From a virus, in IMG/VR virus record IMGVR_UViG_3300031652_000010, positions 1-38,266 of that record: a stretch of 38,266 bases of DNA; one strand, given 5' to 3'. The position numbers and the translations under genes were made by a program. Below are positions 1 to 38,266 of the stretch, piece by piece. Below the pieces are notes generated by a model. That model worked only from the letters and a program-made list of their open reading frames with translations. It searched no databases and had not been told where the DNA came from. Each line of letters begins with the position of its first letter. Position 1 is the stretch's first letter.

Positions 1-81
1 CTGAGCCTGTGCCCATACGACGGACAATTGACTGATTGGGATCCATTTCATGGAATGTTCCCCCTGCACGAACGCTTTCAT
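1..81 (-). CDS. Partial ParB-like domain protein (5' end only)
   Basis: This is the first 27 codons of a gene that runs off the left edge. The ATG at 81 overlaps the stop of the preceding ParB-like gene (ATGA), and AAGGAGG sits just upstream as a ribosome binding site. The visible peptide contains WIPISQLSVVWAQAQ. This resembles the start of the ParB/Spo0J-type nuclease domain of phage and plasmid proteins, where a short I-P-x-x-x-L-S-V-V-W stretch precedes the DNA-binding or nuclease core. The family call rests on this short stretch only. Together with the upstream gene it makes two ParB-like genes in tandem. Confidence 0.5.
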   Translation of the reverse strand, partial: MKAFVQGEHSMKWIPISQLSVVWAQAQ

Positions 82-1112
82 GGTGCCTCCTTGATGTGAT
101 CTTTTAGCGTTCTGAGGTGACTAATTGCCACCACTATTTGACGTGAGGTTTCCGATTTGGCTTCTGGGTTTAGCGGCGGCACGGCCATCTTTGCGCCCTC
201 CCGGCAGGCCTGGGCAATTGTACCAATGCGGGCATCAAACTCGTTCCTCGCACCCCTGGCACCGCTGGCTGTGTTTAACCCGCGTCTAGGTTCACCCAAT
301 GCCAATTCGACTAATTCCTCAAACTCAGTGAAAACCCGCTTCACGTCCGCCGGTTTTTCAATCGTGTCCACAGCTCGCTGAAATTCAGATGCACGGGAAC
401 CACAAAGCTCTGGGTTGTCATAAAGGAAGAGGAGTTTTCTCCCAGGATAGAACACCCTTGATGCCAGGCCGGAAGCATTAACACCCCGGCTCTTCTCACC
501 CGGCGACTCCATAGCGGCCAAGCCATCACGAAGCCGCTGGATTGTTGATCGTCCGCTAGTTGCCCTCTCCGCTGCCTTTCTCGCACCATACTCCGTAACA
601 CCCTTTTCCTCGGCCACATCCTTGACGGATTCACCACCCGCAACCCGCTCCGCAATCTCCTTCTCATCCTCTTCTGTGAGTTTCCTGCGATGATCCACGG
701 GTTCGCAACCATTGACGGATTCGTCATTAGTTGCGAGCCAGCCCTCTATTGTGGAGCGCGGCACCCCGAGAATGGCAGCGATCTGTTCTTGGGTGTGCGT
801 CTGGTTGAGTTCGAGGGCGTCTGCCCGCTCCTGTTCTCGTAACATGGCCCGCTGCTTTTTCGTGAGTTGGCGGCGCTTCTCGTTTATGTTCCTGACGAAG
901 ACTCGTTTCGCTATTTCGGAATCGAATCTCCGGCTCTCCGACGGACATGGAACACCAACCTCCTCGGCCGCCCTTTTCCTGTGGTGACCGTCCAAGACTT
1001 CACCAGTCTCTTCATCGATGACGATCGGGTAGATTACGCCGTTCTTCTCAATATCCAGCCGGAGAGCCTCGTAATCCTCCGGAGGAAGATCCGGCATGAG
1101 TTGGTATTTCAT
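78..1112 (-). CDS. ParB/Srx-like DNA-binding regulator
   Basis: A 344-residue protein. Residues about 8-50 form a ParB-like domain (LPPEDYEALRLDIEKNG, then IVIDEETGEVLDGHHRKRAA), in which the G-H-H-R motif corresponds to the nucleotide-binding G-x-x-R-x motif of the ParB/Srx fold. Helix-turn-helix segments follow at about 105-125 (TQEQIAAILGVPRSTIEGWL) and about 158-178. The C-terminal half (about 190-344) is helical and unrecognised. GGGGGGCGAGA precedes the ATG. Phage proteins of this type act as sequence-specific regulators or modification-linked nucleases rather than as true partition proteins. No ParA is visible, so partition is not supported. A large inverted repeat lies directly upstream and could be its operator. 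Confidence 0.75.
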   Translation of the reverse strand: MKYQLMPDLPPEDYEALRLDIEKNGVIYPIVIDEETGEVLDGHHRKRAAEEVGVPCPSESRRFDSEIAKRVFVRNINEKRRQLTKKQRAMLREQERADALELNQTHTQEQIAAILGVPRSTIEGWLATNDESVNGCEPVDHRRKLTEEDEKEIAERVAGGESVKDVAEEKGVTEYGARKAAERATSGRSTIQRLRDGLAAMESPGEKSRGVNASGLASRVFYPGRKLLFLYDNPELCGSRASEFQRAVDTIEKPADVKRVFTEFEELVELALGEPRRGLNTASGARGARNEFDARIGTIAQACREGAKMAVPPLNPEAKSETSRQIVVAISHLRTLKDHIKEAP

Positions 1113-1126
1113 TCTCGCCCCCCGTA

Positions 1127-1200
1127 AGCGGCACGGCTCCTGTCACGGTTGCTGTAGGTAAAGAAGCGGCGCGCCCCGACCGTGCCAGGACTGTGCCGCT
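1127..1200. repeat. Large imperfect inverted repeat upstream of the ParB-like gene
   Basis: The left arm 1127-1148 pairs with the right arm 1180-1200 through three blocks: AGCGGCAC/GTGCCGCT, TCCTG/CAGGA and CACGG/CCGTG. About 18 bases of each arm are paired, and the 31-nt loop contains the palindrome GGCGCGCC. It sits between the tRNA-like gene and the ATG at 1112, in the 5' leader of the ParB-like gene. It could be an operator for the ParB/HTH protein, an RNA processing hairpin below the tRNA, or an attenuator. No T tract follows on the minus strand, so a simple intrinsic terminator is unlikely. Confidence 0.6.
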
Positions 1201-1230
1201 GAAAAGTGTTGTGGTTGTTGGCTTTTAGAG

Positions 1231-1350
1231 TGGGCCCAGCAGGACTTGAACCTGCGACCGTCGGATTATGAGTCCTACGACCGATTCCGTAAGTTGTTGC
1301 CAGGTAAGGGCGACACTTTTCATGCCGTGCCAACTGGCACGATTGGGCCC
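1231..1350 (-). tRNA. Interrupted tRNA-like gene, anticodon CAU (Met or Ile2 type)
   Basis: Read on the minus strand, the 5' acceptor GGGCCCA (1350-1344) pairs over 7 bp with TGGGCCC (1238-1232), followed by discriminator A. A D arm CGTG-CCAGTTGG-CACG occupies 1341-1326. The anticodon arm is TAGGA-CTCATAA-TCCGA (1277-1261), with anticodon CAU at 1270-1268 and one A-G mismatch. The variable loop is CGGTC and the T arm is GCAGG-TTCAAGT-CCTGC (1255-1239). CCA is not encoded. The oddity is about 47 extra nucleotides (1324-1278) between the D arm and the anticodon arm, making 120 nt in all. That stretch contains a second D-arm-like hairpin (TACG-GAATCGGT-CGTA). It may be a tRNA with an insertion, an unusual intron, or a decaying chimera. 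Function is unproven. Confidence 0.55.
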
Positions 1351-1381
1351 AGAAGAAGAGTGCGAGCGGCGGACTAAAAGC

Positions 1382-1403
1382 CCGGGGGTCGCAGCTAGGC
1401 ATC
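1382..1403. repeat. 22-bp direct repeat, copy 1
   Basis: An exact 22-bp match to 1782-1803. On the minus strand it begins GATGCC-TAG, so it supplies the last codons and stop of the gene ending at 1395 and continues into the spacer before the tRNA-like gene. A diverged third version (GATGCG-TAG-CTCAG) ends the small ORF at 3325 and doubles as the 5' end of the second tRNA-like gene. The repeat is therefore a recurring gene-end boundary sequence, perhaps left by recombination. Confidence 0.8.
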
Positions 1404-1586
1404 GTCATCTTTCTTGGACGCTTCCGGTATGGGTAGAAGAATGCATCGGTAAAACCCCAGAGCATGGAAATCTATCGGCCTTGGCGTAAAATCGATGGGA
1501 TAGGGTTCCGCCAGGTGGAATTCCCTGACGCGATCATCCATTGGCATAATCCAATGTACCAGCCGCTTATCGTTCGACTCACTCAT
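1395..1586 (-). CDS. Small protein of unknown function (63 aa)
   Basis: Not recognised. The 63-residue product is acidic at its end (KKDDDA) and holds a Pro/Phe/Tyr-rich middle (YPIDFTPRPIDFHALGFY) that looks like a compact beta-rich peptide. The ATG has a GGAG about 10 nt upstream and lies in a conserved block that is also found ahead of the gene starting at 3177. The last codons fall in the 22-bp direct repeat. It belongs to the left-end cluster of short accessory genes. Confidence 0.55.
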   Translation of the reverse strand: MSESNDKRLVHWIMPMDDRVREFHLAEPYPIDFTPRPIDFHALGFYRCILLPIPEASKKDDDA

Positions 1587-1635
1587 GTTTTCCCATCTCC
1601 TCCAGAAGTGATTCCAGGTGACGGCTGGCGTTCAT
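1579..1635 (-). CDS. Possible leader peptide (18 aa)
   Basis: ATG at 1635 opens an 18-codon frame (MNASRHLESLLEEMGKHE) whose end overlaps the start of the gene at 1586. It could be a translational leader or chance. Most of its codons lie in the duplicated 28-bp block (1602-1629), which has no matching open frame in the other copy (3190-3217), so I regard it as weak. Confidence 0.2.
   Translation of the reverse strand: MNASRHLESLLEEMGKHE
1602..1629. repeat. 28-bp leader repeat, copy A
   Basis: 26 of 28 positions match 3190-3217. On the minus strand both copies read CAGCCGTCACCTGG and then end in the purine-rich Shine-Dalgarno region of the next gene. The repeat therefore represents a duplicated translation-initiation leader serving the genes at 1586 and 3177. 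Confidence 0.75.
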
Positions 1636-1683
1636 CAGGTTTGCTTCATCCCCGTCGGGAATCCATCGGGTCTCTCACGGTTC

Positions 1684-1758
1684 CTATGGCCGTCGCCGCA
1701 GAATGCATCGTGTGAACGCGTCGCCGCCCTTTGCTACCGCAGCCGCCACCTGGTTCAT
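1684..1758 (-). CDS. Possible small ORF (24 aa)
   Basis: A 24-codon frame (starting MNQVAAAVAKGG) follows the second 22-bp repeat. Its first 15 bases or so are shared with 3358-3373, where a different frame is open. The ribosome binding site is poor. It may be a fragment of a once larger gene or no gene at all. Nothing else is visible in 1636-1794. Confidence 0.2.
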   Translation of the reverse strand: MNQVAAAVAKGGDAFTRCILRRRP

Positions 1759-1781
1759 ATTAGTCAACTTTCTTCTCCAAT

Positions 1782-1803
1782 CCGGGGGTCGCAGCTAGGC
1801 ATC
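1782..1803. repeat. 22-bp direct repeat, copy 2
   Basis: Identical to 1382-1403. Here it encodes the last two codons and stop (D-A-TAG) of the gene ending at 1795, exactly as the other copy does for the gene ending at 1395, although the two proteins are unrelated upstream. This implies that the 3' ends were copied or exchanged together. Confidence 0.8.
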
Positions 1804-2445
1804 CCGCACCTCGCTCCCTGAGAGGATGGCCCTGGCTTTCTGGCGCAACTCCCAAAATACCGGATGGCCATATGACTTAACTACGAATTCTTCCAACAAT
1901 TCTCGCGTCTCCAGCTCCCGGCTCGGCTGGGGCGCGAGGTAGAGAGGAACGGGTTGTCTGCCTTGCTGCACCAGTTCCGCAGCCGCCTTTGGTCCCAGTA
2001 GAGTTGCCCGACCCACGTGGTCGCGGGTTATTTGTTCATACGTATCAGGCGCGATCCAGAACCAGGGTTCTTCCACCGGCTCCCCGTCCAGCAGGGCATC
2101 ACAAACACGAATCCAGTAAGCCTCAGCAGGATCTCCAGAATGCTCCCGTTTGTGGCGTTCTAATTCAGCCAAGGCCCAGCTTCTATCCACCCGCTCCCGC
2201 GTGTTCATGTTCATCTCTCCATTCCTCTCCCACGCCTTCCCGCATTCCTGACACTCAATGCTCCATTCGTTATCCTCTCGCCCGAGAAGGATCCGACGTC
2301 CCGTGCATTGGCATTGCTGGGCGAAGACGATAATCTGACCTGTTTCCGCATCCTCAACCGTGAGATGCTTCGGTGGCTTCCCAGTCCGAGGTCCCAGTCC
2401 AGGCCAAACGTAGTCATCGGCGGGGATGTACGTCGATTCGCTCAT
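1795..2445 (-). CDS. Zinc-ribbon protein fused to a MNTRER-type domain
   Basis: The start at 2445 overlaps the previous stop (ATGA), giving 216 residues. Residues about 1-80 contain C-x-C and C-x-x-C pairs (QCQCTG; IECQECGKAW) typical of a small zinc ribbon. From residue about 80 the sequence restarts as MNMNTRERVDRSW and carries LLDGEPV and a PSRELE stretch. These features match the separate protein at 3177 (MNTREKM, LLDGEPV, PSRERE). An internal GGAGAG lies just before that internal ATG. The gene looks like an in-frame fusion of two small genes, or two products made from one frame by internal initiation. Function is unknown. Confidence 0.6.
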   Translation of the reverse strand: MSESTYIPADDYVWPGLGPRTGKPPKHLTVEDAETGQIIVFAQQCQCTGRRILLGREDNEWSIECQECGKAWERNGEMNMNTRERVDRSWALAELERHKREHSGDPAEAYWIRVCDALLDGEPVEEPWFWIAPDTYEQITRDHVGRATLLGPKAAAELVQQGRQPVPLYLAPQPSRELETRELLEEFVVKSYGHPVFWELRQKARAILSGSEVRDA

Positions 2446-2816
2446 TTCATCGCCCCTTCCGTTGAGATGACCTCGAAGAATGGCCCACTGCGCCAGACAG
2501 CACGGGTCTCGATTCCGGCCATCGCGCAACGGCGGGCAAGACAGGTAGGACAGAGCATTCCGCCCTCATCGCCCGTTGGGCTGATCTGCGCCCATACCTC
2601 GTTCGGCACGACCAAATCCTGGAATCCCGCATCACTGTAAGCCAGGCCGCAGTCATGGCAAGCAGCGACAGGTGGATCATTGTTTCTAGGTCCTAACTCG
2701 CTGTCCCTATGAATGAGTAGATCGGTAACAGCCCTCATCCATTTCGCGGTGGACAACAGGCCAAGACCGACAAGAGCCAGCATTATCCATGTACCGATTA
2801 GAAGAACGGTTTCCAT
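2442..2816 (-). CDS. Membrane-anchored zinc-ribbon protein
   Basis: The ATG at 2816 (METVLLIG) lies directly after the upstream stop, giving 124 residues. An N-terminal transmembrane segment (about residues 3-23) is followed by a cytoplasmic domain with two Cys pairs, C-H-D-C and C-P-T-C, arranged as a zinc ribbon, and a VVPNEVWAQI segment between them. Similar small treble-clef proteins are common in phage accessory regions. Their role is unknown. It overlaps the next gene by 4 bp. Confidence 0.6.
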   Translation of the reverse strand: METVLLIGTWIMLALVGLGLLSTAKWMRAVTDLLIHRDSELGPRNNDPPVAACHDCGLAYSDAGFQDLVVPNEVWAQISPTGDEGGMLCPTCLARRCAMAGIETRAVWRSGPFFEVISTEGAMK

Positions 2817-2817
2817 C

Positions 2818-3177
2818 TCATTTGTCCCGGCTCTTCGGGGAGACAACTCTGTGGATCAGGGTATGGGCCATCGTGGGATCGAGGAGACCGGCAGAGACTT
2901 GCGCCAGAAGATCCGGCAGTTCCCTATGGCAAAACCCTTCCAGCGCCTCCCGCTCCCGGCTCGGAGGGGATGCAGATGGCTTCGATGCAAAGCACTTTTT
3001 GCAGTATTCGTTTGAGTGGGCACCATCAATCGTCCACTCATGGTCACACGCCACCGGCTCCCCGTCCAGCAGGGCAAGAAGCAGCATTCGACATTCGGCA
3101 ACTCTGCCGCGTCGGCCCTCTTCTACGGCGAACTCCATATCATCCAGCAATTCCGTCATCTTCTCCCGCGTGTTCAT
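2818..3177 (-). CDS. Small protein with one zinc-binding Cys/His cluster
   Basis: 119 residues. The first 40 are helical (MNTREKMTELLDDMEFAVEE), followed by C-D-H-E-W and Y-C-K-K-C at about 44-62, a likely zinc knuckle. A charged helical C-terminus follows. A strong GGGGGAGAG binding site lies in the duplicated 28-bp leader. The MNTRE, LLDGEPV and PSRERE stretches recur in the fused gene at 2445-1795, so the two are paralogues. Function is unknown. Confidence 0.6.
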   Translation of the reverse strand: MNTREKMTELLDDMEFAVEEGRRGRVAECRMLLLALLDGEPVACDHEWTIDGAHSNEYCKKCFASKPSASPPSREREALEGFCHRELPDLLAQVSAGLLDPTMAHTLIHRVVSPKSRDK

Positions 3178-3189
3178 CTCATCTCTCCC

Positions 3190-3217
3190 CCAGAAGTGAA
3201 CCCAGGTGACGGCTGGC
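3190..3217. repeat. 28-bp leader repeat, copy B
   Basis: Partner of 1602-1629 with two mismatches. It lies between the second tRNA-like gene and the gene at 3177. Confidence 0.75.
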
Positions 3218-3235
3218 CGGATTCCCCACCCGGCT

Positions 3236-3334
3236 CCGATGCGGCGGGGTTCAAACCCGCGACCTCCGTTCCGGACGGTGCTCTGCCAATAGGCTCGGGA
3301 TGATAGTCCCGCCCTGATTCTGAGCTACGCATCA
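3236..3334 (-). tRNA. tRNA-like sequence with an expanded D loop and shortened anticodon arm
   Basis: On the minus strand TGATGCG (3334-3328) pairs with CGCATCG (3243-3237) over 7 bp with one T-G wobble. TA fills positions 8-9. D stem GCTC (3325-3322) pairs with GAGC (3283-3280). The T arm is GCGGG-TTTGAAC-CCCGC (3260-3244). The D loop is 38 nt instead of about 8 and contains its own hairpin GGGA-CTATCA-TCCC. The anticodon arm is only CCGT-CCGGA-ACGG (13 nt, 5-nt loop), so a normal 7-nt anticodon loop is missing. T-loop C56 is replaced by T. It is probably a non-decoding tRNA remnant or tRNA mimic. The D-stem region overlaps the stop of the ORF ending at 3325. Confidence 0.5.
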
Positions 3335-3378
3335 CGTACCCCGGCGCTACCACGCCACAGCCGCCACCTGGTTGTCAT
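3325..3378 (-). CDS. Possible small ORF (17 aa) ending in VRDA
   Basis: MTTRWRLWRGSAGVRDA. Its ATG overlaps the stop of the 13-codon frame just upstream. The VRDA stop boundary recurs at the end of the gene at 1795, and the first bases are shared with 1740-1755. It is a weak candidate that may be only a remnant of the duplicated boundary. Confidence 0.25.
   Translation of the reverse strand: MTTRWRLWRGSAGVRDA
3358..3373. repeat. 16-bp repeat shared with 1740-1755
   Basis: CAGCCGCCACCTGGTT is identical at 1740-1755 and 3358-3373. With the 28-bp leader repeat and the gene-end boundary repeat it defines two related blocks, about 1580-1803 and about 3190-3378, in the same order. Confidence 0.75.
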
Positions 3379-3416
3379 GTCTGCTCCCGCTCCTCGCGCT
3401 CTAGCCGCTGCTCCAT
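3375..3416 (-). CDS. Possible small ORF (13 aa)
   Basis: MEQRLEREEREQT is a highly charged 13-residue frame linked by ATGA overlap to the next short frame. There is no independent support beyond the chain of overlaps typical of this region. Confidence 0.2.
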   Translation of the reverse strand: MEQRLEREEREQT

Positions 3417-3428
3417 GGGGTGCAGACA

Positions 3429-3614
3429 TCATGCCCTCATATTGAGAAACGCTTCGATTTCCCGCAGCACCAACCGTGCGTGGTAAACGGCGTCTTCCCT
3501 TGTCCACGCATCGTCCGGTTCCGCGTCACCCTCAAGGCCATTAGCAATCCTGGCCAGTTGGGCCGATGCGTAGATTACCACCCGTTTCAATTGCTCTACC
3601 GTTGGCTCGCTCAT
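3429..3614 (-). CDS. Small helical protein (61 aa), unknown function
   Basis: The start at 3614 overlaps the stop of the ribbon-helix-helix gene (ATGA) and is preceded by GGGGGG. The 61-residue product is acidic and helical (VEQLKRVVIYASAQLARIAN, then REDAVYHARLVLREIE). No family is recognised. Translational coupling to the DNA-binding protein upstream suggests the two are made together. Confidence 0.55.
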   Translation of the reverse strand: MSEPTVEQLKRVVIYASAQLARIANGLEGDAEPDDAWTREDAVYHARLVLREIEAFLNMRA

Positions 3615-3769
3615 CGTGCCCCCCGTTCTAGCTTCTCGCGGATCGCGGCCCTGATCCACTCGCTCAGGCTCACGGGCCGCTGTTCCTTTGTTGCCTGCTC
3701 CCGTGCGGCTTGTGCTGCCCGCTCCCAGAGCTCGTCCGGGATCAGCATGTTGCGGCGCGTGCTGGTCAT
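3611..3769 (-). CDS. Ribbon-helix-helix DNA-binding protein (52 aa)
   Basis: A 52-residue frame starting MTSTRRNMLIPDELW. A short basic strand (RRNMLI) leads into helix PDELWERAAQAAREQ, a turn, and helix SLSEWIRAAIREKLE, the strand-helix-helix pattern of CopG/Arc-type repressors, which bind operators as dimers through the N-terminal strand. ATGA overlaps join it to the gene on either side. It may autoregulate the small-gene operon. A candidate operator-bearing promoter lies at 4199-4227. Confidence 0.6.
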   Translation of the reverse strand: MTSTRRNMLIPDELWERAAQAAREQATKEQRPVSLSEWIRAAIREKLERGAR

Positions 3770-3945
3770 TGGTCGCGTTCTCCGGCGTCAATGGCGTTCC
3801 GCAGCGCCTCACAGACATCTGCGAGGCTAGAGTCCGGGCACCCCTGATCCTTCAGGATCCCCTCGGCGTCAATAAGGGTGTACTTTGCCGCCTTCAGGCG
3901 TCTCTTCCATTGGGTGCCAAGCCGTTTTGTGACCTCTTTCCTCAT
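3766..3945 (-). CDS. Small protein (59 aa), unknown function
   Basis: The start at 3945 (MRKEVTKRLGTQW) is chosen because GGAGGACACG immediately precedes it. The identical GGAGGACACGATG context precedes the next gene upstream at 4159. The product has a basic N-terminus and an acidic helical C-terminus containing two Cys residues. No family is recognised. Confidence 0.5.
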   Translation of the reverse strand: MRKEVTKRLGTQWKRRLKAAKYTLIDAEGILKDQGCPDSSLADVCEALRNAIDAGERDQ

Positions 3946-3955
3946 CGTGTCCTCC

Positions 3956-4159
3956 TCACTCGCTCTCCGGTGCGAGTTCCGCAATGGCTTCACGGATGTC
4001 CTCGATGATCTCTGCACGCTCATCCCTGTCCGTCGGTATCCAACCACCGAACGCTTCCCGCTGCTCCTCGGCGGCTCCCGAATCTAGATTGTGGAGTTCG
4101 TCCAGAAGGTCCTCAATCAGATCCATGTCCCGGCTCAGTCCGTCGCTTAGTACGCTCAT
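3956..4159 (-). CDS. Small acidic protein (67 aa), unknown function
   Basis: The start at 4159 (MSVLSDGL) has GGAGGACACG upstream. It is strongly acidic and helical (RDMDLIEDLLDELHNLDSG; RAEIIEDIREAIAELAPESE), the composition of phage proteins that mimic DNA or bind basic host factors, but no specific family is visible. It is the first gene after the promoter at 4199-4227. Confidence 0.55.
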   Translation of the reverse strand: MSVLSDGLSRDMDLIEDLLDELHNLDSGAAEEQREAFGGWIPTDRDERAEIIEDIREAIAELAPESE

Positions 4160-4198
4160 CGTGTCCTCCGTGGTGGCTGTCTCGCTCTTTCTACTACA

Positions 4199-4227
4199 AT
4201 AATATGTAGACGCCACAACGTACGCAA
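4199..4227 (-). promoter_or_regulatory. Putative sigma-70 promoter with overlapping palindrome
   Basis: Minus strand: -35 TTGCGT (4227-4222), 17-bp spacer, -10 TATTAT (4204-4199). The -10 is the centre of the inverted repeat CTACA-6-TGTAG (4209-4194), a plausible operator. It lies in the gap between the gene ending at 4261 and the one starting at 4159. Confidence 0.5.
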
Positions 4228-4260
4228 GGGTGTTGGACCCGAAGGTACCCGAACAAAGTG

Positions 4261-4449
4261 TTAGGGTTTTGTAAACTCACGTCGCGCCTCCAGGTGCTTG
4301 GCCAGCACGATTTTCGCGCCAAGTTCGTCCTGCTCATAGATGTCGCGCAGCGTTTCCTCGCGGGTGCCCGATTGCCGATCACAGCCCAAATTCTCGGTAG
4401 TGATTCGCACCCACAAATCGATTGTGGCCAATTCTTCCCGCTTGTTCAT
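4261..4449 (-). CDS. Small protein (62 aa), unknown function
   Basis: The ATG at 4449 overlaps the previous stop (GCATGA) with GAGG just upstream. The product is mostly helical and charged, with one Cys (LGCDRQ). It is coupled to the ribbon-helix-helix gene upstream, the arrangement seen when a small DNA-binding protein and its partner are co-translated. Toxin/antitoxin identity is possible but unsupported by any motif. Confidence 0.5.
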   Translation of the reverse strand: MNKREELATIDLWVRITTENLGCDRQSGTREETLRDIYEQDELGAKIVLAKHLEARREFTKP

Positions 4450-4637
4450 GCGGCCTCTTCGTAATCACGTAGCAAAAAAGGCGCGGAAGCGATGGCACCG
4501 AGCGTGAGCGCCCGTAGTCCTTCACTCCGCGTCTGGAAGCCCAGCCGCGCTATCAGCCGGTCAAGCTCGGCCAGTTCCGTCGGACTCAGTTTGAATCCGG
4601 CAATCTCTGTTCTGGAATCCTTCGACGATTGTGTCAT
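4446..4637 (-). CDS. Ribbon-helix-helix (CopG-like) DNA-binding protein
   Basis: 63 residues. The core has strand EIAGFKL, helix SPTELAELDRLIARLG, a turn, and helix TRSEGLRALTLGAIA, which is the ribbon-helix-helix fold used by small dimeric repressors. AGGGGG lies 3 nt before the ATG, and a TTGACA promoter lies about 40 bp further upstream. It heads the leftmost small-gene operon. Confidence 0.65.
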   Translation of the reverse strand: MTQSSKDSRTEIAGFKLSPTELAELDRLIARLGFQTRSEGLRALTLGAIASAPFLLRDYEEAA

Positions 4638-4671
4638 ATGCCCCCTGGCTTGTGTTAACCAGCCCGGAAAG

Positions 4672-4701
4672 ACGTTAACCTTGCCGCCCGTAGCTTGTCA
4701 A
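4672..4701 (-). promoter_or_regulatory. Putative promoter for the ribbon-helix-helix gene
   Basis: Minus strand: perfect -35 TTGACA (4701-4696), then an 18-bp spacer and TAACGT (4677-4672) as a weak -10, 34 bp before the ATG at 4637. The -35 is strong and the -10 poor, as in promoters that need or respond to a regulator. Confidence 0.45.
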
Positions 4702-5029
4702 GGGTTTCGTTTTCATGTTGTTTCTGTGGCGATTCTGGCGGTTGCCGAAAGGTCGGTTTAACGGTCATAAGGAAGGGGTGGCCGTTGGGTGGAACATTGG
4801 TGCAGGTGAACATCAGGGCGCGAGCTTTCATCCGTAGACCGTCCGCGAGACGCCAAACACGGCGATGCAACCCGTGACTGCTGGCTCCGGCTATGACCGA
4901 CCAGGGCGCTCCGCAGCGTTGCCTGGATTTCGCTTGTGGACCGGTGCCGTCTCTTCCCGTTGCGATTCGGAGGATCCTGCAAATGCTCCCGGCTCGCCTA
5001 CGGTGTCAGAAGAACCGTCGCACCGGGAC
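4702..5029. other. Stretch with no convincing gene
   Basis: Between the small-RNA terminator and the promoter at 4701 I see only a poor minus-strand frame (ATG 4831 to stop 4655, MKARALMFTCTNVPPNGHPF onward). It lacks a good ribosome binding site and its last codons contain the TTGACA promoter. It probably is not translated. Confidence 0.4.
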
Positions 5030-5152
5030 AAAAGAAAGCGCCCCGTGTGCTAGCGTCCAGCCTCTTAGAGGAAAGGCTCCCGGCAAGAAGCCGGGGAAGC
5101 AGCACGGGGCGCCTATGATAGGCTAAGCTGAATCCTCTAAGATTCGGGCGCC
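5030..5152 (-). ncRNA. Candidate structured small RNA with complementary hairpin loops and intrinsic terminator
   Basis: Reading the minus strand, hairpin B is GAATC-TTAGAG-GATTC (5145-5130), then hairpin GCCTA-TCA-TAGGC (5123-5111). A closing stem GCGCCCCGTG/CACGGGGCGC (5112-5103 with 5047-5038) encloses a CCCGGC-TTCTT-GCCGGG hairpin (5095-5079) and hairpin A AGCCT-loop-AGGCT (5078-5059). The loop of A contains CTCTAA, the exact complement of the TTAGAG loop of B. The match extends to 10 nt (5072-5063 with 5142-5133), suggesting a kissing-loop or alternative fold. The closing stem is followed by TTTCTTTT (5037-5030), so it also acts as terminator. A promoter lies at 5186-5158. The stretch has no open reading frame of note. 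Target and role are unknown. Confidence 0.6.
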
Positions 5153-5157
5153 AACCT

Positions 5158-5186
5158 AAAATAGCAAGACTTTTTTCTCAGATCAA
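5158..5186 (-). promoter_or_regulatory. Putative promoter of the small RNA
   Basis: Minus strand: -35 TTGATC (5186-5181), 17-bp spacer containing an A-rich run, -10 TATTTT (5163-5158). The -35 overlaps the stop codon of the winged-helix gene. Transcription would start near 5151, at the first base of the structured region. Confidence 0.55.
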
Positions 5187-5414
5187 GCGCACAGCAGGTA
5201 CGGGCAGCATCCGGCCGTCCCAGGAGGGGCGCCGTACCTTGAGCACCTGGAACCTGCCAGTCGCTATGAGCTCCGGCATCTTGCGGCGCATGGCCTCGGC
5301 ACTGATACCCAGTGCGGTTGCCAGTTCTCTGGTGGTCATGGCGTCTGCTGGGTCCCTGCTTTCAAATGCGGCACGGATCTCGTCTAGGATCTGTGCTTCA
5401 GTGGGAATTGACAT
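5178..5414 (-). CDS. Small winged-helix/helix-turn-helix protein
   Basis: 78 residues with AAGGAGG 6 nt before the ATG. Residues about 26-50 (TTRELATALGISAEAMRRKM) form a clear helix-turn-helix, followed by PELIATGRFQVLKVRR and a short strand, as in a winged helix whose wing is the WDGRMLPVPAVRL segment. It is likely a DNA-binding regulator of the phage or an accessory factor. It lies between the metallophosphoesterase and the small-RNA gene. Confidence 0.65.
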   Translation of the reverse strand: MSIPTEAQILDEIRAAFESRDPADAMTTRELATALGISAEAMRRKMPELIATGRFQVLKVRRPSWDGRMLPVPAVRLI

Positions 5415-5425
5415 CGGTTGCCTCC

Positions 5426-6334
5426 TTACGCTGCCGTCCAGATCCTGCCACGGCTCGGCTGGTGGATGTCGAAAAAGACGGAGTAGGATCCGTCATCAAT
5501 CAAGATCCAGTACATACCGACATCGGCCAGGCTTTCGGGTACTCGCCTGTGGACATAGGACGTAGCGAGCTGAAATGCCGGGCCCTGGATCACGCGCGTC
5601 GGGTGCGCATCATATGAATCTGAGTGCCTGTGAAAGTGGGCGCGAAGGGCGAGGTCCGGAAGCCGCCAATCCTCGATCCGCTCGTGAATGCTTTTCTTGT
5701 TTTCCCCCTTCGCCTTTCGGAGTTCCTTTAACAGATTGTACTTCTCCTTCACCCTTTCGGCGACAATCTGAGCCGCCAGTAAGTTGGTCGCATTTGCTTG
5801 CGTCCACGGACGGTATCCCGTGCGGCCATGATGGAGCACATCCACGTAGACACCCTCGATATCGGCCATCAGGTGCCACCACGATGCTGTACCCGTCTCT
5901 TCGCATGATTCGACGGGCCAGTCGTCAGATAGTGCTTTGGCGATGCCCTCTTCGGAGCTTGCGCCCTTGCCGACATGGGATTCCGTACCACGGATGATGA
6001 AAATACGCTTGAGGTCGAGGGCGAGTGGGTAGTCGAGCACATCGCGCACCACCTCACGCTCCTGCGTGTGTAGTGCCGAGATGCTTTGATGCGTGCCATG
6101 ATGCCCGGGTCCATCCGTCAAGTCGCCGTTATTCACCCACCAGAGCTCGGCATCATGCTTCTGGGCGCATTCTGCCGCCGCATCCCAGCCCCTGCGCCAG
6201 CAGTCCCAGAGCCAGAGCTGGCCCGGGCTGGCATGATACTCACCGCCATCATCGTAGAGGATCGGTTTCGGTGAGCAGAGCCCTACGGTAGAGCCACAAT
6301 GTTCATCCGACGTTACCGCCAAGAGTACGGCCAT
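5426..6334 (-). CDS. Metallophosphoesterase (calcineurin-like)
   Basis: 302 residues. The motifs of the calcineurin-like family are present in order: D-x-H (D10, H12), N-x-G-D-x-x-D-G at 68-75, a G-T-E-S-H motif at 116-120 in place of the usual G-N-H-E/D, V-L-H-H-G at 166-170 and a H-F-H near 233-236. These ligate two metals in phosphoesterases acting on nucleotides or nucleic acids. Residues about 195-230 are a charged helical insertion. AAGGAGG precedes the ATG. A 10-bp-arm inverted repeat separates it from the gene upstream. Substrate unknown. DNA or nucleotide turnover is one possibility, not shown. Confidence 0.75.
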   Translation of the reverse strand: MAVLLAVTSDEHCGSTVGLCSPKPILYDDGGEYHASPGQLWLWDCWRRGWDAAAECAQKHDAELWWVNNGDLTDGPGHHGTHQSISALHTQEREVVRDVLDYPLALDLKRIFIIRGTESHVGKGASSEEGIAKALSDDWPVESCEETGTASWWHLMADIEGVYVDVLHHGRTGYRPWTQANATNLLAAQIVAERVKEKYNLLKELRKAKGENKKSIHERIEDWRLPDLALRAHFHRHSDSYDAHPTRVIQGPAFQLATSYVHRRVPESLADVGMYWILIDDGSYSVFFDIHQPSRGRIWTAA

Positions 6335-6356
6335 TCGGATTGCCTCCTTATCTAAA

Positions 6357-6433
6357 GGAGGGAGCGCCCGTGCCTGGCGCCTGGTAACTGCGTGCCCGGG
6401 TGAGGCATTGCGCCGGCGGGTCCCGCTCCCTCC
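6357..6433. repeat. Long hairpin between the HExxH gene and the phosphoesterase
   Basis: GGAGGGAGCG (6357-6366) and CGCTCCCTCC (6424-6433) are perfect 10-bp arms around a 57-nt GC-rich loop that can fold further. On the minus strand the 3' arm is followed by TTTAGAT and then the AAGGAGG of the next gene. It may be a weak terminator or a structure controlling translation of the phosphoesterase. Confidence 0.55.
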
Positions 6434-6450
6434 AATGATTCAAAGCCGCG

Positions 6451-7062
6451 CTACTTGTTGCGGAAGTAGTCGCGCCACTTCGCCACACTCTGCCAGCCAA
6501 GCGGCTGATAGCCGAACCTCGCTTTCACGAACTCCGAGAGATCGATGTAGGCCGCCCTGATACCCGAGCCCCGGATGTGGTAGCTCTGGTCGATCTGCGC
6601 GGCATAGTACATCAGCCAGTACGTCAGCTTGTCGATATCCGGGATCGGCAGCTCGTCCATGTTGTTCTGGACCTGCCAGTCAACATTCTCAGAGTAGCCG
6701 TCGGCCTCTAGGTAGCGTCTGCCCGAATTGCTGGCATATTTGCCCACGAATTCGGGCCAGCCGAGTTCGGCCCACTGATCAACGTGCCGCTGTTCGTGCC
6801 GAATCAGCCGGTCCATTTCATCGGCACTATCAAACTTCTGATCCCGCACAAAGACGACCGTGCCATGTGCCGGGATATCAAGTGTGATGGACCAGGAGAA
6901 TGGCACAAAGCCCGGGATCTTCCTGATCGTGTATTGGTTGCCCTTCGGTGTTGACCGGATACCCTCGTAATCCGCTGGCGGATCGCTCACCCTGTCAGCG
7001 AGTTCCAACAGTAGCGGCCCGAGGATCTTGAGCAGTTCGCCCCATGCGCCGTAGATATTCAT
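6451..7062 (-). CDS. Putative HExxH zinc metallopeptidase
   Basis: 203 residues. H89-E-Q-R-H93 followed by V-D-Q-W matches the H-E-x-x-H-V-x-Q pattern of DUF4157-like metallopeptidase domains. An acidic residue about 25 further on (YLEADGY) could be the third ligand. The N-terminus has a hydrophobic stretch (LLKILGPLLLELA), and the C-terminus a YWLMYYAAQ segment that may associate with membrane. The start overlaps the holin-like gene by 4 bp. Its place in the lysis region suggests action at the cell envelope, but peptidase activity is inferred from the motif only. Confidence 0.5.
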   Translation of the reverse strand: MNIYGAWGELLKILGPLLLELADRVSDPPADYEGIRSTPKGNQYTIRKIPGFVPFSWSITLDIPAHGTVVFVRDQKFDSADEMDRLIRHEQRHVDQWAELGWPEFVGKYASNSGRRYLEADGYSENVDWQVQNNMDELPIPDIDKLTYWLMYYAAQIDQSYHIRGSGIRAAYIDLSEFVKARFGYQPLGWQSVAKWRDYFRNK

Positions 7063-7394
7063 TTGATGTTTACCCCCGGTATGACATTGACAAGGCCCTT
7101 AGTGCCGGAAACCACACCGTCACCAATTTTCTTGCCGGTGTACTTCAATCCGAATCCCACAGCGGCCCCAGCACCAGCCACGGGTCCGGATGTGAGAAAG
7201 CGCAGGACGATGTTCAGGAAAGCCAGCGCCTGGACGATATAGATGGATACCTCGGTCATACCCATGGACTCAAGGAAATCCTTGAGTGCCGGCAAGAATG
7301 CAATCAATAAGATGGTCAGATTTGTAAGTACCGTCTTACTGGAGATTGTGGGCTTCGCAGCCGTGGGTTCGATCTGGAATCGTGCGAGCGTCAT
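7059..7394 (-). CDS. Holin-like small membrane protein
   Basis: 111 residues with two hydrophobic segments, about 23-42 (LTNLTILLIAFLPALKDF) and about 49-70 (SIYIVQALAFLNIVLRFL), and a basic C-terminus (KYTGKKIGDG, ending NIK). Size, topology and closeness to the amidase fit a class II holin, which makes the inner-membrane lesion that releases endolysin. GGAGGTGTATT precedes the ATG. The other candidate is the protein at 8593. Confidence 0.5.
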   Translation of the reverse strand: MTLARFQIEPTAAKPTISSKTVLTNLTILLIAFLPALKDFLESMGMTEVSIYIVQALAFLNIVLRFLTSGPVAGAGAAVGFGLKYTGKKIGDGVVSGTKGLVNVIPGVNIK

Positions 7395-7567
7395 AATACA
7401 CCTCCTTCGTAGTCGTCCCCGCTACATGACAGGGTGACCGTCACCTTGAACGGTTCGTCCCTGGAATCCTGCGTACAAATCTCTTCGAGCGTGAAGCCGC
7501 ATTCCACGAGAATGGCTACCGCCTCCTCTATCTGCTGTACCCGAAATTCCCGCTCTTCCCTGGTCAT
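7391..7567 (-). CDS. Small acidic protein (58 aa)
   Basis: A frame starting MTREEREFRVQQIEEAV, tightly packed between the zinc-ribbon gene upstream and the holin-like gene (4-bp overlap at the stop). It has a helical first half and a strand-like VTVTLSCSG near the end. No family is recognised. The codon pattern and gapless packing support translation. Confidence 0.5.
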   Translation of the reverse strand: MTREEREFRVQQIEEAVAILVECGFTLEEICTQDSRDEPFKVTVTLSCSGDDYEGGVL

Positions 7568-7813
7568 TCATGCGGCCGGTCGTGGTTCGGGTGGATCGGG
7601 GCCCTGGTATGCGGTCAGGTCGATTATTGTGCCGCAATACGGGCATTGTGGGTGCGTGTCATACGGATTGAATGGCTCATGACTAGTTGAGCAGCGATCA
7701 CAACAGACGCGGCCCTTTACGATCACCAATGGTGGGATAGGCCGCTCTAGCCGCATGTCGTCGCCTGCATTTTCCCTCACGATCTGGACGTGGGTTGGAC
7801 GTTTAGTATTCAT
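7568..7813 (-). CDS. Zinc-ribbon protein (81 aa)
   Basis: VCCDRCS and CPYCGTIID form two Cys pairs about 20 residues apart, a rubredoxin-type zinc ribbon. Residues 1-35 are basic. The start overlaps the end of the amidase gene by 11 bp. No enzymatic motif is seen. It may be structural or bind nucleic acid. Confidence 0.55.
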   Translation of the reverse strand: MNTKRPTHVQIVRENAGDDMRLERPIPPLVIVKGRVCCDRCSTSHEPFNPYDTHPQCPYCGTIIDLTAYQGPDPPEPRPAA

Positions 7814-8306
7814 TGTCTCCTAGCCTTCCGCCCGACCACATACCGAACAGTTCATAGAAGTGTGGCCAGTTGAACCAGCTCCATGGATCGGTTTTGCGGC
7901 CGGGGCTCACTTCGTAGTGGCCTCGGATCATGTGGCAGGGAATCCGGTGGCGTCGGCAGATATCAGCCACCAATCGGCCACCATGGCCGTACTGGCACGA
8001 GCGGTAAGCCTCCTGGCCCGTGCCATCATTGGCGAAGCTCACACCAATTGAGATTTCATTTACCCCAGAGAACCCATCCCATTCGCTCTGTCCGGCGTGC
8101 CAAGCCTTATCACGTTCATCCACAAACTGGTATACGGCGCCATCACGGCCGACCAGATAGTGATAAGACACCCGGCTCACTGGATCCTGAATCCACGCCA
8201 CCGTACCGGCATCACTATGGCCGGCATCGCCATGAATGACGACCATACGTGGGATATGGCCCTTGCGGCTGGAATGATGTGGCGATGGCCGCTGGATGAT
8301 GTTCAC
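7803..8306 (-). CDS. Endolysin: N-acetylmuramoyl-L-alanine amidase (amidase_2)
   Basis: 167 residues, the size of a single-domain amidase. It cleaves the amide bond between MurNAc and the stem peptide. Zinc ligands are visible as H25 (VVIHGDAG), H130 (IRGHYEVSPG) and D140 (GRKTDPW), with the family motifs SYHYLVGRDG and AWHAG between. There is no cell-wall-binding domain and no signal peptide, so it needs a holin for release. It is placed between the two small membrane proteins. Confidence 0.88.
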   Translation of the reverse strand: MNIIQRPSPHHSSRKGHIPRMVVIHGDAGHSDAGTVAWIQDPVSRVSYHYLVGRDGAVYQFVDERDKAWHAGQSEWDGFSGVNEISIGVSFANDGTGQEAYRSCQYGHGGRLVADICRRHRIPCHMIRGHYEVSPGRKTDPWSWFNWPHFYELFGMWSGGRLGDNEY

Positions 8307-8308
8307 AC

Positions 8309-8593
8309 TTATCTCCCGTCATCCAGTACGAGACAGACACTTGGGTCGGTATCCTGGATCTGATTTTTCACCCAGCAGCGCACGAGTTGGAAATCTGCTT
8401 GTATCTTGGCCGTTGTGGCCTCGACCTGTTCGATACGGGCAGCATTCGTCAGGGTCGCCGCTTTGACTTCATCAACTGGCCCAGATAGCAGGCTGATAAT
8501 GATGGGCAGACTGGAGGCGAGGCCGGCCAGAAAACTGCCCGTGATTTTCCATCCCCAATGCAGGCCGGCAATCGCTTCGAGTAGGGGACTCAT
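8309..8593 (-). CDS. Small membrane protein with coiled coil (lysis cassette)
   Basis: 94 residues. One hydrophobic segment (about 17-37, TGSFLAGLASSLPIIISLLS) is followed by a heptad-like helix (AARIEQVEATTAKIQADFQL) and a short polar tail. GGGAGTGAACC precedes the ATG. One TM plus a periplasmic or cytoplasmic coiled coil directly before the endolysin fits a spanin-like or haemolysin-XhlA-like lysis accessory, or a holin. It is the first gene after the terminator at 8633-8700. Confidence 0.5.
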   Translation of the reverse strand: MSPLLEAIAGLHWGWKITGSFLAGLASSLPIIISLLSGPVDEVKAATLTNAARIEQVEATTAKIQADFQLVRCWVKNQIQDTDPSVCLVLDDGR

Positions 8594-8632
8594 GGTTCAC
8601 TCCCTGTCACCTTTTATGGCACGGTTCATCGG

Positions 8633-8700
8633 AAAAAAACACTCAGGCCCGCGCTGACGCGGAGGCAACGTCACGAGGTCGGCAAGCCGACACGCGGGCC
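8633..8700 (-). terminator. Intrinsic terminator between tail and lysis genes
   Basis: Minus strand: GGCCCGCG (8700-8693) pairs with CGCGGGCC (8653-8646), with an internal hairpin GTCGG-CTT-CCGAC in the arm, and the stem is followed a few bases later by a run of seven T (8639-8633). It separates the tail operon from the lysis genes, which would therefore need read-through or their own start. Confidence 0.75.
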
Positions 8701-8710
8701 GAGCGCATCA

Positions 8711-9577
8711 TCAAAGTTCCTCAATCAGGGCAAAGCCCTGTCCTGCCCACATACTGAAAGGCATCTCCAATGGCGAAAGCTCACGGAGTGTGCAAAGCAG
8801 CGAACGCCGATGCATATGCACGGTATCCGCCGGGTCAAAGACGAAGAACAGTTGGTTGGCTGTACCCAGTGCCCGCTGAATCTCGAAGCCATGTACCCAT
8901 GCCTCATCGGTGTCAATCATGGGCAATGCGAATCGGAACACCCGGCGCCTGGATCGGTCAATATGGATAGCTGCACCACCATCAGATTCAGTGCGGTCAG
9001 AAGATGTTTCCCAGCCAAAACCGCCGCCCTTGGCCAGTGTAATCGTTGGCTGATAGGCAGAGCAGACACAAAGGCGTGCGAGCTCGACATAGCCATCGGC
9101 ATTTGCCGTGTCACTGATTGCGATTCGCCAGTAGCGTGCGGATGTCGGTGTAGTCAACACACAGACATAGGGTACCGGATAGCCTGCACTCCAGTCTTCG
9201 GCCGTGAGTTGCTGGTCGCGGTCGGTAGGATCAATCCAGGTAGGCATTGCTACCGGGTAGATATCGCCAAATGCACTGAGTGCGGTCGAATCATATAGTG
9301 GTGTAGCGAAGTCTGCCGCATCATCGCCATAGATCCGCACTGTCGCAGCAAGACTCAGGTTGTGCTTTGGGATGGCCACAAAGCTGATGTACCTAGCCAC
9401 ACCCAGGTCCACATCAAAGGTGGTAGACGCCTCCTGAGCGTCTGTCGAGCGGGCCACCCTACTCAGGCGCCGGTCAGCCAGGTTCGTGAGCGGTAGTGCC
9501 GTCTCCCAGGAGCCGCCACTAAACGCCGCATCGGCATGATCACTGTGGATTGGGTAGCCAAACATGCAGTTTGCCAT
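8711..9577 (-). CDS. Tail-tip associated virion protein
   Basis: 288 residues. The N-terminus (FGYPIHSDHADAAFSGGSWE, then LPLTNLADRRLSRVARS) and the following beta-rich region resemble discoidin-like virion proteins of siphophages that follow the tail hub gene. Residues about 45-160 look like a jelly-roll (FDVDLGVARYISFVAIPKHN). It is the last gene before the terminator, as expected for the end of a tail operon. Confidence 0.5.
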   Translation of the reverse strand: MANCMFGYPIHSDHADAAFSGGSWETALPLTNLADRRLSRVARSTDAQEASTTFDVDLGVARYISFVAIPKHNLSLAATVRIYGDDAADFATPLYDSTALSAFGDIYPVAMPTWIDPTDRDQQLTAEDWSAGYPVPYVCVLTTPTSARYWRIAISDTANADGYVELARLCVCSAYQPTITLAKGGGFGWETSSDRTESDGGAAIHIDRSRRRVFRFALPMIDTDEAWVHGFEIQRALGTANQLFFVFDPADTVHMHRRSLLCTLRELSPLEMPFSMWAGQGFALIEEL

Positions 9578-9581
9578 AATT

Positions 9582-9941
9582 CTAGCCCCACAGTGTCAGG
9601 GTGAGTCGGTGATTGGCCGCATCGGGCTGAACACCAAGAACTGTGAATTGCTTGCCTGAATCCAGTCCATAGCGGCTGTGTGTCAGTGTGATCACATCGC
9701 CCAGGTCGATTTCGTCCGTCTCATCAGTCAGCGCTACCACGATTTCCATGCGATCGCGCTTGGTGCCACGAAGTGCCTGGCGGCGGGTCGCTTCCGCCCC
9801 GGCATCAGCGGCCGTTGTAAGTAGTGATTGCTCAACACTCTGCGGCGCGAGCAAATGGGCCGTAAGCACGCCAGTATCGGTATCTGACGCCTCGCGCCAT
9901 TCCTTGGCCAGCCAATTGATTCGCGCCTGTGTAAGTGCCAT
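9582..9941 (-). CDS. Tail hub C-terminal domain encoded as a separate gene
   Basis: 119 residues starting by TAATG overlap with the giant hub gene. Its N-terminal helix (ARINWLAKEWREAS) and C-terminal beta segment (DLGDVITLTHSRYGLDSGKQ, then FTVLGVQPDA and LTLTLWG) resemble, from memory, the C-terminus of single-chain siphophage tail-hub proteins. There this domain directly follows the segment that in this phage ends at YGKNYTVQ inside the upstream gene. The hub therefore appears split, with fibre sequence inserted before the split. I infer it completes the hub ring. Confidence 0.5.
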   Translation of the reverse strand: MALTQARINWLAKEWREASDTDTGVLTAHLLAPQSVEQSLLTTAADAGAEATRRQALRGTKRDRMEIVVALTDETDEIDLGDVITLTHSRYGLDSGKQFTVLGVQPDAANHRLTLTLWG

Positions 9942-12900
9942 TACGTGGTCGAGTCCGTGATAAGGCCCAATGTGTCCAGCGCCGATAGCAGACTTTGTAG
10001 AGCTGCATTGCCCCCTGTGTCACCAGTCACTTCGGGTACATCAAAGCCGGAAAACGTTATTGGGCCACTAGATCCGCTATTGCCTATGATCAAACCGTTA
10101 CTACTCGTCCAGTGGTTTTCGGTGAAGGTTGCCCAGCCTATACCACTACCGCCCCATATCTTGAGATAGCCGCTAAACTCAGCAGCAGCCGCAGTGAACT
10201 GGCTCGCCTGTACCTCACCATCAAAGTCCGCCGAGCCATCAGCATTCAAATGGAAGCTCGGGTGGCTGAGTACCGGGTCACCGTCTTCTGCCGCAAAATC
10301 AATGACCAGCCCGCCGCCGCTTAGTTCATCCATATTGTCAGCGGTAAGGGTGTTCAACCCGATCTTACTACCCAAAACCTGCAAGTCCCCAATTTTCGCG
10401 GTTGTTATGGCTCCATTTTGGACCTTCGACGTACTAACACATCCCGATGAAAGTTTCGCGTTATCTATTGCCCCGTCGGCAATATTCTCTCCAAGCACAC
10501 TGCCTTCGCCTAAGAGCTGGAGGTGCTGGACGGTATAGTTCTTACCGTATTGGACGATGGTTTTGTATGTTGGCACACCGCGTCCAGCATCACGCGTCGG
10601 GATCCGTGCTATTGGTGCGAGCAGATCATCAGCAACAAAGCTGATAACACTCGTGCCGGATGGTGCCACAAGTTGCTTGATCCTGAGTACACCATCACGG
10701 TCGGGTGCCCACCACGCACCCACACTACCTGCAATATCATCCAGGATCGGCCGGTACGTGGTTTCGGAATTTATCCATACACCAAGCTCATAACCTGCAT
10801 TGGTGTCCAGTGTACCCAGATCCGTTTGGTTATAGTCTGCGGCCGTGAAGCCAGCTTGCTTCAGTACATCGGCAAACAGCCTGCCCGGATATCTGTCAGC
10901 CGTATTCGCGCCACGGTGTGTGTCACAAGTGATCTGGCCTGCTGGCGAAGAGCCAAGCCTGAAATAGCCGCCCATCTTGTACACACGGTAGTAGCCGGGC
11001 TCTGGTTCCTGGGCATCATCAAGCAGGTCGGATTCACTGCTATAATCGGCGCCTTGCGAGAGTTCCAGCCCATTATCATAGACAGCCGTGACATCGCCGC
11101 CCTCAAGGCTGCCATCATGCACCTGATAGACGAGCCTGGCGGAATTCACACATGGCGGCGCGATATTGAAGACACTACCCCACAGGATTGGCTTGGGCTT
11201 GCCCTTAAGATCCTCTTCAACACCCTCAAGCCCGTCTGGCAGTGAGTTGTTGCCTGCATACTTCGTGGTTTGGAACGGCGAATCCAGCTCATACCGCCGC
11301 TCACGCACGCGGATCAGTACCGACTGCTCATTGATCTCCGGCTGCTCCATTGTGCCCGTGAAAACTACCGTGAAATTGCCCGGGTAGAGATCGTTCTGTA
11401 GGCCCCGGCGTATGATGATCTGGCGGCCATCAAAGCCGTAATCAATCAGTGCATCCAACGCACCGTCATCATTGATCAGTACCAAGTCACCATAGCCCAC
11501 GCGGCTGGAACCCGATGTTGAGCCGGGTGCGAAGACGATACGGCCCACATCCAGCGGCTGCCCGATACGTGCATCAAAGTGGGTGTTCGCCGGTATGTCG
11601 CCCGGCGCAGAGCTGAAGCCCAGGCCGGAGGCGTAGTAAAGCACCGTTTCGGCGGCATCAGACGTGATTTCCGCCTGTGGATCGCCCGTCTGATTGATTG
11701 TCACTGTGGCGCCATTCGCGCTGTTCTCGGTAAAGCTAGTCGTGCCCTCAGCCTGTGCCGTGAAATCAGCCGCGAATACTGGTGTACCATCAATGCTGTC
11801 CATCAGCACGGCAGCATAATAGTTGCCGGCAGCATTACCGCTGCTGGCGTTCAGGGCACCAACCTTCAGTGTGGCAGTGGAATCATTGATGGTCAGTGCA
11901 TAGCCAGCGTTCCGGGTATCGCCCAATTGCGTCCAGCCGGTACTGGCCAGACAGTCGGCATATGCTGTTTCTGGCGTGGTGGCCTTCCAGTAGAAGATCA
12001 CGTCGGCATCACTTGCCCCATTATCAGCGTCCACCACATACCGCAGCGCGATGATATCACCGGAACTGGCGACCACCTTGATGTTGGCGTTCGCACTCAC
12101 GTACTCACCCGGCGTCACACCAGTTTCGGCCCAATAGAACCTGAGTTGTTCATCGCTTTCGATGCCCACCGCAAAGCCGGCGCCATCTCCCGCACCATCA
12201 TGATTAGAAAGGAAATAGTCGTAGTCCGCATCGTCCCAGTCATAGGAAAGCGCTATACGGGCATCCACATCCGTAATCGCATAGGCCGCGATATCGAGTG
12301 CTGAGGCATAGTTGCCCGCTGTTACTGGGATTGTCAGGTAGCCGCCTGTACCCGGATCCCATACCGTGATTTCTGCCGTGTAGATCGCGTGCCCCAGCCG
12401 CCGACTGCGATACGCCTGGACAGATACCATGGCAGTGGATGTGCCGGCGGCAACTGTAGGTGCGCGGTAGGCTTCTATGGATGCTGTCGTGGTGCCTGTG
12501 CCCGTCGGTGCAGCATCAAGGGCAACAAAGGATGAAATACTGGCAGTGGCAGCGCCCGTGCCAGAGGTGGCGACACTGAATTGCCAGACCTCAAGATTTG
12601 CGGTTGTGGTTGATGTCCCGGCAGCTTCCGTACTGCCGAGTAGTGGGCCAGTGAAATAGCCGAGCAGATACATCCCGAAACTGCCCGTATCCAGGAATGC
12701 CTCGAACTTACGGTCACCATCCAGCTTAACAACCTGGATGCGGTCCGTATCAATATCGCCACGGAACGGGCCATCAAGCGATGAGCCGGTCGGCCTGGTC
12801 CCGCCATCATTGATTACTGCTGCCCCACCAGAAAACTCGACAAGTGCACCCACGGCACCGGCCGGCACATAGGAACTAACATCCACCTCGGTCCACGCAT

Positions 12901-13537
12901 CGCGTGTGCTCGGGGTGATTACCTCATAGTCGAGTTCCGTGTAGTTCTTGGTCAGGTAGCCGTTCTGATACCATGGCTGTGCAGAATTGCCCCAGTATAT
13001 CTCGTAGATGCCAGAGCCGTCACAGCCGCAACCTATGCCAGAGTACCACTGGCCAGCGCTCAGGCTGCGGTGAATCTCTGCCTGCCCATTCTGACGTAGG
13101 CCGGAATAGTAGGAGACGCCGAATGGCATCATATTCGCAAATGCGAATGTTGCCGATGCATCAGCTGTGTAATCATGCCAGCCGGTCGCTACATAACTGA
13201 GTGTTGTGGGTGTGGCCGTGAACACGCCCTCATCATCCGTCACATAGCCGAGCAGGTACACCGTGATATTTGCGTCTTCTACGTATAACTCAATGATATC
13301 ATTGTTATCCATGGCGCAGGAAAAGTGCTCAATATTCCCCGCTGCCATGTCACCCTTCATCGTGTGTGTCTGATCGCCCGATCGGCAGCCAAACTCGCGG
13401 GTGCTCACTGACTTAACGGCAAGCATAACACCCGCCACACTGCCCGCATCATTGCCCAGATAGCCAGTCAGATCAACAGGCTCCCATGCCAGCGTATTGC
13501 TGGGTGTGATGTCCATGGGTGTGATGAGGGTCGGCAT
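9941..13537 (-). CDS. Giant tail-tip hub/fibre protein (1198 aa)
   Basis: Probable host-recognition protein at the tail tip. Residues 1-300 contain about three related 100-residue beta domains, each with a W-x-x-V-D-[LV] start and a Y-L-L-G-Y end (WEPVDLTGYL to YLLGYVT; WTEVDVSSYV to YLLGYFT). Residues about 303-380 are four copies of the 20-residue repeat found in the two large proteins upstream. About 390-640 is a concanavalin/LamG-like domain ending in the FTAQAEGTTSFTEN region. About 655-970 is the hub core. About 975-1198 is fibre-like sequence with I-A-D-G-A-I-D and I-T-T-A-K-I motifs. It overlaps both neighbours by one base (TAATG). Confidence 0.7.
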   Translation of the reverse strand: MPTLITPMDITPSNTLAWEPVDLTGYLGNDAGSVAGVMLAVKSVSTREFGCRSGDQTHTMKGDMAAGNIEHFSCAMDNNDIIELYVEDANITVYLLGYVTDDEGVFTATPTTLSYVATGWHDYTADASATFAFANMMPFGVSYYSGLRQNGQAEIHRSLSAGQWYSGIGCGCDGSGIYEIYWGNSAQPWYQNGYLTKNYTELDYEVITPSTRDAWTEVDVSSYVPAGAVGALVEFSGGAAVINDGGTRPTGSSLDGPFRGDIDTDRIQVVKLDGDRKFEAFLDTGSFGMYLLGYFTGPLLGSTEAAGTSTTTANLEVWQFSVATSGTGAATASISSFVALDAAPTGTGTTTASIEAYRAPTVAAGTSTAMVSVQAYRSRRLGHAIYTAEITVWDPGTGGYLTIPVTAGNYASALDIAAYAITDVDARIALSYDWDDADYDYFLSNHDGAGDGAGFAVGIESDEQLRFYWAETGVTPGEYVSANANIKVVASSGDIIALRYVVDADNGASDADVIFYWKATTPETAYADCLASTGWTQLGDTRNAGYALTINDSTATLKVGALNASSGNAAGNYYAAVLMDSIDGTPVFAADFTAQAEGTTSFTENSANGATVTINQTGDPQAEITSDAAETVLYYASGLGFSSAPGDIPANTHFDARIGQPLDVGRIVFAPGSTSGSSRVGYGDLVLINDDGALDALIDYGFDGRQIIIRRGLQNDLYPGNFTVVFTGTMEQPEINEQSVLIRVRERRYELDSPFQTTKYAGNNSLPDGLEGVEEDLKGKPKPILWGSVFNIAPPCVNSARLVYQVHDGSLEGGDVTAVYDNGLELSQGADYSSESDLLDDAQEPEPGYYRVYKMGGYFRLGSSPAGQITCDTHRGANTADRYPGRLFADVLKQAGFTAADYNQTDLGTLDTNAGYELGVWINSETTYRPILDDIAGSVGAWWAPDRDGVLRIKQLVAPSGTSVISFVADDLLAPIARIPTRDAGRGVPTYKTIVQYGKNYTVQHLQLLGEGSVLGENIADGAIDNAKLSSGCVSTSKVQNGAITTAKIGDLQVLGSKIGLNTLTADNMDELSGGGLVIDFAAEDGDPVLSHPSFHLNADGSADFDGEVQASQFTAAAAEFSGYLKIWGGSGIGWATFTENHWTSSNGLIIGNSGSSGPITFSGFDVPEVTGDTGGNAALQSLLSALDTLGLITDSTT
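12398..12631 (-). repeat. 20-residue repeats inside the hub protein
   Basis: About four copies of the AAGT-type unit (AAGTSTTTANLEVW; SGTGAATASISSFVAL; GTGTTTASIEAYRAP; AAGTSTAMVSVQAYRS). They are the same family as 20235-22916 and 23830-24429. Confidence 0.7.
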
Positions 13538-16500
13538 TAAAGTGGCGCCTCCTCCAGCCTGCGTACCGAATGGTTCACGGCATTGATTGCGCTTCTTACG
13601 GCTGCCAGTTCCCTGACCACACTGGTAAAGCCGTGCCTCTGGATGGTGGTTCCATACTGCATTTCATCCACTACACTGCCCAGCCCATCCGCAATATCAT
13701 CGAAGTGCGGTTCGAGTACCGCAGCAAAGTCCTGAGCATCAAACGGGTGCGCATCCAGCCACGCGGCCGTAGTACCAGTATTATCGGCAATCCGGATCTG
13801 TTGTAGTAGTTGTTCCAGTGCAATCGCATCTGCTTCCTCGAATGCGGCATTCAGGGCGTCAATCTGGTTTTGCGCATTCCGCCGCGCGTCGTCCTGAGCA
13901 TCGCGGATCGCGTCCAGGTTGGCTTCTGCCGCATCCAGCCACTCCTCAGTATCCCGCATCTGGGCACGAAGTATCTCGGTCTGCTTTTCGAGTTCTGCGA
14001 GCTCACGCTCCTGCACACTGAGCAGTCCGCCGAATTGCGTTTCTATCGCGCCAACCGTCTGCTGGACATAGGCATAATCGGCCGCGTAGCGGGTAGTGCT
14101 CGCATTGACTGCGCGTGATGCTTCCAGGTATGACGTTGCGGCGCCGGGCAATCTGCCAGCCGCCTCAATATCACCACCACGTGCCGCCTGGAGTGTGGCC
14201 TCATACTGGCGCCTGGCTTCGGCGTACCGATCCATGGGCGACAGCGGGCTCTGGCCGGAGATCGCCAGCCGCTCGGAGAAATCATGCAGCGCCTCAACAA
14301 CCCGCTTGGTTTCCTCGACACTCCGCTCCTGTTCACGTAGGCTTTCCTCAGCTGTCCGAAGTTGGTCCCTCATCAGATCAAGCTGTGCCCGAAGCCAGTT
14401 CACTGTGCCACGCGCCCAATGTTCTTGGATGTTGAGCACACCAAGCTGATTATCCAGGTTCGCATTTACCTCATCAATATCCCTTTCCAGCTGATCCTGC
14501 CGCTTCCAGCGCTCGCGTTCCGCCTCCCTCATGTATTCCAGTGTCTGGCGTTCACCCTCGGTCAGGCCCTCACGGCCGAGCATCTGCTCATACTGTGATT
14601 CCCGCCGAATGCGGCCTGCCTCGGTTGAGCGGCCAAATATGCCGAAAGCCTGAGCCAGCAGGTCCCGCATCCTAGAGGCCGCTTGTGCCGCATCATCCAT
14701 CGCATTCGCGGCGCCTTCCATGGAGTCCGTCAAACCATCTGCGGCAAGCCGCGCCGTTTCGAGAAGTTCGTTCATGGCCCGCCACGCAGCGGACCCCTCT
14801 GGCAGGAGGGCCAAGACCTTCTCCATCCACGCTATCCACTCCTCAGCACTCGCATCAAGGCCGGGAAGTGGGGTAATCGCCCGACGCTGCGCATTGGTGA
14901 ATTCCCTCCAGAACGCATTTGTCCATTCAATCGCGAACCCACGCATCCGATCCGACAATTCCCGTGCTGCCCGCTCTTCTGCGGACAGGAGGGAGGTTTC
15001 TATTGCACGTTGCCACTCACGTAGCGACAGAATGAATTCGGTCTTGGCACGGGCGAATGCCGCAGCAGCCGCTTCAGCCTCGCTCGCCATACCAAGGATT
15101 CCCTGGACGACACTACCAAATGCTCCTGCAATGCTTAGTGCACCACCAACCTTCCCGAGTGTGTCATCGCCCTTGAGATCCTTGAGCCCGCTCACAATGT
15201 CCGAAACCGCGCGAATAGCTACCCGCGTCTGGCGCTCGAACAATCCCAGCCCATCACTCAGCGAGGCCACCCCCCGTAGTGCGGCATCCCAGGCCGGGCC
15301 AGATTCGTCCAGTGCGGCCCTGAGCCCATCGACATAGGCGACATATGCATCATAGGCTGCCTTGCCCTCGGCTATCGAGAGTTGGGCGGATACGGGACCG
15401 CCACCAAGAGTGGGGGCGCGGGGTGCGATACCCTGAAATCCGCCAACGCCCCCGGCACCCAGTGTCATCAGATCCTTCAGCCCCGATCTCTCAAGGGCTT
15501 TCGCTTCTTCGTGAATCTCCTTCAGGATCTCCAGAAACTCCTGCCATGGTGTTAATTCCTCATCGCCAAGTCCGCCCATCTGTTCGAGCAAGTCTGTTAG
15601 AACTCTATTGAAATCCTCACCAGCGGCACCCCCCAAAACAATACTTTTCCGCACCTCTTCGGCAGCATCCTCTAACCGCTTCAAATGTGCTTCAGCCTCA
15701 TCAACACTCTTCCCGAGATCGGCACCAACAGCCCTTGAAAACAGATCCAAACCGAGCGGATCGAATAAACCCCTACCCTTACCAAGACCGGACATTCTGG
15801 TGACACGGCCGAATCCTTCGCTCTCTCCCAGTTTCGCAAAGGCCAATTCCAATTTTCCTACCCCTACTGCGGCATCAACAGCAAGAAGCTGGATTCCCCC
15901 AAAGAATGCGCCAATCGTGGAGCCGATTTTAGGGATCGTGTCACCGATGGAATTCAGTGCCGAAACAATGCCAGCGGATGCGGCTGTAGATACCTCGAAT
16001 AGGTCGTTCCATTGGTTGGATACATAGGCCAGCGCACCACCCAAGGTGTTCCGTGCCGCTTCTGCCGAGCCGCCGAACTGTGTGTTAAGTTCCTTGAGTA
16101 CAATAGCCTGAGCACCAGCCAAATCGCCCACCCGCTGCAATTGCTTGGCAAGTTCGATCTGCTCCTGTGTGAATGACACACCAGAACGCCGCAGATAGCT
16201 CATCTGCGTGGCCGGGTCCTCTAGTGCCTTGCCTACCTGAAGGGCGGCACTGCGAAGATCCGTGCCCATGGCCGTGGCCAAGTCAAGCGTTGCCCGCACA
16301 GCCTCATCAAATGTCTGTCCGCGAATCGCCTTGAATGTTAGGAGCAAGGCTTCTGCGCCCTTTGTCGCCTCGTCACTATATGTGGTCGTGTTTTGAAGGG
16401 ATTTCGCCAGTGCATCCAATTCCTGAATAGTCTTTCCGGCAGCACCTCCAGTAGATATGAGCCTGGCCTCCAATTGGGCCATCGCATTTTGGGCTTCAAT

Positions 16501-16683
16501 CGTATTCTGGACAATCTTCCGAAAAATGAGTCCGGCACTTAATGAAATGCCGAGTTGGATCATGGCACTCCGCAGCGATACGCCGGCCTTGCCCATACGG
16601 TTAAGGCTTTGTGTTGAGCGATCCGCATCTGAGCGGAGCCTGCGGCCATCCAGTTCCAGGCCAAGCGTTGCGATATCAGCCAT
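13537..16683 (-). CDS. Tail tape measure protein
   Basis: 1048 residues from the ATG at 16683 (MADIATLGLELDGRRL), which has GGAGAAG upstream. The N-terminal region has the tape-measure pattern of a helical start, a hydrophobic segment (LRSAMIQLGISLSAGLIFRK) and an ADATKGAE/FGG-type conserved stretch. Hydrophobic segments occur at about 250-280, and long coiled coils (LREQERSVEETKRVVEALHD) fill the C-terminal half. It sets tail length and is ejected with DNA. By the usual 1.5 Angstrom per residue the tail would be about 150 nm. It follows the frameshifted chaperones as in most siphophages. Confidence 0.88.
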   Translation of the reverse strand: MADIATLGLELDGRRLRSDADRSTQSLNRMGKAGVSLRSAMIQLGISLSAGLIFRKIVQNTIEAQNAMAQLEARLISTGGAAGKTIQELDALAKSLQNTTTYSDEATKGAEALLLTFKAIRGQTFDEAVRATLDLATAMGTDLRSAALQVGKALEDPATQMSYLRRSGVSFTQEQIELAKQLQRVGDLAGAQAIVLKELNTQFGGSAEAARNTLGGALAYVSNQWNDLFEVSTAASAGIVSALNSIGDTIPKIGSTIGAFFGGIQLLAVDAAVGVGKLELAFAKLGESEGFGRVTRMSGLGKGRGLFDPLGLDLFSRAVGADLGKSVDEAEAHLKRLEDAAEEVRKSIVLGGAAGEDFNRVLTDLLEQMGGLGDEELTPWQEFLEILKEIHEEAKALERSGLKDLMTLGAGGVGGFQGIAPRAPTLGGGPVSAQLSIAEGKAAYDAYVAYVDGLRAALDESGPAWDAALRGVASLSDGLGLFERQTRVAIRAVSDIVSGLKDLKGDDTLGKVGGALSIAGAFGSVVQGILGMASEAEAAAAAFARAKTEFILSLREWQRAIETSLLSAEERAARELSDRMRGFAIEWTNAFWREFTNAQRRAITPLPGLDASAEEWIAWMEKVLALLPEGSAAWRAMNELLETARLAADGLTDSMEGAANAMDDAAQAASRMRDLLAQAFGIFGRSTEAGRIRRESQYEQMLGREGLTEGERQTLEYMREAERERWKRQDQLERDIDEVNANLDNQLGVLNIQEHWARGTVNWLRAQLDLMRDQLRTAEESLREQERSVEETKRVVEALHDFSERLAISGQSPLSPMDRYAEARRQYEATLQAARGGDIEAAGRLPGAATSYLEASRAVNASTTRYAADYAYVQQTVGAIETQFGGLLSVQERELAELEKQTEILRAQMRDTEEWLDAAEANLDAIRDAQDDARRNAQNQIDALNAAFEEADAIALEQLLQQIRIADNTGTTAAWLDAHPFDAQDFAAVLEPHFDDIADGLGSVVDEMQYGTTIQRHGFTSVVRELAAVRSAINAVNHSVRRLEEAPL

Positions 16684-17068
16684 GCTTCTTCTCCGGCCAG
16701 GCGTCTTGTGCCGGGGCGCGTTCTTCCGGCTCGGGTTCAACAGGCTCGGGATTCCGCATCACGGCATCAAGCCAGACGAGTGCCTGCACTTCCAGTGGCA
16801 TCACGTCTATCTCCATGAGTGTGGCCCAATCTCGGATGGTCCCGTAGGATAGCGGAGCCAGCCCGCCCATGGTCGCACCGCTTCGCCCATATAGCGCCTG
16901 GGCCCAGTCCAGGAGATACATGATTTCCATGGGAGGGTCCGGCCCCTCAAGCCGCTCCAAAGCTTTGGTATGCCCACGTCTGGCTTTCTCTTCCAAATGG
17001 GCCCTGAGTGTTGATCCATCTTCCGCCCTCTGATCTAGTAATGCATGATGTCGGGCATACTCAATCAA
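16676..17068 (-). CDS. Tail assembly chaperone, frameshift extension (gpT-like)
   Basis: The 130-residue frame opens with TTG (LIEYARHHALLDQRAE), has no good ribosome binding site and overlaps the end of the upstream chaperone. It lies in the -1 frame relative to that gene, downstream of T_TTT_TTC, so it is most likely translated only as a C-terminal extension giving a fusion of about 265 residues. This is the lambda G/GT arrangement, where the fusion recruits tail tube subunits to the tape measure. Its position immediately before the tape measure gene supports the call. Confidence 0.65.
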   Translation of the reverse strand: MIEYARHHALLDQRAEDGSTLRAHLEEKARRGHTKALERLEGPDPPMEIMYLLDWAQALYGRSGATMGGLAPLSYGTIRDWATLMEIDVMPLEVQALVWLDAVMRNPEPVEPEPEERAPAQDAWPEKKHG

Positions 17069-17472
17069 TTCTCCGACAAGGCCGAGAAAAAATCCGAGTG
17101 CCCACGGATCGCCTCCTCTACCTGCTCACGGATATGGACGACACGGAGTAGCATCTGCACGTTTTCCGGCGTGCATGGCAGTGTCTTTGCGCCGCTTTCC
17201 CAGCCATGCCAATCAATCACGGCCGAAGCGGCCAGAAACACAGCATTCCGCTCAAGGTCATCCACATTCACGGTGGCCCGCCGCCGTTTCACGATCCTGT
17301 CGGTTACCTGGCGCTGGGCCGCCTTGTACTTCTTCGATTCCGAGCCGAGAACGGTCATTGTCGATTCGGTGCCATCAGCCGCCAGATATGGCGCTCCCGT
17401 CTTCTGGTAAATCGTGATAGTCACGCCCTCTTCATCCGCCGCCACCAGCTTGTCCAGATCCTTCACGTCCAT
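17065..17472 (-). CDS. Tail assembly chaperone (gpG-like)
   Basis: 135 residues from ATG 17472 (MDVKDLDKLVAADEEG), preceded by AGGAGGCAACA. The N-terminal beta part (VTITIYQKTGAPYL; STMTVLGSESKKYKAAQR) and helical C-terminus (ENVQMLLRVVHIREQVEEAI) fit the chaperone family found between tube and tape measure genes. The slippery heptamer lies eight codons before the stop. The slip sequence and placement are the best support for identity, as the family diverges fast. Confidence 0.65.
   Translation of the reverse strand: MDVKDLDKLVAADEEGVTITIYQKTGAPYLAADGTESTMTVLGSESKKYKAAQRQVTDRIVKRRRATVNVDDLERNAVFLAASAVIDWHGWESGAKTLPCTPENVQMLLRVVHIREQVEEAIRGHSDFFSALSEN
17086..17092 (-). promoter_or_regulatory. 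-1 ribosomal frameshift site T_TTT_TTC
   Basis: The zero frame reads GAT TTT TTC, so the heptamer is X_XXY_YYZ in register. After slipping back one base the ribosome reads CTC GGC CTT GTC GGA GAA and continues into the frame ending at 16676. The zero-frame stop lies 8 codons downstream. Confidence 0.7.
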
Positions 17473-17486
17473 TGTTGCCTCCTGTC

Positions 17487-17518
17487 GGGCCCGCATCCCA
17501 ATCGCGGGACACGGGCCC
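17487..17518. terminator. Strong hairpin after the tail tube gene
   Basis: GGGCCCG (17487-17493) pairs with CGGGCCC (17512-17518) and inner TCCC/GGGA can extend the stem. It lies between the tube stop (17527) and the chaperone ribosome binding site. There is no T tract, so it is more likely an RNA processing/stability hairpin or attenuator that lets the tube be made in excess. Confidence 0.5.
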
Positions 17519-17526
17519 TGTCCTTG

Positions 17527-18744
17527 TTATGAAGCCAGCTCAGAAGTATGGAATGCGGCAATCGTCGCATCATGTCCGGTCGCTGCCACTGCGGGCTGGG
17601 GCCCAATCATGAGTTCGCGAGTTTCAACCTTGGCACCATCACCGCCGCCAAACGGCGCATCCAGTGCCTGAATCTTGACTCGTGGCAGATAGATGCCGAG
17701 ACACGCCTTGGGTGCCGTCTCCTCCTCTTCAAGCAGGATCGACAGCTCGAATTCCTGCTCAGCATCGTAGTAGCCGATGTAGGTGAAGTCCTCACGCAGT
17801 CCGGAAATCGTGCCACTCACCGTGAGGTCATTGTCAAAGATGTCTGGTGTAGTCAGTGAGCCAATCACCGGCTCACCAGCGGCCGCCAGGGTGAAGGTGA
17901 GATCAAAGCCATTGAAATCCGTGACAGCCACACCATCAACATAGATCGCGGAATCGTCGGCAATCATCCCCAGCCCAGTAGTCAGGCTGGGTGAGGTGAA
18001 ATAGGGTGAGGTGCCGGTGGCAAGTGCCGTGCGGTCCATGCCCAGGAGCGTATATTGCACCGTTGCCATCTGGCCGGGCTTGCACGACAGGTTGAAGCCC
18101 ACGACACGGCAGCCCAGGAAGAGCTCCGAAAGATCGGTGTCCTTGTCATACTGCTCGACATTGAAGCTCCGGCGCGTCGGTGTCGCGGCCGAAATGAGCT
18201 TGCGCAGGATGGTGAGTGTGCCCGTAGCAGCGGCCGCCAGTGTGGTGAGCGAGCCAGCGGGCACATTGATTGTTGCCGAAGAAACAGCGGTGACACGCAG
18301 GTTGATATCATTGTTGGTTACGACATCAGTGCCAGTTAGCCGGAAGACATCACCCACACGCACACCCTCAGTAGCAATCCAATCGCTTGCAGCAGCCACA
18401 ATCTCATTCGTGGCAACCGCCACCGTGGTCATAGATAGGAAGCTGATCGCCACATTCGTTGCCCATGTCGAGCGCATCAGTGCTTCGATCAGGATGTCCG
18501 TCGCGCCGCCCGCACTGAGTTCGGCGTTGTAGCTGCCATCTATCGTCTTGTAACCCAGGCGGCCCATGGTGCGGAGTCCATCAGCGCGATTCTCTTCGGA
18601 CTGAACGACAGCGCGGTTCAGCTTCAGTCCTGGTGAATCAGTGATTCGGAGCTGTGTCGCTCCGGTAACAGTGGTGCAAGCTACGCCCGTGGTCGTCTCC
18701 GCTCGAATTGCCACGAGGACGTTTCCAGCTGTCTGATACGACAT
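17527..18744 (-). CDS. Major tail tube protein
   Basis: 405 residues, long for a tube protein. Residues about 1-110 and 190-400 are beta-rich (RITDSPGLKLNRAVVQSEEN; GYKTIDGSYNAELSAGGATD) in the manner of tube proteins of the family that carries an R-x-x-G/GSY-x-x-E-L motif. Residues about 112-185 are an extra beta module (WIATEGVRVGDVFRLTGTD, then LRVTAVSSATINV) that would project from the tube. AGGAGAGGACACT precedes the ATG. It is placed between terminator/neck genes and chaperones, as expected. Confidence 0.8.
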   Translation of the reverse strand: MSYQTAGNVLVAIRAETTTGVACTTVTGATQLRITDSPGLKLNRAVVQSEENRADGLRTMGRLGYKTIDGSYNAELSAGGATDILIEALMRSTWATNVAISFLSMTTVAVATNEIVAAASDWIATEGVRVGDVFRLTGTDVVTNNDINLRVTAVSSATINVPAGSLTTLAAAATGTLTILRKLISAATPTRRSFNVEQYDKDTDLSELFLGCRVVGFNLSCKPGQMATVQYTLLGMDRTALATGTSPYFTSPSLTTGLGMIADDSAIYVDGVAVTDFNGFDLTFTLAAAGEPVIGSLTTPDIFDNDLTVSGTISGLREDFTYIGYYDAEQEFELSILLEEEETAPKACLGIYLPRVKIQALDAPFGGGDGAKVETRELMIGPQPAVAATGHDATIAAFHTSELAS

Positions 18745-18756
18745 AGTGTCCTCTCC

Positions 18757-19413
18757 TTAGATAGAGTTGGCCGTCCTCACGCGGAGCGGCACGGTGATAG
18801 GCACCACCACGAAACCCGTTTCGGTTCGCAGCAATTGCCCGGAAAATGGGCCGGGCCTGGTCCTGACTACGCAGGTATGGCCAGCCACAGTGATTGCGGT
18901 TCGTGGCGCAAAGAGTGTGAGCAGTGCATCGGCATACGCACGCGGTGCTCCGATCTTGACGCCAATTGGCACATATACCTTCACGACATAGATGGGATCG
19001 GCCTGGAGTTCGCCATATGGCCCCAACGTGATCTGTTCCATGGGGCCGGGCAGATAGTTCTCTTCGATCCATGGCGAGCCCGTGGTTGGCGTGAAATCCA
19101 TGTTCTCCCACGCCTGATCCGCCGGCAACCCAACAGTGAGTGTCGCCGTGGTTTCGCTTTCAGTGGTACAACCGGAACAGGTTAAAGTCGTAGCAGTGAC
19201 TGATGTAATGGTTTTAGCAGATTTGTTTGCACTCTCGCTGAAACCTGTTCCGGTGACCTCCATGCCGGCGCGGAAGCCGTCCGTCAGAAACGATCCGACC
19301 GCCCGGGTATAGCCCGTAGTAGTAGCTGCCAGATCCGTCGAGCCCGTAGTACAGACCTCAAGTGTCAGGAGTTGTGTCCGCAATGCTTGCTGGATGAGCA
19401 GATGATTAATCAC
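18757..19413 (-). CDS. Tail terminator protein (DUF4128-like)
   Basis: 218 residues from a GTG with GGAGG 6 nt upstream. The ends (MINHLLIQQALRTQLLTL; then WENMDFTPTTGSPWIEENYL and a GPYGE motif) match small tail-terminator proteins that cap the tube and bind the head. A beta module is inserted at about 25-95 (SFLTDGFRAGMEVTGTGF, TITSVTATTLTCSGC). It resembles the extra module in the tail tube. A gene order of neck, then terminator, then tube supports it. Confidence 0.7.
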   Translation of the reverse strand: MINHLLIQQALRTQLLTLEVCTTGSTDLAATTTGYTRAVGSFLTDGFRAGMEVTGTGFSESANKSAKTITSVTATTLTCSGCTTESETTATLTVGLPADQAWENMDFTPTTGSPWIEENYLPGPMEQITLGPYGELQADPIYVVKVYVPIGVKIGAPRAYADALLTLFAPRTAITVAGHTCVVRTRPGPFSGQLLRTETGFVVVPITVPLRVRTANSI

Positions 19414-19792
19414 GGACTTCCTCCCTCACGGCAGCATCGACCAGCTTCTGGAATCCGGCGCGTGTGAGTTTGACACTATGGAATCCGCCAACCTCCGACT
19501 GGAGCGTCATGGGTCCATAGGGTCCGACACCATCTTCGATTGCAGGCGCATATTCCACGTTTGTCGATAGCCTAGCGAGCAATGCGGCCGGATGGGTGAG
19601 TTGCCAGGAGTTCCGCAAATTGCCGGTATCTACTGGCTGGCCTGGAGAACCCGTAAGGCCGCCTGCTTCGGTTCTGTTCCCGAACACCACCGAGTCCCGC
19701 AGCTTCATTGCCGTATTCGCATGGATAGTCACGATCCGTTTCTGGATCTTGTCCTGGAACCGCTTGATCTGGCTCTCCCAGTTGTCTGTCAT
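19406..19792 (-). CDS. Neck/head-tail joining protein (HK97 gp10-like)
   Basis: 128 residues. A basic helical N-terminus is followed by P-V-D-T-G-N-L-R-N-S-W, the signature of the HK97 gp10-like family, and a beta segment with VEYAPAIEDG, also typical. The protein forms part of the connector between head and tail. It overlaps the genes on either side (ATGA and 8 bp). Confidence 0.8.
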   Translation of the reverse strand: MTDNWESQIKRFQDKIQKRIVTIHANTAMKLRDSVVFGNRTEAGGLTGSPGQPVDTGNLRNSWQLTHPAALLARLSTNVEYAPAIEDGVGPYGPMTLQSEVGGFHSVKLTRAGFQKLVDAAVREEVRD

Positions 19793-20097
19793 AGGCCAAT
19801 CACCACCCTAGCCAGAATCACGTAGCCATCGGGTGCGAGTGGCTGAACACTCTTCACCGTATAGGTTATGCTGGCCCAGTCCGTTGTATCGCCAACTTGT
19901 GGCACCTCACCATAGGTTTGGGCCACGAAAAGCAGGGTTGGCGCTTCATATTCCACGAGGCCAAGCGCCTTGTATGTCTCGGGATCGCCCCGTACCTGCA
20001 TTGCATTGCCCGTCACAGTAGTTGTGACTGGCGATGTCGTGGTGTCAGTCGTGGCATCATAAGTGCCTGGCGTTGTGTGGGTGAACGTGACGGCCAT
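19789..20097 (-). CDS. Head closure protein
   Basis: 102 residues, almost all beta (TTTSPVTTTVTGNAMQVRGD; PTLLFVAQTYGEVPQVGD; ASITYTVKSVQPLAPDGYVI). The GD-T-W-x-x-x-x-Y-T-V-K-x-V-x-P end is common to siphophage head-closure/stopper proteins encoded just before the gp10-like gene. It starts at a TAATG overlap with the giant repeat gene. Confidence 0.65.
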   Translation of the reverse strand: MAVTFTHTTPGTYDATTDTTTSPVTTTVTGNAMQVRGDPETYKALGLVEYEAPTLLFVAQTYGEVPQVGDTTDWASITYTVKSVQPLAPDGYVILARVVIGL

Positions 20098-22991
20098 TAT
20101 ACTCCCGCCTCCATGATGTCCTTAAGTGCGGCGGCCCATTCCTCCTCGAAATTGCCTACATCACCAATATCAGCCAGGGCTGCGGCGTGTTCTGCCGCGT
20201 ACTTGCCCTGTACGGGTACGTGACCCGAGATATAGGACCGTTCGAGCACTGTTTCCGATGTACCGGCTGCGGTAGCAATACCAGAGCGGGTGACATTCAG
20301 TGTGGCAGCCGCTGTTGCCGCACCATCAGCCGAGAATGTCGTGGAACGGAACGCCTGTGCCGAAACCGTCGCATCGGAATCACCTGCGGCCGTGGCCGCA
20401 GCACCGCGATATGCAGCGGCACTGGCTGTGACAGAGCCTTCACCATCAGCCGCTGTGGTGGCTGGCAGTACAGCACCCGCAGCGAGAAGCGCCGTTGTGG
20501 AGCTCGTACCATCTGCCGCTGCACTGGCGACACGGATAGCGGCACAGTTGGCAGCAACAGTAGATACGCCCGCAGCCGATGTGCTCGCGGTATGGATGGC
20601 GGCAAGCGATGCACTTGCGGTAGAGGTGCCCTCAACTGTTGCCGTCCGGGTCAGCCCAGCCGTTGCATACAGCGCAATAGATGCCGCACCATCTGCCTGC
20701 GTGGTGAGTGAACGGAAAGCATTCGGCGTTAGTGTGGCCGCTCCGATTCCAGCCGCTTCCGTGATGGCCGCAGCAATCCGGACACCCGCAACATCCGCCG
20801 CTGATGTGCCAGCAGCCGCCGCAGTCCCGGCCCGGAACGCCGTAGCGGTGGCAGTCGCCGTGGGGATGCCGGCTGCCGTGGCCTGTGCCGCCCTGAATGC
20901 CGTGAGTGCTGCGGTAGCAGACGAGGTGCCAGCCGCAGATGTGGCGATTGAGCGGAACGCATCAGCCGTGGCCGTGGTGGTTGAAATGCCATCGGCCTGC
21001 GTGGTAGCTGCACGGAAAGCCGTTAATATGGCTGTAGTTGTTACGACACCAGCAGCAGCAAATGTCGTCGAACGGAAGGCCGTAGCCGATACCGTAGCCG
21101 TGGAAGTGCCCGATACCGTCGCCAACAGACTGCGGTGGACATAGAGCTCTGCGGCCGCTGTGCCTGTGCCAGCAGCCTGTGATATTGATGGCTGAAGTCC
21201 ACCACCAGACAGAAGCGCAACCGTAGAACCCGTACCATCGGCTGTTATGCTTAGGGAACGGATAGCATTCAGCGAGACCGTAGTGGCAGCAGAGCCAGCA
21301 GCGGCAAATGTCGTGCTCCGGTAAGCAACAGCGGAAACCTGTGCTACTCCTGTCCCGGATGCCGTAGTCGTTAGCGCCCTGATCGTGTTCGCGGTAACAT
21401 CTGCCGACGCTGTGCCACCCACAACGGCAACACAGGATGCCAGGAACCTATCCAGATCAACCGTTGTGACTGCTGTCCCACCAGCGGATACAGTACCAAG
21501 TGTACGGATAGCCGCGAGCGTTACCGATGCCACACCCGTTCCTGCCGCACTAATCTGTGCCGAACGGATAGCACCAGCCGTAACCAACGCCGAGCCAACA
21601 CCAGCAACCTGGCCCGTGGCATGCTTTAGGGCGAGCACATCCGCAATAGCAGAAGCCGACCCAGCGCCCGAAGCCTGTAATGAGTGGACAGCATTGGGCG
21701 TTACCGTAACTATGCCAACACCATCAGCCTGGGTTTCGGCGTAACGCAGTGCCGTGAGATTGGCAACATTCGCCGCAACGCCATCGGCCTGCGTAGATAC
21801 GGTGCGAATGGCATTGGCCGGAGAAGAAGCCACACCCAGACCAGCGGCCGAAACCACACCCAACGTCCTGATTGCTACCGGAATTGCCGCTACGGAACTT
21901 GTACCACCGGCCGCAACAGTGCCCTCAGTCGGTGCTTGAATTGCCTCAATATCGGCCGTGGTCGCCGCGATACCGTCAGCTTGGGCACTAAGTACCCTGA
22001 ACGCCACTAAGTCCGCTGTAGCGGCACCTAGGCCGGTTGCTGTGGCTTCTGCATGGCGGATGTTGTTTGCGGATGCGGAAACCGAAGCTGTGCCAGCCGG
22101 TGACGCGGTGCCAAGCGTTCTGAGTGCTATGGGAGCGGCTGTGGTCGCCGCTGATCCAACTGCTGAAGCTTGTAGGTAATGGATAGCAACCAGCGAAACA
22201 GATGCTGTACCAACACCCGCAACAGATGCCGTGCCAAGAGTACGGATTGCCGTGAGATCAGCCGATGTAGAAGCTACACCATCAGCCGTTGCTGTCCCTT
22301 CGGTGGGTGCTTGGATGGCTTCAATGCTGGCACTAACAACGCCAAGCCCATCGGCTTGGGCACTGATACTACGAATTGCGTTTGATGTTACCGTCGCTTG
22401 GCCCGCCGCAGCCACTGTAGCAGCCGCCGCACGGTACGCCACGAGACTTGCACTTGCCGTCGAGGTGGCATTGATAGCCTCCGAGTCCAGGAGGCGGACA
22501 CGATCCAGTGTGACAGCAGTTGCACTCGTGCCATCAGCCTGGGTTTCAACAAGGCGCAGGACATTCAGGCTTGCGGAAGTGGTACTGATGCCGATTGCCT
22601 GGCCATCTAGTGCCCGGACAGCATTTGCCGTCAGGGTGGTGGTGCTTGTACTGGTCGCAGTAGCTATGCCCGGCCTGAGCGCCAGCGGTTCACCTACTGT
22701 ACTCGACGTACCCGCAACAACAGCAGTGCCAAGTGTGCGGATAGCGGCCAGATTGACTACGGTTGTAGACGAGGAATCAACCTGGGTAACAACTGAACGG
22801 ACCGAGTTGGCCGTTACTGTTGCCGCACTCAAGCCACCCACCTGGGCAGCACCAGCCACAATAGCAACAAGCGTTAGAACAACCGCACCAATACCCGCTG
22901 CTGCTGCCGAACCCTCTATCTGTTCGCCGGCAGCTTCGGCTTCTAGGATCTCACCTAGTGCAGTCGATGCAACGGGATCGTGGCCAAGCAT
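20097..22991 (-). CDS. Giant Ala/Thr/Gly-rich tandem-repeat protein (964 aa)
   Basis: Residues about 26-919 are about 43 tandem copies of a 20-residue unit that begins A-[AD]-G-[TVI]-[GSA], continues with alternating small and beta-prone residues (T, V, S, L) and ends in A-[IFVY]-R followed by a short linker (S-L-x-T). Regular hydrophobic/polar alternation and one Arg per unit suggest a beta-solenoid or fibrous rod. The last 45 residues are non-repetitive and acidic (FEEEWAAALKDIMEAG), and the first 25 are helical. There is no signal peptide or enzyme motif. Its place between the fibre-type protein and head closure suggests a virion fibre or decoration, which is inference. Not recognised as a known family. 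Confidence 0.8.
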   Translation of the reverse strand: MLGHDPVASTALGEILEAEAAGEQIEGSAAAAGIGAVVLTLVAIVAGAAQVGGLSAATVTANSVRSVVTQVDSSSTTVVNLAAIRTLGTAVVAGTSSTVGEPLALRPGIATATSTSTTTLTANAVRALDGQAIGISTTSASLNVLRLVETQADGTSATAVTLDRVRLLDSEAINATSTASASLVAYRAAAATVAAAGQATVTSNAIRSISAQADGLGVVSASIEAIQAPTEGTATADGVASTSADLTAIRTLGTASVAGVGTASVSLVAIHYLQASAVGSAATTAAPIALRTLGTASPAGTASVSASANNIRHAEATATGLGAATADLVAFRVLSAQADGIAATTADIEAIQAPTEGTVAAGGTSSVAAIPVAIRTLGVVSAAGLGVASSPANAIRTVSTQADGVAANVANLTALRYAETQADGVGIVTVTPNAVHSLQASGAGSASAIADVLALKHATGQVAGVGSALVTAGAIRSAQISAAGTGVASVTLAAIRTLGTVSAGGTAVTTVDLDRFLASCVAVVGGTASADVTANTIRALTTTASGTGVAQVSAVAYRSTTFAAAGSAATTVSLNAIRSLSITADGTGSTVALLSGGGLQPSISQAAGTGTAAAELYVHRSLLATVSGTSTATVSATAFRSTTFAAAGVVTTTAILTAFRAATTQADGISTTTATADAFRSIATSAAGTSSATAALTAFRAAQATAAGIPTATATATAFRAGTAAAAGTSAADVAGVRIAAAITEAAGIGAATLTPNAFRSLTTQADGAASIALYATAGLTRTATVEGTSTASASLAAIHTASTSAAGVSTVAANCAAIRVASAAADGTSSTTALLAAGAVLPATTAADGEGSVTASAAAYRGAAATAAGDSDATVSAQAFRSTTFSADGAATAAATLNVTRSGIATAAGTSETVLERSYISGHVPVQGKYAAEHAAALADIGDVGNFEEEWAAALKDIMEAGV
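20235..22916 (-). repeat. 60-bp protein-coding tandem repeat array (about 43 units)
   Basis: Each unit is about 60 bp. Most copies have diverged, but short blocks recur almost unchanged, such as ADG units preceded by TQ or AQ, and IEAIQAPTEG, which occurs twice about 120 residues apart within similar neighbours (units 10-12 and 16-18). This points to growth by both single-unit and multi-unit duplication. Confidence 0.8.
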
Positions 22992-23001
22992 CAGTTAGTT
23001 C

Positions 23002-24999
23002 TCATGGTGTCGGATACCCGTAAACGGCAACTCTGCCACTGGTGATGTTGCCTGCGGAAAAGAGGAACCGGATGGCGTCATTGACCTCCAATGCCTCTAC
23101 CCAGCCGGTGCAAGCCAGATTTAATGGCTGTCCATTCGTCCTTGTATAGCAGATTTGCCCTATAACGTAGGTTCTTACACCGGCCTGGTCTATGCCAAAG
23201 ATCCCAAGATCCATAAAGAGCCATTCATTGGTGTCACCACCAACACCACCACCGAGCTTGATGAAGGAATCCGAGCCATCTCCCTCACCTACCACAGCCG
23301 TAATCCAAGAAGCTGTGTTGCACCACTGATAATCGCTTGCACCCGCCCGGAAGGAGGAGCCGCCATCATTGGAAAGACGAAGCATCCCATCGACCCCGTC
23401 ATTCGCTTGCTTGATCCATCCCCTGATTTGGACGCTCTCGTATCCTGAAATGTCGATGTCCAGCGTAGCAACATCGGAGGGTTCATAGACACTGATATTC
23501 CGGACGGGCACCTCTTTGGGCAGTGTGATGAACACATCCTTGGTGCCAACACTGAGATCCACCAGCGATCCGGCATTAGAGGACGCGATAACACTGTCAC
23601 GAGAGAGCGTGTCAGGATCAGCATCGGTAACCGTGCCAACACCGATCTCCCATTCGCCCTCTGAATCACCGCCGGCCCGGCCCACAATGGCATAATAGAC
23701 TTCGTTACCGTCACCAGCCCCGGCAACAAAGCCCTGGTATCCCGTCTCGGCGCCAGCCAGATCGACAGTTCCAGTGCCTTCTGTTGTCGTGGTTTCCTTC
23801 ACGCGATTTGCTAGCACAATGCCCATGATATATATCGTCTTTTCTATGGTTGCCGCAGCGGCACCAACACCAGCAATGGCCGCAGAAGCTGTTCTAATGG
23901 CCACAAGATCAGCAGTGCTTACACCCACACCAGCCGCACTAGTGGCATTCAGTGGACAGAAGCGCGATATATCGACTGCTGCTGAGGATGTACCGCCAAT
24001 TGTTACTGTGCCATGACGCCAGCCGGTGATCCCCGCCGTGGTGGTAGAAACACCATCAGCCTGGGTACTTACTGTGCGGAATGCTACGGGGGAAACCGTT
24101 GCCGCACCTGTACCAGTAGCCAGGGCATCGGCATAGCGGACCGCAACGGGCGAGACCGTGGTGGCGCCAACACCACCAGCCTGTACGGCACCCAATGTCC
24201 TGAGACAATCCGGCCAGATCTCCAGTGTACAGGAACCGGCGGCAGAGGCGATAATCGTTCTATTCGCTGATGGGTCAACAACAGCCGAACCGATACCTGC
24301 CGCGCTAGTCTCACCAGAAGCAATGATGGTTAGTCCAACAACCGCAGCGGCCACACCAGATACCACGGCATCAGCCAGCCGCTTGGCTGTGGTTGTCGCA
24401 ACAATCGTTGCCGCGCCCGCTACTGCGCCAAGTGTCGCTTCCTTGGGGCCAACACTAGGAATGGCCGTGATCTGGGGCCAGAGATCGGGGTTGCCTGTGT
24501 CTGGATAGGTGAAATCAAACACGTCACCAGCGACGCGATACATCCTGAAGTAGACAACATCACTCGGACTGACCGTGCCCGATGGCATGGTGACACAGAA
24601 CTGGAACTCTGTGAACTCTTTCTTATCGAACGTGTGCAGGATGGATACAGCGGAACCACCGCCACGATAGGTGCCATTTGCCCAGCTACCGGCTGCACCA
24701 GAGTCTAGAAGCTGAGTGTCACACGCCGTACCATCTGATGGCGTTCCGGTACTTATCCAAGCATCGGGCAATGCTGTCCAAGAGCCGGTGACCGAGTTAA
24801 GCTGATATTGGATGTAGAGGTCTGCGGTGCCCGATCTATTGCCGTCCTCATCCAGCCCGATACGAACCATTAGATTCGTATCCATTGGCCATTCTTGATC
24901 TATGGCATTATCCGCACCTATCTGCGTACACGTATCGGGATCAGAACTGTCGTCCCGAAAGAACCCCCACGTGTGCATATTGAGGTTCGGATATGCCAT
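23002..24999 (-). CDS. Repeat-containing virion fibre-type protein (665 aa)
   Basis: Three parts. Residues 1-190 are beta-rich (HTWGFFRDDSSDPDTCTQIG; FTEFQFCVTMPSGTVSPSD). Residues 191-390 are ten 20-residue repeats of the same family as the giant repeat protein. Residues about 392-480 are a widely distributed phage fibre-base domain (ANRVKETTTTEGTGTVDLAG, GYQGFVAGAGDGNEVYYAIV, LSRDSVIASSNAGSLVDLS). A C-terminal domain of about 185 residues follows. The fibre-base domain makes a virion adhesin or decoration the best guess. No RBS or gap separates it from the giant repeat gene beyond 10 bp. Confidence 0.65.
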   Translation of the reverse strand: MAYPNLNMHTWGFFRDDSSDPDTCTQIGADNAIDQEWPMDTNLMVRIGLDEDGNRSGTADLYIQYQLNSVTGSWTALPDAWISTGTPSDGTACDTQLLDSGAAGSWANGTYRGGGSAVSILHTFDKKEFTEFQFCVTMPSGTVSPSDVVYFRMYRVAGDVFDFTYPDTGNPDLWPQITAIPSVGPKEATLGAVAGAATIVATTTAKRLADAVVSGVAAAVVGLTIIASGETSAAGIGSAVVDPSANRTIIASAAGSCTLEIWPDCLRTLGAVQAGGVGATTVSPVAVRYADALATGTGAATVSPVAFRTVSTQADGVSTTTAGITGWRHGTVTIGGTSSAAVDISRFCPLNATSAAGVGVSTADLVAIRTASAAIAGVGAAAATIEKTIYIMGIVLANRVKETTTTEGTGTVDLAGAETGYQGFVAGAGDGNEVYYAIVGRAGGDSEGEWEIGVGTVTDADPDTLSRDSVIASSNAGSLVDLSVGTKDVFITLPKEVPVRNISVYEPSDVATLDIDISGYESVQIRGWIKQANDGVDGMLRLSNDGGSSFRAGASDYQWCNTASWITAVVGEGDGSDSFIKLGGGVGGDTNEWLFMDLGIFGIDQAGVRTYVIGQICYTRTNGQPLNLACTGWVEALEVNDAIRFLFSAGNITSGRVAVYGYPTP
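23830..24429 (-). repeat. Ten 60-bp coding repeats in the fibre-type protein
   Basis: Exactly 200 codons arranged as ten 20-residue units, for example ATGTGAATVSPVAFRTVSTQ and AAGVGVSTADLVAIRTASAA. They are interchangeable in style with those at 20235-22916. Confidence 0.8.
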
Positions 25000-25000
25000 G

Positions 25001-25336
25001 TTACTTGCCCCTTACCTCTAGCACATACTTGTCGCGGATCTTGTGCCATTCCTCTTGTACCGGCACCCACCAACCGTTGCGATAACAGGTATAACGGCGG
25101 ACGTGGCGAGTGAGTTGATCGAACAGACCACGATCATCGAAGTTGACCCATCGGCCAAGCTCCTCGTCATAGAGATAGTTGTTCACGTCCCGCAAAATGT
25201 CATAGCTAAATCCTGGCTGGAGCACGAGCACAAGCCCGATCTCCGGGCTTTCCCACGGCTTACCATCGGCATCCGTGAATTCGGTGCCGTCAAAATAGAC
25301 GAGCTTCCAGCGGTACGTGGGCGGCGTGAATGTCAT
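25001..25336 (-). CDS. Small beta-rich protein (111 aa), unknown function
   Basis: The start at 25336 overlaps the stop of the protease gene (TGATG). The product is rich in Trp and Tyr (TYRWKLVYFDGTEFTDADG; YTCYRNGWWVPVQEEWHKI) with a soluble beta/alpha look. No family is recognised. Coupling to the subtilase suggests the two work together, perhaps as an inhibitor or partner, but the sequence does not show this. Confidence 0.5.
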   Translation of the reverse strand: MTFTPPTYRWKLVYFDGTEFTDADGKPWESPEIGLVLVLQPGFSYDILRDVNNYLYDEELGRWVNFDDRGLFDQLTRHVRRYTCYRNGWWVPVQEEWHKIRDKYVLEVRGK

Positions 25337-26811
25337 CAATCCCTCTGGTTCTTGGCACAAAGGAAGCTCTTTTTGTTCTTGGCCTTGCAGAGCGTGATCG
25401 TATCGGTCTGGCTCCACAGACCGGGCTCAAGCGTTATATCTATCGCCCTGGTTCTCACCTCATATGTGCCCAGGCTCATGAAGTCTTCCGTGCCCCACGC
25501 GGCCCAGATACCCGGTGAATCGGCGTAGCCTACCTTATTCCACGCCGAGTCTGGATGTAGGAATCGTGTCCAGCCCTCGAAGTTTCTGAGCAGAGCAGTA
25601 TCACCATCCCATGTGAAATAAACACGCACACCGAGATACGGCACACCATTGGCGCCCGTCATCCACTCGACGCCGGTTTGCACTGGTGCGGGCAGGATAA
25701 CCACATCAGGCGGCGGCCCAAGATCTGGATCGTGCTCAGGCAAGGAATAGAGCATATGGGCATTGTCGGTCTCGGCCTCCCAGACGCGGTTCTTCGATGC
25801 AAACGACAGAACAGAGTCGTGGATTTCGGTTGCTGGAATGCCCCCAGCCCACAGCAATGCGGCCACACCCGCCACATGTGGTGCAGCCATAGACGTACCG
25901 TCCTTCAACCCATAACCACCGGGTAGCGCAGAATAGATGTCTACACCGGGTGCGAATAGATCGACACATTCGCCCCAGTTGCTCCAACTCGCCCGCCAAT
26001 CGAGGCCATTCTGGATGCCTGTCGCACCCACAGTGATAACACCGGGAATCCTTGCAGGTGTCTGGAGGCATGCGTCACGGTCGGAATTGCCTGCGGATAC
26101 CGCACCAACAAAGCCAAGACCCAAGAGTGTGTTTACCGCATCAACAATTGCCACGCTGCCGCCGCCAAAACTCATGTTGAACACACCGGGAGGCTGACCA
26201 GCCATCCAATCCACAGCCATGAGTATGATTTCAGTCGGCGTCGAACCACTGCATCCAAAGACACGCACCACAACGATTTCAGCACCAGGAGCCACACCAA
26301 CTGTCTCGCCTGCTATGGTGCCAGAGACGTGCGTGCCATGGCCCATACAGTCCGAGCCATCTTCGCCAAACGCGTCAAAGCCAAAGAGAGCACGCCCGCC
26401 AAACTCCGGATGCGTCCAGTCGATGCCTGAGTCCACGACATAGACGCGCACACCCGCACCCGTGCCGGGTGGCAGATAGCTGTCATCAAGTGGCAAATCC
26501 CGCTGATCGATACGATCAAGGCCCCACGGCGTCTGATCGAGTGTCATAACACCATCGGGCTCGACGTAGCGGACATGGGGATTGTGTCTCAGGCCAATGG
26601 CCTGGGCTTCATTCAAGTGCGCCGTGAAGATGCCTAGCCTGGAGAAATGCTTCTCTGGCACGACATTTGGCGCATTGCTCGGGTGGCCTCCAATGAGATA
26701 CAGGCCGGGCGGGACCACTGCCAGCTCGGGCTCAATGCCCGGGGCAGTGGCCGTATCCGCGCAGCCAATCAGGAGGAGAGCCAAGGCCAGCAAGCTGGTC
26801 CATCGCATCAT
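25336..26811 (-). CDS. Subtilisin-like serine protease (S8) with lipoprotein signal
   Basis: 491 residues. A signal peptide ends in a lipobox (LLLIGC, Cys17), so it should be exported and lipidated. Residues about 30-90 resemble an I9-type propeptide. The catalytic core follows: D127 in VVDSGID, H158 in GHGTHVSG, oxyanion N242 in SAGNSD and S307 in GTSMAAPHVAG. All are intact. Residues about 380-480 look like a fibronectin-type beta domain. GGAGGCTT precedes the ATG and a hairpin lies just upstream. Presence inside a phage structural operon is unusual. It may act on the host surface, on competing phage or on virion proteins. The Cys-A-D-T-A-T-A-P lipobox context resembles Gemmatimonadota lipoproteins. 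Confidence 0.9.
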   Translation of the reverse strand: MMRWTSLLALALLLIGCADTATAPGIEPELAVVPPGLYLIGGHPSNAPNVVPEKHFSRLGIFTAHLNEAQAIGLRHNPHVRYVEPDGVMTLDQTPWGLDRIDQRDLPLDDSYLPPGTGAGVRVYVVDSGIDWTHPEFGGRALFGFDAFGEDGSDCMGHGTHVSGTIAGETVGVAPGAEIVVVRVFGCSGSTPTEIILMAVDWMAGQPPGVFNMSFGGGSVAIVDAVNTLLGLGFVGAVSAGNSDRDACLQTPARIPGVITVGATGIQNGLDWRASWSNWGECVDLFAPGVDIYSALPGGYGLKDGTSMAAPHVAGVAALLWAGGIPATEIHDSVLSFASKNRVWEAETDNAHMLYSLPEHDPDLGPPPDVVILPAPVQTGVEWMTGANGVPYLGVRVYFTWDGDTALLRNFEGWTRFLHPDSAWNKVGYADSPGIWAAWGTEDFMSLGTYEVRTRAIDITLEPGLWSQTDTITLCKAKNKKSFLCAKNQRD

Positions 26812-26845
26812 AAGCCTCCATTCGGGCGTAAAACCATCACTGGAA

Positions 26846-26872
26846 AGCCATCAACATTTGTGATTGATGGCT
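26846..26872. terminator. Perfect hairpin upstream of the protease gene
   Basis: AGCCATCAA (26846-26854) and TTGATGGCT (26864-26872) form a 9-bp stem with a 9-nt loop, directly after the stop of the gene at 26876. On the minus strand only TTT follows, so termination would be weak. It marks the boundary between the head operon and the accessory block. Confidence 0.5.
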
Positions 26873-26875
26873 AAA

Positions 26876-27265
26876 CTAATCTTCAGTTATGGTAATATTC
26901 CCCACGGCGAACGTGGCCTGATCTCCCACACCAATCGCCAAGGTGGTGACCGTTGCCCAGTACAGCATGTTACCAGCAGCACTCGCGTCCAGCAGTGCCC
27001 AGCCAACTACGGTATAGGCAGTCGCACAAGTGGCAAACGTGACGGCAGCCGTGGTCTTGATTTGCCCGTCAGTCGTGGCACCAGCCGTGCAAAATGCTGT
27101 AGTCACGCGCAGATAGCTGGAATCAGTGACTTCAGTGCCACCAGAGGCATCGGACGGAATTGCCGTAAACAGCGCAGACCACACGACACCAGGAGTCGTG
27201 TAAGCCACACTGTTGGCAACATGGTCCAAGACCTTGTTTTCGAGGTAATCGCACTTGCTTCCCAT
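26876..27265 (-). CDS. Phage tail/fibre-type protein
   Basis: 129 residues of a common phage family: a Y-L-E-N-K-V-L-D-H-V start, VWSALFTAIPSDA, a G-G-T-E-V-x-x-S-S-Y-L-R motif, and a C-terminal WATVTTLAIGVGDQATF ending in a beta strand. Such proteins occur next to fibre genes and are thought to be virion components with beta-sandwich folds. AGGAGCAAACTGAA precedes the ATG. Confidence 0.65.
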   Translation of the reverse strand: MGSKCDYLENKVLDHVANSVAYTTPGVVWSALFTAIPSDASGGTEVTDSSYLRVTTAFCTAGATTDGQIKTTAAVTFATCATAYTVVGWALLDASAAGNMLYWATVTTLAIGVGDQATFAVGNITITED

Positions 27266-27266
27266 T

Positions 27267-28202
27267 TCAGTTTGCTCCTATCGGGGGTTGAAATTGCGTC
27301 CGTTGGCGCTCGTCTTCATTCAGGTCACGGCAGACGAGATCAAGGAAATCGTCATCCTTGTCGAGCAAGGCGGCAGGTAGTGTATCACCCATCAGCTGCA
27401 CCTTGCCCTCATATTTCCGCACGCACCTGACTAGGGAGACGGCGGCCATCAGCATATCGGGCCGCGTACGCCAGACGCGCCCGTCGATTTCGCCGCGCAT
27501 CAGCATCGGCGTCACATAAGCCTCAGTGGCCACCTCGCCATTGGCGTGTGTGATGTCATTTTCGGCATATGCCTGATCGGCGCCATACACATCGATCCGC
27601 TCATAGCCCATCCAGTCAGCTACATGAATGAACCGTTCAACGACATTGTAGCCCCGACCGACCATCACACTCGGTGGCCATTGCTGGTTGTAGTAGTCAT
27701 ATTCGCCGGGGAATCCGACGTATGAATGGAAGAAGATGACTGGCCTGTCGTGCTTCAGTAGATGCTTGACTAGCTCCGGATCCACACTTGAGGCCAGGAA
27801 ATAGGGGACAGGTGGCGGATCAGCCCATTCGCGCAGCATTTCGGCCGTGGCATCAATTGCCACACCAGCATCTACGCGCCGGCCCTGCTCATACAGGTAG
27901 GTAAGCGCCGAATTGCAGGCGAAGATGTGATCCACACCATTCACCTTCTGATCACGCAGGCTCGGGCCCGCACCACAAAGCGCAAGTGTTCTGCCCGTAC
28001 ACGTGCCTTCCGCCACAGTGAGCAGCGGCTTGGTTTGCCGGTTCGCTTCGATGTAATCCGTCACCTTGTCGCGTACCGGGCTCCTGAGCTCGAAGGCGAT
28101 ACGCCTGCCAGATACCATCTTCTGGATATTCGCCTCGACCTTCACGCGTTTCGGGCGCCTGATCTTCCGGCCCGTAACCTTATCTGCCTCCAGTACAGCC
28201 AT
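27267..28202 (-). CDS. MptE/DUF115-like protein, copy 2
   Basis: 311 residues from ATG 28202 (MAVLEADKVTGRK), overlapping the upstream stop (TGATG). The core is TLALCGAGPSLRDQ, then IFACNSALTYLYEQG, PYFLASSVDPELVKHLL, GRGYNVVERFIHVADWMGYE, VYGADQAY and GDTLPAALLDKDDDFLD. The GAGPSL motif and layout are those of the MptE-like/DUF115 family (related to Maf flagellin glycosyltransferases and pterin pyrophosphokinase MptE). A paralogue lies at 30816-31910, and the two share the GDTLP[AN]AL[LM]DKDDDFLD end. A role in glycosylating virion proteins or modifying a nucleotide is possible but unproven. Confidence 0.65.
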   Translation of the reverse strand: MAVLEADKVTGRKIRRPKRVKVEANIQKMVSGRRIAFELRSPVRDKVTDYIEANRQTKPLLTVAEGTCTGRTLALCGAGPSLRDQKVNGVDHIFACNSALTYLYEQGRRVDAGVAIDATAEMLREWADPPPVPYFLASSVDPELVKHLLKHDRPVIFFHSYVGFPGEYDYYNQQWPPSVMVGRGYNVVERFIHVADWMGYERIDVYGADQAYAENDITHANGEVATEAYVTPMLMRGEIDGRVWRTRPDMLMAAVSLVRCVRKYEGKVQLMGDTLPAALLDKDDDFLDLVCRDLNEDERQRTQFQPPIGAN

Positions 28203-28726
28203 CAGCCTCTGATTACCTCCGTGGTAAGGCCACTTGTAGCCAGCAGCCGCCGGATGTAGTTCATTACTCGGGGATAGCGGGCGATGCCGGTTGGCGTGGT
28301 TGCCGCCGAAAACCATTCGGTCTCCAGCACATCCACCTTCTTGCGCTTGACACCCGCCTTGGAATCCAGTGCGGCCAAGTCCGTGGTGCCTGCCTTGATA
28401 AACTGAAATGCCAGTTCCGCCTGCGCGTTCTTGAGGCGCGTCGGGATCTCATCAGTATCGAAGTATTGGTCTGTGGGATTGTCGGGATCGACTGCCCATT
28501 GACGTGGCCAACTCAGCGCCTGGGTGTCATCAGTGCGATAGCCGGTATACGTGAGCAGATCGAGCTCACGCGTGGCCTCCACGAGAGCGATGTTCTTGTC
28601 GGAATCGGCGGCCGCAGTCCAGAGCGCCTTATTGCCGCGCCCCTCCATGTATGTCTCGCATTCAGCCAAGGTGATAAAACTATTGGCCGATGCACTGCCC
28701 GCAGTTGCAACTATCGTAAGTGCCAT
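28202..28726 (-). CDS. Head-tail connector protein (DnaT-like family)
   Basis: 174 residues. The start MALTIVATAGSASANSFITL with AECETYMEGRG, a W-P-R-x-x-A stretch near residue 75 and a helical end with KAGVKRKKVDVLETEWF match the phage DnaT-like/connector family that follows the major capsid gene. The name comes from DnaT similarity, but the genomic place argues for an adaptor below the portal. AGGAGGACCC precedes the ATG. Confidence 0.7.
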   Translation of the reverse strand: MALTIVATAGSASANSFITLAECETYMEGRGNKALWTAAADSDKNIALVEATRELDLLTYTGYRTDDTQALSWPRQWAVDPDNPTDQYFDTDEIPTRLKNAQAELAFQFIKAGTTDLAALDSKAGVKRKKVDVLETEWFSAATTPTGIARYPRVMNYIRRLLATSGLTTEVIRG

Positions 28727-28746
28727 GGGTCCTCCTGCTCCGCTGC

Positions 28747-28776
28747 GGGTGGGCCGGCGGAATTACCGACCCACCC
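28747..28776. terminator. Strong hairpin after the major capsid gene
   Basis: GGGTGGG (28747-28753) pairs with CCCACCC (28770-28776), with CCGG/CCGA bases extending the stem. There is no T run on the minus strand. It sits between the capsid stop and the connector ribosome binding site, so it may protect the capsid mRNA 3' end or reduce read-through. Confidence 0.5.
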
Positions 28777-28790
28777 TGGTCCCATGACCC

Positions 28791-29930
28791 CTAACCCATG
28801 ATCTTGGTGGCGAGCTCTTTCCTGACGAGCGCGGCCCCACCAAGAATGTCGAACGAATACGTGTCCTGCTTATACTGCCTGCTCAGTTCCAACCGCAGTG
28901 CGAGGCCAGATACCGGATCGATCTCACTACGAATCACATTACCGACTGCGGCCCTTCCTAGTGGCCGCGAAGCCCAGACAAAGGCATCGCGATGGAAGAG
29001 CAGGTTAGCACGGTACTGGGTCGCATAGGTCCCCACAGTGATTGCGGCATCCGAAGCAACCACGGTCTTGAGTGGCGGATAGAACCCGATTGCCACACCA
29101 TCAGTCACTGAAGCAGTGCTCAGTGCAGTGGTAATCGCGTAGTTGTATCCAGCGAGCGCGAAGATGTCACCGACCTTCACGCTTCCCATTACTGTCTGGG
29201 TTCCAATGATGGTCAGTGTGCTGGCGCCAATCGTGCCGGTTCCAGCAACAGCCCAGCCAGTGAACCAGCCAGTACCAGCCGTGAAGAGCGGCACATTCTG
29301 GTCAAGGTACCAATCGACGCCAAGCTTCCTGCCGATCACACCAGCGGAGATCGGGCCGCGATCACCACTGCGATCAAAGTTCAGGATGTCCTGGACGGAC
29401 ATCAGGTTGCCCTCAGCGAGTGGATCAAGAACGGCACGCCAGTCATCAGGCGGTGCGAGTTGGCGGTTCAGGTTGGCACGCCCCGAAACATACGCGGCGA
29501 TATTCGTGGCGAATGGCGTGGTCCCAGCAGTGCCGGCCGCACTGAAGATGCCGATATGCTTGCCCAGGATATAGGCGTCAATCGTGTTGGCCAGCGCCTT
29601 GACGGCCTCGCTCACACACATGGGGGTAAAGCCCGACTGTACACTCAGTGTATCAGTATCGGACATATTGAATGGTGCCTCATACCAGTAGTCGAGTGTG
29701 ACGGCCACGGAAGTCGGGCTCACATCGACATTCGAGTTCATGGTGATCGACGGCACTACCGCTCGCGCTGCGATCGCATCTGGCAGTGGCACATTGATGA
29801 CATTGCCCTGCTGCGCGGCCATGGAATCAAGGTTGCGGTTGACAACGCGCGGCATGACTGCCCGCTCCCGCAGTGCCAGCAGTCCCTGCGCCAATAGTTG
29901 CGGCGTGACATAGGTAATCGTGTTTGACAC
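28791..29930 (-). CDS. Major capsid protein (P22 coat-like)
   Basis: 379 residues from a GTG with AAGGAG 7 nt upstream. The start (TITYVTPQLLAQGLLALRER, VMPRVVNRNLD, G-N-V-I-N-V-P) and the IDAYILGKHIGIFSAAGTAG region match the P22 gp5-like coat family. The protein adopts the HK97 fold, and an inserted beta domain (about 235-300, VMGSVKVGDIFALAGYNY) takes the place of the P22 I-domain. It follows the scaffold gene, as usual. The 29952-29970 hairpin lies in its leader. Confidence 0.85.
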   Translation of the reverse strand: MSNTITYVTPQLLAQGLLALRERAVMPRVVNRNLDSMAAQQGNVINVPLPDAIAARAVVPSITMNSNVDVSPTSVAVTLDYWYEAPFNMSDTDTLSVQSGFTPMCVSEAVKALANTIDAYILGKHIGIFSAAGTAGTTPFATNIAAYVSGRANLNRQLAPPDDWRAVLDPLAEGNLMSVQDILNFDRSGDRGPISAGVIGRKLGVDWYLDQNVPLFTAGTGWFTGWAVAGTGTIGASTLTIIGTQTVMGSVKVGDIFALAGYNYAITTALSTASVTDGVAIGFYPPLKTVVASDAAITVGTYATQYRANLLFHRDAFVWASRPLGRAAVGNVIRSEIDPVSGLALRLELSRQYKQDTYSFDILGGAALVRKELATKIMG

Positions 29931-29951
29931 GGTCGTACTCCTTCATGTTGC

Positions 29952-29970
29952 GCCGGGTCAAACACCCGGC
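29952..29970. promoter_or_regulatory. Perfect hairpin in the capsid mRNA leader
   Basis: GCCGGGT-CAAAC-ACCCGGC, a 7-bp GC-rich stem, lies between the scaffold stop and the capsid AAGGAG. It could be an mRNA 5' stabiliser or processing site raising capsid over scaffold output. No T tract follows on the minus strand. Confidence 0.5.
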
Positions 29971-29980
29971 AGCGTGAGGC

Positions 29981-30661
29981 TTATGGAACGACTTCGACCT
30001 CGCCCTTGGCGATGGCCTCCAGGTTGCTCATAAAGGCGCTGCCGTCGTCCGCTGCGATCTTCTTGACTCGTCCGATTCCGCTGGAAACGGATTTGGGAGC
30101 GCCGCCCCCACTGCTGCCCGTGCCCTCGAAGAATTCCGGGAACTCCTTCGAGACCTCGTCCTTGATGTGTGTGTCGATAGGCGTGCCGGGATCATCCTTG
30201 AGCATCGGCTTCCCATCATCCGTGAGATCGTATCTGTCTGAAGTCAGCCGATAGAGCGCATCAATCCGCTCGGCCCTGACGCCGGCCTTACTCATGGCAC
30301 CCTTGACGACATTGTCGAGCCTGAGTTCTCGGACCTCCCGCTGGGCGTCCTCAAGTTGCTGTTTAAGCGGCCCGTACTGCTTCTCCAGATTCGCCTGTGC
30401 CTCGGCCCGCATCTTATCGAGTTGTTCCGAGGTAATGCCGACTTTCTTGGCCTCTTGCTCCTGCTCCATCTCGGCAATTTTCGTTTGGAGCTTGGCCAGT
30501 TCCTCTTCCCGCTGGCGTGTGGCATCCTTTGCCGCCTTGGCCTCCGACAGCAATTCATCGCGCTTCTTTTCAAGCGCCTTGTTGCGCTCGGTGATTGCCG
30601 CGTCCAGCTCCTCCTGGGTGAAGGTTTTGGGTGAATCCTGACCCGCTGGGTCGTCTGCCAT
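29981..30661 (-). CDS. Capsid scaffolding protein
   Basis: 226 residues from ATG 30661 (MADDPAGQDSPKTFTQEELD), which has GAGGAG 8 nt upstream. The middle is a long charged coiled coil (about 20-115, EKKRDELLSEAKAAKDATRQ), followed by a region with DALYRLTSDRYDLTDDGKP and a Gly/Ser linker to a basic end. This is the usual build of a phage scaffold encoded directly before the coat gene. It is expected to direct procapsid assembly and exit. Confidence 0.8.
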   Translation of the reverse strand: MADDPAGQDSPKTFTQEELDAAITERNKALEKKRDELLSEAKAAKDATRQREEELAKLQTKIAEMEQEQEAKKVGITSEQLDKMRAEAQANLEKQYGPLKQQLEDAQREVRELRLDNVVKGAMSKAGVRAERIDALYRLTSDRYDLTDDGKPMLKDDPGTPIDTHIKDEVSKEFPEFFEGTGSSGGGAPKSVSSGIGRVKKIAADDGSAFMSNLEAIAKGEVEVVP

Positions 30662-30724
30662 CTTTGCTGCTCCTCGGGCGCTGCCCGGTCTGATGAATCC
30701 ATTGCGCCGCTGGCGCTGGCTATG

Positions 30725-30761
30725 AAAAAAGGCCCCGGGACGCATCACGCGCCTCGGGGCC
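30725..30761 (-). terminator. Intrinsic terminator ahead of the scaffold gene
   Basis: Minus strand: GGCCCCG (30761-30755) pairs with CGGGGCC (30737-30731), the inner part also pairs (GGCGCG/GCGTCC partial), and TTTTTT follows (30730-30725). It lies 64 bp before the scaffold ATG. It would stop transcripts from the terminase-portal genes or from the promoter at 30819, so capsid expression must depend on read-through, antitermination or a start within 30724-30662. Confidence 0.8.
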
Positions 30762-30790
30762 ACTTGGGCCACTATATATGTCTAGTTCCT

Positions 30791-30819
30791 AACCTATAGA
30801 GGTTAGCCTATGTCGTCAA
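30791..30819 (-). promoter_or_regulatory. Possible promoter with overlapping hairpin
   Basis: TTGACG (30819-30814) overlaps the stop of the MptE-like gene. TAGGTT/ATAGGT lies 16-17 bp downstream as a weak -10. The hairpin CTAACCT-ATAG-AGGTTAG (30789-30806) covers the -10. A transcript from here would meet the terminator at 30761-30725 after about 60 nt. Confidence 0.3.
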
Positions 30820-31910
30820 GCAATCTTCTCCGTGTCCAGTGGTTCAGAATCGATCTCAATACGCATTGTTTCGCCACTACCATCCGTGAGGCTTGGCAGC
30901 CGGTCCAGGAAGTCGTCATCCTTGTCCATCAGTGCATTGGGCAGCGTGTCACCAATCAATTCGAGCCACGGCCAGGCCCTGGCCATCTTCACCAGCCATA
31001 CGGCAGTGACCACGAGGTCCGGCTTGGTTTCCCATGGCCGGCCATCAATTTCACCATACATCGTGACGGGTGTAGCCTCAGAAGCAACTGCTGATCCGCC
31101 ATCAGCATGCATGATCGTGTCTTCCTTGAGCCATTTCATGTGTTCGGGTGAGCCAAATGGCGCATCTGGCCTTGGTTTCTTGAGCCGCAGCGCACAGTCG
31201 GCACCAAGCACCCATACCTTGTCAAAACCCATGAAGCGAGCGAGCTCTGTTGCCCGGGTAGTCGCATTCAGCCCAGAACCGACAATTACGGTGCGTGGAT
31301 AGAAGAGCGCATACAGCCATTGCTCAAAGCCCATGGTGCAAGGCTCAAATATCTCGCAGTCACAGCGGAGACATGGACCCACGGGATGATCCGTTTCCAT
31401 GTGGCCACAGCCACAGAGCGTGATTGGCGGCTTCTTGATACCGACAAAGTTGTGGAAGAAACGGATGGTGCGCTTCTTTTCTAGCAGATATTCAACAAGG
31501 TGCGGGTGTACACTAGATGCCAGCAGATACTCAATAGGTGGCGCACTCAGCCACTCTTCGATCATGTGCGGCGTCTGATCCACTGTGAAGGCGTGAGTCA
31601 CCTTATGGCCATTCTCATAGAGCCAGGTCGCCGCTGAGTTGCAGCCCCATACCTCGTCGGCTTGCTCGCAGTATTCATGCGCATGATCGGCCAGGCTCGG
31701 GCCCGCACCCGCAATTACCAGTGTCTTGCCTTTGCCCGCCTCGGGTTCGACCACCCGCTCACAATACAGTGAATTGCCAAAGATGAATTGGTCGAAGTTG
31801 TGGGATTGTGGGTTAATCAGATCCACACTCTGCTCGGGCAGCTTGGTCTTGGCCGCCTTCTTCGCTTTCTTCGCTTCACGGCGGGACTTGCGCTTGATGG
31901 CGCGGCTCAT
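30816..31910 (-). CDS. MptE/DUF115-like protein, copy 1, with zinc-finger insertion
   Basis: 364 residues. A very basic N-terminus (KRKSRREAKKAKKAAKTK) precedes the MptE-like core: TLVIAGAGPSLADHA, VWGCNSAATWLYENGHK, YLLASSVHPHLVEYLLEKK, GSGLNATTRATELARFMGFD, VLGADCAL and LIGDTLPNALMDKDDDFLD. Between the strand FFHNFVGI and the next helix about 35 residues are inserted with C-x-C-x-H...H...C-x-x-C-x-C, a likely zinc-binding module absent from the second copy. It is a paralogue of 27267-28202. The family includes sugar- or pterin-transferring enzymes. Substrate here unknown. Confidence 0.65.
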   Translation of the reverse strand: MSRAIKRKSRREAKKAKKAAKTKLPEQSVDLINPQSHNFDQFIFGNSLYCERVVEPEAGKGKTLVIAGAGPSLADHAHEYCEQADEVWGCNSAATWLYENGHKVTHAFTVDQTPHMIEEWLSAPPIEYLLASSVHPHLVEYLLEKKRTIRFFHNFVGIKKPPITLCGCGHMETDHPVGPCLRCDCEIFEPCTMGFEQWLYALFYPRTVIVGSGLNATTRATELARFMGFDKVWVLGADCALRLKKPRPDAPFGSPEHMKWLKEDTIMHADGGSAVASEATPVTMYGEIDGRPWETKPDLVVTAVWLVKMARAWPWLELIGDTLPNALMDKDDDFLDRLPSLTDGSGETMRIEIDSEPLDTEKIA

Positions 31911-32020
31911 AGCTTGATACCAGCCTCGGCAAACAATTCCGCCGCAGTAAAGCTATCCCGTTCGGGAAAAGCCTTCTTTAGCCGAAAAAAAGCAGCGAGC
32001 AATTCAAGGAAATGGCTCAT
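31907..32020 (-). CDS. Small protein (37 aa)
   Basis: A 37-codon frame with GGAGG 5 nt before the ATG and 4-bp ATGA overlaps at both ends. The helical product begins MSHFLELLAAFFRLKKAF and continues with SFTAAELFAEAGI. Perfect packing between two genes and the good binding site argue that it is translated. Function unknown. Confidence 0.55.
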   Translation of the reverse strand: MSHFLELLAAFFRLKKAFPERDSFTAAELFAEAGIKL

Positions 32021-32340
32021 GCGGCCTCCGGTGGGAGCAGGGCTTCGATGCGGTTGGCAAGAGACCGCCATTCTTGCATTCGTATTTGAATCTGTTCCAC
32101 CGCTTCTGGATCGTCTTCGTACTGGCGCTGGATGTCACACAATCTTCCGGCAATCCTGCACATCTCCACATCATCCCGCGTGAAAACGGTGCGATGCCGC
32201 CCCAACGCAGCTCGCCAGCGGAGAAGCGCCCCAATATAAAATCGCTGCAATTCCGACCGCACAACGATCTTGATCTGGAACAGCAGCACGATCAACATTG
32301 CTACCACGCACAATGTTCGGAACAGAATCAGCCACATCAT
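32017..32340 (-). CDS. Small membrane-anchored protein (107 aa)
   Basis: An N-terminal transmembrane segment (about 2-25, WLILFRTLCVVAMLIVLLFQ) is followed by a charged helical domain (RDDVEMCRIAGRLCDIQRQY, IQIRMQEWRSLANRIEALL). The start overlaps the head morphogenesis stop (ATGATG). No family is recognised. It may anchor head assembly at the membrane, a guess without sequence support. Confidence 0.5.
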   Translation of the reverse strand: MMWLILFRTLCVVAMLIVLLFQIKIVVRSELQRFYIGALLRWRAALGRHRTVFTRDDVEMCRIAGRLCDIQRQYEDDPEAVEQIQIRMQEWRSLANRIEALLPPEAA

Positions 32341-33350
32341 TGCCCCCTCGGTCCCAGGAAATCGCGCTTGGCACAGCGGCAGCCATAGGTGCTCTCGCCA
32401 GGGATCAGTTCCTGGGTGCCATCGGGTAGAGTGAACATCGAGCCAAACGGTATTGGATCGCTCCGATCCATGGCCACATGTTCATCCCTGACACGGCTAT
32501 CACCGACACTCACCCATTCGCTCATCATGCGGTCGGCTGGCAGGATGCCATCACGGATTGCCTGTTCCGTGCTCAGGTGCTGGGCATTCTTCAGGCTGTC
32601 GAGTGTTGCGGTACGTGCCACGGATTCGGCGTGCCAGGCCGTCATCCGCTTGCGGTAAGCCTCCACGAGCCTGTCGATCTGATCGGGCCGCAGCCGCTCA
32701 TCGGAGCCAAGCACGCGATCGAGCATCGTCATGTCGCGCTTCGATACGCCAAGCCCACCAGCATGGCCGGCACGGTAGCCGAGTGAGCCATCCGGCTTCT
32801 TGAAGAAGCCCTGGCCAAGTGAGCGTTGTAGGGCCTTGCGGCTGTTTGCCTCCAGTTCGCGCCGGAAATTGTCTATCCACACAGTTTGTGGACCCGTCAA
32901 CATCAGGTTCTGGCGCACACCCACGGCAATGGTGCGCGGATTCACGCCATTACGGAGGCCGACCTCGACAGCACGGCGCACGGCTTCCCGTACATCGTCC
33001 TTGAGTATGGTGGCCATCTTGATGTCTAGCCGGCGGATCTCCTCAATGACGCGGGGGTCCAGTACACCAAAGCTGATGCCGTAGTCCTTGGCGAAGAAGT
33101 CCAGGTTGTCCATGGTCTGACGAAAGTACATCTTTTGGAGATCGGCAAACGCTTGATTGAATAGTGCCTCATTGAGGATCTCTGTAAACAGCCGCTCATA
33201 GTTGCCGGAGGCGATAATGTCCGCGACCTCATCAATAGAAAGCCCGGCGACGAGCTTTTTCCCGGCCTTCATGATCTCGGCACCCAGCTCTGGCGACAGA
33301 TCGCGGGTGCGCCGCTGAAGCCGTGCAAGCAGACGTTCGCCGGGAGTCAC
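32337..33350 (-). CDS. Head morphogenesis protein (Mu F / SPP1 gp7 family)
   Basis: 337 residues from a GTG. The N-terminal two thirds are helical. The C-terminal domain has the family signature: W-V-S-V-G-D-S-R-V-R-D-E-H, PIPFGSMF, LPDGTQELIPGES and Y-G-C-R-C. Members are minor capsid proteins bound to the portal and needed early in head assembly or DNA ejection. Position after the portal gene agrees. Confidence 0.85.
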   Translation of the reverse strand: MTPGERLLARLQRRTRDLSPELGAEIMKAGKKLVAGLSIDEVADIIASGNYERLFTEILNEALFNQAFADLQKMYFRQTMDNLDFFAKDYGISFGVLDPRVIEEIRRLDIKMATILKDDVREAVRRAVEVGLRNGVNPRTIAVGVRQNLMLTGPQTVWIDNFRRELEANSRKALQRSLGQGFFKKPDGSLGYRAGHAGGLGVSKRDMTMLDRVLGSDERLRPDQIDRLVEAYRKRMTAWHAESVARTATLDSLKNAQHLSTEQAIRDGILPADRMMSEWVSVGDSRVRDEHVAMDRSDPIPFGSMFTLPDGTQELIPGESTYGCRCAKRDFLGPRGQ

Positions 33351-33353
33351 GGA

Positions 33354-33548
33354 TTAGGCCCTTGTCCCAATTTCGACAGATTCCTCCTCATATACGGCCC
33401 ATTGGGTATCGCCATCTCCATTCGGATTGTTGTGAATGAGAACGGGTGTGCCGCCATGCCATTCAATCTTTGGATGACACCAGCAATTCGGATCATAGCG
33501 TCTATGAAGGCGCTCCCATCTTTCGGGCAATATAAGAACGCATCTCAT
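33354..33548 (-). CDS. Small protein (64 aa), unknown function
   Basis: The ATG at 33548 overlaps the previous stop (ATGA) and has AAGGAG 11 nt upstream, preferred over the in-frame GTG at 33557. It contains NCWCHPKIEWHGG, a possible small Cys/His site, and an acidic end. No family is recognised. Confidence 0.5.
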   Translation of the reverse strand: MRCVLILPERWERLHRRYDPNCWCHPKIEWHGGTPVLIHNNPNGDGDTQWAVYEEESVEIGTRA

Positions 33549-33715
33549 TGCTGCCACGGCTCCTTCGGCGGTTTCGCGGCTTCTGCCATGTGGCGGGCCA
33601 CAATACGGCCTATGACCATACGCAGGGCGTTTTCAATGTTGATGCCCTTACGCAACAGGCCCCAGAGATAGGCTGCATCCTCTTCAGCCGCTTTCCTGGC
33701 TTCATCTTCGGTCAT
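33545..33715 (-). CDS. Small helical protein (56 aa)
   Basis: A frame abutting the previous stop (TAG-ATG). MTEDEARKAAEEDAAYLWG, then LRMVIGRIVARHMAEAAK, is amphipathic helix with a Lys/Pro-rich end (KPPKEPWQQ). Gapless packing and 4-bp overlap with the next gene support it. Function unknown. Confidence 0.5.
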   Translation of the reverse strand: MTEDEARKAAEEDAAYLWGLLRKGINIENALRMVIGRIVARHMAEAAKPPKEPWQQ

Positions 33716-33913
33716 CTAAGACGCCCATTTTATCCAGAACGGAGGATACCAGAACAATGCTTCTATCACAAAATGCCCGTGTGTGTTCGCGGGAAACCCA
33801 CACTGCCGACACGGAATACCGGGATCCAGACCATGATCGGCCCAAGAACAGCCGCATTCCGTCCGGAATCGTTTCCGGAAACCACAGAGTCGAAACCTCA
33901 TCTTCTCACGCAT
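33716..33913 (-). CDS. Small Cys-rich protein (65 aa)
   Basis: The start at 33913 (MREKMRFRLCGFRKRFR) overlaps the portal stop, with GGAGG 12 nt upstream. ECGCSWADHG and PCRQCGF give C-x-C and C-x-x-C pairs about 14 residues apart, consistent with a zinc knuckle. The basic N-terminus suggests nucleic-acid contact. Unrecognised. Confidence 0.5.
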   Translation of the reverse strand: MREKMRFRLCGFRKRFRTECGCSWADHGLDPGIPCRQCGFPANTHGHFVIEALFWYPPFWIKWAS

Positions 33914-35600
33914 CTTCAACATTCGCCTCCAGTGCCCTGAAGTAGTCCAGTGCTTCTTTCTTCGTGGCATAGCACTTCATGCGCTCACCCGTGTCACTAC
34001 GTTCGACGCAGTAGCGCGAGCCGCGCCTGATGACATGGTACGGGTTGCCTTCCACAATGGCTTCGGGCGGCACCTCTTCCTCTGGTGGCGGAATCTGGCG
34101 ATTGAGCTCTGAGCCCATCAGCCAGAGCATTTCGAGTTCGTCTAGGTCGGCATCATCGGCAATCCGGCCACCCTGCTTCAGTGCTTCCAGTACCAGCCGT
34201 GCCGGGAAACCGGCATTCACGAGTTGGGCAAAGGCGGCCATGACCGGCGCCTCCATCAGCAGCCCCTCGAAGTCGCGGTTGATCGTAACTGAGCCACCGG
34301 ATTCGAGCCGCAGATAGTTCGCATGGAACTGGAGTGCATTCTCTACTGCATCCTGTTCTGCGCGGGCAGCAACAGCAAGTGCCGAGTCGGATGTGCTCTT
34401 GTCCAGCCGCTTGGCTTCCGCTGTTTCAGCTGTCCGCTTCTGTGGTGCAAGCATAGCCAGGCCGAGTGTGCCCATATCGGCCTTCAGGTCATCCAGTGCC
34501 TGCTTACTGGAACCCAGGGCCGCGCCATCATGGCTCACATACTTCAGGTCGGCATTCGGCCCACTAGTCAGGAAGCTCGTGTTGGGACCAATGACTATGG
34601 ATTCGAGTTTTTCGCCGGTCTTGGGATCCTTCGCCTCCTCGATCCCTTTCCCAAACAAAAATGGAACATTGCTCTTGAACATCGCATATGCATAGTCGCT
34701 CCACTGCTGGTAATGGGCGACGTTCAGGTATCCCAAATCTAGCAAGGGCGGCTTGGAGTTGAATAAAGATTTCGAGCCGGAAGTTTTGATCTCAGCCACG
34801 GGTATCAAAGTCTGGGTCGGGTAATCGCCTTCCTCTACCCTCGTGACTTCGTTGTTCTTGGTGACTTCCAGTAGCTCATACCAGACACGGCCCATTTCAC
34901 GGTAGAAGACACGGTAACGCGTCTGCTCCCGCTCGCCAAACCTGCCATCAGGCACCCATGTCTTCTCGCGGAGCACAAGCTGGGTGAGCACACTGGCGCC
35001 GCCTTCCTGTACCGAGCGCCAGGACATGATGTCCTCTTTCTTGATAGGCACCCAGTAGGGCCTGATATTGCCTGCCACCTCCTGGTCGCGCCGCTGGTTG
35101 CCGCCAGTATTGGGGTAATCCACCAGAATCGCGGCATGGCCAACTAGCAATGCATCAGCCAACAAATCACGGCAGAACACATCGCCGTGCGTACCCTCCA
35201 GATCGATGTTCTCCCAGTGTTCGACAATCTGCTCGGGTACCCCCCCTTCGGGGTCATCACTGAGTACGGGATCCTTGCGGAAAACCAGGCCCGTCAGTCC
35301 CTGTACAGTGCGCTCTACAGCATTGAAGAACACTGAGCGGGCGAGCCTATTCGCATAGAAGCCCGGCTTTTCGCCCGGCGCCTTGGGTAGATATGTCTGG
35401 CCAGCAGCTCGCACGGCTTCAGTGCCACCCGCCAGGTCGCGCATCAGGTCGGTAGCACCAATTTGCGCGGCAGAAAGTGGTGAGCGGGTAGATGGCAGAT
35501 CAGTGTCTGTCAATATACCAGAGGCAGACCGACCGCCGGGACGCAGTGGGCCATCGCCGGGCTTATTGCCGAAATTGGTTGGATCTGATAGCGTAGCCAT
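33906..35600 (-). CDS. Portal protein (DUF4055-like)
   Basis: 564 residues from ATG 35600 (AGAGG 8 nt upstream), preferred over the GTG at 35609. The core matches the DUF4055 portal family: YLPKAPGEKPGFYANRLARS, VERTVQGLTGLVFRKDP, LLADALLVGHAAILVDYP, QWSDYAYAMFKSNVPFLFG and TAETAEAKRLDKSTSDSALA. The twelve-subunit ring is the DNA channel and packaging docking site. About 40 C-terminal residues (YHVIRRGSRYCVERSDTGER, then CYATKKEALDYFRALE) form an added beta-beta-alpha tag of the type found at the ends of various phage head proteins. Directly downstream of terminase. Confidence 0.85.
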   Translation of the reverse strand: MATLSDPTNFGNKPGDGPLRPGGRSASGILTDTDLPSTRSPLSAAQIGATDLMRDLAGGTEAVRAAGQTYLPKAPGEKPGFYANRLARSVFFNAVERTVQGLTGLVFRKDPVLSDDPEGGVPEQIVEHWENIDLEGTHGDVFCRDLLADALLVGHAAILVDYPNTGGNQRRDQEVAGNIRPYWVPIKKEDIMSWRSVQEGGASVLTQLVLREKTWVPDGRFGEREQTRYRVFYREMGRVWYELLEVTKNNEVTRVEEGDYPTQTLIPVAEIKTSGSKSLFNSKPPLLDLGYLNVAHYQQWSDYAYAMFKSNVPFLFGKGIEEAKDPKTGEKLESIVIGPNTSFLTSGPNADLKYVSHDGAALGSSKQALDDLKADMGTLGLAMLAPQKRTAETAEAKRLDKSTSDSALAVAARAEQDAVENALQFHANYLRLESGGSVTINRDFEGLLMEAPVMAAFAQLVNAGFPARLVLEALKQGGRIADDADLDELEMLWLMGSELNRQIPPPEEEVPPEAIVEGNPYHVIRRGSRYCVERSDTGERMKCYATKKEALDYFRALEANVEDA

Positions 35601-35612
35601 TCTGCTCACCTC

Positions 35613-36971
35613 TTAGGCGTTCACGGTTCCGATGATTGTCCGGTGCATGCCTCCCAGCACATTGAATTCCTGCCAGAGCAGGTAGTCGAGCGCATCACAG
35701 ATATGATCCAGGCCAGAGCCCTTGTCGCGCTGGCTCGTGCCTTCTTTGTAGGTCAATCCGGCAAGGGCCCGAATCAGTGGTTCGGCCTTGGGGTGGATGC
35801 GGACCCGCCGGCGGTTGCCCTGGAGGAACATCGCCTGGGTGTTGTTCACGCGGTCCACTACGGGTGGTGCCTGGGATGGTGCCCGGATCTCAAAGCCAGC
35901 CCGTTCCAAGATCGTGAAATCGGTCTGGCCAACAGGTGCGTTGGTATGCCGCTGTTTTCCGGCTGGGTCCGGGCAGATGATGATTCTGCGATTCTCGTAG
36001 CGGCGCCGGATCTCTGCTGCTACCTGCTCGGTATTCGACGTGCCGATTTCCAGTGCATCCAGCACGTGGCATTCGTCCACAACACGGACAGCAATCACGC
36101 TGGCCATGGGATTCACATTGAAGTCCTGGCCCACAAGGATCTCTGCACCCGTATCGGCTACTGATGCGTCTACATTGCCTTCTGGGAATGGCTTGCAGCT
36201 GAAACTCGAATATACCATGCCCTCAACATCGTCCAGGATTTCAGCATGGATCTCCTGGCGGCCAAGCCGCGTGCCCTCATAGGCGGCAAGTGTATCCGAG
36301 AACCAGATCGGGCTCAGGTTGGCGCGGTTCTCATAACTAGAGCCCACAACCGTGATTGTCGTGGGCTTGGCTTCGATCTCCTCAAGGAGCGGGAGCGGGC
36401 GTGGTGTCGTGGTAATCAGTACGCGCGGCTGATCGCCCGAAACCTCACGCATACCAAACTGGAGGTTGTCCCAACACTCACGCGGGTTCTTGTACTTGGC
36501 AAACTCATCGAACCAGCCAGTATCACCAGAGAACCCACGGAGCTGGTCCGGGTCCTCACTGGAATAGACAGTGGCCCACGAGCCATTCGGCCATTCGAGC
36601 CGGCGGTTGGAGGGATAGTACATCGGCCGCTCGTCTGGCTTGGTATTACGCAAGATGCCGCCAGGACCCTCAACCATGTAGTCGCGCACATCGGCCGGTG
36701 TCTTGCCGACCATGGCAATCCAGCGGCCGGGTTCCTCTATTGCCCGCTCCTGTACCCAGCCAGCACCCGTACGAGTCTTGCCGAAACCACGACCGGCCCT
36801 GACCATCCAGGTGAGCCAGTCGCTATCCGGTGGGAGCTGTTTCGGCCGGGCCCAGAAGCGCCAATCCCATTCGAGGGCAACTGCCTCCTCATCTGGCGTC
36901 TCGGCCCAGAATGCCTCCAGGAGTTCGGGCGTCAGTGTGGCAAGCCGCTCAGCGGTGGAAAGGTCCGTCAT
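35613..36971 (-). CDS. terL: Terminase large subunit
   Basis: 452 residues. The packaging ATPase has Walker A A-G-R-G-F-G-K-T (59-66), Walker B W-F-D-E (153-156) and coupling motif I-T-T-T-P (186-190). The RNase H-like nuclease follows with D283 (GQDFNVNP), D335 (CPDPAG) and the C-terminal acidic HICDALDYLL near 425-434. All key residues are present. It overlaps the small subunit gene by 4 bp. The start is the ATG in that overlap. Confidence 0.93.
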   Translation of the reverse strand: MTDLSTAERLATLTPELLEAFWAETPDEEAVALEWDWRFWARPKQLPPDSDWLTWMVRAGRGFGKTRTGAGWVQERAIEEPGRWIAMVGKTPADVRDYMVEGPGGILRNTKPDERPMYYPSNRRLEWPNGSWATVYSSEDPDQLRGFSGDTGWFDEFAKYKNPRECWDNLQFGMREVSGDQPRVLITTTPRPLPLLEEIEAKPTTITVVGSSYENRANLSPIWFSDTLAAYEGTRLGRQEIHAEILDDVEGMVYSSFSCKPFPEGNVDASVADTGAEILVGQDFNVNPMASVIAVRVVDECHVLDALEIGTSNTEQVAAEIRRRYENRRIIICPDPAGKQRHTNAPVGQTDFTILERAGFEIRAPSQAPPVVDRVNNTQAMFLQGNRRRVRIHPKAEPLIRALAGLTYKEGTSQRDKGSGLDHICDALDYLLWQEFNVLGGMHRTIIGTVNA

Positions 36972-37390
36972 GTGCTTTCCGTAAGCAGACGACTGGCTAT
37001 GCCATTGATCCTGTTTTCTACCCGCTCACGTACTGCTTTGACATCCAGTTGCACATTGCCCGAATGCTCGACTTCGGTCTTATCCGTCCAGCCCAGGTTC
37101 TTGAGCGCGAAAATGGCGCCTGTTGGCGCATTGGTGTGTAGTCGCTGTTCGTATCTGTCCTCTATGTGTAACATCGCCCAAGCCACAATGTCCTCATAGC
37201 CCTTGCGCTTACCGTATTCATGGATGGTCTGGCGTTTCTTGAGACCGAGTGCGAGTGCCATACCAGCCATTGTTACCGGCCTTTGCTCCTGGCGGCATTC
37301 ATCGAAATAGACGGAAACGCGCCGCTCGAATTCCTCTGGTGTGGGCACTAGTAGCGGCCTGCCCATCCGTGTTTCAACGGCTTCGCTCAC
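36968..37390 (-). CDS. terS: Terminase small subunit (gp3-like)
   Basis: 140 residues. An N-terminal helical DNA-binding part (PTPEEFERRVSVYFDECRQE, MALALGLKKRQTIHEYGKRK) and the AIFALKNLGWTDKTEVEHSG motif are those of the P22 gp3-like DNA-packaging family. It recognises the packaging site and loads the large subunit, which follows with ATGA overlap. Confidence 0.85.
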   Translation of the reverse strand: MSEAVETRMGRPLLVPTPEEFERRVSVYFDECRQEQRPVTMAGMALALGLKKRQTIHEYGKRKGYEDIVAWAMLHIEDRYEQRLHTNAPTGAIFALKNLGWTDKTEVEHSGNVQLDVKAVRERVENRINGIASRLLTEST

Positions 37391-37650
37391 CGCTCAATCA
37401 CCTCGATCCAACTTGTACAGCGTTTGCATGGCACGACACGACCCAGGCCACTTGCATGATCTTCGTCCACAATGCGGGTGAGGATTTCCGGCTCGCCTGG
37501 TACATCCATGATACGGCGGTCACATTTCGGGCAGCGCACAATGGAATACACAATGGCCCGCTCTCCGATCATGGTCATGGAGACACGGGCCACTATAGGG
37601 CCACTCGCTTGCTTGACCTCAAACATAGACGATGCGCTATACCTCGTCAA
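37387..37650 (-). CDS. Zinc-ribbon protein (up to 87 aa)
   Basis: C-P-K-C and C-K-R-C pairs about 35 residues apart form a zinc ribbon, with IVRCPKCDRRIMDVPGE and VVPCKRCTSWIEV as the knuckles. The start is uncertain: TTG at 37650 (AAGG 9 nt upstream) or ATG at 37626. It overlaps both neighbours. Unknown function. It lies just before terminase. Confidence 0.55.
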   Translation of the reverse strand: MTRYSASSMFEVKQASGPIVARVSMTMIGERAIVYSIVRCPKCDRRIMDVPGEPEILTRIVDEDHASGLGRVVPCKRCTSWIEVIER

Positions 37651-37912
37651 TGAGTCTTACCTTGCCGGTCTCCCGTTTGATGCGCTCGCGTTCCTCGATT
37701 TTCGTCTGTTTGCGCTCGAAGGATTCACTGTCACCGATATTGGGGGCATAGGAATACATGCCATCGGGTGGCACATGCGGTATCGGGAACAGCCGTTCCG
37801 TTTCGGCGCCGCACTCAATACAAGCCAGTGGCGTGAAGCTTTCCTCGCAAGAACAGATCCGGCTACTGATCTTGCCGCATTGTGAACAGCGATACTCATA
37901 AATGGGCATCAT
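37637..37912 (-). CDS. FmdB-type zinc-ribbon protein
   Basis: 91 residues starting MMPIYEYRCSQCGKI, the hallmark of the FmdB/CxxC-CxxC zinc-ribbon family, with the second pair at CIECGAETERLF. A helical charged tail (FERKQTKIEERERIKRE) follows. Members may be regulators or structural zinc proteins. The start is the ATGATG overlapping the upstream stop. Confidence 0.65.
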   Translation of the reverse strand: MMPIYEYRCSQCGKISSRICSCEESFTPLACIECGAETERLFPIPHVPPDGMYSYAPNIGDSESFERKQTKIEERERIKRETGKVRLIDEV

Positions 37913-38253
37913 GCCGCCAATTTGAACAGTGTATCCCGGGGCGGCAGGCAGTCGCGCCGCCGCAGCTCTGACACGAGTGCATCATACTCCATGCCTGCCG
38001 CTTCAATCCACATCGCACTACGTGATGAGTCCAGGAACCAGCAGATATCGCTGTAGGCATGACGATGGGCCCGCCATTGGGCAAAGAGTTGCGGTGCAAT
38101 GCAGTTGAGTGCCTTGGTTGACGACCGGCCAGTGGTCCGCACGAGTGCCCGCATCTGGAATGCCACTTGTAGTGTTATCCGCCACTTGCCAGGTGGGATG
38201 CTCTTGGTCGCATCAGCAACCAACTCCAGAGCCATGCGTTCATAGCCAGACAA
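37909..38253 (-). CDS. Small protein (114 aa), unknown function
   Basis: TTG at 38253 with GGAGG 8 nt upstream at the very edge of the window is the better-supported start. ATG at 38235 is the alternative. Helical, basic (SIPPGKWRITLQVAFQMRAL, RSSTKALNCIAPQLFAQWR) with an MWIEAAGMEYDALVSELRRR end. The pattern of a compact helical protein ahead of terminase is common in phages, but I recognise no family. Confidence 0.55.
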   Translation of the reverse strand: MSGYERMALELVADATKSIPPGKWRITLQVAFQMRALVRTTGRSSTKALNCIAPQLFAQWRAHRHAYSDICWFLDSSRSAMWIEAAGMEYDALVSELRRRDCLPPRDTLFKLAA

Positions 38254-38266
38254 CTATCCGGCCTCC

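Follow-up and report, generated by a model that had tools for sequence, protein, structure and literature searches.

What lies in the noncoding stretch that separates the late operon of this phage from its ribbon-helix-helix operon, and does it give rise to a small RNA, a terminator or a folding switch? The window, the whole stretch of DNA analysed here (38,266 bases), is a linear and partial phage record from IMG/VR, and all of its confident genes lie on the minus strand. In one related record, the counterpart of the terminase-side genes comes only after 18 kb, which suggests that the present record is incomplete. The landmarks of the record are as follows.

36971-35613, minus strand: terminase large subunit
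35609-33906, minus strand: portal
8306-7803, minus strand: amidase-type endolysin
7062-6451, 6334-5426 and 5414-5178, minus strand: genes between the endolysin and the noncoding gap
5177-4638: noncoding gap of 540 nt, between the late operon and the ribbon-helix-helix operon
4637-4446, minus strand: small protein with a weak ribbon-helix-helix match, first of the second block

The structural and tail genes, also on the minus strand, have counterparts in related records. A subtilisin-like serine protease (25336-26811, minus; Pfam S8, 3.8e-38) with an apparent lipoprotein signal, LLLIGC, occurs among the structural genes. Two MptE-like proteins (PF01973; 30816-31910 and 27267-28316, minus) are located on either side of the capsid-region genes and look like paralogues, since both correspond to one and the same gene in related phages. 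Degenerate repeats rich in alanine and threonine (about 19 residues each, recognized by eye) run through two long proteins at 20097-24999 (minus); Tandem Repeats Finder detected no DNA repeat there, so the protein repeats appear to be old or diverged. Next to the gap, the 302-aa protein encoded at 5426-6334 (minus) is without a family match, has an unannotated homologue in phage MW202647 (30% identical) and shows an N-terminal match in another related record (43% identical). Beyond 4637-4446, the second block continues with several small genes and encodes a ParB-like protein at 1112-78. The motif GTTAAC occurs at only two sites in the record, 20 bp apart and just upstream of the ribbon-helix-helix gene (4654-4701, minus), and one of them is located beside a perfect TTGACA (4701-4696), at the distance of a -10 element. 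Judged by these motifs, 4654-4701 resembles a promoter under autoregulation, with a pair of operators.

Across 4638-5177, no frame gave a convincing coding signal and codon-usage scores were negative in nearly all frames, which bears out an earlier note on this DNA that had seen no protein frame here. Inside this gap and directly after the late operon lies the RNA element, 5151-5030, with the following parts.

5158-5186, minus strand: putative promoter with TTGATC (5186-5181), a 17-bp spacer and TATTTT (5163-5158), matching the consensus at 8 of 12 positions
5030-5151, minus strand: predicted noncoding transcript of about 122 nt, from the fold and the lack of coding signal
5130-5145, minus strand: hairpin 1, GAATC-TTAGAG-GATTC, from the folds
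5133-5142, minus strand: TCTTAGAGGA, complement of 5072-5063, containing TTAGAG (5140-5135)
5111-5123, minus strand: alternative hairpin GCCTA-TCA-TAGGC, from prefix folds, in transcripts before the terminator forms
5036-5114, minus strand: predicted terminator stem of 12 bp (5114-5103 with 5047-5036), with exact 10-nt arms at 5112-5103 and 5047-5038
5079-5095, minus strand: hairpin 2, CCCGGC-TTCTT-GCCGGG, from the fold
5059-5078, minus strand: hairpin 3, AGCCT-TTCCTCTAAG-AGGCT, from the folds
5063-5072, minus strand: TCCTCTAAGA, complement of 5142-5133, core of a kissing loop or of a nested alternative helix
5030-5037, minus strand: TTTCTTTT tract after the stem, the putative terminator tail

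The RNA folds with a minimum free energy of -55.8 kcal/mol (z -4.0), and none of 200 shuffles was as stable. In a coarse scan of the record, 4 of 477 minus-strand windows of 120 nt had a lower z, at least one of which (27121-27240) is coding. The most structured of these minus-strand windows reached z -7.1 in the coarse scan and -5.5 over 27110-27240 (minus), where a long hairpin is located within the first part of the coding region 27265-26876.

As in an intrinsic terminator, a GC-rich stem (5114-5103 / 5047-5036) is directly followed by a U-rich tract (5037-5030). The long GC stem ending in TTTCTTTT that the earlier note had described is present, with arms at 5103-5112 and 5038-5047. In the predicted fold, it gains 4 further inner bp and encloses two hairpins. 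Its size departs from the usual range: the stem-loop spans about 78 nt with a branched interior, whereas the usual TransTermHP criteria, as cited in PMC12207403, allow a loop of up to 13 nt and a stem-loop of up to 59 nt. Terminators mapped by Term-seq in several bacteria have a median loop of 4 nt (PMC12207403). The stem was absent from the list of a simple scan. A transcript from the plus strand folds well too and was rejected as a candidate, as no T tract follows the stem on that strand. The site probably acts at the RNA level, as a branched intrinsic terminator that closes the late genes, and is quite possibly a discrete small RNA as well. The stretch 5151-5030 is both noncoding and structured, as is expected of a small RNA gene.

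Inverted repeats within a noncoding gap could also reflect an element acting as DNA, i.e., a mobile inverted-repeat insertion, an origin or a packaging site. This is very improbable, given that the 10-mer has no copy in the window beyond its two arms, no flanking duplication was seen and the T tract is found on one strand only; the mobile insertion was rejected on the first two grounds.

The earlier note had pointed to two hairpins with complementary loops, extendable to 10 nt. The exact 10-nt complement is there (5142-5133 / 5072-5063), with CTCTAA (5070-5065) inside its second segment. By itself, a 10-nt complement at such a distance is not unusual: eight 10-nt inverted repeats at a spacing of 20-80 nt occur in the window, compared with 3.8 +/- 2.8 in shuffles. 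With the terminator stem kept and the rest shuffled, an 8-nt complement positioned in the loops appeared in 0 of 2000 shuffles and a 10-nt complement anywhere between both parts in 9 of 2000, both being post hoc figures for a site chosen because of that very feature. Across 0.96 Mb of phage loci, related ones and others, a descriptor combining a U tract, a distant stem and a loop complement returned a complement of more than 5 nt at this site alone.

The promoter elements proposed in the earlier note stand at their positions, and a TG precedes the -10 element by one base; the quality of the match is no better than chance by count. Sites matching at 8 or more of 12 positions numbered 29 on the minus strand compared with about 41 in shuffles and were thus not enriched, while those that also carried TGn numbered 2 compared with 3.35. 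The patch at 5156-5185 has 30% GC compared with 57% in the record, within the lowest 0.1% of 30-nt windows. With its match at chance level by count, 5186-5158 is a weak candidate for an independent promoter.

Such counts bear on a first alternative, in which the site is a late-operon terminator only, the promoter and the 10-nt complement are coincidences and no separate functional RNA exists. Shuffles yield promoter matches of this quality just as often, about four 10-nt inverted repeats are expected per window at such spacing, and conservation was found in none of the collections searched. A branched stem-loop of 78 nt nevertheless exceeds the usual terminator range (PMC12207403), no shuffle placed the complement in the loops, and the element was unique among the loci scanned; we regard this alternative as fairly unlikely.

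The two hairpin loops are exactly complementary, as in a kissing loop. In the predicted fold, however, the loops are UAGA and CCUCUA, so that the full 10-nt complement runs into both stems. Opening both loops costs 4.1 kcal/mol compared with about 4.3 kcal/mol returned by the 6-nt loop pairing (5 bp predicted, nearest-neighbour), and a static kissing loop is therefore possible and not favoured. The same 10 nt are also predicted to form a nested long-range helix that is mutually exclusive with the terminator stem. What remains of the kissing loop in the earlier note is the exact loop complement, with a static contact that is about neutral in energy and a competing helix. That note had predicted a kissing-loop fold and suggested that the RNA could be a regulator or decoy. 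Taken as a stable small RNA whose kissing loop is permanent, this reading has the exact loop complementarity in its favour, while the neutral energy, the lack of a target among the translation starts of the phage and the lack of homologues that could show covariation make it quite unlikely. No pairing of the RNA with these translation starts was better than in shuffles, which leaves the regulator or decoy role unsupported rather than refuted; any function in trans would be conjectural.

In folds of the growing transcript, the nested helix has a probability of about 1 in transcripts ending from 5063 to about 5045, 0.29 at 5042 and 0 at 5039, by which point it is replaced by the terminator stem. 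At full length, the terminator fold is better than the best fold lacking the terminator by 3.4 kcal/mol (start at 5151) to 5.8 kcal/mol (start at 5153). The best fold without the terminator stem reaches -52.4 compared with -41.7 +/- 3.3 in shuffles, none of 600 being as stable, and the direct barrier between both folds is estimated at 18-20 kcal/mol, an upper estimate that ignores pseudoknotted routes. Pairing of the 5' GCGCCC with the 3' arm of the terminator was matched by 53 of 5000 shuffles. The predicted folds thus include mutually exclusive terminator and antiterminator states, and the modelled folding of the growing transcript is attenuator-like. An extension of the nested helix well beyond 10 nt was strong against full shuffles and failed when the flanks alone were shuffled (746 of 5000), and it was not counted as separate evidence. 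As there is no significant contribution from sequence flanking the ten bases, switch and kissing loop both interpret one and the same signal.

A transcription attenuator would take the nested helix (5142-5133 / 5072-5063), helped by the 5' GCGCCC pairing, as its antiterminator state, with a phage factor or the folding kinetics choosing between a stop at 5030 and read-through to the ribbon-helix-helix operon. The helix probabilities, the stability of the terminator-less fold with its estimated barrier of 18.5 kcal/mol and the pairing of the 5' end all agree with this reading. It is set back by the failed extension, which makes it largely the same signal as the complement, by the advantage of the terminator fold at full length, by a downstream gene that starts about 390 nt away with its own TTGACA element (4701-4696), and by the lack of any known ligand or factor. 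An attenuator is in our view unlikely.

Relatives of the element were sought in several collections. No Rfam family matched the RNA (covariance models, gathering threshold), in line with the remark in the earlier note that it matched no phage RNA known to its author, and sub-threshold matches (RsmY, miRNAs) were noise. A DNA search of phage and plasmid records gave nothing useful. A pattern built on the 10-nt pair found four contigs in IMG/VR; the two examined were tRNA-bearing regions with an unrelated inverted repeat, and the other two came from similar 160-kb phages. A looser pattern found four IMG/VR stretches, none of like architecture. The proteins encoded at 5426-6334, 6451-7062, 4446-4637 and 8711-9577 had no close relatives, and that at 5178-5414 had no match in phage records. 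Neither the 10 loci of portal relatives nor the 44 loci of tail relatives contained matching DNA, a descriptor match or a match to a covariance model, which was built from one sequence and has a short reach. Short matches in two records covered 21-26 nt of a CCGGC hairpin, antisense within genes, and were rejected. In 439 bacterial genomes, no homologue was found either: 289 were searched by DNA and belong to the same class as a Rhodospirillales MAG, and 150 were searched with the RNA model and belong to the same family as an Acetobacteraceae MAG. Between the relatives and the present phage, structural genes are roughly 30-75% identical and the lysis-end region is not shared, so that the lack of a match among them says little against conservation.

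The explanation we prefer, with about an even chance of being right, is a structured noncoding RNA, about 120 nt long and self-terminating, at the junction of the late and ribbon-helix-helix operons. It is favoured by the stable fold (z -4.0), the noncoding gap with its visible stem and T tract, the 78-nt branched stem-loop unlike a plain terminator, the loop-positioned complement that shuffles did not reproduce and that was unique in the sequence scanned, the confident genes all on the minus strand with the site right after the late operon, and the AT-rich promoter patch. Counting against it are the lack of a homologue, the chance-level promoter count, the four windows with lower z and the lack of a small-RNA target among the phage's own translation starts. 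From the features, thermodynamic folds, chance tests and location we infer that such an RNA is transcribed, terminated and stable. Its source would be the AT-rich promoter (5186-5158) or the 3' tail of the late mRNA. While the RNA is being made, its two complementary 10-nt segments would first pair with each other over a long range; after completion of the 3' arm (5047-5036), it would rearrange to the terminator fold with hairpins 1-3, whose loops may touch. The GC-rich stem and U tract would have two roles, stopping late transcription as its intrinsic terminator and forming the 3' end of the small RNA.

To our knowledge, few phage noncoding RNAs have been described outside model phages. The present RNA, which has no relative in Rfam or the collections searched, is predicted from one sequence; should it prove to be transcribed, the phage would have a compact RNA whose folding switch, located at an operon boundary, can be tested. 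It is doubtful that it represents a new phage RNA class at the late/early boundary, in which the 10-nt helix, formed first, would either lock the nascent RNA in read-through or hand over to the branched terminator. If true, such a class would be a built-in kinetic switch that couples late transcription to the next operon.

Among known systems, the lambdoid late-leader RNA, i.e., the 6S RNA from pR' ending at tR', likewise combines a promoter (putative here), a short structured leader and a terminator at the boundary of a gene block, downstream of which further genes follow. In contrast to it, no Q-like gene or qut site was identified here, the sequence is unrelated, and the genes downstream of the element are not late genes within the record. 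The HK022 put antitermination RNA is also a structured phage leader, with two hairpins, whereas the structure here ends in a terminator; sequences were compared via Rfam only. C4 and OOP-type antisense RNAs are short phage-encoded noncoding RNAs, OOP being transcribed from its own promoter (PMC12197685); the element here differs in having no antisense target in the window and no Rfam match. Attenuating leaders and riboswitches share what is predicted here, a terminator fold and a second strong fold that exclude each other, but in this case there is no known aptamer (Rfam negative), no conservation was found and the downstream gene is far. Canonical intrinsic (Rho-independent) terminators likewise close an operon with a GC-rich stem and an immediately adjoining U-rich tract, and have a short loop (median 4 nt, stem-loop limit 59 nt; PMC12207403) in place of the 78-nt branched stem-loop. 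We would class the element as an orphan among phage noncoding RNAs or terminators, a known kind.
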